A stretch of DNA of 62,503 bases. It comes from a virus. This document shows positions 1 to 62,503 of this stretch, one piece after another. The stretch is taken from the IMG/VR virus record IMGVR_UViG_3300027834_000006, positions 1-62,503 of that record; one strand, 5' to 3'. How positions within the stretch are numbered: position 1 is the first letter of the stretch; each line of letters begins with the position of its first letter. Made by a program: the position numbers and the translations under genes. The notes under the pieces are model-generated. The model was not told the DNA's origin. It worked only from the letters and a program-made list of their open reading frames with translations, and did not search any database.

Positions 1-127
1 CCGGTGGTGTCTTGAGCAATCTGACGTTATCTATGCATATTTTTGCCGGGGTATCGCCGGACGCCCTTGAATTACCCTTGAGACTGACACGGAATGTACT
101 GATAGCACTCCAACCGGTAGGGCTTCC
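1..127. repeat. Terminal direct repeat (circular overlap), left copy
   Basis: Bases 1-127 are identical to 62377-62503 at the other end. A reading frame continues across the join without interruption, so this is best read as the overlap of a circular or circularly permuted assembly rather than a biological repeat. The exact length of 127 also matches a common assembly word size. A true 127-bp terminal repeat of the packaged DNA cannot be excluded from sequence alone. Confidence 0.95.
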
Positions 128-1012
128 CACCAGTCTGAACCACGCTCTCTGGATTCTCATGTTGAACATCTGATTGTCCAGTGGGTTCACATTCCATTTG
201 GCATTAAACGTCGTCTGATGAGGATGAAATAAGTTCCATGTTTCCCCGCTGGGCAGTGTTGTTGTGGGTGTTGAAATAATCGTACATGAATAATAATTTG
301 TCCACCCACCTGACGTAAGATCCAGTGTTATCTCTGATATGGCATCTTTATTGAATCTGAATATATCTAAGGCAATGAAATCGGAATCCGACGCAGTAGT
401 ACCATCCTTGAAAGTGTTTAGGTTCAGTGTGGCTGATTCCATTGCCGTGATACTATATGTGAGAGTCGTGGTTTCACCATCGGTTTCCTGCGTCAAATAG
501 AGAGAGCCAGACCCTTCAAGTCTATGAAGAGGGCTCTTGTCTATACCGGCCTCACTCGTTCCCGATCCACCCTTAGTCCATTCGGCAGTCTCATCGCATC
601 TGTTTATAACACGTTCAGCATTGGGGTCGGGCAGTCCGGCTTTAAACACATAGTTCTCATCGGTATCTCCAGACGATGACCTGGGACGCAATTGCAACAC
701 ATCATGTTCGTAATTGCTGTAATACACCTTATCCAAAAACCGCACTAAGTCACCAGGTGTTATACCTGTTATTGACAAAGCTGCACTCGTTACGGCATCT
801 ATCAGGGTGGTGCTTTCCCATGTTCCACCTGAATCTTTGACAAACTTAATGATCGTTTGATTCGTGGTGGTGGATGTGTGCCCGGTAACGGCGAATAACG
901 TGTCTACATACTCAGATGCGCCACTGGCTTCGGGATAGAATTTGCTGGTATCCGTATGGTAGAACTTAAATAGAGATGTTACATCTGCGCTTGAATCGTT
1001 TATTACGCCCAT
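1..1012 (-). CDS. Large virion protein, N-terminal part (continues at 62376)
   Basis: This is the first part of a gene that starts with ATG at 1012 (MGVINDSS) and runs off base 1. Joined to 59606-62376 it gives one open frame of 3783 nt (1260 residues), which supports circularity. The N-terminal half repeats a pattern of beta-strand-rich segments ending in carbohydrate-binding-like cores (an 'ICIDNVRLLK' strand occurs near the join and a related 'YYVDDMRLERPE' further on), as in jelly-roll CBM-like modules. The gene starts 12 bp after the LamG gene at 1025-1918. It probably forms part of the tail hub, nozzle or receptor-binding assembly; the exact role is inferred. Confidence 0.85.
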   Translation of the reverse strand, partial: MGVINDSSADVTSLFKFYHTDTSKFYPEASGASEYVDTLFAVTGHTSTTTNQTIIKFVKDSGGTWESTTLIDAVTSAALSITGITPGDLVRFLDKVYYSNYEHDVLQLRPRSSSGDTDENYVFKAGLPDPNAERVINRCDETAEWTKGGSGTSEAGIDKSPLHRLEGSGSLYLTQETDGETTTLTYSITAMESATLNLNTFKDGTTASDSDFIALDIFRFNKDAISEITLDLTSGGWTNYYSCTIISTPTTTLPSGETWNLFHPHQTTFNAKWNVNPLDNQMFNMRIQRAWFRLVGSPTGWSAISTFRVSLKGNSRASGDTPAKICIDNVRLLKTPP

Positions 1013-1024
1013 GGCTATGTTATC

Positions 1025-1918
1025 CTATGGTCTGTATTCGCCTTTTCTTATCTCCGACATCTCGGCTGTAGTCAGCATGTCTTTCATGACTCCCCACTCA
1101 TCCATCAATCCATCGAAATAAGAAGAGCCACCAAATTTTCCAATAGTGAAATCAGCAGACGACGGCGACATATCGCCCGCCGCAGTATCCGTTCCCTGGT
1201 CTATCAAAGCACTTGTAGCCACATTCCATATATACATGCTCATTCTGTTGTTACTGGCCTGATATGTCGCGCACACCCAGTACCAGGTTGCCAGGGATAA
1301 CTCTGCCGTAAGCGCTAGCGTTGAAGCTGCACAACCACCATTATATCCGATCTTTAACTGACAGGTACCTGCTGACATAACAACGGTGCCGAATGTTCTG
1401 TCGGCGGTCGTTCCTCTATGTTTACAGCATAAACCCGCGTCTCCCCCCACCCTATATGATTCTATTTTGAAAAAACCGAATAGAGAGAAGTCGGTTTCTG
1501 CTTCCCCCTTTTTACCGGGAAATCCTGCATCGAGATTGGTGTCTGTTATAGTAAGATATGCGGAATCATCCCTTTCCAGATCAACCGCATAATCTCCCTC
1601 TGATACATCTGCGGTAGTATAAACAACAGTGCCACTGGACGTTAGGTGGTTACCGCCGATTGTGTCATTGGCGTTATTCTCGAATCTCCAAACCGCTACA
1701 CAGTTGGGATCTCCAGAGAAATCATTGCCTGTCGGAGCTGCCGTAATGGATCCAGTAAAAACAAACTCGGTAATTCCTTTCCTGGTTTCCAGGGATTCTT
1801 TTTCTGGTATATAGTTTTTCAATTTCTGAAAAAAACCGCTTGGCAATTGAGGCTCGGAAGCATCCCAGTCTTTATTTAGGGTATACGGTGGTGAAATATT
1901 TATGTAGTGATACTTCAT
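1025..1918 (-). CDS. LamG/concanavalin-like virion protein 1
   Basis: The 297-residue product has an N-terminal segment (about residues 1-55, with 'NYIPEKESLETRKGI') shared with the next gene, then a LamG/concanavalin A-like jelly roll. Recognisable signatures are 'NCVAVWRFENN' at its start, 'TWYWVCATY' in the middle and 'YFDGLMDEWGVMKDMLT' near the end, the typical end of Laminin_G_3 domains. Such domains bind glycans and are common on phage tail appendages. It is one of three LamG paralogues in this region (also 1932-2810 and 4904-5695). No clear Shine-Dalgarno sequence precedes the ATG, so translation may be coupled to the gene before it. Confidence 0.85.
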   Translation of the reverse strand: MKYHYINISPPYTLNKDWDASEPQLPSGFFQKLKNYIPEKESLETRKGITEFVFTGSITAAPTGNDFSGDPNCVAVWRFENNANDTIGGNHLTSSGTVVYTTADVSEGDYAVDLERDDSAYLTITDTNLDAGFPGKKGEAETDFSLFGFFKIESYRVGGDAGLCCKHRGTTADRTFGTVVMSAGTCQLKIGYNGGCAASTLALTAELSLATWYWVCATYQASNNRMSMYIWNVATSALIDQGTDTAAGDMSPSSADFTIGKFGGSSYFDGLMDEWGVMKDMLTTAEMSEIRKGEYRP

Positions 1919-1931
1919 TTGATTATTTTTT

Positions 1932-2810
1932 CTACAACACCCTGTTTCTAATGCTGTCTATTTTGGCTATAATATTGTCTTGTGTGGCAGGCACTCCCTT
2001 TAAAACGATATAATCATCTATTTCTGCCCTACAATTATCATACCCTATCTCAAAATAGTCCGTGTCGGATTTAAGTCCCAGTCCATACCAAGTACCCGTG
2101 TGCGTGTTGTGTTCTGCATAAGGACCATCCGTATAGCGATACAGCCTCATGCCACACGTAGATAGGTCTTGAGAGTTCCATAATCCGATATGATACCATT
2201 TTTCCGTATTCACCTTGGCCGTTGACTCAACAAATGTTGGGTCGCCACCATCGTTCTCTATACTGAACTGAAGTTTTATGCCTGATACGGCGGCTGTGAT
2301 TGATCTCAGGTTAATTGCCCCGGGCTGTCCTTCCGGCGCTTTGTTGGTAAAATAAATATGATCGCCACCCCAGTCTATATTGACCCAAAAGCAAATCATG
2401 AAGTTGCGTGATCCCACACCCGGGAAGTCGGCCCTTAAAGCGGTGTTGGCTTTACGCAGATAATTTCCGCTCCCTGTAAAAGCATCGGTGTGCATAGAAC
2501 CCGATCCTTCCATGTACGAAGCAGAAGCGGACGGGGCTCCAACTTTATCCATGTAGTCGTTGCCGTTGATCTCACAGTTTCTTAGAGTACCTGTACTTTC
2601 CATTCTCAGCCACATTACACAGTCAGGATCATCTGCTGGATTATATACACCACCTGAAAAGAAAAATTCAGAGATGCCCTTTCTTGTTTCAATTACATGC
2701 TTATTGGGAATATAGTTTTTGAACTCAGAAAAGCTTCCGGTAGGATGAGGAGAAGTGTCACTCCCCGCCTTATCTAGGGAAAAGGGCGACATGATGGGCA
2801 GGTAACTCAT
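1932..2810 (-). CDS. LamG/concanavalin-like virion protein 2
   Basis: The 292-residue product is a paralogue of the neighbouring 297-residue protein. The N-terminal anchor is conserved ('FKNYIPNKHVIETRKGISEF' compared with 'LKNYIPEKESLETRKGITEF'), while the LamG-like body has diverged. 'DPDCVMWLRMES' opens the jelly roll and 'CRAEIDDYIVLKGVPATQ' closes it. The conserved start and variable body suggest that the first ~60 residues dock onto the virion and the rest binds different host surface sugars. The gene starts 5 bp after the adaptor-like gene at 2815. No strong ribosome binding site is visible. Confidence 0.85.
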   Translation of the reverse strand: MSYLPIMSPFSLDKAGSDTSPHPTGSFSEFKNYIPNKHVIETRKGISEFFFSGGVYNPADDPDCVMWLRMESTGTLRNCEINGNDYMDKVGAPSASASYMEGSGSMHTDAFTGSGNYLRKANTALRADFPGVGSRNFMICFWVNIDWGGDHIYFTNKAPEGQPGAINLRSITAAVSGIKLQFSIENDGGDPTFVESTAKVNTEKWYHIGLWNSQDLSTCGMRLYRYTDGPYAEHNTHTGTWYGLGLKSDTDYFEIGYDNCRAEIDDYIVLKGVPATQDNIIAKIDSIRNRVL

Positions 2811-2814
2811 AGGA

Positions 2815-3447
2815 TTAATCCGCCGCAGATTGGTTTGCTATGCTTTGCTTTATACTATTAACCATAAATTTGGTGGTAATAGTAGCCAGGATTCCTCCTA
2901 GTTCCTCATCATATTGCTGAGCAACCGCTCCAGCTAATTCAAAAGACCTCCGCTTCTGATATGCCTTATACGTTGCATATAAAGGTACTAGATGGTGGTA
3001 ACAGCCAGGAATGCCCAAAGTCCCTGCCGCCGTGCATCCTTGCTCAACCAGAACCAGGGGTTTAAGCGTATATATCGCAGTGGGAACTGGTGTAATTATA
3101 AACTGTCTCCCCCAGTCAGACCATTTCATCTCACTTGCATCGCCCACTCTTCCTATGAGATCAGGAGTAATGTATTGAAGAGCAATGTTCGCAGATGATA
3201 TAATGGTTTTTATGGCTATGGTCTCAATGGCTGTGGCATTATAAGTCGTGGGATATGTGTATTCGGCACAGTTAACCACAGTAGCGATAGCCGTACAGAG
3301 CACCTGACTACACATTGTCTTGAGACTGATGTCCCGTACCCCATCATCTATGAACTCGTTTATTTCTACATCCGTGAAGAAACGCGCTACGGGTTCAGCA
3401 ATCAAACTTCGTGTTCTTGAACGACATGCTGTTCTGGTAAGGCTCAT
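2815..3447 (-). CDS. Head-tail adaptor-like protein
   Basis: The 210-residue product begins with the helical pattern of phage adaptor proteins of the kind seen in SU10-like and other short-tailed phages: 'RTRSLIAEPVARFFTDVEINEFIDDG'-type spacing, with an R-x-LI then F(T/S)D-x-EI and IDDG. A beta-rich middle and a helical C-terminus ('LVPLYATYKAYQKRR') follow. Adaptors join the portal to the tail hub. A second adaptor-like gene lies directly upstream (3459-4379), which is common in such phages. The assignment rests on pattern and context and is moderate. Confidence 0.6.
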   Translation of the reverse strand: MSLTRTACRSRTRSLIAEPVARFFTDVEINEFIDDGVRDISLKTMCSQVLCTAIATVVNCAEYTYPTTYNATAIETIAIKTIISSANIALQYITPDLIGRVGDASEMKWSDWGRQFIITPVPTAIYTLKPLVLVEQGCTAAGTLGIPGCYHHLVPLYATYKAYQKRRSFELAGAVAQQYDEELGGILATITTKFMVNSIKQSIANQSAAD

Positions 3448-3458
3448 GTTTGTTCTCG

Positions 3459-4379
3459 TTAGCTATCTGCGGGATCATGAGAAACCATCCACTTTTGACC
3501 CCTATGATGAGACGATGAAGTATTATCGGTAACATACCTGCTACGATTTCTTTTTCTATCATCTTGATCTATGGCAATTCTCAATAATTCCCCCAATGTA
3601 CTCGATGAGGCCGCCAGCATATCCACTGAAACGACTCCGGGGTTGAGAAGATGTTTTCTTTTCATGAGTTCAACTTCTGCATAACCCATAATAAGAGTAG
3701 AATCAAGAAGAGGGTAAGAAGTGGCAGTGAGAGTTTCGGTTCTCTTATTCCCCCTTCCCCTGATCTCGTACACATCATCTATGCGTGCCGGATAGAGCTG
3801 TATCAATGTAACATGTGCAGAATTCATTCCCGCGCTTCTCCACTTTGAGGGCTCACCCTCTGATCTCAGATCGGGGTCTCTCCGCTCAAAATCTATGGTG
3901 TCCATCTCTTCAAGGAAACTGTCGTGCATTAGCCTGACAACTGACTCTACGCCGCTCTCTATGGCATAGATATGCTTGAACACCACATACCCATCGCCTG
4001 CTGTTGCGGCAGCAGTAGTGGTTTTGCCTAGATAATTTCCTGTCAGAGTTATCAATACTGACGTGGAGGCCGTGATACTATAATATGATGCTTCCTCATC
4101 CTTCTTAACAAACATCCCGGCGAATCCATCGCTTATTCCGGCACTCCAACCGGCACACGTAGATGCTGTGATTTCTGTGGAACCGTTTGTGAAATTCGCA
4201 CCACCGGAAGAAACAGATTGCTTGGTAACAAAATTAAACTCTGTTTCCAGGTCAGACCAATGGCGCATCCTGCCCAAGTCATTATATGCCCTGTTAATAG
4301 CCGATGATACCGCAGTAGGATTAAACCCCGGAATCCATGCCATTAATTCGTTTCGCATTTCTGCTAATGTCAGATACAT
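3459..4379 (-). CDS. Head completion/adaptor-like protein
   Basis: The 306-residue product opens with 'LTLAEMRNELMAWIPGFN', followed by 'INRAYNDLGRMRHW'. This helix-turn-helix pattern is typical of phage adaptor and head-completion proteins. A central Ser/Thr-rich beta region contains 'TASTCAGWS' and ends with a helix before a basic, disordered C-terminus. Its position between small virion genes and a second adaptor-like gene fits a connector role. The ATG overlaps the stop of the upstream gene as TAATG at 4379-4381, a coupling signal used repeatedly on this strand. Confidence 0.6.
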   Translation of the reverse strand: MYLTLAEMRNELMAWIPGFNPTAVSSAINRAYNDLGRMRHWSDLETEFNFVTKQSVSSGGANFTNGSTEITASTCAGWSAGISDGFAGMFVKKDEEASYYSITASTSVLITLTGNYLGKTTTAAATAGDGYVVFKHIYAIESGVESVVRLMHDSFLEEMDTIDFERRDPDLRSEGEPSKWRSAGMNSAHVTLIQLYPARIDDVYEIRGRGNKRTETLTATSYPLLDSTLIMGYAEVELMKRKHLLNPGVVSVDMLAASSSTLGELLRIAIDQDDRKRNRSRYVTDNTSSSHHRGQKWMVSHDPADS

Positions 4380-4570
4380 TATTTTTTCTTCTTTTTTGAA
4401 TCAGAAACCATTAACGGAAGTATTGCCAAAACCAGTGCCACAAAACATTCTACGACTTCATTGAAATCAAGCTTGTCATCGTTGTTCTTTTTTTCGTTCA
4501 GACATGATATGAAATTCATAACCGCCTTTATAACCGGATCACCCATGCCTATAAAATCACCTAAACCCAT
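4379..4570 (-). CDS. Small protein with lysine tail and hydrophobic segment
   Basis: The start is placed at 4570 because AAGGAGGTGATT lies 3 bases before that ATG; a longer in-frame start at 4591 would put the binding site inside the gene. The 63-residue product has an amphipathic N-terminus, a charged stretch 'NEKKNNDDKLDFNE', a hydrophobic segment 'CFVALVLAILPLMV', and ends 'DSKKKKK'. The charged stretch resembles an EF-hand calcium loop without its first ligand, which may be chance. A small membrane protein is possible. No family was recognised. Confidence 0.7.
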   Translation of the reverse strand: MGLGDFIGMGDPVIKAVMNFISCLNEKKNNDDKLDFNEVVECFVALVLAILPLMVSDSKKKKK

Positions 4571-4601
4571 GCTAATCACCTCCTTGTCCATATATGTATT
4601 T

Positions 4602-4892
4602 CTATAGTTTATTTATTTCCAGTTTTCCGCTGCTCATTGTCTGAAGATATAGATCGATAAAAGTTCCTGGTTGTGGGAATATCGTCATATCTATCCCGCT
4701 TTTCCCCTTCCTGCGACAAATGATACTGGCCTCTGCGGAACTGCTGTCCTTTGAAAGTATGAGATCTGAACTATCCGCCGTAATATCGCACCATACTATG
4801 GACTGATAGGATAGGCAATGTCCTTTACAAATCCATGTTTCGGCGGCTGTTTCTCTTATGGGATTGCCTGACGGTTCTACTTTGGTAGCCAT
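4602..4892 (-). CDS. Small virion-cluster protein, unknown
   Basis: The 96-residue product is predicted to be mostly beta ('ETWICKGHCLSYQSIVWCDI' then 'ASIICRRKGKSGIDMTIFP'). It has four cysteines and no signal peptide or membrane segment. It lies between LamG protein 3 and the small lysine-tailed protein in the tail cluster. A minor structural or decoration role is plausible from context only. Confidence 0.65.
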   Translation of the reverse strand: MATKVEPSGNPIRETAAETWICKGHCLSYQSIVWCDITADSSDLILSKDSSSAEASIICRRKGKSGIDMTIFPQPGTFIDLYLQTMSSGKLEINKL

Positions 4893-4903
4893 TATGTTTC
4901 TCC

Positions 4904-5695
4904 CTATCCTCCCATTGCAAAAGACAATCCAGTGTTCAAGCCCAACCCGAGATTGCCTCCCTCATTATAATTGTAAGTTCCTTTTCTGACTTTTTCAATA
5001 TCACCTATTGATTTTTTAACATTCCAGACAACCACTTCGTCGAGATATGCGTTTGCGTGAAGGCCGGGATTGCCGGTAGCACCTAGAGACACCGACGCGG
5101 ATTCCAGTGAAATTGTTTCCGCGAAAGTTCCGGTCAATGGGGCGCCCAAGGCCGCGCTAGCGTTGTCGTCGTAAACACAAATAAAATAAGTTTTATCAGA
5201 TGCTCTGTAACCAAAACCCACATGATACCAATTAGTGGCATCACAACTAACTGAAAAATAATCGCTTTCACTAGATGCCCCGCCATTATATCCTATAAAT
5301 ATAGATATCTTGTCGCTTGTTGCTTCACCTCTAATCATCAAAGTGCGACCATTAAATGAATAGTCATACTTACATAACAACGCATAATTCTTGACAGCCA
5401 CGCTTGGTTTAACGTCAAAATAACACCAGAAACACCCTGAAATATCCGTTCGTGTGCTTGTTCCGTCAGATTGTTTGAGGGGAAATCCCGTATCTAGCGC
5501 AGTATCGGCAATATGCATATAGTCGGAATTCGCCCGAATAAACCTGGCGGACTGATTGCCTTCTTTCTTGATGATAAGTTCTGGGTCGGCACCGACGTTG
5601 GTCAGAGTGTTCGTTCCCTTGGAATCATCCGTGATCCCGGCTGTCTCAAATCTCCATACCGCAACACAATTATTGTCGTGAGAAAAATCATTCAT
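4904..5695 (-). CDS. LamG/concanavalin-like virion protein 3 (no anchor)
   Basis: The 263-residue product starts almost at the LamG domain ('MNDFSHDNNCVAVWRFETAG') and lacks the ~60-residue N-terminal segment shared by the other two LamG paralogues. It retains 'TNWYHVGFGYRA' and 'HANAYLDEVVVWNVKKS', and then adds a Gly-rich end 'NLGLGLNTGLSF'. The ATG overlaps the upstream stop as TAATG at 5693-5697. It may therefore attach differently or act as a free glycan-binding protein. Confidence in the fold is good, in the role low. Confidence 0.82.
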   Translation of the reverse strand: MNDFSHDNNCVAVWRFETAGITDDSKGTNTLTNVGADPELIIKKEGNQSARFIRANSDYMHIADTALDTGFPLKQSDGTSTRTDISGCFWCYFDVKPSVAVKNYALLCKYDYSFNGRTLMIRGEATSDKISIFIGYNGGASSESDYFSVSCDATNWYHVGFGYRASDKTYFICVYDDNASAALGAPLTGTFAETISLESASVSLGATGNPGLHANAYLDEVVVWNVKKSIGDIEKVRKGTYNYNEGGNLGLGLNTGLSFAMGG

Positions 5696-6090
5696 TAGCT
5701 ATTCTCGAAATCTTTTGCCACCTGTGGATCGCCTCCACAGAAAGAAGTTTGCTCAATGTTTTGTCCATTTCTTCTTCTGATGGTGACTTTGTATGCCCGT
5801 TTCTCTGCATGAGCTGCATAACCACCTTGAGCGCTGTTTACAAATATAGACTGTCCTATTATGATCTGAGTGTCTTTTGCAGTGGGAATAAAGGGTATAT
5901 TGTTTTGATGACCCGAATCACGTTTTCCAATGAATCTTGGTAATCTCGTTATTTTGTTGTCAGAACCTTCAGAGGGGAGAAGTCGCGGAATGGGGCCATC
6001 GGTTTCAAAATATTTTCCGTATTGAGCAAAATAAGCATCCTGCAAATTCCTAATATTCAAAATATCATCTTCTATCCCTTTGTCTGCCAT
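5695..6090 (-). CDS. Conserved virion-cluster protein, unknown
   Basis: The start is set at 6090 (MADKGIEDD), 6 bases after GGAGAAGGAATA and overlapping the upstream stop as TAATG. A longer in-frame start would lie entirely inside the preceding gene. The 131-residue product has an N-terminal helix 'DILNIRNLQDAYFAQYGKYF', reminiscent of pilin-like or minor tail proteins, and a beta-rich remainder with 'YAAHAEKRAYKVTI'. No family is claimed. Confidence 0.7.
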   Translation of the reverse strand: MADKGIEDDILNIRNLQDAYFAQYGKYFETDGPIPRLLPSEGSDNKITRLPRFIGKRDSGHQNNIPFIPTAKDTQIIIGQSIFVNSAQGGYAAHAEKRAYKVTIRRRNGQNIEQTSFCGGDPQVAKDFENS

Positions 6091-6446
6091 TATTCCTTCT
6101 CCACAATTCCTAATCCGTCTACGCATCCTGGCTGAATAGAATCTTTGTCGAAAAAGAGCGGCTCGCATAAATCGCTTTCGTTCGCACTCTGATCATAGGC
6201 CGAAACAGCTATATAGCTTTCATTGGGTATAACGCCGGTGAGATCTTGCTCAACATTCAAGCCGCAATCAATCCGTTGATCATTGGAAAACTCCTGGGCT
6301 TCGCCTCTCCAGTAAAAAAAATAACCAGCCAGATCAGTTTCCGTGTTAGCATTCCATACTGCCTTCCAGGTCGCAGTACTTGGCAACCCGAACACCTGTG
6401 ATGCAAAAAGTAAAACCATCGCCATTACAATCAAAAATCTTTTCAC
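6090..6446 (-). CDS. Exported fibronectin type III-like protein
   Basis: The 118-residue product has a clear Sec signal peptide ('MKRFLIVMAMVLLFASQVFG', cleavage expected near residue 20). A single fibronectin type III-like domain follows ('WNANTETDLAGYFFYWRG', then 'YIAVSAYDQSANESDLCEP'). A cleaved, exported FN3 protein inside a virion gene cluster is unusual. It could be displayed on the host surface or periplasm during infection, or be a virion part acquired outside the cytoplasm. GCAAACGTG precedes the ATG and the binding site is modest. Confidence 0.8.
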   Translation of the reverse strand: MKRFLIVMAMVLLFASQVFGLPSTATWKAVWNANTETDLAGYFFYWRGEAQEFSNDQRIDCGLNVEQDLTGVIPNESYIAVSAYDQSANESDLCEPLFFDKDSIQPGCVDGLGIVEKE

Positions 6447-6487
6447 GTTTGCTCCTTTATATTATTTTTATTCAATAAATCAGTTAC

Positions 6488-6736
6488 TTACTTCCAGACT
6501 TTAACCACAAAAGCAACAACACCTGCCCATGCCAATACCACAAGAGTTCCTACCACTTTTATCCTTCCCAGAATCACGTCATGTTCACAGATAATTGTTT
6601 CTGCCTTTGCTATGCGTTTGGCTTGCGAATTCATCAGTTCTTTCAAGTCGTCAAAACGACGGAGATTTTCTTCATGATTGGCAGTGATTAGTCTCTCTAG
6701 TCCATTCATATGCGTAGGGTGTTTGCCTCCGATCAT
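6488..6736 (-). CDS. Coiled-coil protein with C-terminal membrane segment (XhlA/holin-like)
   Basis: The 82-residue product has an N-terminal helical coiled-coil region ('GLERLITANHEENLRRFDDL' and onwards) and one C-terminal membrane helix ('VVGTLVVLAWAGVVAFVVKV'). This layout resembles XhlA-type haemolysin/holin accessory proteins. The start overlaps the previous stop as ATGA at 6733-6736. A role in lysis with the endolysin at 49686-50153 is a reasonable guess, but the gene lies in the virion cluster and could equally be structural. Confidence 0.65.
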   Translation of the reverse strand: MIGGKHPTHMNGLERLITANHEENLRRFDDLKELMNSQAKRIAKAETIICEHDVILGRIKVVGTLVVLAWAGVVAFVVKVWK

Positions 6737-7179
6737 TCAATGAAGTGAACGAAAAGCTTCCCCGCTGTGGTAGATACGGTGAAAGCTGCCGTAAGAGTCA
6801 ACTCAATACTTTTACCGGCGCCAAGATCCAAGACTTTTTTCTTTTCAGTGGAAAGTGCGGATACCTCTACATTGGTATAAGAACCGGCGGCAGTAGAAGA
6901 TTTTGCCTGGATTAAAACACTACTGGCCGTATCCTGAACGGTGACAGTTTGATCGACAGTATTGGCAGCCGTAAGTTGCATTATAACATCCAATATTGTC
7001 ACGGCAGCCGTGCCAGTCCAAGTCAGCAGTACGGAAACACCAGCCGTTACCGCCACTGTCGGGATAGTCGTCTTTGACCACCTGCCGACCGACAATGCCA
7101 TTTTATCAGTTGTTATGGCGCAGGCACCTATATCGGTCGCAGTGGCCGTAACATCTGCTATTAATTCTTTGATTCCCAT
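6733..7179 (-). CDS. Beta-rich virion protein, possible decoration protein
   Basis: The 148-residue product is rich in Thr, Ala and Val with alternating beta strands ('TVAVTAGVSVLLTWTGTAAV', 'SIELTLTAAFTV'), like head decoration or small tail-tip proteins. A strong GGAGGAATCAAT precedes the ATG at 7179. It follows the second decoration-like gene (7291-8019) after a 111-bp gap. Function is inferred from composition and position. Confidence 0.65.
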   Translation of the reverse strand: MGIKELIADVTATATDIGACAITTDKMALSVGRWSKTTIPTVAVTAGVSVLLTWTGTAAVTILDVIMQLTAANTVDQTVTVQDTASSVLIQAKSSTAAGSYTNVEVSALSTEKKKVLDLGAGKSIELTLTAAFTVSTTAGKLFVHFIE

Positions 7180-7290
7180 ATTGATTCCTCCAGAAAAACA
7201 CTATAGGGTATCAGTGCATGCTGACCGGATCGCACAAAGAATTTATTGCACGACCCGGTAGCATTTCCCGGTCAGGGGAGGGGATACACA
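7180..7290. other. Intergenic gap with imperfect inverted repeats
   Basis: This 111-bp gap between two virion genes holds an imperfect inverted repeat (gacccgg at 7250-7256 against cccggtc at 7268-7274, one mismatch) and two short ctatag words at 7201-7206 and 7291-7296. No T-run follows, so it does not look like an intrinsic terminator. It may be a processing site or carry an unrecognised late promoter. Confidence 0.35.
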
Positions 7291-8019
7291 CTATAGTTTA
7301 AAATCACAAATACCAAAACCACTTGCACTTGCAGTTGCCCTACATGCGCCAACCAATTCATCGGTGATTGCAGCAGCAGGCATCGCGGTTCCAGCAGCGC
7401 TACCCGCAGCCAACTGACATCCTACTACCCAGGTACCCTCAGTATCTACAGGCCATTCGCCTTTCTTGCCAAGATATGTGTAGTAGTTGGCCGATGCGCT
7501 ACAAAGAGCCACACCCACTACAGGTCCTGTTTGAGCAGCACAATCAGTGGTGGGGCCTACTCCGTTACATTTATTTTTCAATAACGTGCAAAGGGATGCC
7601 GTGGTGAGCGCAACTTCGACACCGTCTTTAAGTGTCAGCTTCAGATCTGCCGATGCCGCAGCGGATGGATGACCGGCAATCATGTAGCTATATCCGGTTC
7701 CAGCTCCACACTCTACGACCAAAAGACCATTCTTGTATAAATCTTTAGCAGCGGCAGTGGCTCCCAGGGTAACCGTGATGGACTTATCGCTGACGGAAGC
7801 GGTTACAGAAACCGCCGTCCTTCCATGATTTGCCACAGCAGCAGGCCCTTGGCATAATTGACCAATAGTAACAGCGGTTGTTACTTTGCAATATATAACT
7901 TCTCTATCATACGCCAGTGGTTTCACGGAACCCACGATAGTGGTGGCGGCTGATTTACTTTCACGGATACCCTGAACAGAAATTTTAGGGTGTCCACCTT
8001 CGGTTAGAACTCTATCCAT
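7291..8019 (-). CDS. Ala/Thr-rich head decoration-like protein
   Basis: The 242-residue product lies directly downstream of the major capsid gene, the usual place for a head decoration or stabilising protein. It is rich in Ala, Thr and Val with short beta segments ('AVTIGQLCQGPAAVANHGR', 'LKLTLKDGVEVALTTASLC') like head fibre and decoration proteins. It contains nine cysteines, unusual for this class. GGGAGGTTTTTACA precedes the ATG. The gap of 79 bp to the capsid gene contains a short GGCC-N4-GGCC hairpin. Confidence 0.65.
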   Translation of the reverse strand: MDRVLTEGGHPKISVQGIRESKSAATTIVGSVKPLAYDREVIYCKVTTAVTIGQLCQGPAAVANHGRTAVSVTASVSDKSITVTLGATAAAKDLYKNGLLVVECGAGTGYSYMIAGHPSAAASADLKLTLKDGVEVALTTASLCTLLKNKCNGVGPTTDCAAQTGPVVGVALCSASANYYTYLGKKGEWPVDTEGTWVVGCQLAAGSAAGTAMPAAAITDELVGACRATASASGFGICDFKL

Positions 8020-8098
8020 TGTAAAAACCTCCCATATACGTTATGAGCAACCTTAGAGGGCCAGTGGGCCTGACCCCAGGAGGGCTGCAAGATTATTG

Positions 8099-9034
8099 TT
8101 AAGAAATATTCTGAATCTGCTCGAAATACCGGGGTGCTTTGCATATCAAATTACCCATCCAATAGAATCTCCCGGTCTGAGCATCTTCGTCGAGATGCGG
8201 CATGAAATCCTGCCAGTGCATATTCCTCTCTGTATGAACGACAAACTCCAAGAACTCGGTATTGACAAAAAATGCAAGACCTGTATCAAGATCATCGTCC
8301 ACCAGAACCATAGCCTCATTGAACTCAATGCCACTAAAGCCCAAGGCTCTCAGGTCGGCATGAGCATCAGACTGATTATATCTTTGCTGAGGGGTCATCT
8401 TCCCCCACATGGAATTATATACCGCTTGTGTGGTCATGATCATATCGGGGTGTTTATTGTTTTTGGAGCAATTACCATACGCGGTCTGAAACATGCTATT
8501 GCTATATACCCCGCCGGTAGCGTCGAGATTGGCCTTCGCCCATGTATCGGTAGAGCGGGTTATGTTGCCGTAGGTTGCGTAGTTTGTACCGTCATCACAA
8601 ATGGCCGGAAGACCGTCAATCTGCCCATCTTCTCCGCCACTTCTCATGCCATCGTTTAAGATCTTGGACATGGTTTCTCTACCGTTGTCCATCTTATCTT
8701 CCACAATATTGCGGATCTTATTGCTCCCGAGCGCAATTGCTTCAGTCCAGCCATCAACAGTAACATCCACATATGCCTGCTTCCAGTCGTGGATATACTC
8801 CTTGACAGTTTCTTTCTGTACCGTACTGAACTTGGCTCCTCTTTCGTAAAAACCACCAGGCAGATGCGCATACCTAGCTCCGGTCCTGATATGCTCTCCA
8901 GAATCGGCGAAGTACTTATCCTTGCCTTCGATCCGGGCAAGAATAGCATTGTTCATTATTATCTGGGACTCGATCTTCGTCAGAACTTCATCGCGGACGA
9001 AAGCATCGAGTTCAGTTGTGTTTAACAGGCTCAT
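8099..9034 (-). CDS. Major capsid protein (HK97 fold)
   Basis: The 311-residue product matches a phage coat family seen in short-tailed and siphovirus genomes. The N-terminal helix contains 'DEVLTKIESQIIMNNAIL', then comes 'YAHLPGGFYERGAKFSTV', an E-loop-like part, and the A-domain signature 'HPDMIMTTQAVYNSMWGKM' followed by 'LGFSGIEFNEAMVLVDDDL'. Scaffold and portal genes lie immediately upstream in the usual order. The binding site TTTGGAGGAATATAGAA is strong, as expected for an abundant protein. Assignment by motifs and order is secure; the exact family name was not checked. Confidence 0.92.
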   Translation of the reverse strand: MSLLNTTELDAFVRDEVLTKIESQIIMNNAILARIEGKDKYFADSGEHIRTGARYAHLPGGFYERGAKFSTVQKETVKEYIHDWKQAYVDVTVDGWTEAIALGSNKIRNIVEDKMDNGRETMSKILNDGMRSGGEDGQIDGLPAICDDGTNYATYGNITRSTDTWAKANLDATGGVYSNSMFQTAYGNCSKNNKHPDMIMTTQAVYNSMWGKMTPQQRYNQSDAHADLRALGFSGIEFNEAMVLVDDDLDTGLAFFVNTEFLEFVVHTERNMHWQDFMPHLDEDAQTGRFYWMGNLICKAPRYFEQIQNIS

Positions 9035-9061
9035 TTCTATATTCCTCCAAAGAAAAGCGAA

Positions 9062-9805
9062 CTATCTTCGTTCGCGTGGAATCACTTTCAACTGTTTTCT
9101 TCCAGAGGACATTTTTGTGCTAAGAACATTGGTTTTTGCTTTTTCTTCCCAAACAGCTTTTTCGCGGGCAACCGCAGCCTTGATCTTATCTTCGAGAATT
9201 TTCTCGCTATAAGTCATTTCAAATGCTTTTTTAATATCGGTTATCCCTTCTTTTTGGGCAACGGCAATGACTTTTTTTGGATCGATTTTGAGTTCTGGAT
9301 TATCTCTTTGAATATCCATAAGGCCCAAAATAGTATTGAAACCAGAAGTAAAAAGACCGTTCAGGTCTTCTCTGACTTTGTTGGTTTCTCTTTTTATGCT
9401 ATCCTTATCATTGGCGTCATAATCCAAATCGCCATCCAGAGATCCCGCAGATGATTCTCCGCCGGAGTCTTTTGCCTTCTTCCAAGTGTTATATTCGTCA
9501 ATCAACGGTTGATTATCATTGACCCAAGTATTCCATTTTTCAGCGTGTGCTATTTTCTCGTCATGCTCTTTTTTCGCTTCCGATAGAGTTTGGGTCTTCT
9601 TGGTATAATCAGCCTGGTATCCCTTGGCAATCTTGGAAAGTTCGGCTTTTACAATATCTTTTATCTTGGGCGGAAGATGATCCAGGTCTTTGATTTTATC
9701 GACATCAATATCGTCAATGTTCAAAGTCCCGTCTGCACTCAAGCTTCCTATGGCCGTGATCGTGGCCGTAGTCCCGGATGCTGTAGCTGCTGCTGTTCCT
9801 GGCAT
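9062..9805 (-). CDS. Scaffolding protein
   Basis: The 247-residue product sits just before the major capsid gene. It has an acidic, Ala/Thr-rich N-terminus, a long helical, coiled-coil middle ('KGYQADYTKKTQTLSEAKKE'), and a basic C-terminus ('SSGRKQLKVIPRERR'). That layout is typical of phage scaffolds, whose C-terminal basic end binds coat protein. No protease catalytic residues are apparent, so a separate maturation protease may be absent. AAAAAAAAGGGGGCATT precedes the ATG. Confidence 0.85.
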   Translation of the reverse strand: MPGTAAATASGTTATITAIGSLSADGTLNIDDIDVDKIKDLDHLPPKIKDIVKAELSKIAKGYQADYTKKTQTLSEAKKEHDEKIAHAEKWNTWVNDNQPLIDEYNTWKKAKDSGGESSAGSLDGDLDYDANDKDSIKRETNKVREDLNGLFTSGFNTILGLMDIQRDNPELKIDPKKVIAVAQKEGITDIKKAFEMTYSEKILEDKIKAAVAREKAVWEEKAKTNVLSTKMSSGRKQLKVIPRERR

Positions 9806-9974
9806 AATGCCCCCTTTTTTTTCGACCTATTGATTAGTGAAATTCATTGTCTGATTGAGTCGCGACTATCATAATGAATAACCTGTTAATCAATGTCATA
9901 AAAAAATCTGAATAGAATTGATGCTCCCTGTTATGGGGAGTCTCTTCTAAACGCTTGTTCATGTAATCACACAT
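9806..9974. other. 169-bp gap with hairpin and palindrome
   Basis: This is the largest gap within the head genes. It contains a stem CTCCC/GGGAG (9924-9928 and 9936-9940, 7-base loop) with a T-run 24 bases further on in the - direction (rc of 9899-9906). That is too far for a classical terminator but could attenuate. AGTCGCGACT (9858-9867) is a perfect 10-bp palindrome. The gap lies just upstream of the highly expressed scaffold and coat genes, so a late promoter or regulator site would fit here, but no known consensus is seen. Confidence 0.4.
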
Positions 9975-10283
9975 TTAATACTTCATCGCTTCTTCGAGCT
10001 GGTTTCTTTTTTGCTCGAATACATTTTTGTATTTCTGTGAAATAGACTTTTTCTTTTTTTGAGGTTCCGCGGTAGTGGTGGTACTGGGTCTCGCGCTGGT
10101 AGTTGTAGTGCTTGGTCTCATGCTGGTGGTAGTTGTGGTGCTAGGCCTCGCAGTAGTGGTTGTAGTAGTAGGCTTCGCAGTAGTAGTTGTAGTGGGAGCG
10201 CTTATCCCATGCGATTTTCTTCTTATGGCTTCTAGCGTTATTGGTTTGCCACCTATTTTTACCGTTCCTCGTAAACGTCCCAT
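9975..10283 (-). CDS. Thr-rich mucin-like repeat protein
   Basis: The 102-residue product has a basic N-terminus ('MGRLRGTVKIGGKPITLEAI'), a central low-complexity region of Thr runs separated by Ala/Arg-Pro ('TTTTTAKPTTTTTTARPS' type units, about residues 30-72), and a charged, helical C-terminus ('QKYKNVFEQKRNQLEEAMKY'). It lies between portal and scaffold. Such Thr/Pro repeats are classical targets for O-glycosylation, and this phage carries a glycosyltransferase cassette 8-18 kb upstream in the same transcription direction. It could be a glycosylated head stalk or a minor scaffold. No family was recognised. Confidence 0.75.
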   Translation of the reverse strand: MGRLRGTVKIGGKPITLEAIRRKSHGISAPTTTTTAKPTTTTTTARPSTTTTTSMRPSTTTTSARPSTTTTAEPQKKKKSISQKYKNVFEQKRNQLEEAMKY

Positions 10284-10302
10284 AATGTATTCCCCTTACA
10301 TA

Positions 10303-12063
10303 TTATATGTTTTTGCTCATTCCCTCTTGGATTCCCTGAACCGCATGAGGGCTTCTAATATCGCTGACTTTCGGGGCACTACCACCCGCATTACCGCTGA
10401 GGCTGTTCTGTTCGAGGGCCATCATTTTTTCAAGCTCAGCCGCTTCCTCTATTTCGAGCCTTTGGATGATATCCGTACGACCAGGCCAGTCCATTGTTTC
10501 CAGGACACCCAGTCTATCGATCAACGGTTTGGGTTGTGCCTGATACATCTGGAGTGCAATCATTGATTTCTGCCAATTATTCATGGCAAGCGAGGACCCG
10601 GGCCTGATCTTAAAAAGAAAATCTTTAAAAGCTTCGCGAGGATTCTTAAACATTTTTTTATCTTTAATAATTTTCTCACGAAAAAACTCAAACTTCTCAT
10701 AATCTTGCCCATTCTTCATTCTCCACATCAATCTCTTGCTTGATTCAAATTGAAATATTCTGGATATCATTTTCTGTCCAACACGTTCCAAAAGAGATTC
10801 AATGGTTCTTGATTTCAATCGTATGATAGCCATGGCTGCTGTTTGCAGAGCTTCTATGGCTATGCCCGATTTAACCTGCCCGGGAGTGCCCCCCCGTACC
10901 ACCTCTGTGTTGCCGGATAGTTTCTCTATAGCCGACTCAAGATAGGCAACCGTGCTAAAGAGACTTTGAGACAAAGGAGGGGGAGGTTCTCTTCTGAGTT
11001 CGGATCTGGGTTTTTTCTTAACCTTAAGTCCCGGAACATTATCCAGTTCCTCCCATTGTTCTGGTGATAAGGCATCCGAATCTCCTACCCAAATCGAATT
11101 GGTCATCAACAAACCATTCTCAACAATCAATGCGATTAACTTATTGAGAAGAAGCTGAAGTTCTTTCAGGTCAACAATTTCTCCATCTCCCCATGCAGAA
11201 TCGGGGTTTCTATGCCAGTCTATAATGTCAATGGGGTGTTCTGCGTCCCAGTAAGGATTTTTTTCATCCACAACAATTTGTCCACCCGCTATTATTATAT
11301 GTCTACCGCCAGGATATTTTAGTTTTTTATGAACCAGCTCTCTATCTTGCAACCAATATTCCCTGACGAGCGACCGATCAATGGCTGATTTCTTCTTGAG
11401 CATGGAGACTACCTTGCGGATCACCTTGCCGCGCGGTCCTTTGCCCCGTTTCCCCCCCAAAAATGTAACCGGAGCATCCGACTTGATCTCGTCATTACCA
11501 TAGAGATATTTCAAAAGAGAAGTAGGCTGTATCTGTTCAATCCTAACATATTCAGACTGGTTCAAGTACTGAGGAGCGGTCACCATAGGATCGAAATTCA
11601 GGTTACGTGGATCAATGCAATGCATCGTGATATCGCCCTCGCCATGATGGAGGGATTTATCGAGTAATGTATTGACCCCGCATGTTCCGAAAAGCTCAGC
11701 ATAGAAAATGACATCAGTCAAAGTCATGTCGAGAGATTGCTCTGACCATTTAGAAATAACAATTTCCTGGAGAGCCTCGGAAACATCTTGAAGCTCGTCC
11801 CGGTACGGAAGGATATCTATGAAGGGTTTGGTGTCAGTCATCAAAGATGTCTTTCTCTCGATCGCCTGCCTGAGAAAATTCAACACCGGTGACATCTTAT
11901 GCTTAGGCCTGTATTGTCCCCAATGATTTCTACCGGAATAAAAATCGGGGATACTTCCCCATTCCTTAGAGATAACCGTTTCCTTGTAACCATCACACTC
12001 GTCATCCAGGCCCGTCAAATACTTCTTGATTTCTTTTTCGTCGGTTCCTATTTTTTCCGCCAA
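10303..12063 (-). CDS. Portal protein
   Basis: The 586-residue product has the features of portal proteins of short-tailed phages. 'HKMSPVLNFLRQAIERKTSLMT' near residue 55 is followed by 'PFIDILPYRDE'. The wing/stem region has 'DPRNLNFDPMVTAPQ', then 'DIIDWHRNPDSAWGDGEIVD', and the clip/crown helices contain 'VRGGTPGQVKSGIAIEALQT', a conserved portal signature. The C-terminus is acidic and low in complexity. It lies between the zinc-ribbon gene and scaffold gene and downstream of the terminase on the same strand. It forms the dodecameric DNA entry ring. Confidence 0.92.
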   Translation of the reverse strand: MAEKIGTDEKEIKKYLTGLDDECDGYKETVISKEWGSIPDFYSGRNHWGQYRPKHKMSPVLNFLRQAIERKTSLMTDTKPFIDILPYRDELQDVSEALQEIVISKWSEQSLDMTLTDVIFYAELFGTCGVNTLLDKSLHHGEGDITMHCIDPRNLNFDPMVTAPQYLNQSEYVRIEQIQPTSLLKYLYGNDEIKSDAPVTFLGGKRGKGPRGKVIRKVVSMLKKKSAIDRSLVREYWLQDRELVHKKLKYPGGRHIIIAGGQIVVDEKNPYWDAEHPIDIIDWHRNPDSAWGDGEIVDLKELQLLLNKLIALIVENGLLMTNSIWVGDSDALSPEQWEELDNVPGLKVKKKPRSELRREPPPPLSQSLFSTVAYLESAIEKLSGNTEVVRGGTPGQVKSGIAIEALQTAAMAIIRLKSRTIESLLERVGQKMISRIFQFESSKRLMWRMKNGQDYEKFEFFREKIIKDKKMFKNPREAFKDFLFKIRPGSSLAMNNWQKSMIALQMYQAQPKPLIDRLGVLETMDWPGRTDIIQRLEIEEAAELEKMMALEQNSLSGNAGGSAPKVSDIRSPHAVQGIQEGMSKNI

Positions 12064-12094
12064 GGTTACCTCTTTTTATCAAATAAATTGATGG

Positions 12095-12730
12095 TTAAGC
12101 TCCCTCTCTTTTAATCTCCCTTTCGTAGGCCTTTTCGTCGTTCTCTTCCTCGCTCCCATGGTCTTTATTTGGATTGGGATACATAACCCCAGTCTTGCCC
12201 GGACCACCCCTTCGGGCACACATGTTATTGCAGAAAACCTGTTTCAGGTTTTTGGGATCTTTGATTATGCGGCCACAGCTCTGACATATTAGGTTCGTGT
12301 CATAGCCCACCATTCTTTGTGACCATTCCGGTTCAAGATCGGGAGAGGAATAATCGCCTGCTTTGTATAGACGATTCAATAGTCCCAATATATGAATGCC
12401 AACATCTGTTTCGAGCCCAAAGTCCTTGGCTGCGACATAGAAATCGTTTTTCACCTGGGGTTCCATGCAATCCAATATGAAATCAGCATAATTATTGAGT
12501 GTTCTTATGCGTCGTTCATCTACCCCGGGAGGAGCTTTCGATTTTCCCCTGACCACCTTCTTCTTGTCGCTGATAGTAGGGGCAACGCATTCCCCCACCT
12601 CGGCGAAAGCATCTTTTGTGTCCAAACCCTCATTATTGGTTTTATCGGCAGGCCTTGGTTTGGCTTTCTTCTCGCCAGTAATAGTTCTGCTGGTTCCTTT
12701 GGGTTTTGCATCGTCCATAAAATCATCCAT
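12095..12730 (-). CDS. Zinc-ribbon protein of the packaging region
   Basis: The 211-residue product has a disordered, Lys-rich N-terminus (residues 1-75), a helical centre ('LNNYADFILDCMEPQVKNDF'), and a C-terminal zinc site 'CQSCGRII' with 'FCNNMCARR' 15 residues later. An acidic/basic tail follows. It lies between the methyltransferase and portal genes. The zinc site suggests nucleic acid or protein binding. A head-assembly or packaging accessory role is inferred from position. Confidence 0.7.
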   Translation of the reverse strand: MDDFMDDAKPKGTSRTITGEKKAKPRPADKTNNEGLDTKDAFAEVGECVAPTISDKKKVVRGKSKAPPGVDERRIRTLNNYADFILDCMEPQVKNDFYVAAKDFGLETDVGIHILGLLNRLYKAGDYSSPDLEPEWSQRMVGYDTNLICQSCGRIIKDPKNLKQVFCNNMCARRGGPGKTGVMYPNPNKDHGSEEENDEKAYEREIKREGA

Positions 12731-12766
12731 AGCTATTTCAAATCTCCTGATATTATGTCAAAAAAA

Positions 12767-14059
12767 TCATACAGGGATATGCAGGCAATCTGTGGCCCAT
12801 TTTTTTATAGAATTAATGGGATAACAAGAACCCTCTATGAGCATTTCCTTGTAGAAATTATATGTTTCTAACTTCGGGCATTTGTCTATGGCCCTCTTCA
12901 AACAATCCCTGGCGGCAACAAAATCGCCCAATTGTCTATGTGCTAAACTCTGTAATCCCAAAAAACTACCCTCGCAATAATCGACATCTTCGGACTGATT
13001 CATTTTCCACTCACCAGAGAGATCCAATGCTTCATTGTATCTTTTATTTTCCAGAAGATAATGAACATATCGAACCAGCAAAACATTGCTAAAATAAGTA
13101 TACTTTTTTAACATGTCTCTACTACTATAGGTATCTAGGCTGGGAAAATGATTCATTTGTATATCTTTTATGTTGGCAATGAGAAGATCGTTTTCGTCAA
13201 GGGCACCAGCAATCTCTTCCCGCGATACCCCATCCAAACGCATGTCTGCATCGGGATTCTCCGATAAAAGAAAAAACATACACTTCTTATGGCCTGCATA
13301 GTCGAAAGAGTCCACTTGGAACCCGCACCGTGCGGCCAATGATTTGAATGTCCTGTATGAAAAAGTATAATTATGTGCAGATGACAAAAAGGCATCGGAC
13401 GCAATAAGTGGATACGGAAACATAACCGATGGTACTTCAACCAATGCCTGTCCCCCATCGTTCAAAAGCAAACGCACCGACTCCAATGTTTCGCCGGGAT
13501 CATACATGTGTTCTATAACATTACACATCACAACCAAATCATATTTTTTGCAATCTTTGTGGTCCTTGTGAAATCTGCCATGTTCAACCTCAATGCCATT
13601 GACCTTCATTGCCAATTCACAACTTCTCCTGTCGGGGTCCATACCGTATACCTCTGCTCCCATACTGCGCATACCCCTCATAAGCGTCCCCATACCGCCC
13701 CCAATCTCCAACACGGATTTCCCCTTCAGGTCATACCCGATTTCCTTCAACCAGTCCAATGTGTATACTGTTGTCATAACTCCATCCACAACCGCTGTAC
13801 CGGGAATTCCCGCTTGCAGTCTCGACTTGTATTTCATGGCGTAATCTTTGTCGTAAAAATCACGCTGGGTTTCCCTTGTCATCATTGGATTTTTGTATAC
13901 CATCCCGCAATCATCGCACACCACGTCTGTCTTATGATAAACCCTACCGTCTTCATCGTCTATAAAAACCAATGGCTGCCATGGTTTCTTGGTTCTTAGG
14001 GTAGAGCAACAAGAACTCCCACATATGATACAATCCCTGGTTTCTTCTTCGTATTTCAT
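12767..14059 (-). CDS. Zinc-binding SAM methyltransferase with TPR-like C-terminus
   Basis: The start at 14059 is chosen because AAGGAGACTCAA precedes this ATG; a longer frame overlaps the upstream gene. The 430-residue product has an N-terminal zinc site (CIICGSSCC with CDDCG ~45 residues later) as in sugar C-methyltransferases and related enzymes. A class I SAM fold follows with motif I 'SVLEIGGGMGTLM', an acidic end to strand 2 in 'VYGMDPDRRS', and motif 'DLVVMCNVIEHMYDPG'. A C-terminal helical, TPR-like region follows ('RYNEALDLSGEWKMN', 'AARDCLKRAIDKCP'). It probably methylates a sugar or protein within the surface-modification cassette. Confidence 0.8.
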   Translation of the reverse strand: MKYEEETRDCIICGSSCCSTLRTKKPWQPLVFIDDEDGRVYHKTDVVCDDCGMVYKNPMMTRETQRDFYDKDYAMKYKSRLQAGIPGTAVVDGVMTTVYTLDWLKEIGYDLKGKSVLEIGGGMGTLMRGMRSMGAEVYGMDPDRRSCELAMKVNGIEVEHGRFHKDHKDCKKYDLVVMCNVIEHMYDPGETLESVRLLLNDGGQALVEVPSVMFPYPLIASDAFLSSAHNYTFSYRTFKSLAARCGFQVDSFDYAGHKKCMFFLLSENPDADMRLDGVSREEIAGALDENDLLIANIKDIQMNHFPSLDTYSSRDMLKKYTYFSNVLLVRYVHYLLENKRYNEALDLSGEWKMNQSEDVDYCEGSFLGLQSLAHRQLGDFVAARDCLKRAIDKCPKLETYNFYKEMLIEGSCYPINSIKKWATDCLHIPV

Positions 14060-14700
14060 TTGAGTCTCCTTGAGGTTATGTGTCGAATAAACTGCTTTCC
14101 TATGAATTCTGTATACGCCGGAGGAATACATTCCTTCAAACCCTTAAAGTCCATCCAGTCAATTCCATACGCAAGAGGAGCATTTTTTATTGTTTTTGGC
14201 AAAATTCCAAGTTTTTTTCTTAATTTTCTGCTTGCCTGACTTGCTGTTGTCACCAATAGTGGAACCTGAGCATGATTACACTGCATCGCTACTTCAACGG
14301 GGAAAGATGTCTCAAAGTATCTATGCCTTTGGCAGCGCAAGCCAAACATTGATCCGCACAGCATTATAGGATCGTTAAGCTCTTTTTTTGCTCCAGCGAC
14401 ATTCTCAATGATATAGTGCTTCATGGATCGTATAAGCTTTTGCCTGACACTATTAATTGATTTTTCATGGTTGCCTCGAAATTCTTTAGGTGTTAAATGA
14501 CTATATGCTTGGCACGGTGGACTCGCGTGGATCACATCAAAGCCATCGAGCGGAAAATTCAAGGCATCTGCCAGATAAAATTCAAAAGGGTATCTCGGTT
14601 GGGGTTCATTATCTACACCAACAATTTCAAAGCCCGCCAAGTCATACCCCATGGAAGCTCCCCCAGACCCACAATATAAGTCTAATAATTTCAACTTCAT
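14056..14700 (-). CDS. Short DNA (cytosine-5) methyltransferase
   Basis: The 214-residue product carries C5-methyltransferase motifs. Motif I is 'LLDLYCGSGGASMGYDLAGF', motif IV with the catalytic Cys is 'HASPPCQAYSH', and motif VI is 'YIIENVAGAKK'; 'LCGSMFGLRCQRHRYFETSF' matches motif VIII. It is much shorter than bacterial enzymes of ~330-400 residues, so the target recognition part is minimal, as in other phage enzymes. It would protect phage DNA from host restriction. No restriction partner is present. It overlaps the next gene by four bases (ATGA-like). Confidence 0.88.
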   Translation of the reverse strand: MKLKLLDLYCGSGGASMGYDLAGFEIVGVDNEPQPRYPFEFYLADALNFPLDGFDVIHASPPCQAYSHLTPKEFRGNHEKSINSVRQKLIRSMKHYIIENVAGAKKELNDPIMLCGSMFGLRCQRHRYFETSFPVEVAMQCNHAQVPLLVTTASQASRKLRKKLGILPKTIKNAPLAYGIDWMDFKGLKECIPPAYTEFIGKQFIRHITSRRLK

Positions 14701-14764
14701 TATATTCTCCCCATGTTGACCCTATGTCCTCCTCTTATGGTATTTTTTATGCAAACAATAGTTT

Positions 14765-15907
14765 TTACTTTAAAAGCACGGAAGGATCACCCATCAGATT
14801 CATGCAAGCTAATTGCATGGCAACGGGACGACTGATGACATTCGGAGCATTCCTATAATATTCTATACCATTATTAATCCATTCTTTTGCTGCCATTCCG
14901 AGATTATCGCATTCGCTCATATAATCAAATAAACACTTGCCGCCAATCTTTTCGTCTTGTTTGGTTCCTGCCTGGATCAACCCGGACACCACCAAACTTC
15001 GGATATTGGATCTAAAAAAAGAATTAAGCATGTTCCCTGTAATGGTGAAATTCTGCCCACTGTAAAAAGGGGTCACTTTTCTATTCCACTCACCGACTTG
15101 ACAACCGAATACTATGATAACTGACGGACCCCTGTCTCGCTGCAAGAGATTGAATGCATCACTGGCCTTGAAATCCCCGATCTGCCCCGAGTGACTATGC
15201 CCCAAAAGATACATAGTCCCGATATCTTTACTGAAAAACAATTCTTGGGTTTGCTCATTGACCCTTATGCTGGTTTTTAAGCCTCTAATCGGATCGCAGA
15301 CTTTATCGAAACAATGATGGAGGGTTTCCATTTTTACTTGCCATTCACTAACCTGACCAGTGAATTTGCCTTTTGTGTTTACGATAACACCACATGAATC
15401 CATGGCGTTATTCCGTTGTGGTTTAATCTTAGCTGTAAATTCTTCCAGTTTATCCGAGTAACCAGCATTGCCATACCCGGAAATTGTATTGGCAAATCTT
15501 CTCCATGGAGTATTAAAATAATTCCTTGAACATGGAATCCATCGCGAAACCCAAACATCCTGAGTGTAATTCAAGGGAAATTCACTTTCCTCAAATACTC
15601 CGCTATTATTGGAATCTAGCCACCTGTTAGTAAAATTACCATATAGATTGTCGGTGATTCCCAAGTCTTCCTCTAATGATTGCCGATGAATTCTAGCATA
15701 AGGAACCATCTCATCAAAAATCATAATGCCTTTAACTATGTCCTTATATTTCAATACTTTATTCCGCCAACCATTAAAATCAGAAGAACCATGCATGAGA
15801 AGAATACCTTCCATGCCCATGCGTAAGTTTGAACTCATGGCATCTAGCGTTTCTCTGACTTTCCCATAATGTTTGGCATTTTTATAATGCAATAGTCCCA
15901 AAATCAT
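14765..15907 (-). CDS. Gingipain (C25)/caspase-like clan CD cysteine peptidase
   Basis: The 380-residue product has the clan CD layout: a hydrophobic strand then 'MYLLGHSHSGQIGDF' (His 237/239 followed by Gly) and, 30 residues later, 'SVIIVFGCQVGEW' with Cys 269. A C25-type ending 'NLMGDPSVLL' closes the protein. Upstream, 'GILLMHGSSDF' and 'DVWVSRWIPCSR' also fit the C25 family. There is no signal peptide, so it would act in the cytoplasm, unlike gingipains. It directly follows a HigA-like regulator gene. A GTG at 15916 is an alternative start. Toxin, maturation protease and anti-defence roles are all possible. Confidence 0.75.
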   Translation of the reverse strand: MILGLLHYKNAKHYGKVRETLDAMSSNLRMGMEGILLMHGSSDFNGWRNKVLKYKDIVKGIMIFDEMVPYARIHRQSLEEDLGITDNLYGNFTNRWLDSNNSGVFEESEFPLNYTQDVWVSRWIPCSRNYFNTPWRRFANTISGYGNAGYSDKLEEFTAKIKPQRNNAMDSCGVIVNTKGKFTGQVSEWQVKMETLHHCFDKVCDPIRGLKTSIRVNEQTQELFFSKDIGTMYLLGHSHSGQIGDFKASDAFNLLQRDRGPSVIIVFGCQVGEWNRKVTPFYSGQNFTITGNMLNSFFRSNIRSLVVSGLIQAGTKQDEKIGGKCLFDYMSECDNLGMAAKEWINNGIEYYRNAPNVISRPVAMQLACMNLMGDPSVLLK

Positions 15908-15908
15908 G

Positions 15909-16160
15909 TCAATCACCCATCCTTTCTTCGTAGTTTTTCTGCAAATTATTCCAAAAATCTTCAGACATTAAAAAAACCAACGAAAGAGAGCGTGCTATTT
16001 CTGGAGAAATAGGGTCTTTCCCGGACAAAATGTCATCGATTACAACAGGATGCAGTCTCATGCGAATAGCCAACTTTGCCCGCGACATATTATATGTTTC
16101 CAAAACTTCTCTCAATGTCTCACCTGGATGTATTGCCATCGGCGCTTTATAGTTGCTCAT
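15909..16160 (-). CDS. higA: HigA-type XRE-family regulator/antitoxin
   Basis: The 83-residue product closely follows the HigA pattern: 'IHPGETLREVLETYNMSRAK' (helix-turn-helix entry), 'RLHPVVIDDILSGKDPISPE', and the typical ending 'SEDFWNNLQKNYEERM'. HigA proteins repress their own operon and neutralise partner toxins. No HigB-type RelE toxin is next to it; the partner gene is instead the C25-like peptidase, starting within a few bases of its stop. GAAAGGAGATT precedes the ATG. Two near-identical inverted repeats lie immediately upstream (16171-16232) and could be its operators. Confidence 0.88.
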   Translation of the reverse strand: MSNYKAPMAIHPGETLREVLETYNMSRAKLAIRMRLHPVVIDDILSGKDPISPEIARSLSLVFLMSEDFWNNLQKNYEERMGD

Positions 16161-16170
16161 AATCTCCTTT

Positions 16171-16232
16171 CAAGCTTGTTTATAGGTCAAGCCATGAATA
16201 ATTAGCCTGGCTTGTTTACAGATCAAGCCAGG
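16171..16232. repeat. Paired palindromic repeats at the terminase 3' end / HigA upstream region
   Basis: Two copies of a 24-base word differ at three positions. Copy 1 includes the last codons of the terminase and forms a perfect palindrome (CCTGGCTTG, 9-base loop, CAAGCCAGG; 16206-16232). Copy 2 lies 36 bases away, just before the HigA gene, with arms GCTTG/CAAGC (16174-16192). Read on the - strand, both copies encode Ser-Trp-Leu-Asp-Leu-stop and the three differences are all in third codon positions. They may be operators for HigA, or copy 2 may be a remnant of a terminase 3' end left by insertion of the HigA-peptidase pair. Confidence 0.7.
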
Positions 16233-17988
16233 ACTTACCGGTGGTTGTTTTCCCATAACCAAAGGTATCGTAATATAGGGGATTTTTTTTGCTAGGCTCT
16301 CTTTCGCGCGAGGGCTGCATTACGCCCAGGGCATCTATATTGGTCCCGCCATACTCCAATTGAATCCCCTTGATGCCAATCAAAAACGCCATTACACGGT
16401 CATCCTTGCCCTTCCCGTAGGCGCTCGCCCCCTGGCTGGTATCATCACGAACAAATATCATCATCTCGCGTACAAGCTCGGCACTGTGAATAATCACAGA
16501 TCCATTATTTACGCAGTATCTTCCATGTGTAAGAAGATCAGGTTTGGACTGTGCTGTTGTCATCCATCCCAATTGACTGTTGGAAAACTCATTTATAGAG
16601 TCACGAACAACTCTTCTTATGACGTTCCAATACCCAGCCTTCTGAATGGCAGATAAAACAGCATGGCCATAACCAAATACTTCAGGCACCAATAGCGCAT
16701 TATTGTATATAGTACCCAGGGCTACGGCATAATTACCCAGTACCTCCGCATCTACCTTGCCATGCCATTCCGCTGCTTGACAGGCAAGCCATCCCTGGCG
16801 CATATCCATGACCCGTAAAACTTCCAAACATCCAAAATCAGTACTACCCGGTTCACCCGATGACGGGTCTATAGACACAACATACCTTTCTCCCTCTACT
16901 GGTCTTTCCCATATCTTCAGGCTCCCCAACGATTCCTTCCTAATGATACTGCCATCTATCTCGCCCACACTAACAGGATCACTGCATTTTTGTAGATATT
17001 TTTTCAGCTTATCTCTATCGAAAACGGTTCTTCCGCTCACCACGAAAGCCTCATCATCCGTGGTCGGATACTGTTCGTGAAAATTCTCCAGTCCCGTCTT
17101 GAGAACATTGCCGCTCACGCCTTCACCCAAAAAAGAGATTTGATATCTTCGCCAATTGAGTTGTTCCAATGTGGCGTTGTGCACATCTCTCAACTCCACC
17201 TCTTCATCGTTGAAGGTGTCGAGCAGTTCTTCTCTCTCATTGCCCATCAGCGGGCGGGTGTAACCTTCGTGCTTCAACCAACTGAAAAATAAAGGTTTAA
17301 ATACACTTTTACCCGCGGTTGCCTTCTTCCATTCATCGTAAAATGGTTCGCCGTTACCAGCCATACCATTAGCCGTAGACTCGATCACAACGAATGTACC
17401 GGGCAAATTGAAGGTGGTGGGTACAACTGCTTTTCTGACAGCATCGGCATCCCTATAGAAGGCATACTCCGAAAAATGTATGAAATGATTTCCGGTACTC
17501 AACCCGGCCTTGTCGGTACAAGATACTGTTTTCATGGAAGACTTCAGTCCCATAGATCTGCCTGTTTTTGTAAGAGCTGTACTCGGAGCATCAAAAACAA
17601 GCCTGGAACCACTCTTGTACTTAACCATGGGTTTGAGTTGGCGGGGAAGATACTCATAAAATACATGAGACATATTATGTATATACTCACACCCTTTATC
17701 ATCAGCAGAAATAGTGATCCCCTGACGATGCGACTTCAAATGGCATTGCTGAAACATTCTTGATTGAACATACGTTGATACGCCATGTCTCCTTGCCTTG
17801 AGTATGATCAATAGCACCGGTTTCTTTTGCCCAATAAAGCCATTCCATACCCTATTTACCTCAACCTGAACATATCGATCATTGAAATCGAACTTCACCA
17901 ACCCCTCACCGGCCTGGATATACAATAAATTAGGCGAATAATAATCATAATTACCCAGGCGTTTCAAGTCGATTATTCTTTTTCCCAT
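16216..17988 (-). CDS. terL: Terminase large subunit
   Basis: The 590-residue product has an ATPase with a Walker A variant 'KARRHGVST' (residues 64-72), Walker B 'HFIHFSEYAF' ending in Glu 174, and a coupling motif 'IESTANGM' (~202). The RNase H-like nuclease begins 'VVSIDPSSG' (Asp 374) and ends with 'KGKDDRVMAF'. It powers DNA packaging through the portal. The start overlaps the upstream zinc-finger gene by 16 bp. Its stop lies inside a palindrome, and its last five codons are echoed just downstream. Confidence 0.95.
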   Translation of the reverse strand: MGKRIIDLKRLGNYDYYSPNLLYIQAGEGLVKFDFNDRYVQVEVNRVWNGFIGQKKPVLLIILKARRHGVSTYVQSRMFQQCHLKSHRQGITISADDKGCEYIHNMSHVFYEYLPRQLKPMVKYKSGSRLVFDAPSTALTKTGRSMGLKSSMKTVSCTDKAGLSTGNHFIHFSEYAFYRDADAVRKAVVPTTFNLPGTFVVIESTANGMAGNGEPFYDEWKKATAGKSVFKPLFFSWLKHEGYTRPLMGNEREELLDTFNDEEVELRDVHNATLEQLNWRRYQISFLGEGVSGNVLKTGLENFHEQYPTTDDEAFVVSGRTVFDRDKLKKYLQKCSDPVSVGEIDGSIIRKESLGSLKIWERPVEGERYVVSIDPSSGEPGSTDFGCLEVLRVMDMRQGWLACQAAEWHGKVDAEVLGNYAVALGTIYNNALLVPEVFGYGHAVLSAIQKAGYWNVIRRVVRDSINEFSNSQLGWMTTAQSKPDLLTHGRYCVNNGSVIIHSAELVREMMIFVRDDTSQGASAYGKGKDDRVMAFLIGIKGIQLEYGGTNIDALGVMQPSREREPSKKNPLYYDTFGYGKTTTGKSWLDL

Positions 17989-18569
17989 GACGGCGTCTCC
18001 ACTTCTATTGTGTCTGCTCCCTCGCGTATTTCTTCAAAGATTTTCTCACGTTCTTTTTTGTTCTTACCGGCGGTGAAACTATCGATGTATTTTTTTATGT
18101 CCAACGCCATCTTTGCGAGAATGGACTCGGGTACTTTATGCGAACAAAACATGGAATTAATCTCATTCGCCAAAGCCGCCATGGTTTTAACGTCGAGCAA
18201 TGAAGTTGAACCCAGAAGATAAATGATTATCTGTCGTTTGACAGCCGAATCCAGATCGGGTCTTTTCAATATAGCAACCATCCTGTCAAAGCGAAACTTC
18301 TCGGTATCCCGCAACATCTTCATTGCCATGTTTGTGGTGGTCTCAAAGTCCTTGTGGGCTACTGAAATTCTTGGGGCATTGTTCTTGGGGCTTTTAGATA
18401 TTGAATAATCATCACCCAACATACTATATTTATAGCCTTTGCGCATCTTACTAAACATCTTCTCCTTACACTCCTTGCAAATACGTTCGCCCCTCTCCCT
18501 TGAAGATAGAAACACATTGTTTTCATCGAGAGTCCTTCCGCATGCCTTGCATCTTTTTTCAGTCTGCAT
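17973..18569 (-). CDS. Zinc-finger protein, candidate small terminase
   Basis: The start at 18569 (MQTEKRC) is preferred over 18581 because GGCGGTGAAA precedes it. The 198-residue product has an N-terminal zinc finger 'RCKACGRTL...ICKECKEKM' followed by a helical body ('MAMKMLRDTEKFRFDRMVAI', 'VKRQIIIYLLGS') and an acidic end. It overlaps the terminase large subunit gene, the usual place of the small terminase subunit, whose DNA-recognition domain could be replaced here by the zinc finger. Assignment is from position and architecture only. Confidence 0.6.
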   Translation of the reverse strand: MQTEKRCKACGRTLDENNVFLSSRERGERICKECKEKMFSKMRKGYKYSMLGDDYSISKSPKNNAPRISVAHKDFETTTNMAMKMLRDTEKFRFDRMVAILKRPDLDSAVKRQIIIYLLGSTSLLDVKTMAALANEINSMFCSHKVPESILAKMALDIKKYIDSFTAGKNKKEREKIFEEIREGADTIEVETPSWEKE

Positions 18570-20499
18570 TTTCACCGCCATTCAATAGGGTTTTACTGTT
18601 TTTATAATTGTCGCTGATCCCATCCCCTATGAGGTCGTATAGGATTCTCAATCCATAGAAAAACTCAAAGATCTTCAACAGTTGGGCTATTTCTTTCTCC
18701 TCTCCATCACAGTAATCACCCAAACATCTTAGAACATTCTCTACCCCCATGCACCAGGACTGGATTACATGCATCGTAGCAAAATAGCACATCGGGTCAT
18801 GGAGGACTTCCATTCTAACCTTATTGGCGTAGCCGAGCAACTGCTGACGACCCGTTTGATCCAGATTCCCATCGTTATACATGCCGAACCCTTCCTCGCA
18901 ATCCACTAAAAATCTATCAATTGCAGCCCTGCTCCTGTCAATATAATCCCTTCCCTTGACAATCTGTGTATCAACCTTTTTTCTATCGCAATCTATTTTC
19001 TCTTTATCAATAACCAGCAGGCTGTCCAGAGTTTTCATGGGAGAGAACACTTCGTCCATATGCCTATTGATGGCATCTCGAAGAGGCATGATCTCTGTGC
19101 CCCTGATCAGAGCCCCACCCTCAGTGGCATTTATGCAAGTACCTTTCCAATTTGCTATGTCCAGCTCAAACCGTTTCAGCATTCCCACCCAAGTTTCCAG
19201 GGATTCAAGTTTTTGCCCGTTGTTCCCCATTACACTGGTTCTTTGCTGAATCAAAGGCGACCCCTTAAGGCCACTGCTGGCATGATCGGCGCCCTTCACA
19301 TGAGTCTTGCCGTCTGGAGCAAAAGCCAAATCCTGTCCTACCAATATGATCGGATCACATCCCATGAATACCGCCATCTGAAACGCCATATTGGTTACTG
19401 ACTTTCCCGTATTAAGAATACCCTTATCAAGATCCAACCATTTGAAATGTGCGAAATCACGAAACACAATCATCTTCTTCCCATGCCATTCATCGTAAAC
19501 CTGCGGCTTCACTACCGGACAAGCACCCAGCCACATCTGTTTCATAAATGCTTTTTTGTCGTCGGAGATCTGTTTGAAATGTTTACATGTGGTCAGATTT
19601 CTTTCAAGAGAACATACTATGTCTGGTATGATGGGAGTCTCATAATTAAAAAAGGTATTCAAGGATGCATCAGCCGCAAAAAATACTGCCCTGTCTTTAA
19701 TCTCGGGCAACAAATGAATGTTGTTGTTGAGTGATGGACCGGTGGCAACTATTACCGCAGGTTTTTCCTTGAATTGATCCCTTAACAAACCAACGCCGGG
19801 ATTGCCAATTATCGTTTCCATGTTCAGCAGCATATTATCTATTCCAGACCAGCTATCCAGGGGGTCATTGCCGTATGAACTCCTTATGTCGAAACATATT
19901 CTTTTGATTTCAGAACATGCTCTTTTATAATATTCTTTATTGAAACGAATAAGTATGGGATGTTCCACAAAATAGAATGAAGTGAATAGATTTCTCGCCA
20001 TGTCATTGATGAGACTGTATAGATGGTGATAAATATTGTTGGGGTCTTCTCCAACCACAAACCTTATGGCCGGATGTTCAAAAATACCAAACTTCTCGCC
20101 TCCGCTTGAAGTCAGATGTAATGCCCTGTTTTCTATAAATTTTCTGAATAACTGTATGTCATTCTCAATGACAATAAATAGGCTGGTTTTACCGGAAAAC
20201 TTATGGATGATATTGGCGAGTTCATAGCCCATCCCCACGCCCAACACAACCACCACGGCAGGCGACTGAATGTCTTCGGATAAAACCGAATCTACAAAGA
20301 ACCTTGCTTGCCCCGCCGGATCATCCTTGGAATGAATCAACCACTGCTGCCCTCCACGCTGAACAGTGCATGTGCATTCGTCTGCTTTATTGCTGGGCGC
20401 CACCTTTACAGAGTAATCATCGTTCATTCCCTTCATTTTTTCAACAATATGCGGATAGTGTTTTCTCAGTTGTTCCATGTTCACATCAATTATGCTCAT
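18559..20499 (-). CDS. Maf/DUF115-type glycosyltransferase
   Basis: The 646-residue product carries the MAF_flag10/DUF115 core: 'AVIVATGPSLNNNIHLLPEI' near residue 250, then 'AVFFAADASLNTFF' and 'PDIVCSLERN', followed by 'IILVGQDLAFAPDGKTHVKG'. Maf proteins transfer pseudaminic or legionaminic acid from the CMP-sugar to Ser/Thr of flagellins. The N-terminal 200 residues form the usual accompanying Rossmann-like domain ('VVVVLGVGMGYELA'). Its neighbours NeuA, NeuC and NeuB would supply the CMP-sugar. AGGGGATACTGA precedes the ATG. The acceptor is unknown; virion or host proteins are both possible. Confidence 0.85.
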   Translation of the reverse strand: MSIIDVNMEQLRKHYPHIVEKMKGMNDDYSVKVAPSNKADECTCTVQRGGQQWLIHSKDDPAGQARFFVDSVLSEDIQSPAVVVVLGVGMGYELANIIHKFSGKTSLFIVIENDIQLFRKFIENRALHLTSSGGEKFGIFEHPAIRFVVGEDPNNIYHHLYSLINDMARNLFTSFYFVEHPILIRFNKEYYKRACSEIKRICFDIRSSYGNDPLDSWSGIDNMLLNMETIIGNPGVGLLRDQFKEKPAVIVATGPSLNNNIHLLPEIKDRAVFFAADASLNTFFNYETPIIPDIVCSLERNLTTCKHFKQISDDKKAFMKQMWLGACPVVKPQVYDEWHGKKMIVFRDFAHFKWLDLDKGILNTGKSVTNMAFQMAVFMGCDPIILVGQDLAFAPDGKTHVKGADHASSGLKGSPLIQQRTSVMGNNGQKLESLETWVGMLKRFELDIANWKGTCINATEGGALIRGTEIMPLRDAINRHMDEVFSPMKTLDSLLVIDKEKIDCDRKKVDTQIVKGRDYIDRSRAAIDRFLVDCEEGFGMYNDGNLDQTGRQQLLGYANKVRMEVLHDPMCYFATMHVIQSWCMGVENVLRCLGDYCDGEEKEIAQLLKIFEFFYGLRILYDLIGDGISDNYKNSKTLLNGGENAD

Positions 20500-20523
20500 T
20501 CAGTATCCCCTAATAAAGATATT

Positions 20524-21552
20524 TTATGTTCCAATCATACAATCAGCCCCATTATAGACCACAATATTCGCTTCCTTGCCATAAACATTTTTTACATGCA
20601 AAAGAAATTCCTTCATTTCTTTGCACAATAAAACGCTTACGTCAAAATATTCCTGAATAGCTTCGTAAGAAACTTTATCTGTAACAAACGCCAGTGTTTT
20701 ACAGTACAATTCTTTTTCAAAGATACCATCATACGTAGCCGGGGTCAGGCCATTGGGCTGTTGAAATAAATAATGCACTCCTATTCCCTCCGGCATGGGA
20801 CTCCAGATACAAATCGTTCCTCCATTACGGACCACACTTTTGTTCTTGCAAACCTGCAAGGCATTCATAGACTGAAGAAAATCAATATTCTTGAACAGGG
20901 GAATTAGAATAGCAACATCCATATTATCACGTATGCATACCTCGTAATTTTGTTTAACAACACCAAAAACCTGTTCCCTGACCAACAATGGATCGCCCAC
21001 AAAGAGATCGACCACCTCCCCCTTATCATTAATAACAGAATTCACCAAAACATCTACATAGCGTACAGATTCCGTCATAGAATCCTCAATGCAATCCCCG
21101 GAAAAACCGTGAAAGTCCTGCACGCTTTTATAGTCGGACAACCCGGGACAGATTATTTTACCCCCGCCGCTGATCCCGGCATGAGTATGCGGCAATGCAG
21201 TGCCTACGGCTATAACATAACCCGACAAGGGAAACCGCCTAAGAGGATTGTGGTGATACACCCTTAATTCACTGGCAAAAAAACCCAACCGTCTTTCCAT
21301 GACTCGCATAGAAGCAGCCTGGTGCATGCCCGACGCCACAACAACAACAGTCTTATCAACACCTACTCTCTGCACGACATAATCCACAACACAGAACGCA
21401 ACGTGTGTATCGGGTCGAGTTAAGTCATCAATGACAATAGTGATTGTTTCATTGCTGGGCAGTGAAATCCAGCTTATCCTATCGTATACTTCCTGATTAG
21501 ACAATTGCTCTGCGGTTCCATCGCCCATTTTTACTTCCGTAATGTTAAACAT
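20524..21552 (-). CDS. LarA-like (lactate racemase family) racemase/epimerase
   Basis: The 342-residue product belongs to the LarA family. It has 'IDDLTRP' near residue 42, 'ASGMHQAASMRVMERRLG', and the diagnostic block 'PHTHAGISGGGKIICPG'. His 122, Lys 132 and His 148 are spaced as the His-Lys-His set that binds the nickel-pincer cofactor in lactate racemase (as I recall, 174/184/200). It would need host LarB/C/E to make the cofactor. Within a sugar cassette it may epimerise a sugar acid. The ATG at 21552 is preferred to the upstream GTG because GGAGGGGTGGCT precedes it. Confidence 0.82.
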   Translation of the reverse strand: MFNITEVKMGDGTAEQLSNQEVYDRISWISLPSNETITIVIDDLTRPDTHVAFCVVDYVVQRVGVDKTVVVVASGMHQAASMRVMERRLGFFASELRVYHHNPLRRFPLSGYVIAVGTALPHTHAGISGGGKIICPGLSDYKSVQDFHGFSGDCIEDSMTESVRYVDVLVNSVINDKGEVVDLFVGDPLLVREQVFGVVKQNYEVCIRDNMDVAILIPLFKNIDFLQSMNALQVCKNKSVVRNGGTICIWSPMPEGIGVHYLFQQPNGLTPATYDGIFEKELYCKTLAFVTDKVSYEAIQEYFDVSVLLCKEMKEFLLHVKNVYGKEANIVVYNGADCMIGT

Positions 21553-22198
21553 AGCCACCCCTCCGAGCGAAAGCTTCCGCTATGGCAAAATCCTCGTCAA
21601 CATTCAAATTATACCCTCTTTCTTTGGGTATTTCAATGAAATGATAGGCGGGAAATCGGCATTGATCATATGCCTTTAGAAGAAATTCCCTGCTATATAC
21701 ATATAGGTTCCCACTGTGAACGCGTGGACAATCAGAACCATAACCACCATAGTTTATCATATAGCTCACCTTGAGATTGTGATCCGTATACGAAGTCCCC
21801 AAACAAGTATTGCACGCTACCCTGTCAAGTTCACCCAGCATCAGATCTACATCCCCGGCATACCGCAAAGGATTGGTGACCTGGAATAACATGACATACT
21901 CGATCTCATCACGACAATCTTTCTCCGTCTCTACCAGGGCATGTTGAACCGACAGGGTATGAGGGGCAAAATCCTCACAAAGTATCCTTGGCCTCTGGAC
22001 CCTGATAAACCCAGAGGGGACATTAAAAGAATGAGGAACATCACTGGAAAAAACCATTACAGCAAATTTGTTTTTGATTGTTTCGATGAAATCAGTTGTC
22101 CATTGATAAAGAGGTTTGCCACAAAACTCTTTAAAACTCTTCCCGTGAACTCTCTTGCTGAATCCCTTAACCGTTACTAAAGCCATTACATTTGCCAT
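21545..22198 (-). CDS. neuA: CMP-nonulosonate (sialic acid) cytidylyltransferase
   Basis: The 217-residue product is a short NeuA/PseF/LegF-type enzyme that activates a nonulosonic acid with CTP. It shows the N-terminal nucleotide loop 'VKGFSKRVHGKSFKEFCGKP' (Lys in place of the usual Arg), 'RVQRPRILCEDFA', 'VMLFQVTNPLR' and 'YNLNVDEDFAIAEA'. ATAGGAGGAAACA precedes the ATG. It overlaps the methyltransferase gene by 32 bp and the LarA-like gene by 8 bp, so these genes are translated together. The sugar could be Neu5Ac, legionaminate or a variant. Confidence 0.86.
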   Translation of the reverse strand: MANVMALVTVKGFSKRVHGKSFKEFCGKPLYQWTTDFIETIKNKFAVMVFSSDVPHSFNVPSGFIRVQRPRILCEDFAPHTLSVQHALVETEKDCRDEIEYVMLFQVTNPLRYAGDVDLMLGELDRVACNTCLGTSYTDHNLKVSYMINYGGYGSDCPRVHSGNLYVYSREFLLKAYDQCRFPAYHFIEIPKERGYNLNVDEDFAIAEAFARRGGYV

Positions 22199-22811
22199 TG
22201 TTTCCTCCTATATCGTGTTTCATTTTATGGTATATGTACCCCTTGCCCAAAAATCTGTTGGTTATCCATCCTCTGCCCATACACGGGAACACCCATACCC
22301 CGTTGGTTGACTCTATCAATTCAGTACATCTGTGCCTTGGAACATCACGGCTCTCAAAAAGGTTGGATAGTTTGGCGGGTACAACATAAGAAATATAGAT
22401 ACCCCCCGTTTTCATTACCCCACAAACATTCCTCCATATCAGTCTCAGTTCATCCCGGTCAAAGTGTTCTTCCAGGCCATAAGAAAACACCAGGTCAAAT
22501 GTTTTTTCCTCATAGGGAAAAGGCTTGAGAACATCTCCCTTTTTAAAATTGTTAATCAACCCGCTAAAAAGTTCACGTTGATCCATCTTATGGGCTTGAA
22601 CTTCATAGAGCTCAAACATGGTAGATATTGTGGCACGACCGCAGCCTATCTCCAGGGATTTTTTCCCTCTAAGATTTTTATCGAGAGAATATTTTTCGTA
22701 CAGTTTCTTCATAACATCAAAGTTCTTAACAAATGGATCTATGTCAAACGGCGCCTTGCCGCCTCCGCGCTTATCCCAAAACTTTGCCCATCCATTATTT
22801 GAAGAGTTCAT
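22167..22811 (-). CDS. SAM-dependent methyltransferase of the sugar cassette
   Basis: The 214-residue product is a class I methyltransferase: 'KKSLEIGCGRATISTMFELY' (motif I), 'DLVFSYGLEEHFDRDEL' (motif IV region) and 'MKTGGIYISYVVP' (motif VI region). GGAGAAAAAATAA precedes the ATG. It lies between NeuC and NeuA with overlaps on both sides, so it probably methylates the nonulosonate or a lipid-linked or protein-linked form of it. The substrate is inferred from context. Confidence 0.8.
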   Translation of the reverse strand: MNSSNNGWAKFWDKRGGGKAPFDIDPFVKNFDVMKKLYEKYSLDKNLRGKKSLEIGCGRATISTMFELYEVQAHKMDQRELFSGLINNFKKGDVLKPFPYEEKTFDLVFSYGLEEHFDRDELRLIWRNVCGVMKTGGIYISYVVPAKLSNLFESRDVPRHRCTELIESTNGVWVFPCMGRGWITNRFLGKGYIYHKMKHDIGGNNGKCNGFSNG

Positions 22812-23970
22812 TTATTTTTTCTCCTATTTTAATTCCCGCCATACCATCTCCATAAAGAGAAGAAGCAGGATAACCATCAACCGAAAACTGACGTTCTACG
22901 GCATTCACGATAGACCCCGCATCACAATCAACACTTATGACGTTTTTGCCATGCTCCCTACCCTTTTGCCTGTTCCCTATATTAACAGCCGGGACACCCA
23001 AAAAAGACGCTTCTCTTATGCCGGTAGAGCTATTCCCAATTATGCCTTTGCTCTTCAACAAAAGCGCCCCGAAGTCAGCCGGATCGATATGGCGAATAAA
23101 CTGTATGGGAAAATCTCGATGACGCGATACTTCCATCCTCCACATTTTTGCTATAGCTTCGCCACCGGGGTCTATGTTATTCCAAAAAACAATCTTTGAG
23201 ATCTCAATTCTTCTAATGGCTTCGGAAAATTCCTTCAGATTATGCAAGAAATTATCATCTTTGGTGTCTGCATGATACAATACAATAACGTAATTATAAG
23301 AACACACATTAACGCGATCTCCGGTTCCGCGAAGTTTTAATAGGTTGTTTAAATATCGGGGCAATTTATCAGTTGTGGTATATCTGCCCTTTTTTGAATC
23401 CTTGTTTCCTATATGCTCATTGTCACACAACAAATCCATCGAAGGGCATCCGAAACAATATACATTTGAATGATCGTCGGGTTTCATTTTGTGGATCCGT
23501 TTCTCAGCCGCTTTGGTAGCAGGGAAATGAATATCGGATAACTGAGTGACCGCGTTTCTAACCTTATCATCAATGCTCCCGGTTTTTTCACCGCCCTGTA
23601 AATGTATCAAGGGAATATTGACATAAGAAGCCGCAGTTGCCATAGCCAACACTTCAAACCTATCGGCTATAACCAACACCGCATCTGGTGTAAGTTCCTT
23701 CAAAATAGTCGTGGCCTCTATGATTCCCAATCCTACAGTCAAAGACATCTTTTCAAGTCCATCCCCCTCCACGGCAAGTGCAATATCATGAGTGGCAATC
23801 CCCGGGAAATCCCAATACATATCAGCAGACGCGTTCCCATATTTATAAAGACGCATACTGCCCCCCAGGACCAAATGTACTTCAATGTCGGTATCTTCCC
23901 GGAAGTATCGAATAATCGTTTTTACCTTATTGTACGATGATCTATTCGTTATCAATATTGCAATTTTCAT
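22795..23970 (-). CDS. neuC: UDP-HexNAc 2-epimerase, hydrolysing (NeuC/LegG type)
   Basis: The 391-residue product matches hydrolysing UDP-N-acetylglucosamine 2-epimerases. 'KIAILITNRSSYNKVKTII' opens the first Rossmann domain, 'AVLVIADRFEVLAMATAA' and 'PLIHLQGGEKTGSIDDKV' mark the active site, and 'GIIGNSSTGIREA' with 'VPAVNIGNRQKGRE' marks the second domain. NeuC/LegG enzymes release UDP and a 2-epimerised HexNAc for NeuB. The start overlaps the ribonucleotide reductase stop as ATGA. Full length for the family. Confidence 0.9.
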   Translation of the reverse strand: MKIAILITNRSSYNKVKTIIRYFREDTDIEVHLVLGGSMRLYKYGNASADMYWDFPGIATHDIALAVEGDGLEKMSLTVGLGIIEATTILKELTPDAVLVIADRFEVLAMATAASYVNIPLIHLQGGEKTGSIDDKVRNAVTQLSDIHFPATKAAEKRIHKMKPDDHSNVYCFGCPSMDLLCDNEHIGNKDSKKGRYTTTDKLPRYLNNLLKLRGTGDRVNVCSYNYVIVLYHADTKDDNFLHNLKEFSEAIRRIEISKIVFWNNIDPGGEAIAKMWRMEVSRHRDFPIQFIRHIDPADFGALLLKSKGIIGNSSTGIREASFLGVPAVNIGNRQKGREHGKNVISVDCDAGSIVNAVERQFSVDGYPASSLYGDGMAGIKIGEKINELFK

Positions 23971-25730
23971 TTTTTGTCTGATCCCCCATTTGCTATCTTG
24001 AGAAGCTCACTATCAGAAAGTTTGTAATCCATTGGTATGAGAATTTCCTGCATTTTCGAACCTTCACGGTACATTGTAACGCCTTTCACTTCATGTAAAT
24101 GCTCCAGCAATAAACCCCCTAATTCATCGCAGGGAAAATCTTTCTTCAGTAATATGGTTTTTGAAATTGCACTGTCAATATATTGCTGAGCAGTTATCTG
24201 TACCTCCATGTGTTCTCTGGGAGAAATATCATATCCCCCTACAAAATACTCATGCGGCTCGCCTTTGATTATCTTCTCCCTGAATAATTCATCCATCTCC
24301 ACCACCGAAGCCATCTCTGATTTACCATCATTATTATTGGCATTGTAATGTCTCTTGTAGATAGGACAAAAAATGGGTTCAACACCATTGGAAACTCCGG
24401 CAACAATTGAAGTTGTACCAGTCGGTTGCATGGAGAGTATGGTTCCGTTTCTAAGACCATATTTCTTGATACCGGATCTGATTCTTCGTGGAAGCCGTTT
24501 GACAAATTCTCCCTCCAAATGTTTCTCGGCATTAAATTTCTCAAAGGAACCTCTTTCTCGGGCCAATCCAATCGAAGCATTGTAGGCATAGTCTCTGATA
24601 TTCAGAAAAAGGGAATCCATGAACTCAAGGCTTTTTTCTGAACCGTATTCCTCTATGCCCATCTTCAGCATCAAGTAATGGAGGCCCATAACCCCCAGGC
24701 CGATCTGTCGGGTTTGATGGGCATTGAGCTCTATGGTGCTCAGGGGATAATGTGAAATATCCAAAACATCATCCAGGAACCTGACTGCAAGCCCTATAGT
24801 GCGTTCCAATTTATTCCAGTCTACGTCACTGGTTTTTTCGTCATACATCTCAGATAGGTTAATGCTACCCAAACAGCACGATCCGTATACGGGAAGCGGA
24901 ATCTCTCCGCATGGATTAAGCGTATAAACATCATGGACATACCACAAAGGATTATACCTGGCGATAGTATCCAAATTAATAAGCCCGGGATCTCCGCAAT
25001 CCCATAAATTCTTGACTATATAATCCCACAATTCCACCGCCTTTACTGTATCATACACCTTGTTCTTAAAAACCAAATCCCATTCCTGATTGTTCTTAAC
25101 AGCTTTCAGGAATTTATCCGTTATGCCTATGGAGATATTGAAGTTCTGGAGCTCTCCCTCTTCTACCTTACTGCCAATAAACTTGTATATTTCTGGATGA
25201 TCGATCCGCAGAATTCCGATACATGCTGCTCTTCGTTGTCCTCCCAATTCTACGGTAGATAGGATCGAATTCAGTGCCTTCATAAATGACACCACCCCTG
25301 AAGAGCAACCGCCCTTACCGACAATGGGAGTGCCGACAGGTCTGAGGTTGCTGAAATTTATTCCAATGCCTCCCCCGGTAGAAGAAATCATCAATGCATC
25401 CTTGTATAGCTCTGCTATGCTTTCTATATTATCATCTACGCCCAGCGCGTAGCAATTGATGAGCATCCCTTTGTTCCTGCTGGCATTTCTCAGCACCCTT
25501 CCCCCTGGAACAAAAAGGGAATCGGTCATAATTTTCTCGAACTCTGCGATTACTTTCTCGTCCTCTCGCAGTCCCACTGCCTTGGCAACCCGATTGCAAG
25601 CAGTTTCCCAGAGCTTTTCGTTCTTATCGAAAGCATAACGTAAATCAAATATCTTCTTCCTATATCCCGTCAAGTCTGTGGCTCCGTCAAGCATACACTC
25701 ATCAACACTACAATCAACACATTCGACCAT
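23967..25730 (-). CDS. nrdJ: Class II (B12-dependent) ribonucleotide reductase
   Basis: The 587-residue product carries the ribonucleotide reductase core: 'VPGGRVLRNASRNKGMLINC', 'ISSTGGGIGINFSNLRPVG', the thiyl-radical loop 'NPCGEIPLPVYGSCCLGSIN', and 'MQPTGTTSIVAGVSNGVEP'. The length and sequence fit adenosylcobalamin-dependent NrdJ rather than class I. The usual C-terminal CxxC redox pair is absent, whereas the N-terminus has 'VECVDCSVDECM', an unusual Cys cluster that might substitute. CAGGAGTAAAAAAAA precedes the ATG. It supplies dNTPs for phage replication. Confidence 0.93.
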   Translation of the reverse strand: MVECVDCSVDECMLDGATDLTGYRKKIFDLRYAFDKNEKLWETACNRVAKAVGLREDEKVIAEFEKIMTDSLFVPGGRVLRNASRNKGMLINCYALGVDDNIESIAELYKDALMISSTGGGIGINFSNLRPVGTPIVGKGGCSSGVVSFMKALNSILSTVELGGQRRAACIGILRIDHPEIYKFIGSKVEEGELQNFNISIGITDKFLKAVKNNQEWDLVFKNKVYDTVKAVELWDYIVKNLWDCGDPGLINLDTIARYNPLWYVHDVYTLNPCGEIPLPVYGSCCLGSINLSEMYDEKTSDVDWNKLERTIGLAVRFLDDVLDISHYPLSTIELNAHQTRQIGLGVMGLHYLMLKMGIEEYGSEKSLEFMDSLFLNIRDYAYNASIGLARERGSFEKFNAEKHLEGEFVKRLPRRIRSGIKKYGLRNGTILSMQPTGTTSIVAGVSNGVEPIFCPIYKRHYNANNNDGKSEMASVVEMDELFREKIIKGEPHEYFVGGYDISPREHMEVQITAQQYIDSAISKTILLKKDFPCDELGGLLLEHLHEVKGVTMYREGSKMQEILIPMDYKLSDSELLKIANGGSDKK

Positions 25731-25736
25731 TTTTTT

Positions 25737-26318
25737 TTACTCCTGTATTTCAAGAGAATCTATTTGTTCTTTGGGTTTGCGAGTTTTTTTGTCGGTATCC
25801 CATGAACCAGCTAGCATAGCACTGAAATAATGTTGTGCCGTTTCAATCACGCGTCTCAATAATCGCATGTCATCTTGTTGCATGTCTCTTACACTAAGAA
25901 GTTTACGTATTTTGCCAGCATTAAATACACCATACAATTGACCTATGGCGGCGTTGAGGAACCCGGGGGTCAACGTAGTAACATTAAAAAATGAAAGGCT
26001 GACACACTGGTCTTTTTTCATGGCAACCTCAATACGGTCATAAACCTTCTGGCCTTCGCTTGGTACAATACATACCGGATGTCCTATGATTTCAAACACA
26101 GACAATCCCAAGCTCCTATACCTCATTGCTCCACTCCTGTATTCCAAAAAAGCGGGAGTCGTCTTAGGCGGCGGGCCGTCCCGCCCTTTCTTTTTTAGCA
26201 CACAACCTAAACAACAAGTACAACCAGGATAGTCTTCATAGGGATGCTCTTTGTGAAAATCGCAATCCTTACGCGTTATAACGGTTTCATAGTCATCTGG
26301 ATTATGTTCAATTAACAT
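25737..26318 (-). CDS. STAS-like DUF4325 protein with N-terminal Cys cluster
   Basis: The 193-residue product has a cysteine-rich N-terminus ('YPGCTCCLGCVLKKKG') and then a STAS-like domain of the DUF4325 type ('VSLSFFNVTTLTPGFLNAAI'). A helical end follows. Such domains occur next to ATPase and signalling genes and often regulate. Two ATGs are adjacent; the second (26318) has better spacing from TTTGGAGG. It lies between thymidylate synthase and ribonucleotide reductase genes. Its role in this cluster is unknown. Confidence 0.7.
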   Translation of the reverse strand: MLIEHNPDDYETVITRKDCDFHKEHPYEDYPGCTCCLGCVLKKKGRDGPPPKTTPAFLEYRSGAMRYRSLGLSVFEIIGHPVCIVPSEGQKVYDRIEVAMKKDQCVSLSFFNVTTLTPGFLNAAIGQLYGVFNAGKIRKLLSVRDMQQDDMRLLRRVIETAQHYFSAMLAGSWDTDKKTRKPKEQIDSLEIQE

Positions 26319-26351
26319 CATTAACCTCCAAACAAAATAACATCAAAATGC

Positions 26352-27017
26352 TCACCGGACACCCAGCCCCATACGCATCTTGACCAGGTCTATGGCATAC
26401 CCGTAAAGATGCAATCCTTTTGAGGCCACAATCATTTCTCCGTCTTCTACCCCGATATTCTTTGCCATATATTCTTTGACCTGCTGGAGTCCGGCAAGAT
26501 TCGCCGGGAACCCACCCCATAAATCCCAACTTCTGAAATACATGATAAAATGAAGCTTGTCATCTTTAATCCGTGTGTCGATATGTCTCAGACAGGGGGG
26601 ATCTTCCAGGTCGATGTCTGAAGGCTGACCTATTTGCATAATAAGCTGGTTTGTACCGAAACCAAGTTTTTTATAACGATCGATCACCTTGTCCATTGAT
26701 AGCAGGAGACGTTCCCCGTAAGTGTATTGTTCATTGTCTTCCTTGATTCCGGTCATAAGGTAACGGGCTGCATATTCGTCAACATATTCCTGGGTAGTGG
26801 GAGGGGGTATTCCCAGCCATTGCGGAATGTCAGGCACATGGGGCATGGCTCCTGGGTGTTTGATGTGTATGGTGATATAGTCAAATTCCCTTCGCACTTG
26901 CCCTTCGAAACTTCCCAAGTCTATTTTATACTCGGCTACGTCTTTTTCCAGAATGCGACTCATTGTCTGAAACCAGGCATCCGGGATGGTAGTCGCCTCA
27001 ATTGAAATCGTGTCCAT
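26352..27017 (-). CDS. Thymidylate synthase, methanogen (archaeal) type
   Basis: The start at 27017 follows AAAGGAGAGTAACATA; a much longer open frame would overlap NeuB and has no binding site. The 221-residue product has the ThyA catalytic block 'DLEDPPCLRHIDTRI' with the nucleophilic Cys, then 'FIMYFRSWDLWGGFPANL', as in the short thymidylate synthases of methanogens rather than the 264-residue E. coli type. It would make dTMP, or alternatively hydroxymethylate a pyrimidine nucleotide, for phage DNA. It is four bases from the NeuB stop, linking nucleotide and sugar genes in one unit. Confidence 0.85.
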   Translation of the reverse strand: MDTISIEATTIPDAWFQTMSRILEKDVAEYKIDLGSFEGQVRREFDYITIHIKHPGAMPHVPDIPQWLGIPPPTTQEYVDEYAARYLMTGIKEDNEQYTYGERLLLSMDKVIDRYKKLGFGTNQLIMQIGQPSDIDLEDPPCLRHIDTRIKDDKLHFIMYFRSWDLWGGFPANLAGLQQVKEYMAKNIGVEDGEMIVASKGLHLYGYAIDLVKMRMGLGVR

Positions 27018-27021
27018 TATG

Positions 27022-27858
27022 TTACTCTCCTTTCGTTTCGGGGAGTTCTTCAAGATACCGATCTTTGTATTTCTCTTTTGTTTCCAGTTCCCTGAATTGC
27101 ATGCCCAGTGCACCGTTACCCAACAACTCACTGGCTTCTTTGGCATCCCTGCAAAGAGCAGCCAGCTTTTCCGGTCCATATGCTATCTCTGAGGTTGGCC
27201 CGTAGGATCTTCCTATCTTTATATGTACCTCTATGTATTTTACGCCCATACCCATAACAATCGCGGGGACTATCCTGTTATAACAATGATCGGAATAACC
27301 GATTTCAACATTGGAACCCTGCGAAAACGTGTCCCGTAAAGTATCAATTCGGTTCAAATTAGCCTCGTTTGGGTATGTCGGGTACAGTGAGACACAATGC
27401 ATTAGAACGATTTTGTCTCCTGGAAGATCCTGCTTGATCAAATCGATTGCTGACATATCGTTCCACATTCCAGTAGAAAGAAAAATGGTTTCCCAGTAAT
27501 GTTTTTTGATACGTTCCAGCATTTTTTCGGTTATCTGCCCGCTTGCAATTTTGATGTTCTTGACGTTTAACTCGGCCAGAATATCTACTATATGCGGGTG
27601 GTTCGCAGTTACGGCAAACTTCATACCCAGCTCTTCGGTCAGGTTTTTGAAAAGCATTAGGTTGTCAGTCGTCAATTGATCGCCTTTGTATTTTTTGACT
27701 TTATGCTGCCATCGCTCACCCATATAGTCAGTATCGAACATCTGTAATTTGAAATAGTGGGCACCGGACCGTGCCGCGTTTGCCAGGGTCTCTCCCAAAA
27801 GATCATAATTCCCATTCCAGTAATTAGCCGGATCACAAATTATCTTTATTTCTTGCAT
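27022..27858 (-). CDS. neuB: Nonulosonate (sialic acid) synthase, no SAF domain
   Basis: The 278-residue product is a NeuB-type TIM barrel: 'AARSGAHYFKLQMFDTDY', 'IKIASGQITEKMLERI', 'ETIFLSTGMWNDMSAIDL', 'IVLMHCVSLYPTYPNEANL', 'NVEIGYSDHC' and 'VKYIEVHIKIGRSYG'. It condenses a HexNAc with phosphoenolpyruvate. Family members are usually ~340 residues with a C-terminal antifreeze-like SAF domain that completes the neighbouring active site; that domain is missing here and was not found nearby. AGGAGGACAGTAC precedes the ATG. The substrate would come from NeuC. Confidence 0.88.
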   Translation of the reverse strand: MQEIKIICDPANYWNGNYDLLGETLANAARSGAHYFKLQMFDTDYMGERWQHKVKKYKGDQLTTDNLMLFKNLTEELGMKFAVTANHPHIVDILAELNVKNIKIASGQITEKMLERIKKHYWETIFLSTGMWNDMSAIDLIKQDLPGDKIVLMHCVSLYPTYPNEANLNRIDTLRDTFSQGSNVEIGYSDHCYNRIVPAIVMGMGVKYIEVHIKIGRSYGPTSEIAYGPEKLAALCRDAKEASELLGNGALGMQFRELETKEKYKDRYLEELPETKGE

Positions 27859-27881
27859 GTACTGTCCTCCTATTATAAAAA

Positions 27882-28142
27882 TTAATCTAAATTTAATTTA
27901 TGGTTTCTTATGCGTCCCGCAAGGGAAAGAGGAAATTGCGGTGTATTTTTTTTTGTTCTTGGCACATGGAGGTTATCGAGCTCTCTGTGTGCATGCTCTA
28001 TCTCTGTCAATGCTACCCTTAATTTAGTAGATACTTCTGTATGGGAATTTTCTATCTTTCTTGCAACCGATAGAGGAACTGCTTTTTCTTTTTTCGAAAC
28101 GTATCTACCATAAAAAGCATTAAAATCCGATATTTCGGTCAT
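27882..28142 (-). CDS. Small helical protein, unknown
   Basis: The start at 28142 lies four bases after the upstream stop and follows GGGGTAGCGAG. The 86-residue product is helical and basic at the C-terminus ('KLRVALTEIEHAHRELDNL', 'FPLSLAGRIRNHKLNLD'). No cysteines, signal peptide or membrane helix are present. It is part of a string of small overlapping genes in the nucleotide section. Confidence 0.65.
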   Translation of the reverse strand: MTEISDFNAFYGRYVSKKEKAVPLSVARKIENSHTEVSTKLRVALTEIEHAHRELDNLHVPRTKKNTPQFPLSLAGRIRNHKLNLD

Positions 28143-28146
28143 CTCG

Positions 28147-28530
28147 CTACCCCTCGTCCGGTGTCTTGCTGCAACTATCGAATGACTTTTCAAATACTTC
28201 GATTTGATTTTGTCGGCATCGCTGCCTGAACAACCCCTCCAACAAAATCAGATAATTGATAAAGTCTCCGATTTTTGCATCGACCAAAGCTTCAGTAATC
28301 CTGGTCGGCTCCGAGTCTGCCATCTCAATCAAATCCATTACAGACACTTCGTGCTTTACCATCATGCCATGCAGTGACTCTTCTGGAGACTCCGCTTTTA
28401 TTCGCGCTGCAACTTTGAAATTATGAAACCTATCACCATCGACAGCGTATTCCTCGGCTTTTGACACCAATGTTGTTTTTATTTTCTCCAGTCTTGCATC
28501 TAACATTTCATCGAATTCTTCAGAAGTCAT
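28147..28530 (-). CDS. Conserved phage all-alpha protein (MazG/Nmad-like)
   Basis: The ATG at 28530 follows AAAGGAGGAAAC, so the in-frame ATG 15 bases upstream is not used. The 127-residue product is helical, with 'SKAEEYAVDGDRFHNFKVAA', 'SLHGMMVKHEVSVMDLIEMA' and 'DAKIGDFINYLILLEGLF', a pattern seen in many phages near nucleotide genes. It resembles all-alpha NTP pyrophosphohydrolase or nucleotide-modification-associated families, but the exact family was not confirmed. Confidence 0.65.
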   Translation of the reverse strand: MTSEEFDEMLDARLEKIKTTLVSKAEEYAVDGDRFHNFKVAARIKAESPEESLHGMMVKHEVSVMDLIEMADSEPTRITEALVDAKIGDFINYLILLEGLFRQRCRQNQIEVFEKSFDSCSKTPDEG

Positions 28531-28541
28531 GTTTCCTCCTT

Positions 28542-28826
28542 TCATATCAATTGTACCGTGTGCTTAAATTCATGCTCGAAGCCACATTTGTCACAGTGAC
28601 AATAGTAGCCGATGCTAAAGCAACCGTCCGAATCTGTGCGTATTTCGTAGTCTTCACGGAGGGTATCTTTTAAAATGGTCGGCTTTGTCGCTTCGTTCAT
28701 TAGTTTCATATAGTCATCGCTTGATATTTTGCCATATTCTTTTCTTGCTTTTTTGAACGTAGCGCTCTGCTTTTCTGTTGCTATTTTTTTACATCGCGGG
28801 CATACCCCCCAACTATCTGCGCTCAT
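28542..28826 (-). CDS. Small two-site zinc protein
   Basis: The 94-residue product has 'GVCPRCKKI' near the start and 'YYCHCDKCGFEHEFKH' near the end, likely a single zinc ribbon made from both ends. AAAAGGAGGTATAAAG precedes the ATG. The stop overlaps the leader of the next gene. Nucleic acid binding is plausible. Confidence 0.7.
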   Translation of the reverse strand: MSADSWGVCPRCKKIATEKQSATFKKARKEYGKISSDDYMKLMNEATKPTILKDTLREDYEIRTDSDGCFSIGYYCHCDKCGFEHEFKHTVQLI

Positions 28827-28927
28827 CTTTATACCTCCTTTTTTAATTTAAGTGCTGACAACGGCAAAACCATCTGTTATGCTATATCTAATCCATAAAT
28901 CATGGAGGTGGATGGTATCTTGCCATT

Positions 28928-28950
28928 AGGGGGGGGCGAAAGCTCCCCCT
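28928..28950. other. GAAA-tetraloop hairpin in a 254-bp gap
   Basis: AGGGGGGGGC-GAAA-GCTCCCCCT forms a strong stem capped by a GNRA tetraloop when read on the + strand. On the - strand, the transcribed one, the loop is TTTC and no T-run follows, so it is not a typical terminator there. The gap 28827-29080 has otherwise only a candidate 28-residue frame. A processing, attenuation or RNA-stability role is possible. Confidence 0.5.
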
Positions 28951-28960
28951 TTCCACTATA

Positions 28961-29047
28961 TCATTCCCCTGCATTATCATAATCTTGAGGCCCACGAAAG
29001 GTACGTGTTCCACCGGTCTCTGAAATGATATCGATGGGTTTGTCCAT
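28961..29047 (-). CDS. Candidate 28-residue open frame
   Basis: This short frame would encode 'MDKPIDIISETGGTRTFRG' followed by PQDYDNAGE. It has a protein-like composition, but no ribosome binding site precedes the ATG. It may be the remnant of a longer gene. Included as a low-confidence call because it fills an otherwise empty gap. Confidence 0.25.
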   Translation of the reverse strand: MDKPIDIISETGGTRTFRGPQDYDNAGE

Positions 29048-29080
29048 TTCTGTGCAATCAACAGAAGTTTCGACAATTCC

Positions 29081-29197
29081 TCATATCCTCGTTAGCCACT
29101 CATATTCCCCCGTAAAAACATGAACGACAAACCCTAAAAATGCCAAAAAAAGATAAAAATAAATAATTTTTTTTACTCCCGAAGACAGGTTGTCCAT
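29081..29197 (-). CDS. Small single-pass membrane protein
   Basis: The start at 29197 follows AATAGGTGAGAAA and lies four bases after the stop of the preceding small zinc protein. The 38-residue product is 'MDNLSSGVKK' followed by one membrane helix ('IIYFYLFLAFLGFVVHVF') and 'TGEYEWLTRI'. A longer in-frame start overlaps the preceding gene and is less likely. Function unknown. Confidence 0.65.
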   Translation of the reverse strand: MDNLSSGVKKIIYFYLFLAFLGFVVHVFTGEYEWLTRI

Positions 29198-29201
29198 TTT
29201 C

Positions 29202-29354
29202 TCACCTATTCCTATTGATCCACCAAGTTTCTTCCACGGTTTTTGCTGTCTTCTCGCACCCAGGACGGGTGCACACATATCTTATTTGATCGCTTATCCA
29301 CAACGAGAACGGAGATTGCCTGAATTTATGTCCGAATATCTTACATACCCACAT
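29202..29354 (-). CDS. DUF1660-like small prophage/phage protein
   Basis: The 50-residue product begins 'MWVCKIFGHKFRQSPF' and contains 'YVCTRPGCEKTAK', the Cys/His pattern of small DUF1660-type phage proteins (CxxFGHK then CxxxxC). A strong GGAGGGTTTAGC precedes the ATG, which lies one base after the primase stop. It shares no frame with the overlapping longer open frame on the same strand. Confidence 0.72.
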   Translation of the reverse strand: MWVCKIFGHKFRQSPFSLWISDQIRYVCTRPGCEKTAKTVEETWWINRNR

Positions 29355-29355
29355 G

Positions 29356-30303
29356 CTAAACCCTCCTGCCCCATAAAAGTTCGTTCACCATTTCCATATT
29401 ACTGCATATGCCCGGTACGCGTAAATCGTATTTCAGCATGGGTGCAATGTTTCTCACTATTTTAACCCGGCCTTTCAATGTAGAATCATCATGTTCCGAA
29501 AAAACTCTCTGCACATATCGATCAATCAGAGGAACCGCCAATTCATCCAGAACCTCATTAATCAAATAACCTGTTTCACCAAGAAAAACCGAGTCGGGAT
29601 CTTTACCTTCAGGCAATTCTACGATCTTCGGTGATATCCAACGATCAAGAAAAAGAGAAAGCGACTTGTACATGGCATTCCTACCGGCCTTATCTCCATC
29701 GAAAACGAGTGTGACGTTATTCGTTATACGAGACATCAATAGAACATGGCCCTTGGTGACGGCAGTTCCATTAGAGGCAACCACATTATATTTCCCCATG
29801 GCCTGTAGCGCGAAACAATCAAAAATGCCCTCCACCATATACAATACTTTCTTCGAATCAGGAGAATCCAGGGCTTTATCTATGCCAAAAAGACACTTTC
29901 CCTTTGAATATATCTCCGATGTAAGCGAATTGATGTATTTGGATCTCGTCCCTTCATCTATAGAACGACCAACAAACCCCACTACATGCTTATCAAGGTC
30001 ATATATGGGGATCATGATTCTGTCCCTATAGAAATCGTAAATGTCATTACCCTTTCTCACCACCAGGCCAACCGCGAAGGCCAGGTCAAGAAGGATGGGC
30101 CTGTTTTTGATCTTTTGATAAAAAGAATTACCCCGCCGTATAGCCAGTCCCAAGTTATTGCTCCTGCAAACTTTCTCGGATACCCCCCTTTTCGACATAT
30201 ACAACCTTGCCCTTTTGCCCACAGCAGTAATCCCCCAGAACTTCTTCTCGTAAAATCGTGCTGCTATCTGATTAATTCTATACAGGTTCCTAGGTTTTCT
30301 CAT
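29356..30303 (-). CDS. DnaG-type primase catalytic (TOPRIM) half
   Basis: The 315-residue product corresponds to the RNA polymerase core of DnaG. 'YMSKRGVSEKVCRSNNLGLA' aligns with the N-subdomain, 'DRIMIPIYDLDKHVVGFVGR' follows, and the TOPRIM part has 'VLYMVEGIFDCFALQAMG' (catalytic Glu) and 'NVTLVFDGDKAGRNAM' (DxD). The N-terminal CHC2 zinc domain is missing; a separate gene for it is at 41633-42112 on the other strand. The start overlaps a 31-residue gene as ATGA. It makes replication primers. Confidence 0.9.
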   Translation of the reverse strand: MRKPRNLYRINQIAARFYEKKFWGITAVGKRARLYMSKRGVSEKVCRSNNLGLAIRRGNSFYQKIKNRPILLDLAFAVGLVVRKGNDIYDFYRDRIMIPIYDLDKHVVGFVGRSIDEGTRSKYINSLTSEIYSKGKCLFGIDKALDSPDSKKVLYMVEGIFDCFALQAMGKYNVVASNGTAVTKGHVLLMSRITNNVTLVFDGDKAGRNAMYKSLSLFLDRWISPKIVELPEGKDPDSVFLGETGYLINEVLDELAVPLIDRYVQRVFSEHDDSTLKGRVKIVRNIAPMLKYDLRVPGICSNMEMVNELLWGRRV

Positions 30304-30395
30304 TTGCCTGTCTTCTCCAGATAATGATCAACCAAAATATAAAATTCTAACCTGTCGGCAATAGCAGAATGTTGGCAAAAAACTTCAAATTTCAT
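30300..30395 (-). CDS. 31-residue leader gene of the primase
   Basis: The frame starts with ATG at 30395 after CCGGGGAGAAACTC and ends in an ATGA overlap with the primase start. The product begins 'MKFEVFCQHSAIADRLEF' and ends 'DHYLEKTGK'. It lies directly downstream of a good promoter (30427-30455). It could be a small regulator or act mainly to couple translation of the primase. Confidence 0.6.
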   Translation of the reverse strand: MKFEVFCQHSAIADRLEFYILVDHYLEKTGK

Positions 30396-30426
30396 GAGTT
30401 TCTCCCCGGGAAAGTCAGTTTAACAA

Positions 30427-30455
30427 ATAATAACACACAATAAATAACATGTCAA
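30427..30455 (-). promoter_or_regulatory. Early promoter, family TTGACA-N17-TAnnnT (primase)
   Basis: On the - strand TTGACA (30450-30455) is followed after exactly 17 bases by TATTAT (30427-30432), with TGT just before it as an extended -10. The sequence ahead of the -35 includes ATTATTC, shared with the other family members. It lies upstream of the 31-residue gene and the primase. Confidence 0.75.
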
Positions 30456-30461
30456 GAATAA

Positions 30462-31199
30462 TCACAAATAAAGAGGTACCCCGTTTGGACCAAATGAGGT
30501 GGCATCAATATGACTCATAACATAATCTTCTACGGTTATACGCCCCTCCAAATCCACTTTTTTAATCATGGCCTCGTTACCCCTATAGCTCATCCCCCAG
30601 TTATCACAAAGTAACTGGCCCACTCTATTTCGGAGTTCATCACTGATAATCCTGTGAAGTATAATATGATCCGCTACGTATTGGGCGGAAGAAGGGTTTT
30701 GTGAGTATTTACCTGTTATTTTCTTAACTTCTTTATAGGTGGGGCCATCAAACCATTTTATGCGGATACCTGTTCCCCAAAAACCATCACCGTATCTTGC
30801 CAGTAAAATAAAACCAATTCCCGGAAATTGGTCTTTTAATTCTCTTCCGATTTTCTCCTTTCCCAATATCAACTTATCTCCCGGGGGAGTTTTGTACAAG
30901 GCCTGTTCCGTCTCTTTAATGTCACACGATATCCCGTTCCTTAGTTTTGTAACTTCTGTTTGCAAGGAAGACATTAGTTTTATTATTTCAGAATGGGTAG
31001 ATTCGGGATCGATGCAGGAACTACAAAGCTCAGGGTATAGAGGGCAAGTCTGACAATAACTACGCAAGCCCTGGTTATACAACTTGCAATATCCACATCC
31101 TTCAATCATCATTTTGTCAACACGTTCAAGCTCCCTCGATATATCCCTCCATTTATCTGCTGTATCATTTTTTTGTTTTAAAAATTCATCATTATTCAT
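30462..31199 (-). CDS. Fused Cys-rich + LPD29-like protein
   Basis: The 245-residue product joins two modules that occur as separate genes on the + strand. Residues 1-75 match the Cys-rich family ('EGCGYCKLYNQG', 'CQTCPLYPELCSSC'). Residues ~115-190 match an LPD29-like domain ('IGRELKDQFPGIGFILL', 'IKWFDGPTYKEVKKITGKY'). The C-terminus ('LCDNWGMSYRGNEAM...VEDYV') matches the tails of the paralogues at 35334 and 38680. This is the only member on the - strand. Fusion suggests the two modules act together. GGGGAGGGGAAAAAAC precedes the ATG. Confidence 0.82.
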   Translation of the reverse strand: MNNDEFLKQKNDTADKWRDISRELERVDKMMIEGCGYCKLYNQGLRSYCQTCPLYPELCSSCIDPESTHSEIIKLMSSLQTEVTKLRNGISCDIKETEQALYKTPPGDKLILGKEKIGRELKDQFPGIGFILLARYGDGFWGTGIRIKWFDGPTYKEVKKITGKYSQNPSSAQYVADHIILHRIISDELRNRVGQLLCDNWGMSYRGNEAMIKKVDLEGRITVEDYVMSHIDATSFGPNGVPLYL

Positions 31200-31226
31200 G
31201 TTTTTTCCCCTCCCCTTATAAGGTTA

Positions 31227-31415
31227 TCATATCAAATCCCAGAAATGCTCATCGACTGTTGCTGTATAATCGTAATTCAAATCCTCTGATTCCTCTATGA
31301 GAAGAGATGCGAATCGATGAATAATTTCTATTTGGGCATCAGTTACGTTGACAGTTTTCCCGGCAGTAATCTTAGCGCCTTTTTTACCGGTAACCATCGT
31401 TTCAGGCTTTTTCAT
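31227..31415 (-). CDS. Small acidic helical protein, unknown
   Basis: The 62-residue product starts 'MKKPETMVTGKKGAKITAG' and then has a helical acidic part ('QIEIIHRFASLLIEESEDL'). GAGGAATGAATC precedes the ATG. No motif was recognised. It belongs to the leftward early cluster of small genes. Confidence 0.65.
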   Translation of the reverse strand: MKKPETMVTGKKGAKITAGKTVNVTDAQIEIIHRFASLLIEESEDLNYDYTATVDEHFWDLI

Positions 31416-31425
31416 GATTCATTCC

Positions 31426-31635
31426 TCATTTTGCTCTTTCCTCCAAAGTTCTTCTTACCTGCTCCATCGCCCAATCAAGCTTATCTTCTGGCATAGCATC
31501 AACAGCTTCATTAATAGGTGTTTCCAACCTATGAAAGCAATACATTTGTTTAAATAGATGTTGCTGTTCTTTCGTACACTCAGCCAATCCTTCCTTCAGT
31601 TGCTTTCTCGCAAAATCCTGTAACTGATTGTTCAT
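31426..31635 (-). CDS. Small helical protein, unknown
   Basis: The start at 31635 follows TTTAGGAGGGAGTAGC. The 69-residue product is helical and charged ('LQDFARKQLKEGLAECTKEQ', 'EDKLDWAMEQVRRTLEERAK'). It is transcribed from its own promoter (31683-31711), whose leader resembles that of the gene at 32925-33200. Confidence 0.7.
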   Translation of the reverse strand: MNNQLQDFARKQLKEGLAECTKEQQHLFKQMYCFHRLETPINEAVDAMPEDKLDWAMEQVRRTLEERAK

Positions 31636-31682
31636 GCTACTCCCTCCTAAATGATTTTCCAAATTCACCAAACTCAACAAAA

Positions 31683-31711
31683 ATACTAACACATGAGAGG
31701 GCTTGTGTCAA
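31683..31711 (-). promoter_or_regulatory. Early promoter, family TTGACA-N17-TAnnnT
   Basis: TTGACA (31706-31711, - strand) and TAGTAT (31683-31688) are separated by 17 bases, with TGT before the -10. The leader that follows contains GAATTTGGAAAATCATTTAGGAGG-like sequence, shared in form with the leader at 33201-33244. Confidence 0.75.
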
Positions 31712-31726
31712 GAAAAAAAATAATAT

Positions 31727-31918
31727 TCATGAGGTCTCGGGTTTGTATCCCGAGCAAAGATGAACTCCCAAAATCGTAAGAGTGCAATTTTGTTTTGAGT
31801 CATAATCTCTTGTGAATTCAGATATCTTGTTGTTTCTGGTAATTTCCCAATTCGTACACCTACCCTCTGTATTCCAGTAGCAATTATTTATACCCCCCTC
31901 TAATTCTATCCCATGCAT
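31727..31918 (-). CDS. Small Cys-containing protein, unknown
   Basis: The start at 31918 follows TTAGGAGAGAGTAGA. The 63-residue product has five cysteines ('NCYWNTEGRCTNWEI', 'NCTLTILGVHLCSGYKPE'), consistent with a small zinc or disulphide fold. A longer in-frame start at 31954 lacks a binding site. It lies between two leftward small genes. Confidence 0.65.
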   Translation of the reverse strand: MHGIELEGGINNCYWNTEGRCTNWEITRNNKISEFTRDYDSKQNCTLTILGVHLCSGYKPETS

Positions 31919-31947
31919 TCTACTCTCTCCTAAGTAAGTTGTGCAGT

Positions 31948-32163
31948 CTACCAAAAATCAATACTGCAATAAACCGGTCCTATCCACAGGCTAAGCCCAA
32001 AATCATAGTGATAGCCCATGTCAAAGCCGAAGCCCCAACGGAGCAAGGTTATCTCAACCTGGATATGGTCTGATTCAAACTGCCAATGATACCAGGGTTT
32101 ATTGTGTGAAAAAGGTTTGAATGTATCAGTCACTCTACCTCCCAAGTAATTCTTTGAGCGCAT
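31948..32163 (-). CDS. Small aromatic-rich protein, unknown
   Basis: The product is 71 residues from the ATG at 32163, which overlaps the upstream stop as TAATG, or 61 residues from a GTG at 32133 preceded by TTGGGAGGTAGA. It is rich in Trp, Tyr and Phe ('PWYHWQFESDHIQVEITLL', 'GYHYDFGLSLWIGPVYCSI') and may be a small beta-barrel or membrane-associated protein. Which start is used is uncertain. Confidence 0.6.
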   Translation of the reverse strand: MRSKNYLGGRVTDTFKPFSHNKPWYHWQFESDHIQVEITLLRWGFGFDMGYHYDFGLSLWIGPVYCSIDFW

Positions 32164-32333
32164 TAGTCTTTTACATAATCATCGGTCTGAAATGCACCGT
32201 CCCCCTCAAGAAGTTCCGCGCGGGATATGTCAACAATTACTTTGCTCTCTGGGGAGCAGTTTTCGTTCAACCATCTTATCAAAGGCCTGGCAGCCTCCTC
32301 AAATGTTATGTATTGATAGGTTTTAAAAATCAT
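32163..32333 (-). CDS. 56-residue early protein, unknown
   Basis: The frame starts at ATG 32333 behind a very strong GGAGGAGGTACGC. The product begins 'MIFKTYQYITFEEAARPLI' and includes 'WLNENCSPESKVIVDISRAE'. It looks like a small alpha/beta protein. It has its own promoter (32367-32395) and its stop overlaps the next ATG. Confidence 0.72.
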   Translation of the reverse strand: MIFKTYQYITFEEAARPLIRWLNENCSPESKVIVDISRAELLEGDGAFQTDDYVKD

Positions 32334-32366
32334 GCGTACCTCCTCCGTGAATTAGTTTAGAAAAAG

Positions 32367-32395
32367 AGAGTAACATACAAAAGATCCCTTGTCAA
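32367..32395 (-). promoter_or_regulatory. Early promoter, family TTGACA-N17-TAnnnT
   Basis: TTGACA (32390-32395, - strand) is followed after 17 bases by TACTCT (32367-32372), with TGT before it. It drives the 56-residue gene. Upstream ATTATTC is shared with the primase promoter. Confidence 0.7.
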
Positions 32396-32778
32396 GAATA
32401 ATGTTTGGAGTATTTCGCAATCCACTCCTTCAATTCTATTATCTTTTTGTCTTCCGCTTGCATTTTGTTTCGTTTTTGCATGTGACCACAGGACACAAAT
32501 TTCCATACATGGTTTTTCTGACTTCCTCCCAACGATGACCGTATTCGAGATTTTTCTTTTTTTTCACTTTCGGCATCAACCAATCGAACAAGACAACCCA
32601 ACCTATGGTGCTTAAATTCACCAACCAAAGCAGTTTCCATCCATTCTACCAATGTTCGATCCTCAATGCAATATTGGACGCTCATCCATCTCCAAAGATT
32701 TTGTAAATCGTCAGCATTTTGTACTTCTCTAGCCTCCATGCCACCATCAACAGACTCAAAATATATAAAATTTTTCAT
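32392..32778 (-). CDS. Early protein, unknown
   Basis: The 128-residue product starts 'MKNFIYFESVDGGMEAREV' and contains a helical part with several Trp ('LWRWMSVQYCIEDRTLVEWM') and a basic C-terminal half. No family was recognised. It follows its own promoter at 32810-32838. Its stop codon overlaps the next promoter's -35 region. Confidence 0.7.
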   Translation of the reverse strand: MKNFIYFESVDGGMEAREVQNADDLQNLWRWMSVQYCIEDRTLVEWMETALVGEFKHHRLGCLVRLVDAESEKKEKSRIRSSLGGSQKNHVWKFVSCGHMQKRNKMQAEDKKIIELKEWIAKYSKHYS

Positions 32779-32809
32779 CGGATATCCCCCAAGAAAGTTA
32801 TTTCAGCAA

Positions 32810-32838
32810 ATGGTAACACGTAAAGGATTTTATGTCAA
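32810..32838 (-). promoter_or_regulatory. Early promoter, family TTGACA-N17-TAnnnT
   Basis: TTGACA (32833-32838, - strand) and TACCAT (32810-32815) are 17 bases apart, with TGT before the -10. A run of T and AT-rich sequence lies upstream, resembling an UP element. Confidence 0.72.
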
Positions 32839-32924
32839 GAAAAAAAATAATAATTTTTGTTTTTTCAGAATTTTCTGCAAGGTTAAATTTCGGAGAGTTG
32901 ATTTAATCCTCCCATTCCTGCACC

Positions 32925-33200
32925 TCAATGGCATTCGCACATCCCCCCATTGTAAGCGTATGGGCCATGGTATCCTTGTGGGTCTTCAGTGTTATAATGT
33001 TCTCCTGGAACGCCGTACCAATATCTGCCATTTCCACAACAATCACAAATCCGAACATCATAATCTTCTCCATGTTCTCTTATCCAGGTCAACACACCGG
33101 CCACAAAGTAATCCAATTTTTTTAATTTTATCATTACATCCTGCGGAATTTGATGTGTGTTTATAAACCCGGTTCCGTCACATCTAGTACATGTCTTCAT
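32925..33200 (-). CDS. DnaJ-type zinc-finger early protein
   Basis: The start at 33200 follows CTTGGGAGGTAAATAT. The 91-residue product has two CxxCxGxG motifs as in the DnaJ central zinc domain ('CTRCDGTGF' near the start and 'CDCCGNGRYW' in the middle). The rest is rich in Gly, Tyr and His. There is no J domain, so it is not a co-chaperone in itself. It is the first gene of the leftward unit. Confidence 0.75.
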   Translation of the reverse strand: MKTCTRCDGTGFINTHQIPQDVMIKLKKLDYFVAGVLTWIREHGEDYDVRICDCCGNGRYWYGVPGEHYNTEDPQGYHGPYAYNGGMCECH

Positions 33201-33244
33201 ATATTTACCTCCCAAGTGATTCTCCAAATTTGTTAACTTAACAG

Positions 33245-33273
33245 ACGATAACATTCAGAAGGTTTCTTGTCAA
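33245..33273 (-). promoter_or_regulatory. First leftward early promoter
   Basis: TTGACA (33268-33273, - strand) is followed after 17 bases by TATCGT (33245-33250), with TGT ahead of it. It is the outermost leftward promoter and borders the non-coding origin-like region. Confidence 0.75.
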
Positions 33274-34079
33274 GAAGAAAATAATTTTTTTTGTTTTTTT
33301 GAGAATTTTACACCTGGGGACTATACCCCCCTTTTCTTATATATCAATACCAAAACCCCACGTGCCACCCCTCTCCACGCGCGCACATAACGCACACGCA
33401 CGCCTACACACACATATAACAACAACTAACAACTGACAAAAGACTCACAAGGTTTAGTCTTTTCACATAACAAACAACACTCATAAACTACAATACTAAC
33501 AAAAGACAAGGGTATACCCCTATTGTCCCTATTGAGTACACTTGACCAAGGTCTAGCCATAGATACTTAATGTCTAAGTACTGAGTGCAAGATATTTAGC
33601 GTGGAATATCTAGCCCTCAGTCATAGCCATCAAGTACCAATGCCTACATATTTGGTATTAGATACCCAGCATCAACTACCGGGTGTCAAGTATGAACACC
33701 GAGTATTGAGTACTTAATGCAGGGGACTTAGTGCTTGTTACTGAGTACCAACTGAGAAACCCTAACATTATCAGTCTTTTGGGAACAATGGAATATTGAG
33801 AGGTTCCGAGTGTCTCAGCATATTGTAAAAACGCTAAGGTGGCTTATAGCATCGACGATCAGAGGGCAAGGCATACGAATGTATCAGTTTTGTGCTTGCG
33901 TCTGTTAGAGGGCAAATAAGGGCTGTTAAATTGGATTTAAGGGTTTTTGTTGGGTTAGTCATGATAATAGTTACCTCCATAAAGTACTGTAAGTGTTTGA
34001 TATTGTTGAAGATTGTTCCCTTTATGGGTTAAAACGTAGGGACTATACATTTTCCCAAAACCCTCCTATTAGTTTTCAA

Positions 34080-34275
34080 TACTGATGTTTTCTTAATTTC
34101 CTTCTTAACTTCTTACTTCTCTTTAACTACCTTACAAAAAAACATTCAAGTCTTAGTTTCTTTAACTTCTTCTTGCTTTCTCTTTAATAGCTTCTTATTT
34201 TCTTTAACTAAACACTTTCTATTATCTTCTTTTAATCCCTTCTTATTCCTTTATTTTCTCTTTACTGGTTTTTAT
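34080..34275 (+). repeat. Pyrimidine-rich tract
   Basis: About 200 bases of the + strand are almost all T and C with scattered A, built from irregular copies of words such as CTTCTTA and TTTCTTTAACT. Such strand asymmetry is typical of DNA unwinding or primase entry regions and of some terminator-like RNA sequences. No coding frame is present. Confidence 0.6.
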
Positions 34276-34304
34276 ATAACTTCTTTTTAATAAAATCTTT
34301 TGAT

Positions 34305-34505
34305 AAGATCTTTTAATAATCTATTCTGTAAGGGTTTCTTAACAAGTCTTTACTTAGTAGTTTTTTAAAGACAAAAGAAGCCTGTAGGAGAATGAAAAGT
34401 ACTAAAAACATGTAAAGACTTGATAAAAAGATGAAGATCTTTTATTAAGGTTTCTTTATTATTCTTTCATTAAAGACTTTTATTATTCTTGTATAAAGAT
34501 CTTTA
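34305..34505. repeat. Three AAGATCTTT palindromes in AT-rich DNA
   Basis: AAGATCTTTT occurs at 34305-34314 and 34434-34443, and the perfect 12-bp palindrome TAAAGATCTTTA at 34494-34505. Related TAAAGACTTT words lie between them. The regular recurrence in AT-rich DNA next to the main rightward promoter suggests binding sites of a phage initiator or regulator. Confidence 0.5.
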
Positions 34506-34604
34506 TATTAATATCTTTTATTATAGTACCTGACTGGGGGGATTTTGTCAAGGAGAAAAAAGCTTTTTATTTCGTTTTGCGTACCGGGCATTGAAGTTTT
34601 TTAC

Positions 34605-34633
34605 TTGACAAGAATAATCTTATTTGGTATAAT
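34605..34633 (+). promoter_or_regulatory. Main rightward early promoter (perfect consensus)
   Basis: TTGACA (34605-34610), 17 bases, then TATAAT (34628-34633) preceded by TGG as an extended -10. This is a perfect sigma-70 consensus. It lies 51 bp before the first + strand gene and should be recognised by the host polymerase at once after DNA entry. Confidence 0.9.
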
Positions 34634-34684
34634 CTGATTATGTATCGTTGAGAAGTAAAAAAACTAATAAAAGGGAGAAAGAAA

Positions 34685-34969
34685 ATGACAAGATTAGAGT
34701 TAGGAACCCAAAATATTACTCAGGACCTGAAGAAGGCTTTCCCAGGATGTGACTTTACGGTTATTCCCACCATCTTAGATAGCCAAAAATCATTCATCGG
34801 TGTATATTGGATGCCAGGTCCATCCCTCAAAGCAGTTGACAAAGTAGTAGCTAAATATGCCCTAGGTGTTTGGAATGATAAGACTGAAGTTTATGATTAT
34901 AGTCCTGAAGCTATCGCCTTTGGTGATGAAAGGGGAGGAGCAACTTTTATCTGGACAAAGACAATATGA
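34685..34969 (+). CDS. LPD29-like protein, copy 1
   Basis: The 94-residue product is a diverged member of the LPD29-like family: 'LGTQNITQDLKKAFPGCDF', then 'VYWMPGPSLKAVDKVVAKY' and an ending 'GGATFIWTK' that matches the paralogues. It is the first gene after the main rightward promoter. LPD29 domains were described in polyvalent proteins of phages and conjugative elements that enter the cell early. The biochemical role is unknown. AAAGGGAGAAAGAAA precedes the ATG. Confidence 0.78.
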   Translation: MTRLELGTQNITQDLKKAFPGCDFTVIPTILDSQKSFIGVYWMPGPSLKAVDKVVAKYALGVWNDKTEVYDYSPEAIAFGDERGGATFIWTKTI

Positions 34970-34997
34970 TAACTTAATTCAAGAAAGGGAGAAAAAA

Positions 34998-35306
34998 ATG
35001 AATAAAGAGGAAATCTTAAAAAACAAACTGCAATCACAAGAAAAGTGGAACGATGTATTGAAGGGCATCCACGCCCTGGAAAGTAATATTATCGACAAAG
35101 AAGGTTACTGTAGAATATATCAAGATTGCACGATAAGCAGAAAACACGAGTGCCACGATTGCCCTTTATATCAATGTGAAGCCTGTAGCCCTGAAGAAGA
35201 TGATAACTCACTCTATACACAGATCTTAATTGCACTTGATAAAATGGAGCGGCTTACTGCGGGCTTGCTAGAAGATATAAAAGACGATATCGCTGCAACC
35301 ATCTAA
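34998..35306 (+). CDS. Cys-rich early protein, copy 1
   Basis: The 102-residue product begins 'MNKEEILKNKLQSQEKW', has a Cys cluster ('EGYCRIYQDC', 'ECHDCPLYQCEACSP'), and ends in a helix ('KMERLTAGLLEDIKDDIAATI'). The layout (helix, CxxC-type zinc site, helix) recurs in six other genes here. AAGGGAGAAAAAA precedes the ATG; a longer frame starting in the previous gene is not supported. It alternates with LPD29-like genes. Confidence 0.8.
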   Translation: MNKEEILKNKLQSQEKWNDVLKGIHALESNIIDKEGYCRIYQDCTISRKHECHDCPLYQCEACSPEEDDNSLYTQILIALDKMERLTAGLLEDIKDDIAATI

Positions 35307-35333
35307 TGTAAACCAAAAAAAGAGAGGTGAAAC

Positions 35334-35786
35334 ATGAAAAGACAGATGAGAGATTACACGTTAGGAGCAAAGAATATAAGGAAAGAATTGAAGGCTGCGT
35401 TTCCCGCCATTAAGTTTTCTGTGCGCTCAAAAGGGTATGCTGGAGGTTGCAGCATCCATATAGATTGGATCGAAGGGCCAACCGAAGAAGCAGTAGAGAA
35501 GATAACCAACAAGTATGAGCAGGGATCTTTCGACGGGATGATAGATCTATACACATACGATACAGACAGAGAATTTACCGACAAAAACGGAGGAGCAAAA
35601 TATGTCTTTACTCATCGAAAATATAAAGCTGAAACCGAAGAAGCACTTGGTAGAAAACTTTGCAAAGAAAACGGCGTAGAGTATGACGGCGAAGAAACAA
35701 GGCATTTATGGGGATCACAAGACCCAAGACTTTTAAGGACTCATGTTTGGGAAGAGCTTAGCAAAACATCTTTTAACACCAACTAA
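35334..35786 (+). CDS. LPD29-like protein, copy 2
   Basis: The 150-residue product is a full LPD29-like protein: 'LGAKNIRKELKAAFPAIKFS', 'IHIDWIEGPTEEAVEKITNK', 'GSFDGMIDLYTYD' and a C-terminal tail 'YDGEETRHLWGSQDPRLLRT'. It is collinear over its whole length with the protein at 37599-38051 (both 150 residues). GAGAGGTGAAAC precedes the ATG. See the LPD29 entry at 34685 for the family. Confidence 0.85.
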   Translation: MKRQMRDYTLGAKNIRKELKAAFPAIKFSVRSKGYAGGCSIHIDWIEGPTEEAVEKITNKYEQGSFDGMIDLYTYDTDREFTDKNGGAKYVFTHRKYKAETEEALGRKLCKENGVEYDGEETRHLWGSQDPRLLRTHVWEELSKTSFNTN

Positions 35787-35817
35787 TAGCAATAACTTTA
35801 TGAAAAAGGGAGAAAAC

Positions 35818-36891
35818 ATGCATATAACTATTGAGCAAAAAACACTGAAAGACGCGCTAAAGAAAATTCAAGACTGTGTTAAAAAAGACAGGAACCTTGC
35901 CCTCACTTCACACGTATCAATCACAACAGGTGTTGACTCTGTGACCTTCTCCGCTACAAACCTGGACGTTTACCTTGATATGCAATGTAAGGCTGTTGTG
36001 GCTACTCATGGTTCTTGTGTTGTAGACAGAGAAGCACTTAAGGTTTTGACCAAACAGGCGACAAAAGAAACAATTACTATTTTCACAGAGAGAAACAATG
36101 AAATAGGGTTTCGCAAGGGAACTTTAAACACAACACTTGACGCACATGACCCGCTTCCTGTTGCTCCAGCCGAAGGCGCCCTCCCTTTTAGTTCCATTAA
36201 TGCCAAAAACCTGGCCGAAATGATAAAAAACACATCTTATGCGGTGTCCACTGATGAAGATCGAGCAGATGTAATGTGCGTTTACCTGGAAAGTCAAAAC
36301 CAAGGAATGAGTATGGTAGCAACAGACGGGCACCGCCTGTCCTTCATGAGGCTAGAAGATAAAATAGATTCATTTTCTTCTATTCTTATCTCCAAAAAAA
36401 GCACAGACGCACTGTATAAACTACTTAAAAAATGCCCTCAAAACCTGGTAATGATGGGTGCTAGCGATGAAACACTAGTAATTAAAAGCGATACTGAAAT
36501 TATGTCAATAAGAATTCAAGGGGATATTTTCCCTGATTATAAGAAAATAATTCCCAAAAACAATGACATAAGAATTGAGGTTAATGCAGCCACTTTAAAA
36601 GAAGCAATTCTTTCTTGTCCCTTCTCTAAAAAGAATTATATTCTTGGCCTGGAAATAACAAAAGACAAGATTACAATTACCGGAACGAACACACCCCTTG
36701 ATATTGCCACGCTAAACCCCATAAGTGAAGACATCAGCATAAACCTTAATTATAAATATCTGCTCGATGTTTTGGCGACAATCGACGGAACGATGGTTGA
36801 ATTGGCTTTCTTGGATTCCGCCTCTTCCGTTCTAATAACAGAACCGGGAAATTATTGCAAGCTGGCCCTGATAATGCCAATACAAACTTGA
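35818..36891 (+). CDS. dnaN: DNA polymerase III sliding clamp (beta subunit)
   Basis: The 357-residue product is a bacterial-type beta clamp: 'MHITIEQKTLKDALKKIQDC' at the start, 'VATDGHRLSFMRL' in domain 2, 'GDIFPDYKKIIPKNN' and the terminal 'LALIMPIQT' that matches the usual VMPM ending. Length fits the family (~366). Phages usually borrow the host clamp, so an own copy is unusual, and no phage DNA polymerase was recognised in this genome. AAAGGGAGAAAAC precedes the ATG at 35818. It may redirect host polymerase or protect against clamp-directed defence. Confidence 0.93.
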   Translation: MHITIEQKTLKDALKKIQDCVKKDRNLALTSHVSITTGVDSVTFSATNLDVYLDMQCKAVVATHGSCVVDREALKVLTKQATKETITIFTERNNEIGFRKGTLNTTLDAHDPLPVAPAEGALPFSSINAKNLAEMIKNTSYAVSTDEDRADVMCVYLESQNQGMSMVATDGHRLSFMRLEDKIDSFSSILISKKSTDALYKLLKKCPQNLVMMGASDETLVIKSDTEIMSIRIQGDIFPDYKKIIPKNNDIRIEVNAATLKEAILSCPFSKKNYILGLEITKDKITITGTNTPLDIATLNPISEDISINLNYKYLLDVLATIDGTMVELAFLDSASSVLITEPGNYCKLALIMPIQT

Positions 36892-36916
36892 TGTAAACCA
36901 AATAAGGGGGATAAAC

Positions 36917-37015
36917 ATGAGTTACAAGGAAATTTGGCTCACAGCGCTTACGGCAATCGGTATAACGGCAATTGTTATTACCTTAATGGCTATAGCTGAA
37001 AGAATAGGTTTCTGA
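36917..37015 (+). CDS. 32-residue membrane protein
   Basis: The frame begins at ATG 36917 after AAGGGGGATAAAC and encodes 'MSYKEIWLTALTAIGITAI' followed by 'VITLMAIAERIGF', i.e. one membrane helix. It is too short for most gene finders. Function unknown. Confidence 0.6.
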   Translation: MSYKEIWLTALTAIGITAIVITLMAIAERIGF

Positions 37016-37053
37016 AAGCAAAAAAAACAAACCAAAAAAAAGGAGAACGTATC

Positions 37054-37287
37054 ATGGAAAGAGACAATGATTGGAATGTGAAAGCCGATGCATTTCTTAA
37101 GGTGCTTGAAAATATTAGAGTGAGCGTGCGACTTTATCAAGAAGGAGAACCGAGGAAACAGGCAGAAACCCATATCAAAAAACTTTTAGCTTGCAATAAT
37201 CTTCCTGATTATCATTCTGGGCTTATTATGCGAGCTGTAGATTCTTGCATATTTGACATCATTCATGTTATAGAGTATGATAGATAA
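37054..37287 (+). CDS. Small helical early protein, unknown
   Basis: The 77-residue product is helical ('DAFLKVLENIRVSVRLYQEG', 'SGLIMRAVDSCIFDIIHVIE'). AAAAAGGAGAACGTATC precedes the ATG. No homology was recognised. It interrupts the Cys-rich/LPD29-like series. Confidence 0.7.
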   Translation: MERDNDWNVKADAFLKVLENIRVSVRLYQEGEPRKQAETHIKKLLACNNLPDYHSGLIMRAVDSCIFDIIHVIEYDR

Positions 37288-37335
37288 ATCCAGGTCAAAC
37301 CTTGACATTTATAAAGGCAAAAAAAGGAGAATACA

Positions 37336-37584
37336 ATGAGAGTGAGAGAATTTGAGGCCATGATCGAGAGAAGAAGTGGCTTTTGTTTTCTATACCTGGC
37401 AGCTCATGGCGAAAAGGGAAAAGCTTGCGATAATTGCCCTCTGCATAAAAATGGAGCGTGTAGCGTATACTATGAAGATAATTCACTTTTTACGCAAGTC
37501 CGAAATGCACGCGCAAAAATGGAACGATTAACAAAACAATTATGGCAAAAAATAGAAAAAGCAATCGAGAACCCAACCAAATAA
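37336..37584 (+). CDS. Cys-rich early protein, copy 2 (shortened)
   Basis: The 82-residue product lacks the usual N-terminal helix and starts near the Cys cluster ('RRSGFCFLYLAAHGEKGKAC' then 'DNCPLHKNGACSV'). The shared 'EDNSLFTQV' and 'KMERLTKQL' segments follow. The start ATG has AAAAAGGAGAATACA before it. It pairs with the LPD29-like gene 15 bp downstream. Confidence 0.78.
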   Translation: MRVREFEAMIERRSGFCFLYLAAHGEKGKACDNCPLHKNGACSVYYEDNSLFTQVRNARAKMERLTKQLWQKIEKAIENPTK

Positions 37585-37598
37585 AAGGAAGGTGTGAA

Positions 37599-38051
37599 AT
37601 GAAAAGAGAACTGAGTGAACAGGCGCTAGGAGCAAAGAACATCAGGAAAGAGTTGAAGGCTGCGTTTCCGGGCATTAAGTTTTCTGTATGTTCAGAGTCG
37701 TTTGCAGGCGGGAACGCTATTGAGGTAGACTGGACCGACGGACCCACAAGAACGGAAGTGGAGAGAATAACGGCTAAGTACAAACATGGGAATTTTGACG
37801 GAATGACCGATTCTTATACGTACAAGCCGGACAGTGCCGAGAGTGCCGAGAGAGGCGGCGCCATGTATGTGCAAATACAACGGCATTACAGCGCTGAGAC
37901 AATGGAGAAGCAAGGCAGAGAACTTTGCCGTAAACAGAAGATAGAATACGAAGGGAACGCCACCAGATATCTTTACGGCCCATCAGACTGCGACCGTCTA
38001 TCTGTTCACGTTTACAGAGAACTTGCGAAAAAATCTTTTAAGACTAACTGA
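37599..38051 (+). CDS. LPD29-like protein, copy 3
   Basis: The 150-residue product closely matches the 35334-35786 protein over its full length ('LGAKNIRKELKAAFPGIKFS', 'VDWTDGPTRTEVERITAKYK', 'GNFDGMTDSYTY', 'HVYRELAKKSFKTN'). The start at 37599 follows AAAGGAAGGTGTGAA; a longer frame overlaps the previous gene without a binding site. It is the best preserved family member. Confidence 0.86.
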   Translation: MKRELSEQALGAKNIRKELKAAFPGIKFSVCSESFAGGNAIEVDWTDGPTRTEVERITAKYKHGNFDGMTDSYTYKPDSAESAERGGAMYVQIQRHYSAETMEKQGRELCRKQKIEYEGNATRYLYGPSDCDRLSVHVYRELAKKSFKTN

Positions 38052-38065
38052 AAGGGAGGGAAAAG

Positions 38066-38374
38066 ATGGACAAAAAAGAGATCTTAAGAATGAAACAAGG
38101 AACAAAAGTGAAATGGGATGGTATTGCAAGAAAACTACGTCTTATTGAGAAAGACATCGCTACTTGCTGCGGTTATTGTATGGCATATAAAAAAGAATCT
38201 TTAACTAAAAAACATCCCTGTTGTCATTGCCCACTATATAAAAGTAGATCTTGTAGCGCGAAAGTGGAAGACAATTCCGTTTTCACTCAAGCTCTGAATA
38301 CGATTAAAAAGTTAGAAGGTTTTACGAAAATAATCCAGAAAGATATAAAAGACGATATCTCCGCAACTATCTAA
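38066..38374 (+). CDS. Cys-rich early protein, copy 3
   Basis: The 102-residue product has the same length as copy 1 and the same plan: 'MDKKEILRMKQGTKVKW', 'CCGYCMAYKKES', 'PCCHCPLYKSRSCSA', then 'DIKDDISATI' at the end, which matches copy 1 ('DIKDDIAATI'). GGGAGGGAAAAG precedes the ATG, 14 bp after the previous stop. Confidence 0.8.
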   Translation: MDKKEILRMKQGTKVKWDGIARKLRLIEKDIATCCGYCMAYKKESLTKKHPCCHCPLYKSRSCSAKVEDNSVFTQALNTIKKLEGFTKIIQKDIKDDISATI

Positions 38375-38397
38375 TAAACAAAAAAAGGAGAACGACC

Positions 38398-39468
38398 ATG
38401 GAAACATTAACAAAAGAAAATGCTCCACGGGTGGATACAATAAAATTAAAATGTTTTCCTTTTTTTATTGCAAGAAAGTTTAATTACAAAAAGCACCACT
38501 TTAGCAATGATGCTTTTGTGAGTTCATATGAAGGCCCAGGATATAGAATGGGCCTTCGAGAAAATAATTATCACTTATGGACTGTTGCATCTTGGAAAAA
38601 GGGAGGAAAAGCCATGGATACAATATTAGGCTATGAAGATATTAAGGTAGATCGAATAATATTTAAAAAGAGGAGAACCATGAATAAAAACGAGATTTTA
38701 AAACAGAAGATTGAATCAGCGGAGAATTGGGACAAGAGGTTACTTGAGCTTGAGCGTCTCGGTAATAAAATGGGTGAAAAATGCGGGTATTGCAACTTAT
38801 ACAGAAAAAGTGCTGCTAATTATCATCCTGATTGCCGCTGTTCTGACTGCCCTTTATATCCAAAGCTTTGCAGTATGAAGAAAGAAACCCCCTCTACTTA
38901 TACTAAGATATGGGAATTAATGGAGGCCTTACAGGAGGAATGCTCTGAATTAAAAGACGGAATCGAAAAAGACATTGAGCATACAAGGGAAACCCTCAAA
39001 GAAGAGAAGCCCTTGGACAACTTAGCCCTGGCAGTAGAAAACCTTATTAAAGAGTTAGGGGAGGCGTTTCCGGGGATCAAATTTATTTTGAGATCAAAAA
39101 AACATGAAGCTCCCTGGGGGTGTGCCATTCACGTAAGGTGGATTGATGGACCTACCAAAAAAGAAGTAAAAAAAATAACCGATAAATACGAACGCAAGAA
39201 CCACCTCGGTGGCGTTCTCCCTAATGGTGTGGTAACTTATGTTGCAAGCCGGAGAATTCATAGCCATAAAACCAAAACCAGGATAGGGCAAATCCTCTGT
39301 GATTCGTTTTCGATGAAATACAGGGGAAACGAGGGCAGCCACGTATACGGGCAGCCGGGGTGTAAAACTATTGATGACTATGTCAAAAAAAACATCCGAG
39401 ATACTTCATTTGATTCAAAAGGCAATATATTGCACATAGATCAAGATCCCACGTATCTTGAACGATAA
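38398..39468 (+). CDS. Long frame: N-terminal domain + Cys-rich + LPD29-like
   Basis: The 356-residue open frame has three parts. Residues 1-94 are a separate small domain ('FSNDAFVSSYEGPGYRMGLR', 'LWTVASWKKGGKAMDTILGY'). From Met 95 (38680, after AGAGGAGAACC) a Cys-rich module ('EKCGYCNLYRKS', 'CSDCPLYPKLC') is joined to an LPD29-like domain ('LIKELGEAFPGIKFILRSKK', 'VRWIDGPTKKEVKKITDKY') and the shared tail. A third start at 38614 also has GGGAGGAAAAGCC. The upstream gene may have fused by loss of its stop, or two proteins may be made from one frame. Confidence 0.78.
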   Translation: METLTKENAPRVDTIKLKCFPFFIARKFNYKKHHFSNDAFVSSYEGPGYRMGLRENNYHLWTVASWKKGGKAMDTILGYEDIKVDRIIFKKRRTMNKNEILKQKIESAENWDKRLLELERLGNKMGEKCGYCNLYRKSAANYHPDCRCSDCPLYPKLCSMKKETPSTYTKIWELMEALQEECSELKDGIEKDIEHTRETLKEEKPLDNLALAVENLIKELGEAFPGIKFILRSKKHEAPWGCAIHVRWIDGPTKKEVKKITDKYERKNHLGGVLPNGVVTYVASRRIHSHKTKTRIGQILCDSFSMKYRGNEGSHVYGQPGCKTIDDYVKKNIRDTSFDSKGNILHIDQDPTYLER

Positions 39469-39493
39469 CTTTATAAAAAGGGAGGGGCGACCC

Positions 39494-39787
39494 GTGGGAA
39501 AAGAATACATCTTGAAAAAGAAAAAGAAAGCAGAAACAAAATGGAAAAGCATATTGAGGAAAACCCAAGCATTAAAACGCCAATTATATAGCCGCTGCGG
39601 TTACTGTGAATTGAGCACCACTTGTGCCGATTGTCCATTGAGCGGGAATGTGTGTGGACCGCGCAAGGGCATGACGGATTCACTCTATGGCAATATTGCA
39701 TATAGAATTAGAGAGCTCGAACATGACGTGGAAAGTTTCAATCTTGCCATTAAAAGAGATATCAAAAAAACTAACGACTCTAAATAA
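39494..39787 (+). CDS. Cys-rich early protein, copy 5
   Basis: A GTG at 39494 with GGGAGGGGCGACCC in front is preferred over an upstream ATG. The 97-residue product has 'SRCGYCELSTTCADCPLSGN' followed by VCG, i.e. the same CGYC...CxxCPL...C core with a shorter spacer, plus the flanking helices ('KKKKKAETKWKSIL', 'ELEHDVESFNLAIKRDIKK'). It follows the fused gene at once. Confidence 0.75.
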   Translation: MGKEYILKKKKKAETKWKSILRKTQALKRQLYSRCGYCELSTTCADCPLSGNVCGPRKGMTDSLYGNIAYRIRELEHDVESFNLAIKRDIKKTNDSK

Positions 39788-39804
39788 AGGGGGAGATTGC
39801 AATC

Positions 39805-40092
39805 ATGAATGAAAAAGAGATCATGGCAAAGAAAAATGAGTCAAAGAAAAGGTGGAGTAATATAAAGGAATCTACCTTCGACTTACTGATAAGGGCAAAA
39901 GCCCCCTGTGGCTACTGTAATATATTTGAAGATCTCTGTAGTGAGTGCCCCCTCGATGGTAAAATATGCTCTTCCGACAACTCTCTTCACGGTAAAGCAG
40001 TAAGTGCATTAAAAACAGCCTATGAAAACGCTTTAGCCCTGCGCGATGCGATAGTGAAAGACATTGAGCAAAGCAAATTAAGGGGAAGTTAA
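39805..40092 (+). CDS. Cys-rich early protein, copy 6
   Basis: The 95-residue product has 'MNEKEIMAKKNESKKRWSNI', the core 'PCGYCNIFEDLCSECPLDGK' with ICS, and a helical end 'ALALRDAIVKDIEQSK'. AAGGGGGAGATTGCAATC precedes the ATG. It is the last of the series before a terminator. Confidence 0.78.
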   Translation: MNEKEIMAKKNESKKRWSNIKESTFDLLIRAKAPCGYCNIFEDLCSECPLDGKICSSDNSLHGKAVSALKTAYENALALRDAIVKDIEQSKLRGS

Positions 40093-40104
40093 AAAGATAG
40101 CCTA

Positions 40105-40124
40105 CCTGGAGGGCCAAGTCCAGG
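40105..40124 (+). terminator. Hairpin with T-rich tail
   Basis: CCTGGA/TCCAGG (40105-40110 and 40119-40124, 8-base loop) is followed by AACTTTCTCTCTTTTT. It could be a first, weak termination or pausing site ahead of the stronger terminator 30 bases later. Confidence 0.45.
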
Positions 40125-40151
40125 AACTTTCTCTCTTTTTCCCTGGCTTAT

Positions 40152-40184
40152 CGGGGTCGCAGGGTAAGAACCGACCCCGTTTTA
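40152..40184 (+). terminator. Intrinsic terminator after the Cys-rich/LPD29 block
   Basis: CGGGGTCG (40152-40159) pairs perfectly with CGACCCCG (40172-40179) across a 12-base loop and is followed by TTTTAAACTTT. It would reduce transcription from the early block into the replication genes. Confidence 0.75.
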
Positions 40185-40206
40185 AACTTTATAATATGAG
40201 GGAAAA

Positions 40207-40368
40207 ATGGAACAAGATATTAAAAAATGTGACTGCGGAAAAGTGGCTACCGGACGATATTATTATCCATATTTAGGAGGCTTATGGAAATATCAATGCG
40301 CAAAGTGCGCTGCTGGGTTTCAAGCATTTGAACCGCTACCGGATTTTAAAGGGGGTGGCTATGAATAA
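40207..40368 (+). CDS. 53-residue zinc-ribbon protein
   Basis: The frame starts at 40207 after TGAGGGAAAA and encodes a zinc ribbon with 'KCDCGKVATGRYYYPYLGG' and 'YQCAKCAAGFQAF' (CxC and CxxC). Its last codons overlap the next gene by 8 bp. It is the first gene after the terminator. Confidence 0.65.
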   Translation: MEQDIKKCDCGKVATGRYYYPYLGGLWKYQCAKCAAGFQAFEPLPDFKGGGYE

Positions 40369-40642
40369 TTTTAAAACCCAGTTTGAATTATTCGGGAAGA
40401 TTGCGCCTGGGTGGAAGATGATTCGTCCCCTAGAGATAACAATAGAACAAGACGACAATGAAGATCATATGGCAAACGATGATGAATTTTGCGTTTATGG
40501 TTACGGAAACACACAACTTCTCGCGCTACGAGATTATGCTACATCACTGATTGAATATTACCAACTTATCGAAAAACATATGGCTTTTTCGACACAAGCA
40601 ATATTTGTTTCTTTGAAATCATACATTAACCGCATTCAATAA
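40361..40642 (+). CDS. Small conserved-looking protein, unknown
   Basis: The start at 40361 follows AAAGGGGGTGGCT. The 93-residue product has an acidic first half and 'EFCVYGYGNTQLLALRDYAT' followed by a helix, a GxG-x-eAl-D-type pattern seen in small phage and antitoxin-like proteins. No family is claimed. Confidence 0.65.
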   Translation: MNNFKTQFELFGKIAPGWKMIRPLEITIEQDDNEDHMANDDEFCVYGYGNTQLLALRDYATSLIEYYQLIEKHMAFSTQAIFVSLKSYINRIQ

Positions 40643-40664
40643 AGATTCCGAAGGAGCCGCGACA

Positions 40665-40913
40665 ATGGAGACCCTATATATATGTTTTAAAGAATGCATG
40701 TCTTTACGGGGATACCAGTTCGTATGCGTGTTGTTATTATGGATAGTAGTTTTTTTGTGGGTATTCGGTGCGCTTTATTCTATAGCAGAAGAGATTACGC
40801 TATTCATGAATGAGTCTATTACGGAAATACTTGATGACACGCAAAAGAAGCAGGCAAACAAGCTTTTTGTGATTTTTATCTTGTGTCTATGTGTGTTTTT
40901 GTCTTTTTTTTAG
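40665..40913 (+). CDS. Small two-pass membrane protein
   Basis: The 82-residue product has two membrane helices ('FVCVLLLWIVVFLWVFGALY' and 'LFVIFILCLCVFLSFF') joined by a charged loop. CGAAGGAGCCGCGACA precedes the ATG. Such early membrane proteins often alter host envelope functions or anchor replication. Function unknown. Confidence 0.7.
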   Translation: METLYICFKECMSLRGYQFVCVLLLWIVVFLWVFGALYSIAEEITLFMNESITEILDDTQKKQANKLFVIFILCLCVFLSFF

Positions 40914-40937
40914 TTCTGGTTTTTTATGAGGTACAAC

Positions 40938-41141
40938 ATGAAACCCGGATCTTTGATTCTTTTGGTTTTGTTGATTTTCTCATTCGTTGTCATTTGCTGT
41001 TTAAACCGTGATCTTCACAGAGTAAAAAACATGCTTGAACGCCAAAACGAACTCAGCAGACAAATGGTTGAGATGACACAGAACAAAACATTGATTCTTT
41101 TGGAGGGAACAATAGATGAAAGAAAAGAATTTTCAGAGTGA
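40938..41141 (+). CDS. Small membrane-anchored coiled-coil protein
   Basis: The 67-residue product has an N-terminal membrane helix ('LILLVLLIFSFVVICCL') and a cytoplasmic coiled-coil ('LHRVKNMLERQNELSRQMVE'). GAGGTACAAC before the ATG at 40938 favours it over the ATG at 40926. It overlaps the RecU-like gene by 26 bp. This layout resembles Rz/i-spanin or small anchor proteins, but its early position argues against lysis. Confidence 0.6.
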   Translation: MKPGSLILLVLLIFSFVVICCLNRDLHRVKNMLERQNELSRQMVEMTQNKTLILLEGTIDERKEFSE

Positions 41142-41655
41142 GTTCAAGAAAAACAACAAGATACATGGCGTGTTTGAACTGAAGCTTTGCAAGGGTGTTT
41201 CTCTGCCGTTCTCTTCCGTAAAACCGCATCAGGAAAAGGCCCTGCTGGCCGCAACTACTATGGAGGGCTTGTATTACAAGATCCCCGATCAGCCCGTTTC
41301 TGAAATGGAAGAAGATGCCCCGAAGGAAAACGAAAACAACAAGCAAAAGGGAAAGAAAATACGATTCACCCTGCCGAAACCGTTCGACTGTTTTCTGGTT
41401 AAGAATACTCCCGCATACGTTGTCATAATGTTTTATGTTCCTCGAAAGAAAAAAACGGTGTATTATATCCCTATCGGGGATTTTCTTGAAATGAAAAACT
41501 CAGTGACACGAAAATCAATGACCGAAGAAATGTTGGGCAAATATGCCACATCGATTCAATCATGGTTGAAGGGATGCAGGACTTTTACGGTGGGCGAAAA
41601 TCAAAGAGACTGTTCGATAATAGGGGACTGGTTTGGACAACCGAAAAAAAAATAA
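41116..41655 (+). CDS. RecU-like Holliday junction resolvase
   Basis: The 179-residue product resembles RecU/PBP-related factor A type nucleases. The PD-(D/E)XK core has Glu in 'HGVFELKLCKGVSLPFSSV' (E-x-K), followed by 'KPHQEKALLAA' with the conserved HQ, and beta strands 'FDCFLVKNTPAYVVIMFYV'. An insertion with charged residues follows the HQ helix. It would resolve replication or recombination intermediates. GGAGGGAACAATAG precedes the ATG. Confidence 0.72.
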   Translation: MKEKNFQSEFKKNNKIHGVFELKLCKGVSLPFSSVKPHQEKALLAATTMEGLYYKIPDQPVSEMEEDAPKENENNKQKGKKIRFTLPKPFDCFLVKNTPAYVVIMFYVPRKKKTVYYIPIGDFLEMKNSVTRKSMTEEMLGKYATSIQSWLKGCRTFTVGENQRDCSIIGDWFGQPKKK

Positions 41656-42112
41656 ATGTGTTGACAAAGAAAACATTTATGATATAATGGTTTCAGAATC
41701 CATTGAGTTGATGGACCATGGGAATTGCCTGAAGGCACTCTGCCCGTTTCATGATGACACGAACCCTTCCATGGCGGTATATCCCCAGAAAAATCGTTGG
41801 TGGTGTTTTGTATGCCAGGAGGGGGGAGATAGCATAGATTTTATAATGAGATACAAGAAGATGAACTTTGTGAGGGCATGTGATTATTTGGGTGTTTACA
41901 AAACCTCCGCACATAAGAAAAATGACAAAAAAAACGTATTGGATCTGGCCGTTTGCAGGAATGAGAAGGATAGGAACGTGATCAATAAGTTACTGAAGGA
42001 TGAGTTCGAGCAAATTATCGCAGACGGAGACAATTACAGGGTTAACGTGAAGTTTACATCCGACAATAAAATAATGGTTTTCCGGGTTATGTCCCGGAGT
42101 CAAACAGAATGA
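41633..42112 (+). CDS. Primase CHC2 zinc-binding half
   Basis: The 159-residue product (TTG start at 41633 after AGGGGACTGGT) corresponds to the N-terminal domain of DnaG: 'IYDIMVSESIELMDHGNCLK', then 'LCPFHDDTNPSMAVYPQKNR' and 'WWCFVCQEGGDSIDFIMRY', giving the Cys-His-Cys-Cys zinc site. The RNA polymerase core is encoded separately at 29356-30303 on the opposite strand. The C-terminal ~60 residues are unrelated to DnaG and may bind the partner. The two would have to assemble to prime. Confidence 0.88.
   Translation: MDNRKKNKCVDKENIYDIMVSESIELMDHGNCLKALCPFHDDTNPSMAVYPQKNRWWCFVCQEGGDSIDFIMRYKKMNFVRACDYLGVYKTSAHKKNDKKNVLDLAVCRNEKDRNVINKLLKDEFEQIIADGDNYRVNVKFTSDNKIMVFRVMSRSQTE
41661..41688 (+). 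promoter_or_regulatory. Consensus-like promoter inside the primase zinc gene
   Basis: TTGACA (41661-41666), 16 bases, then TATAAT (41683-41688) match both sigma-70 hexamers. The site lies within the first codons of the primase zinc gene, so any transcript would lack this gene's start and serve the genes that follow. It may be a secondary promoter or coincidence in AT-rich coding DNA. Confidence 0.5.
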
Positions 42113-42138
42113 AGTTTTGGTGGAGGGAGGTGGAAAAC

Positions 42139-42324
42139 GTGTATTCTTATAACGATTTTGAATGTCTGAATTGTGGGACCAGGTGGGATGCCGTGTGGAA
42201 TTGCAATGACGGACCGCCTCCATGCCTGAAATGCGGTGGAGAATCAAAGAAGATCCTGAGCGTTACTTCATGGAGGCTCGGCAAGTTTGATACCAAAACG
42301 ACACATAAAATAAGTAAAGATTGA
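42139..42324 (+). CDS. FmdB-like zinc-ribbon protein
   Basis: A GTG at 42139 with GGAGGTGGAAAAC in front gives a 61-residue protein starting 'MYSYNDFECLNCG', the typical opening of FmdB-type zinc ribbons, with the second pair in 'PPCLKCGGES'. A basic tail follows. The upstream ATG at 42109 overlaps the previous gene and is less likely. It probably binds nucleic acid. Confidence 0.75.
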   Translation: MYSYNDFECLNCGTRWDAVWNCNDGPPPCLKCGGESKKILSVTSWRLGKFDTKTTHKISKD

Positions 42325-42342
42325 AACAAAAGGGGGTTCACA

Positions 42343-42435
42343 ATGAAATCAGGGACAAAAAGGGTTGCAGCGTTTGTAGCTTGGGTGGTTATTGTGATAC
42401 TGGGGGTATTTTTGGTGAGATGGTTGTTTTGCTAA
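42343..42435 (+). CDS. 30-residue membrane protein
   Basis: The frame starts at 42343 after AAAGGGGGTTCACA and encodes 'MKSGTKRVAAFVAWVVIVIL' followed by GVFLVRWLFC, a single membrane helix with a basic N-terminus. Too short for usual gene calling. Confidence 0.55.
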   Translation: MKSGTKRVAAFVAWVVIVILGVFLVRWLFC

Positions 42436-42461
42436 TCACTGAAGAAAGGAGGGCATACAAA

Positions 42462-42728
42462 ATGAAAGGGGCCATTGTTTTACGGCGGCTGACTTATGTG
42501 ATGAGGAGTTATGCAAGATCAAGCCTGGTAAAAAAACTTTTTTCAACAATGTTTTTTGGCCGTGTTTCGTTGGTACTTGGGGCATTTGGTGTATTGATTA
42601 TTTTTATTGGGCGACTGACTGGCGTGATCGCGGACGGTGACGGGGCTGTATGCGGTTTGATAGTGGCAATTGGAACTAGTGTGGGGATAGCGGTGGAGGG
42701 TTATATCGATGATATTAGAGAAGAATAA
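42462..42728 (+). CDS. Membrane protein of a three-copy N-terminal family
   Basis: The start at 42462 follows AAAGGAGGGCATACAA. The 88-residue product opens with 'MKGAIVLRRLTYVMRSYARS', closely matching the openings of the genes at 43508 and 43727, then has two membrane helices ('VSLVLGAFGVLIIFIGRL', 'AVCGLIVAIGTSVGIAVEG'). No LPD29-like domain follows, unlike the 43727 product. Confidence 0.7.
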   Translation: MKGAIVLRRLTYVMRSYARSSLVKKLFSTMFFGRVSLVLGAFGVLIIFIGRLTGVIADGDGAVCGLIVAIGTSVGIAVEGYIDDIREE

Positions 42729-42790
42729 GAAGAAGAAAAAGAAACAGATTTATGGGCATAACTTGTTAAAACCAGTAAAAGGAGGTAACG

Positions 42791-43480
42791 ATGGGTATTT
42801 TTTCACGGTTGTTTGAAATAGGTGAAGCAAAGGTCAACAGTGTGATTGATGTACTTGAAAGGCCAGAGTTGATGTTGGAACAAGCCATTCGAGATAAAGA
42901 GAAACAGATTAAAAGTGTCAAGCAGTCCGTACAGTCGTGCATAACAACCGAAAGACAGACCAAGGCCCTTCTTGACAGAGAAAAGTCAGATAAGATAACT
43001 TGGGATAAAAAGGCTAAAACCGCTCTTGATGCAGGCGATGAAGACCTTGCGTTTAGATCTCTTGCGAGAGCTGCCGAACACGAAAAAAATGCTCAGACCC
43101 TTGAGGTTAACTGGCAGTCCCAGCGTTCAAGCGTCGATGCCCTGAAACAGGATATCTTTGAGTTAGAGGATGGACTTGCTATGTTTAAGCGTAACAAGCA
43201 TTTTATTGTAGCACAGAGTAAGACCTCGGATGTAAAGAAGGAACTTTACGAGGCAAAGGCGAGAATACAAAAGAAAAGCAGTGGCGATGATCTTATGAAG
43301 CGGATGATGGTTAAGGCGCAGAGATCGGCATTTGGGGCTGATGCGGCGAAGGAAATGGCCGACACCTTTGAAGGCGGAGACAGGCTGGGGAAAGAGATTG
43401 AAGTACTGGAGGATGCTTCCGCGAACGCCGAAACCCAAAGGAAGTTAACAGCATTAAAAGAAGAACTGGGAAAGAGGTAA
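42791..43480 (+). CDS. pspA: PspA/IM30 (ESCRT-III-like) protein
   Basis: The 229-residue product is a PspA-family coiled-coil protein: 'MGIFSRLFEIGEAKVNSVID', 'ERPELMLEQAIRDKEKQIKS', 'DAGDEDLAFRSLARAAEHEK', and helices to the end with 'RLGKEIEVLEDASANAE'. PspA/IM30 proteins bind and remodel the inner membrane and respond to membrane stress. A phage copy is unusual. It is surrounded by small membrane proteins (40665, 42343, 42462, 43727), so it may protect the membrane during replication, or block host phage-shock or abortive systems. AAAAGGAGGTAACG precedes the ATG. Confidence 0.9.
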   Translation: MGIFSRLFEIGEAKVNSVIDVLERPELMLEQAIRDKEKQIKSVKQSVQSCITTERQTKALLDREKSDKITWDKKAKTALDAGDEDLAFRSLARAAEHEKNAQTLEVNWQSQRSSVDALKQDIFELEDGLAMFKRNKHFIVAQSKTSDVKKELYEAKARIQKKSSGDDLMKRMMVKAQRSAFGADAAKEMADTFEGGDRLGKEIEVLEDASANAETQRKLTALKEELGKR

Positions 43481-43507
43481 CCCCATGAATGTGCGAGGGC
43501 ATACAAC

Positions 43508-43684
43508 ATGAAAGAGGACCTTGTTTTACGGCGGCTGACTTACGTGATGAGGAGTTATGCCACGGCCATTTGTGGTATGATTTCTGGGAAAGTAAAGGCA
43601 ATAAGATGGAGAGACGGACCTGGGTTTTTTGTGTTCTGGATTGTTTCTTGGGGAGGGGCATATTTGTTGAGCCTCCTCCGGTAG
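43508..43684 (+). CDS. Truncated member of the three-copy membrane/LPD29 family
   Basis: The 58-residue product starts 'MKEDLVLRRLTYVMRSYATA' and shares a 41-base identical DNA stretch (43553-43593) with the gene at 43727 (43772-43812). It has one membrane helix and then stops (TAG at 43682). Just past this stop another frame reads 'VALKTEL', matching the start of the LPD29-like domain in the longer copy. The gene therefore looks like a decaying duplicate that lost its C-terminal domain by frameshift. Confidence 0.6.
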   Translation: MKEDLVLRRLTYVMRSYATAICGMISGKVKAIRWRDGPGFFVFWIVSWGGAYLLSLLR

Positions 43685-43726
43685 CACTTAAGACCGAACT
43701 ATAACAAATGACGGAGGGCATCCAAA

Positions 43727-44176
43727 ATGGAAGAAGAGCTTGCCTTGAGGCGCCTGGCTTGCGTGATAAGAAGTTATGCCACGGCCATTTGTGGTATGAT
43801 TTCTGGGAAAGTGAAAAAATTGAGCGAAGTGAGATCAGGCGTGATATCGGGAATTGTAATTTGGTTGTGCATTGTTGTTTTTGTGTGGGGTTTCTTGCGG
43901 TTGAAGATTTCCCCCTATACCGCGTTAGCGCTCAAGGCCGAACTAAACAGCGAGTTCCCTGGGGTTGAGTTCTCGATTGAACGTAACAGATGGCATTCCG
44001 TGATTGTTGACTGGACCGACGGACCCGAAAACAATCAGGTAACTCCAATAGTGAGGGGATACGCGTGCGGGCAGACAATTCGTTATACTTCGACTGAGGA
44101 ATCAGGCAAAGAGGGGGTCTGTCTCAATGTATTTCATGAAGCCTGGCCTTGTCCAATGATGAGAAGAGGTTCATAA
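43727..44176 (+). CDS. Membrane-anchored LPD29-like protein
   Basis: The 149-residue product has the family opening 'MEEELALRRLACVIRSYATA', a membrane helix ('SGVISGIVIWLCIVVFVWGF'), and a C-terminal LPD29-like domain ('ALKAELNSEFPGVEFSIERN', 'VIVDWTDGPENNQVTPIVRG'). It is the only family member predicted to sit at the membrane, with the domain on one side. ACGGAGGGCATCCAAA precedes the ATG. Its stop overlaps the next ATG. Confidence 0.78.
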   Translation: MEEELALRRLACVIRSYATAICGMISGKVKKLSEVRSGVISGIVIWLCIVVFVWGFLRLKISPYTALALKAELNSEFPGVEFSIERNRWHSVIVDWTDGPENNQVTPIVRGYACGQTIRYTSTEESGKEGVCLNVFHEAWPCPMMRRGS

Positions 44177-44739
44177 TGAAAAACCAAAATAAGATAAAGA
44201 AAATATTGGCTGATTCAAGAGCCGCTAGCGATGAACTGAATAGGGTTTTGTCTCTAGGCGTCGTCAAGATAACCACTGAGCTGGATCATGACGTAATCCC
44301 CTGGAATCCTGATATTTCCAGGGTTTTTGACTATTGGCAGAAGGCGGGTATAATCAAGCATCGGACCATAGAAAAGGTTGAGTCAAAAATCAGAGCTGCA
44401 CTGAAAGTATATCCGGTCGATGAGATTACGGAAGCAATCGACAATTACAAAAAAGTTCTTGACTCTAATGAACATTTCTTCAATTATAGATGGGGACTGG
44501 GCGATTTTCTGGTTAGGGGACTGGAAAAATTTCATACCGAAAATGATCCATTCAGTAATTATTCGGCATTTCCAGGCAAAAATAAGATCCAAACGAATAC
44601 GACCACCGAGAGTGATAGTTCTGCTTCTCCAGAATTCAAGGAAAAATGGGCAAACTGGAAAAAATCCACTCCAGATGAACGAAAAATCCTGGAAATGGAA
44701 TGGAGAAAGAAGCTTGAGCGAGACGTTGAAAGCAATTAG
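44176..44739 (+). CDS. Putative helicase loader / replisome organiser
   Basis: The start at 44176 follows AGAAGAGGTTCATA. The 187-residue product has 'VFDYWQKAGIIKHRTIEKVE' then 'IRAALKVYPVDEITEAIDNY' and 'NYRWGLGDFLVRGLEKF', a helical pattern seen in C-terminal parts of phage replisome organisers, and a charged end. It lies immediately before the helicase gene, where loaders are usual. Assignment is tentative. Confidence 0.6.
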   Translation: MKNQNKIKKILADSRAASDELNRVLSLGVVKITTELDHDVIPWNPDISRVFDYWQKAGIIKHRTIEKVESKIRAALKVYPVDEITEAIDNYKKVLDSNEHFFNYRWGLGDFLVRGLEKFHTENDPFSNYSAFPGKNKIQTNTTTESDSSASPEFKEKWANWKKSTPDERKILEMEWRKKLERDVESN

Positions 44740-44760
44740 CGAAAGAGCCAGGGAGACTTT

Positions 44761-45543
44761 ATGGAATCTGCGGAATTATCAACAAAAGTAGTTACAAATC
44801 TGGATAAGGTTGAACTGCTTGAAGCGGAAGAACTGAGAAGAGGGTACAAAGAATATAAAATACGCACCGGTTTTGAATCATTGGACGAGTGTACCGATGG
44901 TCTGGTGGCCGGAGAACTGGTGGTTGTTAGCGGAGCAACCAAGTCCGGCAAGAGCTTGTTCATGAAAACCATTATATCTAATCTATGCAAGACTGGAATC
45001 CCGCCACTGGTTTTTGAATGGGAAGAGATTAATAGATATTTTTTAGATTCTTTTCCCAACAGAAGCAAAGATATGTTGTTTTACATGCCTGAAAAGATGG
45101 TGGCCTATGAAGTTGACTGGGTTGTTAAGACCATCTTAAGGGCTAAGAGGGAGATGCACATCAGATGCGTGATGCTCGATCATGGAATGTTTATGGCTCA
45201 TCTGAACGCACAAAGAAATCCATCACTGGCTATAGGCGATCTTGTTAGTAGATTAAAAACACTGGCAGTGGAAGAAGAGTTGATCATATTTTTTCTATGG
45301 CATTTCCAAAAGGCAAAAGTAGAGAGTGAAAACGATCTGGATTATGGGTTGCTGAGAGATAGTGGATTAATTGCTTGTTATTCCGATGCCGTATTTTTGA
45401 CGTACCGGATGGTGAAATCGGATGGCATTATCGAAAGCACAACGTCTTCGATCATGGTAAGCTTCACCAGAAGAACCGGTGTTTTCAGAAAAGTTATTCC
45501 AACCGAAAAAGATGGGTCTTTCCTCAAGGAGGTTGTTTTTTGA
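44761..45543 (+). CDS. DnaB-type replicative helicase/ATPase domain
   Basis: The 260-residue product is a RecA-fold ATPase of the DnaB group: 'RTGFESLDECTDGLVAGELV', Walker A 'SGATKSGKSLFM', 'IRCVMLDHGMFMAH' (Walker B region) and 'IIFFLWHFQKAKVESENDLD' followed by 'LRDSGLIACYSDAVFLTYR', matching the usual arginine-finger and end motifs. It lacks the N-terminal DnaB collar domain (E. coli DnaB is 471 residues), like some phage helicases. CAGGGAGACTTT precedes the ATG. Confidence 0.85.
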   Translation: MESAELSTKVVTNLDKVELLEAEELRRGYKEYKIRTGFESLDECTDGLVAGELVVVSGATKSGKSLFMKTIISNLCKTGIPPLVFEWEEINRYFLDSFPNRSKDMLFYMPEKMVAYEVDWVVKTILRAKREMHIRCVMLDHGMFMAHLNAQRNPSLAIGDLVSRLKTLAVEEELIIFFLWHFQKAKVESENDLDYGLLRDSGLIACYSDAVFLTYRMVKSDGIIESTTSSIMVSFTRRTGVFRKVIPTEKDGSFLKEVVF

Positions 45544-45671
45544 AACTTACCCATAGTAAACATTGCCCTTGCATAGATCGTCGATCCTGGGGCAACCTCG
45601 TAAGGCAGGATGGTTATTATGGGGGTAAACAAAACGGATATTTGTTGAAACAACTGATTTTTCACCAATAA
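45540..45671 (+). CDS. 43-residue protein overlapping the helicase stop
   Basis: A TTG at 45540 with AAGGAGGTTGTTTT in front overlaps the helicase stop. The product contains 'HSKHCPCIDRRSWGNLVRQD' and 'YYGGKQNGYLLKQLIFHQ'. It has one Cys-Pro-Cys and basic residues. Function unknown; the binding site supports translation. Confidence 0.55.
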   Translation: MKLTHSKHCPCIDRRSWGNLVRQDGYYGGKQNGYLLKQLIFHQ

Positions 45672-45690
45672 TAACAAAGGAGGTAGTAAC

Positions 45691-46374
45691 ATGAAATCGT
45701 ACAGAGGACATTTGGGGAAGATTAAAAATGCTAGCCAGGCGCACCAGTCATATTATAACGCAGCCGGGCAAAGAGTTCCGGGCACAACCACCATTACGGG
45801 TGTACTGGATAAACCCGCCTTACCGTACTGGGCCAATACGATTGGACTTCAGGGTATTGCAATCAGAGATTTTGTGGATTCTCTCGCCCAGATAGGCAAA
45901 TGCGGCCATTACTTGGTCGAGTGCTATTACAGGGGAACCAAGCCGGACCTGGGAACATATACCGGAGACCAGATTGAGCTTGCCAAAGTGTGTTTGAAGA
46001 AGTTTTTCGATTGGCAGGATGAAAACCATTTTGAACCACTTGAAATCGAACTTGATCTGGTTTCAGAACAGCACCAATACGGAGGCAGACTGGATTTGTA
46101 CGGAATCTTGCATGGCAAAAAAACACTGCTTGACATTAAAACCTCCAAGGCCATATACCCGGAACATTTCACGCAGGTTGCCGGAGGTTACAGAAGGCTC
46201 GCTCGTGAGAATGGCATGGAAGTTGAGGATGTGAGGATACTCAGGATAGGAAGGGACGACAAAGAGGGGTTTGAATGTCTGGGGATCAGTCCGGCCCTAA
46301 CCGAAGTCCATGATGAATTGTTTCTTTTGTGTCGGAAAATATATGAACTGAAGAAAAAAGTAAACAAGAAATAA
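45691..46374 (+). CDS. PD-(D/E)XK exonuclease
   Basis: The 227-residue product has the RecB/Cas4-type nuclease signature: 'YGGRLDLYGILHGKKTLLDI' with Asp in the first strand and D-x-K in 'LLDIKTSKAIYPEHFTQVAG', where the Gln-x3-Tyr motif follows. The N-terminal part ('TTTITGVLDKPALPYWANT') matches the helicase-associated entry helix of phage exonucleases. It lies two genes before a RecT-like recombinase, so the pair probably forms an exonuclease-annealase recombination system. AAAGGAGGTAGTAAC precedes the ATG. Confidence 0.87.
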   Translation: MKSYRGHLGKIKNASQAHQSYYNAAGQRVPGTTTITGVLDKPALPYWANTIGLQGIAIRDFVDSLAQIGKCGHYLVECYYRGTKPDLGTYTGDQIELAKVCLKKFFDWQDENHFEPLEIELDLVSEQHQYGGRLDLYGILHGKKTLLDIKTSKAIYPEHFTQVAGGYRRLARENGMEVEDVRILRIGRDDKEGFECLGISPALTEVHDELFLLCRKIYELKKKVNKK

Positions 46375-46387
46375 ACAGGGAGGACTT

Positions 46388-46567
46388 ATGGGTGAAATTT
46401 ATGTTGTTGTTACCGAAAACAATAAACCGTATTACGATGATGAGGGGCCTATGGTTTTTGAACAATATGTTAGAAATGCAGATCTTGAAAGAGCTAAGAA
46501 ATTTGCCAAAAAGATGGAGCCCGACTATGGCAAATGTCGCGTAGCACGGTTAGTGTTCGTGGACTAA
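46388..46567 (+). CDS. 59-residue alpha/beta protein, unknown
   Basis: The frame begins at 46388 after CAGGGAGGACTT. The product starts 'MGEIYVVVTENNKPYYDDEG' and ends with 'GKCRVARLVFVD', an alpha/beta pattern of a small nucleic-acid-binding or regulator protein. It lies between exonuclease and RecT-like genes. Confidence 0.65.
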   Translation: MGEIYVVVTENNKPYYDDEGPMVFEQYVRNADLERAKKFAKKMEPDYGKCRVARLVFVD

Positions 46568-46604
46568 ACCCAAAAAAACATATCAGACAAAGGAGACTAT
46601 AACA

Positions 46605-47810
46605 ATGGATATTGTCAATGATGTTTCCGAATTTACATTGAGCCAAAAAAGAGCCGTGTTGTATTTTGAGAGTGGTTTGTTCACATCCGTGGAATCACCC
46701 GCTGCTATTTGGGCAATCATAAATTATGGCAAAGAACTATCTCTTACCGAAATGTATTCCCTGCAAAACATAACCATCATAGAGGGGAAGTTCAGTGTTT
46801 CGGCCCAGGCGATGCTGGCATTGGGTATGATGAAAGGAGTGACATACGAGATCCTTGAGGAAAGCGTTAAGGGATGTAAGGTTGAGTTTAAGCGTGGAGA
46901 CAGAAAATACGTTGCAAGTTTTGACGAGGAGGATGCTCGCCGAGCTGGGTTATTGGATGTGCATTTGAAAGGGGACAAAAAAGGCCTGATGCGGAGGCCT
47001 GTATGGGGTAATTATCCCCTGGAAATGTACAGGTGGAGGGCCGTGACAAAAGGGCTGAGGGTTATCGCGCCGGATTGCGTGGCCGGGATGTATCCGCCCG
47101 AAGAGCTTAGGAGTATAGCTCGTGAAAAACCACAAGCCTTACCTGAGCAAACCAAAAAAGCACTGCCGGAAACTGCCAAAAAGCCCGCTCCGAAGTGTCA
47201 AGTGCGACACCAGGGGGATGCTTCCAAGGACCAGTTCGACAACATTGTGAGCGCACTGTCTTCGCTGGGGCTGTGGGGGCATAGCTCTCCGATCAAAAGC
47301 TATTTCGCGGACTATTCTTTTATGCTTAAGAAAGAAGATGAATTCGAAGACATGACAGAAGGCAGTGTGAATAATTTTCTGACGAATTTTAACAAAAACA
47401 TATTGACATTTTTCAGTGAACCATGCTACCATAAGGAATTGATCGACTATTTTACGGCAAGCAACGCGAGCGTGCAGGATAAATTATTGAATGCTGTGGA
47501 GGGGCTGGTTGAGAAAGTAATTAAGGTGCCCGAGCTGATTGATGCTGAAGAGGCACGGGCATATTTTGCACTTTACCTTGACGCTCTTCTTTCCGAAACA
47601 CAGGGCGATCAACAAACAAAACCGGAGGATAAAAATGAAAGTGAGGAAACAACACCCGACAACCAACAGAGTGGGGACACCGGGCCAAAAGACGAGAAGA
47701 AAGGGGTGACAGTAGAAGACGTTAAGGATGCTTTTGGCGTTGAAGGACTGGAACCATCTATGGTTAGCAAGAAAAATGATAGCAACACATCAGACGAAGA
47801 CTTTTTCTAA
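46605..47810 (+). CDS. RecT-like recombinase with acidic tail
   Basis: The 401-residue product has a RecT-type core in residues 1-175: 'IWAIINYGKELSLTEMYSLQ' then 'NITIIEGKFSVSAQAMLALG', 'SFDEEDARRAGLLDVHLK' and 'NYPLEMYRWRAVTKGLRVIA' followed by PDCVAGMYPPEEL. The C-terminal half is extra and acidic, ending 'NTSDEDFF', similar to the acidic-aromatic tip of SSB proteins. It would anneal single strands made by the exonuclease. CAAAGGAGACTATAACA precedes the ATG. Confidence 0.85.
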   Translation: MDIVNDVSEFTLSQKRAVLYFESGLFTSVESPAAIWAIINYGKELSLTEMYSLQNITIIEGKFSVSAQAMLALGMMKGVTYEILEESVKGCKVEFKRGDRKYVASFDEEDARRAGLLDVHLKGDKKGLMRRPVWGNYPLEMYRWRAVTKGLRVIAPDCVAGMYPPEELRSIAREKPQALPEQTKKALPETAKKPAPKCQVRHQGDASKDQFDNIVSALSSLGLWGHSSPIKSYFADYSFMLKKEDEFEDMTEGSVNNFLTNFNKNILTFFSEPCYHKELIDYFTASNASVQDKLLNAVEGLVEKVIKVPELIDAEEARAYFALYLDALLSETQGDQQTKPEDKNESEETTPDNQQSGDTGPKDEKKGVTVEDVKDAFGVEGLEPSMVSKKNDSNTSDEDFF

Positions 47811-47826
47811 GAAAGGAGTATGAATT

Positions 47827-48042
47827 ATGGCATTAGTTACGATTGGAGCACTGTGGAAAAATGAGGATAAGAATGGCAAAACGTATCTATCGGGGAGGAT
47901 AAATGACGATCTGAAGATATACATTTTCAAAAACGGTCCCTCAAGAAATCCCAACGCGCCTCAATATACGATTTATGAGGCGGCAGATCATGGAAGTAGG
48001 AGCAAACCTAAAAGCGAAGAATCAAACGATCCCCCTTTTTAA
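47827..48042 (+). CDS. Small protein with SSB-like C-terminal tip
   Basis: The 71-residue product starts 'MALVTIGALWKNEDKNGKTY' and 'LSGRINDDLKIYIFKNGPSR', a pattern close to DUF736-like small phage proteins with an OB-like beta sheet. It ends 'KSEESNDPPF', resembling the conserved tip of SSB (DDDIPF) that recruits repair and replication proteins. It may bind single strands or mimic SSB. AAGAAAGGAGTATGAATT precedes the ATG. Confidence 0.7.
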   Translation: MALVTIGALWKNEDKNGKTYLSGRINDDLKIYIFKNGPSRNPNAPQYTIYEAADHGSRSKPKSEESNDPPF

Positions 48043-48093
48043 CCGATGAAATGACGGTTGTTATCAGTGAAACCGAATAGAGGAGGCCATGCA

Positions 48094-48693
48094 TTGAGTA
48101 GAAAACGTGCGAAGAAACGAACAAAAACAAGGGAAGTCGTTCATGCTCCCGACGTTGCCGCGGTAAATCATATTACTCCGATAAACGTGTCAACTCCAAT
48201 GAAAATGAACAGACTTATTTTCCAGCAAATGTCTGAGGAATTGAAAGCTGAATGTCTCAACTATTACACGGTAACGAAAATCTTAAACTCCACAAAAAAC
48301 ATAAAGGGATTCCCGAACTACGCTGAGACCAAAAGAAGGTTCTCCGATGGCAGTCTGAAGTCAGTTGAACCCCCAATAGGCAAAAAACAAATCGATGGTG
48401 GTTCAATAAAGGCAGTGATACGCTTGTCGTTGGTGGATGGTGAAAAACACGACTTGCTTTTTAATGGGCAAAAGTATGGAATGACTGATTCATTTGACGT
48501 GGAGGGGTTGTGGACCGTAGAATATTATTTCTATGAAACCCATGGACTTGAGGGTTTGGGGGATTTTGTAATTAACGAAAAATCATACAAGGTTTGTTTG
48601 CCCACGGTTGGGCCAAAGTCCGCAGACATGCTGCTTTTTCATCAGAAAAAGACAAATAACATTGTTATTGGTATATGCCGTGAAAACAAATGA
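48094..48693 (+). CDS. Conserved-looking early protein, unknown
   Basis: A TTG at 48094 follows GAGGAGGCCATGCA and gives a 199-residue product with a basic N-terminus ('SRKRAKKRTKTREVVH'), a helical centre ('IFQQMSEELKAECLNYYTVT') and a beta-rich C-terminal half ('YYFYETHGLEGLGDFVI'). A longer upstream start is possible. No family was recognised. It lies just before the sigma factor gene. Confidence 0.65.
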   Translation: MSRKRAKKRTKTREVVHAPDVAAVNHITPINVSTPMKMNRLIFQQMSEELKAECLNYYTVTKILNSTKNIKGFPNYAETKRRFSDGSLKSVEPPIGKKQIDGGSIKAVIRLSLVDGEKHDLLFNGQKYGMTDSFDVEGLWTVEYYFYETHGLEGLGDFVINEKSYKVCLPTVGPKSADMLLFHQKKTNNIVIGICRENK

Positions 48694-49267
48694 GAACCAA
48701 GAAACCGACGAAGTATTGATGGCCCGGTTTTGCAAAGGTGATAAAGATGCATTCCGTGTGCTCTATGAACGCTATCAAAGAAAAATAATTAATCTTTTGT
48801 ATGAATTTACCAAAGAGAAACAACAGTCGGAAGATTTGTCTCAGGAAGTTTTTATCAGGATGATGTCACTCACCGATCGATACAAGGCGGAACTTGGCAA
48901 ATTTTCTGCTTGGTTGAATACAATAGCTAGGGGCGTAGGTTTAAATTATAAGAAAAAGATCAAGACCAGGAATAAGCATCTTAATGTACAGGCAAGAGTC
49001 TATTGGGAACAGATTGCATTTGGCAGGGTGTGGTCTCAAGATAGGATGAGCCGATACGGGGAGGCATGTGATTTATTGGACAGGGCTATTCTGTTGATGA
49101 CCCCGAATCAGGGTCGGATTTTCTTTATGAGACATAGATTAGACATGAACAACGAGGAGATCAGCGCCGCACTTAACATTTCAAATAGTGCGGTGCGCAA
49201 CAGGTTGAGACGTGCCAGGAAGAGAGCGGCGGAGTATCTAAAAGGGGTGAGAGAAGAGTTTGATTGA
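48680..49267 (+). CDS. ECF-type sigma factor
   Basis: The 195-residue product (GTG at 48680, overlapping the previous gene) has sigma region 2 ('DAFRVLYERYQRKIINLLYE', 'QSEDLSQEVFIRMM') and region 4 ('LLMTPNQGRIFFMRHRLDMN', 'NEEISAALNISNSAVRNRLR'), without regions 1 and 3: the ECF plan. Its place at the end of the early unit suggests that it redirects host polymerase to late phage promoters. An upstream ATG would overlap further and is less likely. Confidence 0.9.
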   Translation: MKTNENQETDEVLMARFCKGDKDAFRVLYERYQRKIINLLYEFTKEKQQSEDLSQEVFIRMMSLTDRYKAELGKFSAWLNTIARGVGLNYKKKIKTRNKHLNVQARVYWEQIAFGRVWSQDRMSRYGEACDLLDRAILLMTPNQGRIFFMRHRLDMNNEEISAALNISNSAVRNRLRRARKRAAEYLKGVREEFD

Positions 49268-49280
49268 CGGTTACCATCGT

Positions 49281-49298
49281 CGTGAAACAAACTTCACG
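49281..49298 (+). other. Short hairpin between sigma factor and membrane gene
   Basis: CGTGAA/TTCACG (49281-49286 and 49293-49298, 6-base loop) lies just before the AAAGGAGGT of the next gene. It has no T-run. It may influence translation of the downstream gene. Confidence 0.4.
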
Positions 49299-49315
49299 AA
49301 AGGAGGTATCAAATC

Positions 49316-49663
49316 ATGATAGAAGGAAAATTGGAAAGAATAATCTATGCGTTGGATCGTGGCATAAGCGATGAACTTGTGTGGCTGGTATCGGTGATCG
49401 CAGTGGCAGTGGTGGCAGTTCCTATGGTAATCCTGGTGTGTAGAGATATGATGAGAGCATTGGGTTTGCACAGAGACATCCCGCATAAATGGAGTGCCGC
49501 ATTCACGGTTTGTGCAATGTGGTCCGTGGCTTTTGTGTATTTCATAACGGGGAGTTTTATGCTGAAACCAATATTGGTTATTTTTGCGGTAGCTGTTGTG
49601 CTTTGCATGCTTTTATTGTCGAGAGCGGAAAGTGAGTATAAATTCACTGACAAAGGAGAATGA
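49316..49663 (+). CDS. Three-helix membrane protein (possible holin)
   Basis: The 115-residue product has three hydrophobic helices ('WLVSVIAVAVVAVPMVILVC', 'AAFTVCAMWSVAFVYFI', 'ILVIFAVAVVLCMLLLS') and a charged C-terminus, a class I holin-like layout. GAAAGGAGGTATCAAATC precedes the ATG. It is the last + strand gene and meets the endolysin gene tail to tail. Its place in the early unit argues somewhat against holin function. Confidence 0.6.
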   Translation: MIEGKLERIIYALDRGISDELVWLVSVIAVAVVAVPMVILVCRDMMRALGLHRDIPHKWSAAFTVCAMWSVAFVYFITGSFMLKPILVIFAVAVVLCMLLLSRAESEYKFTDKGE

Positions 49664-49685
49664 CGCAAATATCATCTCTTATGTG

Positions 49686-50153
49686 TTACCATCGTCTTTT
49701 GCCGCCGTCTGCTGTGTCAAGGTGGAATCCCCAGTCATATCGGTGAAACCCGGCGGGCCATGAATCCCTGAGATCATAATAGATCTCTTCGTGTAGTGTT
49801 TTTTGGGGGATTGCTTCCTTGACATCTACTGCCTCAAAATCAGTAGCACAGGGATAGTTCCTGCCCGGGCGGAACATATGACAAGAATCCCAGTTTACAG
49901 GCAATCCCAGATCTTTGTAAATCTGTTCGTGCCTGTCAGCGCAGCTCCAACCGCGGGAAAGGATGATCCTGATTGAATCCGTTTCGTGTCTCCCGTTTAA
50001 ACCCGCCCTGATCGTCTCTAGTGCCCACAATATCGGCATCATCCTGCTGATTATTGTTTCTATATTATACCGGTCATGAAACGGGCAATGCTTCCCGGTA
50101 CAATATATTTCATGTAGCTTGATGTGCGGAGTCAATAGCCGGTCTGAGTACAT
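49686..50153 (-). CDS. Endolysin, peptidase M15A-like
   Basis: The 155-residue product matches M15A (D-Ala-D-Ala carboxypeptidase-like) endolysins: 'IRIILSRGWSCADRHEQIY', 'DSCHMFRPGRNYPCATDFEA' (zinc His and Asp), and 'AGFHRYDWGFHLDTADGG' (final zinc His). It would cleave the peptide stems of the host cell wall. It is the last gene of the leftward unit in the circular map. No signal peptide is present, so a holin is needed. Confidence 0.85.
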   Translation of the reverse strand: MYSDRLLTPHIKLHEIYCTGKHCPFHDRYNIETIISRMMPILWALETIRAGLNGRHETDSIRIILSRGWSCADRHEQIYKDLGLPVNWDSCHMFRPGRNYPCATDFEAVDVKEAIPQKTLHEEIYYDLRDSWPAGFHRYDWGFHLDTADGGKRRW

Positions 50154-50163
50154 GGATTATGAC

Positions 50164-53100
50164 CTATTGATTTGGTGGTTTTAACAATTTGGTTGCCGGT
50201 TTTTTATTTGCTGATTGTTCTTTTTTGAATTGCTCTAAATCTTTCTTGTGTACCCGGTCGTCATGTTCTTTGTCCGCTTTTTCAATTTCTCTATGTAACA
50301 CACTGGCTTTCTTTTTGAATTCATCCATGAGACGTTTTGCGACTTCAGGCGTATATTTGTTGTCTCTTTTCAATTTATACATAACTTTTCTCACATCCTG
50401 CTGCATCATATATAATTGAGTTCTTTTGCGCTTGGATGATGGATCTCTTAAATAAGTAAAGGTAGCGGGTTTCATAATAGAAGACAGGACAAACCCAATA
50501 TCTTTCTGAAAATGTTTCCATGCTTCCTTCTGATCTTCTTTGTCGTCAATATACTCAAATACTCTCCAGATTTCTTTTGATATGTATTTCAATCTTTTAG
50601 CAGTTGATACCCCCGGGCTGTCTCCGGGAGTGTATATGTAATCATTTTTATCGTCTATGTTTCTTCCTAGATTGTAAGCTATCCTGTAAATAGGGTGAAT
50701 GTCCCATTTAAACGCATTTACTGCACCAATAAGCTTGTTATCTCCGTAATACATGGTCCTTGCTAATCGATTTAACTTGATTACATATTTTGGGATCATG
50801 GTCAGTGGGTTGGCAAACACCACAACACTTTCCTTGGTGCCTTCGTCCGTATCCACCGACTTGTAATATCGCCTTGCGAACTGATCTCTCTCATAACCCA
50901 GCATTTTGGTCATTACCACATCCATGCCACCCATAACTCCCGCCACGGTTGTCAACCCTCCACGAGCAATCAGCTTTTCCTGGGTAGTAAGATCTGCGTG
51001 CCTACCGGTCATGGTTTTGTATGGAACCTTAGCCATGTTTTTTGCCATAGAAGCATACAGCTTAGCCATAGTAATTTTGAATGTTCCGGTAAATAGAATC
51101 TTGTTCAGGTGCTTGGTGGTAGTCTTGGGAACATCTGCATAAGCTGAATGGAAAAAGGATGAGAGGTCAGCCGCTTCGCTAAGGGACATTTTCTTGCCAC
51201 GAGTCAAATAGCTGTTGCTCATTAGGCGTATAAGCGTATCGCCCATCCAGGCTGTTTCCCAGAGTACTTCATATACTGGTTTTACTATTGATTTGTTTCT
51301 TTTTGCCATACCAAGAAACATTTCACCCAGGGTGGTTTCCGAGTATGCCTCCATAAGATTTTTAGTGGTTTTCCACGGCAGGTCAAAGGGCTTAGAAGAT
51401 AACCCTTCACCCAGTATATCGTAATACTCTTTGGGTTTGGTCGCCATCAGCCTTATGGCGTGATAGAGGTCTCGTCCCACTCCGTATGGATTCAGACTAT
51501 CGTAACTTCTCAATGCTATATGCTGAAAGGTATCGTAATACGGGAGAAACAATGGTTTGGCAAATTGCCACATCTTTACCATAGAGAATGTCTTGCCTAT
51601 CCAGTTCTGGTGAGAAGTCTGGGCGTTCCAATTGTATATCCAATCCTTGAAAGCCGGATGTATGTAGGAGTCCGCAAAAAGAGGCGCCACCCTTCCATCT
51701 ATTCTGGAGAACCCGGCAGGTATGTTGGCCTTCTTCAGTCCTTTCATGGGAACCAGGAGACCTTCCGCACGCCCCGCGTTCTTTATGTCCAGCACGGCGA
51801 AATCTTTAGCCATTTTGCGGGAGTAACTTGCTATAACATCAAAGACATTTATCTTGTTCTTTTCTATGGCACCTGATTCTACTAGGTCGGCAATGGCTAT
51901 TGTTTTTCTCTTTTTTAAGTTTGCTAACCTAAGTGCTTTAGTTGCGGCACCCCGGTTTACCAATCCCTGCTCAAACCACATGCCATAGGGAATATGCACA
52001 TACTCCAATTTCCCCAGTCGATCAATGATCTCTTTATTTTCCTTTATGGTTTTTTTTAGTATTTCATGGACTTGTTTCACGTTCTTTGGATTGTATTTTG
52101 TTTCCTTCGGTAATCGGATTCCCAATTTAGCTAAATCATTTTTGGTGAACCTTGTTATACTGCCGTCCAGTATATCCTTTTGTGTTTTTTCCATGCGCAA
52201 TATGTCGTCTTCAAACTGAACAATCATATTGTTTTTGAAATCAGGGTTCGCACCCCGTTTTCTATATGCTTTTTGGCTATCTGCAAAAAACTTTTGCAAT
52301 CGCTTTACGGCTCCACCCAGTTTATCTTGGGTTTGCTGGGGAAGTTTAGCGAATTCACCCTTGGACAACTCCGCATTCAGAACGATGTCCGAGAGATCAT
52401 TGTGTGTGAATCTCTCGCTCTCTTTCGCAAGAGGTTTCTTTAATACTCGAATACCCGTCCTGCCTAATTTGCTTATATCCTTCATGACGCTATTGCCGTA
52501 TTCCTCTACGGTTTCCATCATGGAATATATATTGGATATCTTCCTTCCGGTTTCGGGCTTCTTCATGTCTTCCCATGGTTTGCGCACTCCCCACCATCTG
52601 GTTCGTAATCGCATTTCGCTTGCTGTTGGTTCCACGCCCTCTCTTTTGGCTGCTTTCTTCATGAACCATTTCTCTGCTCCACCAAACATGGAGCCCATAT
52701 ACTCACCACTGTCTTCAAGGGCTTGTTCCTCGGTGGATTTTTTGCCCCAATGCTCTTTGAGCCATTTGTCGGCGGCTTTTTCACCATGTTCTGATTTTAT
52801 TTTCCTATATGATTCCAGCGTTTTTTCCGTTACCTTGTATCCCCCTCCTTTGCTTACTGTGAAATCAACACCAGAAGTTTCCCTGATATCCTTTGACATT
52901 CTGTCTGTGACCTTTTTGTTCGTCCATAATTCCGGCCTCTCGGCGTCTGGACGTGGCTTGACGTATTCTCCCTGTCTTATCTTGCCTCCTTGTTTTTCCC
53001 AATCACGTATCCCCTGTTCATAAGATACTTCTTTTCGTGGCCCGCTTTCGGTGATTATGGTATCTTTCTTGGTGGGTGTGACAAGGGTTTTACCGGGGGG

Positions 53101-54255
53101 CTGCAATGTTTTGGGCGAAGTCTTTGCGGCTTTGAGACTCTCTACTTTTCCGGCGTACTCGGCTAGCTTGTCCTCCACACCTTTTTTCGAGAACTTGCTC
53201 AAAGGTATTTCCAGGGTAGATCTGTCTATGGGTTCATGAACATTAACGTAATCTTCCCATCCCTTTTTTTTGAGTATCTCTTCCCGCTCGATCACTCCTC
53301 CGAATTTTCCTCCCGCGTCCTCCACGATCTTCTTCATTTCCAGTTCGGTGAATTTAGTGCCCGGTACTTTCTCGGCTGCCTTGGTGACTTTGGGAGCACG
53401 TGAAATATTACGTCCCTTTAACTCCATTTTGGCCGGAACCTTGCCCATGGCATCCTTTGTTTGCTTAACTAAGTCGAGAATCTTTTCGCCTTCTGGAGGC
53501 AATTTTTCTTTGGATGCTTTTGTAATGATATCGTCTAAAGTCTTGGTGACCGTACTTTTTTTTCGCACCAAGGTTTCGAGAGGATATTTGAGGATCTTTT
53601 CAAGACGAGGGAACGACTTCAGTAGCATACCCCCGGCCTTAATACCTTTGCCGAATAGATAAAATTCTGCTGCTTTGCCAAGTTCGCCCAATACGTCCTC
53701 AAGCTTTGTCTCTGGAGTGCTGTCTTCCGGTATGGGTGATTTATATGGTACACCAAGAACATGTTCGGGAAGAGAAAATAGCCCCCCCGGTTTCTCTCCC
53801 GTGCTACGGTCTTCCGGCAGGGGTGTCTCCTGACTCTTACCTGGAATGATCGCTGGGAGATCCATGAACTTCTCGCGTTCCTCGGGGTATAGTAATTTGG
53901 TAAAGGGCGTCATCTCAAGGAATTCTTTTGTCCCTGGACCCGTCAATAGTTCTGTGGGGCTCGGTTGATACTGTAGCCCTTTCTCTAGGAGCTGTTCTTT
54001 GGACCCTGCTGCAATTTGTCTGGGAATATTGGCGAATGCCCCCCAGGGTCCAGGCTCCACAGTAGGCTCAGGTCTATGCTCCAAAACATCGTAAAGACTT
54101 TTTGTGGGTGTCTTCTTTTGTGCAACTTTTTTGCTTTCTTGTTTGACCACCGCTGTATGCTTTTGTGTAACTGGTTCTGAGGGGGCACCCTGTTTGGCCG
54201 TGGGTGTTCCCTCCATAACATCGAACAAGCTTTTGGACGATTTGTTATCTGGCAT
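50164..54255 (-). CDS. Very large internal virion / polyvalent protein
   Basis: The 1363-residue product is the largest complete protein here. The N-terminal ~450 residues are disordered and Lys/Pro-rich ('KQESKKVAQKKTPTKSLYDV'), the middle is helical ('NAELSKGEFAKLPQQTQDKL'), and the C-terminal third has several helical and weakly hydrophobic segments ('LTTVAGVMGGMDVVMTKMLG'). This resembles internal ejection proteins or polyvalent proteins carried into the cell with the DNA. It lies next to tail genes and the endolysin. No catalytic motif was secured. Confidence 0.75.
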   Translation of the reverse strand: MPDNKSSKSLFDVMEGTPTAKQGAPSEPVTQKHTAVVKQESKKVAQKKTPTKSLYDVLEHRPEPTVEPGPWGAFANIPRQIAAGSKEQLLEKGLQYQPSPTELLTGPGTKEFLEMTPFTKLLYPEEREKFMDLPAIIPGKSQETPLPEDRSTGEKPGGLFSLPEHVLGVPYKSPIPEDSTPETKLEDVLGELGKAAEFYLFGKGIKAGGMLLKSFPRLEKILKYPLETLVRKKSTVTKTLDDIITKASKEKLPPEGEKILDLVKQTKDAMGKVPAKMELKGRNISRAPKVTKAAEKVPGTKFTELEMKKIVEDAGGKFGGVIEREEILKKKGWEDYVNVHEPIDRSTLEIPLSKFSKKGVEDKLAEYAGKVESLKAAKTSPKTLQPPGKTLVTPTKKDTIITESGPRKEVSYEQGIRDWEKQGGKIRQGEYVKPRPDAERPELWTNKKVTDRMSKDIRETSGVDFTVSKGGGYKVTEKTLESYRKIKSEHGEKAADKWLKEHWGKKSTEEQALEDSGEYMGSMFGGAEKWFMKKAAKREGVEPTASEMRLRTRWWGVRKPWEDMKKPETGRKISNIYSMMETVEEYGNSVMKDISKLGRTGIRVLKKPLAKESERFTHNDLSDIVLNAELSKGEFAKLPQQTQDKLGGAVKRLQKFFADSQKAYRKRGANPDFKNNMIVQFEDDILRMEKTQKDILDGSITRFTKNDLAKLGIRLPKETKYNPKNVKQVHEILKKTIKENKEIIDRLGKLEYVHIPYGMWFEQGLVNRGAATKALRLANLKKRKTIAIADLVESGAIEKNKINVFDVIASYSRKMAKDFAVLDIKNAGRAEGLLVPMKGLKKANIPAGFSRIDGRVAPLFADSYIHPAFKDWIYNWNAQTSHQNWIGKTFSMVKMWQFAKPLFLPYYDTFQHIALRSYDSLNPYGVGRDLYHAIRLMATKPKEYYDILGEGLSSKPFDLPWKTTKNLMEAYSETTLGEMFLGMAKRNKSIVKPVYEVLWETAWMGDTLIRLMSNSYLTRGKKMSLSEAADLSSFFHSAYADVPKTTTKHLNKILFTGTFKITMAKLYASMAKNMAKVPYKTMTGRHADLTTQEKLIARGGLTTVAGVMGGMDVVMTKMLGYERDQFARRYYKSVDTDEGTKESVVVFANPLTMIPKYVIKLNRLARTMYYGDNKLIGAVNAFKWDIHPIYRIAYNLGRNIDDKNDYIYTPGDSPGVSTAKRLKYISKEIWRVFEYIDDKEDQKEAWKHFQKDIGFVLSSIMKPATFTYLRDPSSKRKRTQLYMMQQDVRKVMYKLKRDNKYTPEVAKRLMDEFKKKASVLHREIEKADKEHDDRVHKKDLEQFKKEQSANKKPATKLLKPPNQ

Positions 54256-55534
54256 ATTTTTTACCGGTATATTTGTAGCCTTTTGTTTTTTCCATGATTT
54301 CTATGATTTCTTCTACTGTTCTTGTGTTCCTGGGATCACGCAAGGTCGCCTCTATCTCTTCATCCCCGAAGACCTGCTGTTCTCGTCCAAACATCTCATT
54401 CCAGAAATCTTTCAAAAACCCTGTTAACCCTTTGCCGCCTTCTTTGTATAGATCGTCATCACCTATTTCCGATACCGTTACCCCTCTTTTTTTAGCCAAC
54501 CGTTCCCTGCCCATTCGTTTCATCTCGTCACCAGAAATGAAATCATACACTATCGGTTGTCCTTCATCGTCAACGGCTTCTTTGTCGTAAAACATTGCGC
54601 CTTGTGTCGCGCCGAATTCTCCCTTGATGATTTTCACATCAATTTTTTCATTGCTTAATTTTTTGAGATTTATTGCTTCGTGTTCCCCGGTGCCTCTATT
54701 TATTTTTACCAGTGTATTCCCTTTAATGTAAGTAGTATAGTTGTTTTTGTTTTGTCCCGAATGAGCTAAACGTGCCTTAAAATCACTTGCTCCGGGATGT
54801 TCGGCTCGATAACCCTTTATGAACTCGGCTTTCTCCTTCGCTGCCCTACTTTCTCTGATTTGTTTTCCGCCCGGTGCCACTAGCTCATCTTTTTCGCCCA
54901 TCTTTATATTTTTAATTAAATTCCCCATGGGAATACCGGCATCTTTAAGTTGGGTTGGGGTCATGAACAATGCCATCCTGGGGTCATTCACGGAAGTAGG
55001 TCGCTCAGGGTTTTTTATGCCGGTTAATTCGTGCAGGGGTTTTTCTGCTTCTTCGGGTGATATTATTATCTCTTGACCTCCACCCACATCGACACTGATA
55101 CCCTCCTGTCCTTCTGGTGCTGACCAATCTTTTTCACCCATTAATTTCACTGCGTCAGCTATAGATACTTCAGGGGTTGCACCAAAAACGTCAGCCATTT
55201 CTTCTATGTCGGCAACATCCATGCCACGCTGTCTCATGAAAGCATCTTTTACCATAGATGTTTTGAGAAGTTCTTTGGCCTTTTTGGGATCGCTATCTGC
55301 AACCGAGAAAAAGTATTGCATTGACTGAACGTCTCGTTCTTCTGCTTTCCTCCTTTTTTCGGTTGATCTTGCCAGGGGCTCGGATGTTAGCAAATTAACA
55401 AAGGGTATAGGTTCTGTAGCTCCTGCCAGTGCTCTCTGCCAAAAAGGTACTTTCGGATAAGGCTCAGGGGGATCATTTGATTCTTGAGGCGGAGCCGGGG
55501 CTTTCAATTCAGATGATTCATTTTCATTCGCCAT
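54245..55534 (-). CDS. Virion protein, disordered N-terminus, possibly ejected
   Basis: The 429-residue product has an N-terminus rich in Pro/Glu, then 'VPFWQRALAGATEPIPFVNL', helical and Glu/Lys-rich middle parts, and a short C-terminal helix pair. Its stop overlaps the start of the 1363-residue gene, so the two are translated together and probably form one internal virion complex. GAGGTGACAA precedes the ATG. No family was recognised. Confidence 0.7.
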   Translation of the reverse strand: MANENESSELKAPAPPQESNDPPEPYPKVPFWQRALAGATEPIPFVNLLTSEPLARSTEKRRKAEERDVQSMQYFFSVADSDPKKAKELLKTSMVKDAFMRQRGMDVADIEEMADVFGATPEVSIADAVKLMGEKDWSAPEGQEGISVDVGGGQEIIISPEEAEKPLHELTGIKNPERPTSVNDPRMALFMTPTQLKDAGIPMGNLIKNIKMGEKDELVAPGGKQIRESRAAKEKAEFIKGYRAEHPGASDFKARLAHSGQNKNNYTTYIKGNTLVKINRGTGEHEAINLKKLSNEKIDVKIIKGEFGATQGAMFYDKEAVDDEGQPIVYDFISGDEMKRMGRERLAKKRGVTVSEIGDDDLYKEGGKGLTGFLKDFWNEMFGREQQVFGDEEIEATLRDPRNTRTVEEIIEIMEKTKGYKYTGKKYAR

Positions 55535-55555
55535 TTGTCACCTCGTATGAATGGT

Positions 55556-56050
55556 TTATTTTGTGCTCTTTAGCTTTGGCGTATCCACCGCCGGTAGGGG
55601 TAATTTTTTGTTGATGTAGCCCTCTGCAACTGTTCCGGCTAAGTCGGTGGCCGCAACTTGTCCGGGAGAATCCCTTTTGACTTTAGTTTTCTGACTCGGC
55701 GCGATGGGCAAACCGGCTATCATCTTCATCGCCTGAAGCGTTGTTTGTCTCTTCATTTCTGCTATATTTTTCAAAGCCTGCTGCATTGCTGTTTCATTGG
55801 TGCTCCTTTGAAGAGAAGCTCTTTCTCCGGCCCCCATCCCCGTTCTGCCTGCCATTTCCAGTATTGACTGAGTCTGCAATCCTCGTTGTTTCTCGGCCTG
55901 ATCCATGGCAGATTGTCCCAGAAGCCTGGTCAAGTCTGTTTCCTGCCCCCTAGCCATGGGAGCCGTGTCAGTTCCATGGTATCTCCATACTTGTTCCTGA
56001 CCTGGAAGCAATGTTGGCTTTGATGAACTTCTCGATCCTCCACCACCCAT
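55556..56050 (-). CDS. Virion-cluster paralogue A
   Basis: The start at 56050 follows AAGGAGGGTCGAATT. The 164-residue product begins 'MGGGGSRSSSKPTLLPGQEQ' and shares with the next gene the segments 'VWRYHGTDTAPMARGQET' and 'QRGLQTQSILEMAGRTGMGA'. It ends with a Lys/Pro-rich tail. It is probably a minor virion protein of the internal complex. Confidence 0.72.
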   Translation of the reverse strand: MGGGGSRSSSKPTLLPGQEQVWRYHGTDTAPMARGQETDLTRLLGQSAMDQAEKQRGLQTQSILEMAGRTGMGAGERASLQRSTNETAMQQALKNIAEMKRQTTLQAMKMIAGLPIAPSQKTKVKRDSPGQVAATDLAGTVAEGYINKKLPLPAVDTPKLKSTK

Positions 56051-56078
56051 AATTCGACCCTCCTTATTATCAAGCCCG

Positions 56079-56591
56079 TTACATTGATTCTGGGTAAGCT
56101 CCGGCTGCGCCACCTGCGGCAGCAACCGCTACAACTGGAGCCGCTGCGCCTGCTGTGCCAACCGTTATGGCTGCCCCTGCCGCTCCCAGGGCGACCTTCT
56201 TCCAAGGAGAACCCTTTCGGGTCTTGGTTTTCATGCTTGGACTTATAGGCAGACCTGCCACCATATTCATTGCCTGAAAAGCAGTCAACCGTCTCATCTC
56301 GGCTATGCCTACCAGTGCTTGTTCCATCGCCACCCTGCCCGCACCTCTTTGAAGTGAGGCTATTTCACCAACGCCCATCCCTGTTCTTCCCGCCATTTCT
56401 ATGATCCCCTGGGTTTGCAAACCCCTTTGTTTCTCGGATTCATCCATTGCTGATTGTTCTAGCAACCTTGTGAGGGGAGTTTCCTGCCCCCTAGCCATGG
56501 GAGCCGTGTCGGTTCCATGGTATCTCCATACTTGTTCCTGCCCGGCATGTAGTACCGGTCTTGATGAGCTGCTTGCACCTCCGCCACCCAT
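56079..56591 (-). CDS. Virion-cluster paralogue B with hydrophobic tail
   Basis: The 170-residue product is a tandem paralogue of the previous gene ('MGGGGASSSSRPVLHAGQEQ', 'RLLEQSAMDESEKQRGLQTQ'). In contrast it ends in a long Ala/Gly-rich hydrophobic stretch ('ALGAAGAAITVGTAGAAAPV') that could insert into a membrane, as expected for a protein helping DNA cross the host envelope. GGAGGATTAGACT precedes the ATG. Confidence 0.72.
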   Translation of the reverse strand: MGGGGASSSSRPVLHAGQEQVWRYHGTDTAPMARGQETPLTRLLEQSAMDESEKQRGLQTQGIIEMAGRTGMGVGEIASLQRGAGRVAMEQALVGIAEMRRLTAFQAMNMVAGLPISPSMKTKTRKGSPWKKVALGAAGAAITVGTAGAAAPVVAVAAAGGAAGAYPESM

Positions 56592-56594
56592 AGT

Positions 56595-57065
56595 CTAATC
56601 CTCCTTTTTCGGAAAAGCTTTTACGTAGATCTTTTCATCCGAAACTAAAAAATCGTATTTTCTACACCAAAGATCTGACTTCGCACCACTATGCAAGATA
56701 ACGTCTTTCAACTCAACGTCGGTTCTGCTCTGTACTGCATGGCACATGGCATCCATTATTTTAAGTCCTTCAGGCTGAGAGTTTACCAGATACCCGTGAT
56801 GAAAAAATATATCATTATCGGTGGTTATATAAATATTGGCATAACCTATATATTTTTTATGCTCGTCATAATCAATATACTGATTGGTGGAACCTTCCGA
56901 TATGACCAGTGTGTGCCTTGCCGGAGAGAATGCTTCACCAAAACAATCCCATTCGGGTCTGACAGTAATCCTAGCATATTCCATAACCATATCAAATATC
57001 TCTTTGGGTGAATCGAGTTCGTCAATAAATTCCAGATAGATTGTATCGGTGACCATTCGTTTCAT
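56595..57065 (-). CDS. Conserved-looking virion-cluster protein, unknown
   Basis: The 156-residue product is alpha/beta ('TIYLEFIDELDSPKEIFDMV', 'KYIGYANIYITTDNDIFFHH', 'VELKDVILHSGAKSDLWCRK'). No catalytic motif was recognised. GGAGGGATACA precedes the ATG. It lies between FN3-like and paralogue genes. Confidence 0.68.
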   Translation of the reverse strand: MKRMVTDTIYLEFIDELDSPKEIFDMVMEYARITVRPEWDCFGEAFSPARHTLVISEGSTNQYIDYDEHKKYIGYANIYITTDNDIFFHHGYLVNSQPEGLKIMDAMCHAVQSRTDVELKDVILHSGAKSDLWCRKYDFLVSDEKIYVKAFPKKED

Positions 57066-57081
57066 TGTATCCCTCCAATGA

Positions 57082-57696
57082 TCAGAAAATTATACGATGT
57101 ATTTTAAGGGCACCCGCTATTTGATCAGATGTAGTTGCAGTCATAGCAACAGAAATCGTACCAGCACTAGAGAGTGTGATCACGCCACTCCCCCAGAGAG
57201 TAGCCACTGCTGTTGTCTTGGTTGCGGCAAGGAACTCTGTTCCGCCTCCCGATATGGCAACAGTGCATCCATCTACGCTTGAAGCAGCCGTTACATGTAG
57301 TGCCAGGTTTAGTATAGAAGTATCTCCTGACGCAGTGTAGGTAGTGATAGTGGTTCCGCCTGCCGTAATTGCACAAGATACCCACCCTCCAGTACTTGGA
57401 GAAAAGGTAGTAACGGTAGTATGAGAGGCTGATATTTTTGCAGATGCAGCGCTGGACTTATCACCCCAGGAAATTGCCTTAACATAATAATTATATGCGG
57501 CAGTTTGATTGAGATTGGGGAATACATCTATGAAATGTGGGGTTTTTGACCAACCGACTTCAGCTATTTTGTCAGTAGTCAAAGGTGTGCTCGCATCTGT
57601 TCTACGGTATACCTTGAAATAGGCCACATCATCCTGGGATGGAGCCCCCCACTTGATTATGTTTCCGAATGCTGTATTGGTAGCCGATAATGCCAT
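57082..57696 (-). CDS. FN3-like virion protein
   Basis: The 204-residue product has an N-terminal fibronectin type III-like domain ('IIKWGAPSQDDVAYFKVYRR', 'NYYVKAISWGDKSSAAS') and a beta-rich, Thr/Ala-rich C-terminal half ('AGGTTITTYTASGDTSILNL'). Its N-terminal domain resembles the repeats in the 502-residue neighbour. It is probably a tail-fibre or surface protein. Confidence 0.75.
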   Translation of the reverse strand: MALSATNTAFGNIIKWGAPSQDDVAYFKVYRRTDASTPLTTDKIAEVGWSKTPHFIDVFPNLNQTAAYNYYVKAISWGDKSSAASAKISASHTTVTTFSPSTGGWVSCAITAGGTTITTYTASGDTSILNLALHVTAASSVDGCTVAISGGGTEFLAATKTTAVATLWGSGVITLSSAGTISVAMTATTSDQIAGALKIHRIIF

Positions 57697-57705
57697 TTTC
57701 TATTC

Positions 57706-59214
57706 CTATGCAGGTGCATCGGGTGTACTGCCGGATTCGATTGTATAATTCTGGGTATCGGCGGTGCCTTCTTGTGCCGGAACCCACATATTATTTGTTG
57801 GTATAACCTGAAAGGTATAGGTTTTGCCCACATAAAGAAACGGAAAAGTATGTTCCTGTATATGTTCTCCCAAATGGAGACCATAATCTTCCGTGAATGG
57901 AACATAAACACGAGGGGTGTACCCTTGACCGACTACTTTCTTTTGAACCCAAAACCCTTCGCAATCTCCCGCGCAAGTCCACTGAACTTTCCAGTTCTGT
58001 AGATTGCCCCATCCATCACCATCTGCTTCACCATTATATATGGAAGGAGTAGCCGGGAGCCCCAGCTTGGCGCCATCACGATTAGATAGGGCTCCGTCCT
58101 CATTTTCTTTGTTGACTGCCTTTACCCAATAATAATACTGAGTATCGTAGGCTGGTCCGTCAGGGGATGAATCGGCATCATAGGCCCAGTCCTTATAGAA
58201 CTTAAACTGTGTTGTAGCTATAATATCGCTTTCGGTTGGTGTAGTGGTGTCTGTTCTGCGATATATTTTCCAGCTACTTATTTTTTCCCATGTCTCCCAT
58301 GGCCCCATACCCGTTATCTCATAGGACAACGCAATGTGATTTCTGTAGAGACAAGGCACTGCGTCTATTGTTGGGGCGTCCAGTTCTTCATCGGCGGCGG
58401 TTGTACTGGCACACACAAAATTACTATACTTGTTTTTCCCGAATGTCCGTACTTTGACATAGTATGTTCTGCCGTCCCACTTGGGATTATTAAACCACCA
58501 CAATAGAGGTGTCCCGCCCAGAGCGAACGAAAAAGCTCCTTGGCCTACCAAGTTCCGGGGTCTCCATACATCCATGGAGTAAGCATCGTTAAGTTCCCAT
58601 TGCGCCCCGCCGGAAAGCGCACAGGTCATTTGCCAGGGAGCCGTCTTGCTCCAAACAGTTATGCTTCCCGATTCGTCTTTTGTAGTGTTGGTTACATTTA
58701 CTCCATCGGTTTGTAAATCCATGTCCGACCAAAAAGGAAGATCGGTATAGAAACCGGGAGCATCAGTATTTTCTGTTAGGCTTGCCGTATCGGAAAAAAC
58801 ATTACCTGCTGCAACCGTATCGTTCGTTCCCGTATAAGTGACCTTGGCGCTTTCAATGCGAAGTTCGAAATCAGGTTCAGTGGAACCAAAGAATTGAAAC
58901 CCCCGCACATGAGGATATTTAAACCTATTGATTTGATCGCAAGATATAAAGAAAATCCCGGGAAGGAGACGAACAACCGCTACGTTGGTCGGTTCAGGCA
59001 TAACCGTGGAAGATCCCATCTGATCCTGACGTTTATCGCCCTCTACACCAGATAATCTGCCCTCTAATCCCTTGACCTTTTTGTGTAAGAATTCCAACCC
59101 GGCACCACTGCCTAATTCAGACTTGCCAATGCTGTCATATATGTCTTCCATTGCCCTGGTAAAGACATCCTGATCGTACTCTCGCGGAGCTTTTTCAGTG
59201 GGAAATTTCTTCAT
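57706..59214 (-). CDS. FN3-containing tail-fibre-like protein
   Basis: The 502-residue product has an N-terminal coiled-coil ('LEFLHKKVKGLEGRLSGVEG'), a structural middle, and at least two FN3-like repeats ('KISSWKIYRRTDTTTPTESD', 'YYWVKAVNKENEDGALSNRD', then 'YTFQVIPTNNMWVPAQ'). The coiled-coil at the start suggests a trimer fixed to the tail. It sits next to the lipoprotein and the 1260-residue protein. Confidence 0.8.
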   Translation of the reverse strand: MKKFPTEKAPREYDQDVFTRAMEDIYDSIGKSELGSGAGLEFLHKKVKGLEGRLSGVEGDKRQDQMGSSTVMPEPTNVAVVRLLPGIFFISCDQINRFKYPHVRGFQFFGSTEPDFELRIESAKVTYTGTNDTVAAGNVFSDTASLTENTDAPGFYTDLPFWSDMDLQTDGVNVTNTTKDESGSITVWSKTAPWQMTCALSGGAQWELNDAYSMDVWRPRNLVGQGAFSFALGGTPLLWWFNNPKWDGRTYYVKVRTFGKNKYSNFVCASTTAADEELDAPTIDAVPCLYRNHIALSYEITGMGPWETWEKISSWKIYRRTDTTTPTESDIIATTQFKFYKDWAYDADSSPDGPAYDTQYYYWVKAVNKENEDGALSNRDGAKLGLPATPSIYNGEADGDGWGNLQNWKVQWTCAGDCEGFWVQKKVVGQGYTPRVYVPFTEDYGLHLGEHIQEHTFPFLYVGKTYTFQVIPTNNMWVPAQEGTADTQNYTIESGSTPDAPA

Positions 59215-59223
59215 TGTTCTCTT

Positions 59224-59580
59224 CTAGTTATTCTGTTGCTTTTCAACTGCACTGCCGGTCACGATAGAATCAGAAATATTTTGATCTTTAATATCGGTCT
59301 TTATTGCCACTGCCGGTGTTTTGAGTTCTCCGTCAGAAGTCGGAACCAATGTTGCCTTGTTAGATGCATACCCCAGTTTAATTTTGGGCATTCCAGATTC
59401 AGCCATGGTTTCAATGCTTAGGCCGATCATGGTCTGATTTCCTGCCGATATACATCCCTTCTCCACCTGCAACTGCATCAGTGACATACTGTATTCTTTT
59501 ATGCCCTCGGTATCCGTTGTAACAGACATCATGCAACCACTTAAAAACAATACACAAATCAAACACATTAAATATCTCAT
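59224..59580 (-). CDS. Small exported lipoprotein
   Basis: The start at 59580 follows GGGAGGGGCC. The 118-residue product has a lipoprotein signal peptide: 'MRYLMCLICVLFLSGCM' with the lipobox L-S-G-C at about residue 16. The mature part is acidic and lacks clear motifs. Phage lipoproteins often block superinfection at the envelope (as T5 Llp) or act in lysis. Its position in the tail cluster fits receptor blocking, which is inference. Confidence 0.78.
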   Translation of the reverse strand: MRYLMCLICVLFLSGCMMSVTTDTEGIKEYSMSLMQLQVEKGCISAGNQTMIGLSIETMAESGMPKIKLGYASNKATLVPTSDGELKTPAVAIKTDIKDQNISDSIVTGSAVEKQQNN

Positions 59581-59605
59581 GGCCCCTCCCATTATAAGTT
59601 GTTCT

Positions 59606-62503
59606 TTAAGGTGAATACTCCGAATCTTCTTCGGGTTGAATCTTCATTAGCATTTGTGTTATTTTATGCCTACCGACTCCATCTACCTTTACGCCCAGGT
59701 GTGTTCCAACTGCCCCCTGAGAGCTCTTTTCCGCATAAGTCTTTACATTAGTACTGGTCGCAGTAATAACGGATAGGGTCGCAGTGTGGGACTGATCAGC
59801 ATATATCGTGGGGGTGAGCGTTGCATTTGCCGTACCCAAGTTAGCTGTGGACACATAGAACGCTCTCATAAACTTATCATACTGAATGCCCGGCGTAGAA
59901 AAATCTTTGGTCTGGAGTATGGTGGAGATTGCCGTTCCATCATCATCTTCACCATCGAACATCTTATATATCTTTCCACTACTCCTACCGTAATAGACAT
60001 CGTTGTAATCTCCGCTACCATCCCATTTGCAGATCGATCTGACATCAAAAGGCCCGGTTAATTCAGAGAAAGTTCCCTCGTCAAGCTTGCAGACTATGGC
60101 ATCGCCAGTGCCCGCATCTGAGAAGTTATAGAAAAGATAATAGAATTTATCTATCATAACACCTACGGCAGTACTCAACTCGGTTTCAGTATAGTCTTCG
60201 AATAAAGAATTGATAGGAGCAAAAAACCTATCATTGACACTTGATATATCCCCTATCATAAGACCATCTCTTGATAACCATATAATCCCGTAGTCCGACA
60301 CAACAATACTTCTTCTGGCAATGTTTCCCTTGCTACTTCTCTTGACCGGAGTAGACAATCCCCTGGCCGTAGTCCACATAGAATCAGAGGTCCAAATAAC
60401 GATATGATTGTAGTAATCGGCCAACCCCGTTATTCCACTACCTTTTTTCTCTGGTATATCAATGCAAGAAAAATCGCTCACCCGGAAGGGACAAAACGCC
60501 TCACTCTTATACATACGATACGGTATCTTATTGTCAAACCTATCTACCACATTACCGTAGTACATGCAGTTGGCAATACTGGTCATCACCTTTGCTTTGG
60601 GTGGGGCGTAGGCATCCGGGGGCATTATAAGGCCCGTATCTTCATCGCTCACTTTGTCTACGAGTTTGGTCGCATCCGGGGCCATATCGGCCACATGCTT
60701 CCATTCCGTAGACATGCCTCCTATCCGGTAGATTCTCTTGTTCTTGACACGCTTCAAATCATGCTCAGATGGTGTGTATATCTTGGTTAAAACAATATCT
60801 TTCCTGTCAACTTTCCTGACTATAGACGGTTCCGAAGAAGAAGATAGAAACCCTTCATCGTCTTCCATTAAAAGCTTATAATGATATGATCCCTTCAATG
60901 CTCCTTCTTTTATCATTACCAAATTATCCACAACGATAGTTGCTTCTCCGCCATTCGATGTGACTTCTATGGACCACCCACGAACGCTTGTTAAGTCCGG
61001 CGCCGCCGAATCATGTTTGACCGCAATCATGTCGCTTCGTTTCCAGGAAAATACAGACGAAGGCCATCCGCCCCTATCCTTGCCGAGATACCTTATGGCA
61101 TTTGAAACAAATTCTTTTACTTCACCGGCTTGATTGGGATTCGTAAGTGTACCATACAACGTGGCAAGATCTTCTTTCCTGTTTTCACCGTCAGAATTAA
61201 AAATCTGTGTTATCGAACCCATTGTCTCTTCGGTCTCTTTGTCCTGCTTGGCTTGCTCACGAAGTTTGGCTGCCATTTCTTGCCCATGAATAGTGTATTC
61301 ATAATAACTATCCCTATTGAGCGCACCCCCAACATCTCCATGAATCTTAATGGTTACATCCTGAACGGTTTTGATATCCGGGGATGCTATCCACATTTCG
61401 AACTTATCGCTGGCTCCGGCTGTTATCTCCACGAATTCCACAACTCCCCATTTATTGGGGAAGTCCCATTCGGGAGGCCATAAAGCTTCGGCCACTTTAT
61501 AGGTGGTCAAATCGATTGGCTTCGCTGGATAGTGAAAAGTGATCCCAAAGGTCTTGCTACCATACGCTGTTAACCGGCACCCGGCTATACCTATAGAGGA
61601 ATGTTCGTAGTCAGGATATTGTTTATGGCCCATTCCATAGGTCTGATATTTGAGAGAACTCCATAGCCATTTTGCCGCTTCTCCAACCATTTCAACAAGT
61701 TCCCCATAATCTTTCAGTACTGCTCCCAAAAAGGTTGAGCCTGCATCGATAGCATACAAACCTAATGGCTCGAATGTATCCACCGGCATCATAACTTCCG
61801 GTCGTTCAAGTCTCATGTCATCCACATAATAGGGTTGTATTGTACCTGCCAGACCATCGGTTGAACTGGGTCCGAAAACGTGAATCCTGGTAATGTCTGT
61901 CCAGTCTGGAGCCGCAGTAACGGCAGCGCTCCAGGGAGCCACCCCTGATTCCGGTCTAAATCGTACGCTCAATTCGGCTCCTCCTCCTTTGAGGGAGGCA
62001 ACCACTCCCATATTAACAGACCGATACGCGTTTGCTGAATCGTAAAACCTGAACTTGGGGCATTTCCATAGGTTCCATGCAGTCCAATTCCCTACCGCTA
62101 TTCCCTTCCACGACAAGTTGATCTTGAGCACATCAGAGGTTGTGGCTGTAACACCGTCGGGGAACGTAGCCAGATCTTTGCCGCTGTCAAAAGTAAGTGC
62201 CTCACATGCAGTGCCCGTAGTATCAGGTGAAACTTCCAGGCAATACACTCCTTCCCTCGCCAGGAATGAGTTGAATGTAGATTTTGTTCCAGCCGCGCAG
62301 TTCTTGATCCAACCCGTACTCGACCCTGATTCCTGGGGCTCAAAAGTAGCCCACTGACATCTATAAGACGTAGCTACCGGTGGTGTCTTGAGCAATCTGA
62401 CGTTATCTATGCATATTTTTGCCGGGGTATCGCCGGACGCCCTTGAATTACCCTTGAGACTGACACGGAATGTACTGATAGCACTCCAACCGGTAGGGCT
62501 TCC
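59606..62503 (-). CDS. Large virion protein, C-terminal part (starts at 1012)
   Basis: This is the rest of the 1260-residue gene that begins at 1012; bases 62377-62503 repeat 1-127. It contains a second CBM/jelly-roll-like segment ('IQPYYVDDMRLERPE'), then 'GSYHYKLLMEDDEGFLSSSS' and a series of beta-strand blades ('YYNHIVIWTSDSMWTTARGL', 'SDYGIIWLSRDGLMIGDISS', 'IDKFYYLFYNF') typical of the beta-propeller of tail hub or nozzle proteins in short-tailed phages. It probably connects the adaptors to the receptor-binding proteins. Confidence 0.88.
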   Translation of the reverse strand, partial: GSPTGWSAISTFRVSLKGNSRASGDTPAKICIDNVRLLKTPPVATSYRCQWATFEPQESGSSTGWIKNCAAGTKSTFNSFLAREGVYCLEVSPDTTGTACEALTFDSGKDLATFPDGVTATTSDVLKINLSWKGIAVGNWTAWNLWKCPKFRFYDSANAYRSVNMGVVASLKGGGAELSVRFRPESGVAPWSAAVTAAPDWTDITRIHVFGPSSTDGLAGTIQPYYVDDMRLERPEVMMPVDTFEPLGLYAIDAGSTFLGAVLKDYGELVEMVGEAAKWLWSSLKYQTYGMGHKQYPDYEHSSIGIAGCRLTAYGSKTFGITFHYPAKPIDLTTYKVAEALWPPEWDFPNKWGVVEFVEITAGASDKFEMWIASPDIKTVQDVTIKIHGDVGGALNRDSYYEYTIHGQEMAAKLREQAKQDKETEETMGSITQIFNSDGENRKEDLATLYGTLTNPNQAGEVKEFVSNAIRYLGKDRGGWPSSVFSWKRSDMIAVKHDSAAPDLTSVRGWSIEVTSNGGEATIVVDNLVMIKEGALKGSYHYKLLMEDDEGFLSSSSEPSIVRKVDRKDIVLTKIYTPSEHDLKRVKNKRIYRIGGMSTEWKHVADMAPDATKLVDKVSDEDTGLIMPPDAYAPPKAKVMTSIANCMYYGNVVDRFDNKIPYRMYKSEAFCPFRVSDFSCIDIPEKKGSGITGLADYYNHIVIWTSDSMWTTARGLSTPVKRSSKGNIARRSIVVSDYGIIWLSRDGLMIGDISSVNDRFFAPINSLFEDYTETELSTAVGVMIDKFYYLFYNFSDAGTGDAIVCKLDEGTFSELTGPFDVRSICKWDGSGDYNDVYYGRSSGKIYKMFDGEDDDGTAISTILQTKDFSTPGIQYDKFMRAFYVSTANLGTANATLTPTIYADQSHTATLSVITATSTNVKTYAEKSSQGAVGTHLGVKVDGVGRHKITQMLMKIQPEEDSEYSP
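62377..62503. repeat. Terminal direct repeat (circular overlap), right copy
   Basis: This is identical to bases 1-127 (see that entry). The non-redundant genome ends at 62376. Confidence 0.95.

What the first reader, a model, noticed from the sequence alone, without database searches (positions are those of the whole stretch)
34685..40092. Alternating expansion of Cys-rich and LPD29-like early genes
Seen: seven Cys-rich modules (core CGYC...CxxCPL...C) and six LPD29-like modules (core ELKxxFPGxxF...WxDGPT...V..I..KY) occur in this genome, mostly as neighbouring genes right after the strongest promoter. Some pairs have identical lengths (102 and 102; 150 and 150). Known: LPD29 occurs in polyvalent proteins of phages and conjugative elements linked to intergenomic conflict. 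Inference: a diversified two-component early system, perhaps anti-defence, kept variable by duplication. I know of no description of the Cys-rich partner.
Basis: partly seen in the sequence, partly recalled or inferred. Interest (0 to 1): 0.9.

Follow-up and report, generated by a model that had tools for sequence, protein, structure and literature searches.

The report
Paired zinc-hairpin and LPD29 phage genes
A bacterial virus carries many copies of two small proteins, often side by side and twice fused into one, at the start of its early genes; a second, otherwise different virus carries the same set, which suggests tools for taking over or disarming the host cell, although no function has been shown.

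Summary
The window (an IMG/VR phage record) has seven Cys-rich modules and six LPD29 (PF18847) modules. Each is recovered by a profile built without it (E 6e-8 to 2e-43). Two are natural C-to-L fusions. Four of the six L modules have a C module directly upstream. A perfect sigma-70 promoter precedes L1. New here: a second phage (G001) with a different terminase and head protein shares the cassette (7 C, 3 L, one fusion), but not the window's portal, terminase, reductase, primase, helicase or annealing protein. One G001 L gene is an L2/L3 chimera. Elsewhere LPD29 is single-copy with no Cys-rich neighbour (38 of 38 stretches). On plasmids it lies near TraM, relaxase, antirestriction or PsiA genes in 9 of 11 inspected stretches. 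The Cys-rich family matches no Pfam or PHROG family convincingly. Its predicted fold is a helical hairpin with the cysteines at the tip. Best explanation: a mobile early establishment or counter-defence module, with the Cys hairpin as N-terminal partner of LPD29 (confidence 0.45). Not shown: physical interaction, zinc, anti-defence activity, diversifying selection (dN/dS below 1).

The parts
34605..34633 (+). Perfect sigma-70 promoter match (TTGACA-17-TATAAT, TG before the second hexamer)
   Evidence: the match is sequence only, activity is inferred
34685..34969 (+). L1, LPD29 protein, 94 aa
   Evidence: PF18847 32.1 bits; left-out profile E 4e-16
34998..35306 (+). C1, Cys-rich protein, 102 aa
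   Evidence: left-out profile E 1e-28
35334..35786 (+). L2, LPD29 protein, 150 aa
   Evidence: PF18847 87.3 bits; AlphaFold model pLDDT 86.3
35803..36891 (+). Sliding clamp (DnaN), 362 aa, inside the cluster; G001 has only a 115-aa clamp-domain-1-like protein
   Evidence: Pfam DNA_pol3_beta domains 1-3; phrog_947 E 1e-48
37336..37584 (+). C2, Cys-rich protein, 82 aa, lacks most of the first helix
   Evidence: left-out profile E 9e-15
37599..38051 (+). L3, LPD29 protein, 150 aa
   Evidence: PF18847 79.6 bits
38066..38374 (+). C3, Cys-rich protein, 102 aa; 85% identical copy in G001
38680..39468 (+). C4-L4, natural fusion of a Cys-rich module and LPD29, 262 aa (the frame is open upstream to 38398)
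   Evidence: AlphaFold model pLDDT 87.5, pTM 0.58
39494..39787 (+). C5, Cys-rich protein (GTG start), 97 aa
   Evidence: left-out profile E 3e-18
39805..40092 (+). C6, Cys-rich protein, 95 aa
   Evidence: left-out profile E 2e-16
30462..31199 (-). C7-L7, second natural Cys-rich/LPD29 fusion, 245 aa, in the divergent gene cluster
43895..44176 (+). L8, LPD29 module; true start unclear, the open frame begins further upstream; Pfam match at 43916-44077
   Evidence: 41.1 bits; left-out profile E 6e-8
41116..41655 (+). RecU/Holliday-junction-resolvase-like protein, 78% identical over 152 aa in G001
   Evidence: phrog_843 E 6e-12
40207..40368 (+). Small Cys-containing cassette protein, 81% identical in G001
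31727..31954 (-). Small cassette protein, 84% identical over 62 aa in G001; relatives in two further contigs that lack C and L modules
31227..31415 (-). Small cassette protein, 78% identical over 51 aa in G001
32925..33254 (-). Cassette protein with CxxC pairs; DNA 79% identical to G001 over 292 bp

Best explanation
This is an early, host-directed 'establishment' module of a phage, most likely counter-defence. It is carried on a cassette that moves between otherwise different phages. Each working unit is a Cys-rich module joined to, or made next to, an LPD29 domain. The Cys-rich module is predicted to be an antiparallel two-helix hairpin whose tip holds four or five cysteines, probably zinc-binding. 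It occupies the N-terminal partner position that LPD30 or LPD25 occupies in plasmid LPD29 proteins. I propose that LPD29 binds a target (a host or defence enzyme, or DNA) while the hairpin holds the complex together or sets its specificity. Several C/L versions made at once would cover several targets, and recombination between near-identical stretches such as L2 and L3 makes new versions and deletes what lies between. Shown: homology, copy number, fusions, early position, sharing between two different phages, the chimera, and plasmid neighbourhoods. Predicted: folds. Inferred: zinc, complex formation, target, counter-defence role.
For: All modules are homologous within each family. There are two C-to-L fusions in the window and one in G001. 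The fusions group together in the C tree (87/79) and in the L tree (92/87). Four of six L modules have a C directly upstream or fused (L2, L3, L4, L7). G001 carries another terminase and head family and matches 21 of 91 window ORFs, 10 of them C/L ORFs. The window's portal, terminase, ribonucleotide reductase, primase, helicase, annealing protein and large virion proteins are among the 70 without a match, yet cassette DNA is up to 91% identical. The G001 L gene follows L2 (up to 59/60 bases) and switches to L3-C3 sequence at its 3' end (56/60). LPD29 is single-copy with no Cys-rich neighbour in 38 of 38 other LPD29 stretches. TraM, relaxase, antirestriction or PsiA genes are annotated near LPD29 in 9 of 11 inspected plasmid stretches. 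Leading regions of plasmids are reported as enriched in anti-defence genes (PMC11541004, passages read).
Against: No activity is known for LPD29 or the Cys-rich family. The 11 plasmid stretches come mostly from related enterobacterial or Aeromonas plasmids, no control set was counted, and 2 of 11 (Streptomyces, Paenibacillus) lack such neighbours. The same cassette carries a sliding clamp and a RecU-like protein, which fits DNA replication as well. The arrangement of the two domains in the fusion model is uncertain (pTM 0.58). L1, L8, C3, C5 and C6 have no obvious exclusive partner. dN/dS is below 1 throughout. Pair-by-pair co-duplication (C1-C2 with L2-L3) is not resolved by the trees.
Confidence: 0.45

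Rival explanations
1. Replication or recombination accessory factors: C and L proteins work with the clamp and the RecU-like resolvase on phage DNA; early position reflects early DNA synthesis.
For: A clamp gene sits inside the cluster and a clamp-like fragment beside the modules in G001; the RecU-like gene is one of the best conserved shared genes. In Aphanizomenon phage CL131 a DNA polymerase III beta gene lies three genes downstream of the LPD29 gene. The LPD29 model weakly resembles KH-II/BON/BolA arrangements, some of which bind nucleic acid (the binding is general knowledge).
Against: The two phages share neither primase, helicase nor annealing protein. Multiple diverged copies are unusual for replication factors. 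In plasmids LPD29 lies near transfer and antirestriction genes. LPD29 fold matches are at or below Z 7.4, the level of common arrangements.
Confidence: 0.27
2. Two unrelated accessory families that simply pile up in the early region; adjacency and fusion are by-products of many small genes under one promoter and carry no functional meaning.
For: Lone copies exist (L1, L8, C5, C6, and G_C35157 in G001). The Cys-rich family occurs without LPD29 in L009, L014, L034 and a Campbellbacteria genome, and LPD29 without Cys-rich in 38 of 38 other stretches.
Against: The fusion is kept in three genes that group together in both trees. Among the places examined, LPD29 is multi-copy only in the two genomes that also have the Cys-rich family.
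Confidence: 0.18
3. A toxin-antitoxin-like or regulatory pair acting on host transcription, the Cys-capped hairpin being the regulator.
For: Small adjacent gene pairs; a hairpin with a metal-type tip is a common protein-binding device (model; the generalisation is from memory).
Against: No toxin or regulator match in Pfam, PHROGs or PADLOC; fusion of both parts argues against neutralisation of one by the other.
Confidence: 0.06

Closest known systems
LPD29 (PF18847, PHROG 15549), large polyvalent protein associated domain 29
   Same: All six L modules score above Pfam's cut-off; PHROG 15549 matches all four L proteins that were scanned (L1, L2, L3 and C4-L4). The family occurs in phages and conjugative elements.
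   Different: Here LPD29 is in small one- or two-domain proteins, six copies in one genome, with a Cys-rich partner instead of the LPD30 or LPD25 found N-terminal to it in plasmid proteins.
Leading-region (establishment) genes of conjugative plasmids with LPD29, e.g. near TraM, ArdB-type antirestriction protein, PsiA and DNA methylase
   Same: Expected to be expressed first on entry; LPD29 present; such regions are reported as rich in anti-defence genes (PMC11541004, passages).
   Different: Single LPD29 copy, no Cys-rich module, and entry as single-stranded DNA (general knowledge), unlike this phage.
Anti-defence or host-takeover islands of phages
   Same: Cluster of small early genes behind a strong promoter, shared between different phages.
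   Different: Built from repeated copies of two families; no known anti-defence gene recognised in it.
Cys-rich KW...CGYC...CxxCPL...C proteins in L009, L014, L034 and a Campbellbacteria genome
   Same: Same motif order with an upstream KW helix; profile E about 1e-3 to 1e-7.
   Different: No LPD29 beside them; no name in Pfam or PHROGs for the three viral ones.

Membership tests
LPD29 (PF18847) | Profile match above the curated cut-off of 27 bits | tested here: met
   6 of 6 modules, 31.3 to 88.0 bits
LPD29 (PF18847) | Whole 93-position domain present | tested here: inconclusive
   Complete to the end of the profile in L2 and L3 (7-93); partial in L1 (9-70), L4 (6-59), L7 (10-63), L8 (5-59)
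Polyvalent proteins (PMC5512222) | Large proteins with 2 to 15 domains in one chain | tested here: not met
   Proteins are 82-262 aa; only the two fusions have two domains. The definition is from the abstract as shown in the search listing.
Cys-rich family (this report) | First helix with KW, CGYC, CxxCPL, final C | tested here: met
   Motif columns in alignments A1 and A3; C1 and C2 lack the first Cys, C2 lacks most of the first helix
Zinc-binding domain | Bound metal | not testable with these tools
   Only the Cys pattern is seen; Pfam zinc-finger matches of C1 (FYVE types, E 0.0036 or more) are below cut-off
KH type II / BON / BolA-like folds (for LPD29) | Structural match standing above background | tested here: inconclusive
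   Best Z 6.9, rmsd 2.0, 64 aligned (DolP); no Foldseek E at or below 0.001
SMC/Rad50-type coiled coil (for the Cys-rich hairpin) | Structural match standing above background for helical proteins | tested here: inconclusive
   Z 9.8, rmsd 1.8, 71 aligned (Smc head coiled coil), under the level of about 13 that the tool gives for helical proteins
Anti-defence genes | Early expression | tested here: inconclusive
   Perfect promoter match upstream; no expression data
Anti-defence genes | Inhibits a host defence system | not testable with these tools
   Needs the experiments under the next steps

The most novel reading that the evidence does not exclude
A mobile two-component 'mix and match' counter-defence arsenal: Cys-hairpin and LPD29 proteins act as obligate pairs (or fusions), each pair aimed at a different host defence. 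The cassette is traded between unrelated phages of one host, and new specificities arise by recombination between paralogues, as in the L2/L3 chimera.
Probability: 0.22. Interest if true: 0.82.

Novelty: new variant of a known kind. Interest (0 to 1): 0.58.

Why it matters
LPD29 is found on hundreds of plasmid records (378 of 72,556) and in varied phages, but no function was found in the papers searched. A natural system with six copies, a dedicated partner and fusions gives a tractable handle on what LPD29 does. If the counter-defence reading is right, it would show a repeat-built early cassette that unrelated phages exchange, and it points to a protein family (the Cys-capped hairpin) not covered by Pfam and PHROGs.

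Tried and rejected
Cys-rich relatives by alignment-based loci search: not possible for lack of conserved stretches, so DNA patterns were used. Of the 24 and 14 stretches found, only those of G001 plus L009, L014 and L034 hold a module by profile (E at or below 0.001); most others are chance frames. A pattern scan of 84,980 species gave 9 stretches, of which one (Campbellbacteria, 4 copies in its genome) matches the profile. A survey of 192 genomes of that phylum found 2 with a match, one being that genome itself, which is partly in the model, and no LPD29 (the control genomes rang nowhere). So that phylum is not the general home of the family.

LPD30 as a distant relative of the Cys-rich module: profile comparison with LPD30/LPD29 plasmid proteins gives probability 0.2%, rejected.

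Assembly chimera as the reason for the G001 match: rejected, because identity is 68-92% rather than near 100%, and G001 has a 101-bp end repeat.

dN/dS: of ten pairs named in the script, two gave no value because my coordinates ran into a stop (RecU-like gene, 31727 gene) and one (C1-C3) because synonymous sites were saturated; they were not repeated.

Host identification was not achieved. Two further contigs sharing one small cassette gene (L123, L124) and a contig with a RecU-like relative (L087) have no C or L module; these records may be fragments.

Full report
What is there. The window is a virus record of 62,503 bases with a T7-type portal, terminase, internal virion protein, DnaB-like helicase, RecT-like protein and a sigma factor. 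Its early region starts at a perfect TTGACA-17-TATAAT site (34605-34633), one of two such sites in the window against 0.08 expected. Reading rightwards: L1 (94 aa), C1 (102), L2 (150), a sliding clamp (362), small ORFs, C2 (82), L3 (150), C3 (102), a C4-L4 fusion (262), C5 (97) and C6 (95). L8 lies at 43.9 kb. A second fusion, C7-L7 (245 aa), lies on the other strand at 30.5-31.2 kb. 'Early' is inferred from the promoter and position.

Is it more than chance? Yes. Profiles made without the module in question recover it in 7 of 7 Cys-rich cases (E 9e-15 to 1e-28) and 6 of 6 LPD29 cases (E 6e-8 to 2e-43) among 723 six-frame fragments. All six L modules exceed Pfam's LPD29 cut-off. The Cys-rich modules share a KW helix, CGYC, CxxCPL and a last Cys. 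They have no convincing Pfam or PHROG match; the best weak ones are FYVE zinc fingers at E 0.0036 for C1, below cut-off, and phrog_1254 at E 0.0027 for one G001 copy.

A second phage. IMG/VR contig 3300027852_000011 (G001, 45,089 bases with a 101-bp end repeat) carries seven Cys-rich and three LPD29 modules, counting the gene on the junction once. Of 91 window ORFs compared with G001, 21 match at E 1e-4. Ten of these are C/L ORFs. The other 11 are the clamp (42% over 116 aa, to a 115-aa clamp-like protein), the RecU-like gene, small cassette genes, one opposite-strand frame, a lysin-like protein (59%) and two weaker matches. The 70 without a match include portal, terminase, ribonucleotide reductase, primase, helicase, annealing protein and large virion proteins. 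G001 has its own terminase (phrog_38) and head protein (phrog_9953); its portal weakly matches the same PHROG as the window's (phrog_156, E 3e-5). The cassette therefore moved between different phages, presumably of one host (inference).

How the set changes. Clear counterparts between the phages are C3 (85%), C4-L4 (62% and 56% by part), C5 (50%), C6 (50%) and L2/L3 (87% and 56%). The others have no clear partner. The single L2/L3-type gene of G001 is a chimera: it follows L2 closely (59/60 and 58/60 bases in two blocks) and at its 3' end switches to L3 and the following C3 gene (56/60). This is what recombination between L2 and L3 would give, and in the window the clamp gene lies between them. 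The direction of change is not known. The three fusions form one group in the C tree (87/79) and in the L tree (92/87); most other branches are unresolved. Pairwise dN/dS is 0.16 for L2 against its G001 copy, 0.19 for L2-L3, 0.24 for C4-L4, 0.25 for the 40207 gene, 0.43 and 0.65 for C3 and C6, and 0.10 for the two window fusions, where synonymous sites are saturated; three further pairs gave no value. So there is purifying selection, with Cys-rich modules changing faster, and no sign of positive selection over whole genes.

Elsewhere. In 38 other LPD29 stretches (23 IMG/VR contigs, 4 phage records, 11 plasmids; some near-duplicates; flanks of at most 8 kb) LPD29 occurs once each and no Cys-rich module is found (which also covered three stretches fetched through other genes; the single weak match, E 0.75, has no cysteines). 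LPD29 matches 378 of 72,556 plasmid records, 209 of them typed conjugative. Of 11 plasmid stretches inspected (3 among the best matches and 8 of 14 spread rows), 9 have TraM, a relaxase, an antirestriction protein or PsiA in the stretch: an antirestriction gene in 4, PsiA in 3, TraM or a relaxase in 7. The Streptomyces and Paenibacillus stretches have none. No control genes were counted. The N-terminal neighbour inside those proteins is LPD30 or LPD25 in 3 of 4 plasmid proteins of Enterobacterales or Aeromonas that were scanned, LPD30 just under its cut-off. The polyvalent-protein paper also links LPD30 with LPD29 (PMC5512222, passages).

Folds. LPD29 (L2) is predicted with pLDDT 86.3 and pTM 0.78 as alpha-beta-beta-alpha-beta-alpha with extra short strands. 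The nearest solved folds are BON, ring-building, OsmC, BolA and KH-II-like domains at Z 6.9 or less, which may be only a common arrangement. In the fusion (pLDDT 87.5, pTM 0.58) the Cys-rich part is two long helices (3-31, 73-108) with the cysteines between them; that they pack as an antiparallel hairpin is read from the matches to coiled-coil hairpins. The best match is an SMC coiled coil, Z 9.8, within the usual range for helical models. Relative placement of the two parts is not reliable.

Function. The early place, the sharing between different phages, the repeated and recombining copies and the plasmid neighbourhoods point to a host-directed establishment or counter-defence role, with the Cys hairpin standing in for LPD30/LPD25 as partner of LPD29. 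I give this 0.45. A replication role (clamp and RecU-like neighbours) is the main rival at 0.27. Nothing here demonstrates binding, zinc or activity.

Literature. The name LPD29 occurs in 2 of 5.39 million held papers: the defining paper (PMC5512222, passages) and a Mycoplasma hominis study (PMC11096450, one passage). The leading-region paper (PMC11541004, passages) does not name LPD or polyvalent proteins in its main text. A search for texts on early genes shared by unrelated phages gave 3 listings, none read. I therefore found no printed description of the pair, within these searches.

Noticed in passing
window 29356-30303 (-) and 41633-42112 (+): DnaG primase appears split into two genes on opposite strands: catalytic/Toprim part at 29.4 kb and CHC2 zinc-ribbon part at 41.7 kb.
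   Followed up: partly
window 42442-42550, 43488-43596, 43707-43815: Three direct copies of a 109-nt stretch (67-100% identity) in the region upstream of L8; purpose unknown.
   Followed up: no
window 41661-41688: Second perfect sigma-70 promoter match, overlapping the 5' end of the CHC2 ORF; its true start may be downstream.
   Followed up: no
L059:13826-14173 (-): G001 encodes an isolated 115-aa protein like domain 1 of a sliding clamp, next to the modules; a full clamp sits in the same cluster in the window.
   Followed up: partly
L090 and its genome G007: A Campbellbacteria (Patescibacteria) genome has four Cys-rich KW...CGYC...CPL proteins, rare in that phylum sample (2 of 192).
   Followed up: partly
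window 49686-50153 (-): Small lysin-like protein (the peptidase M15 resemblance is from memory) shared with G001 at 59% identity although most virion genes differ; suggests the same host.
   Followed up: no
window 33255-34604: About 1.35 kb without convincing genes between the two divergent gene clusters, with many T-rich tracts; possible origin or regulatory region.
   Followed up: no
window 38398-38679 (+): A small LTKENA-type ORF reads in frame into the C4-L4 fusion; a relative stands alone in G001 (L058:2602-2889, minus strand), so it may be a separate gene or a third fused part.
   Followed up: partly
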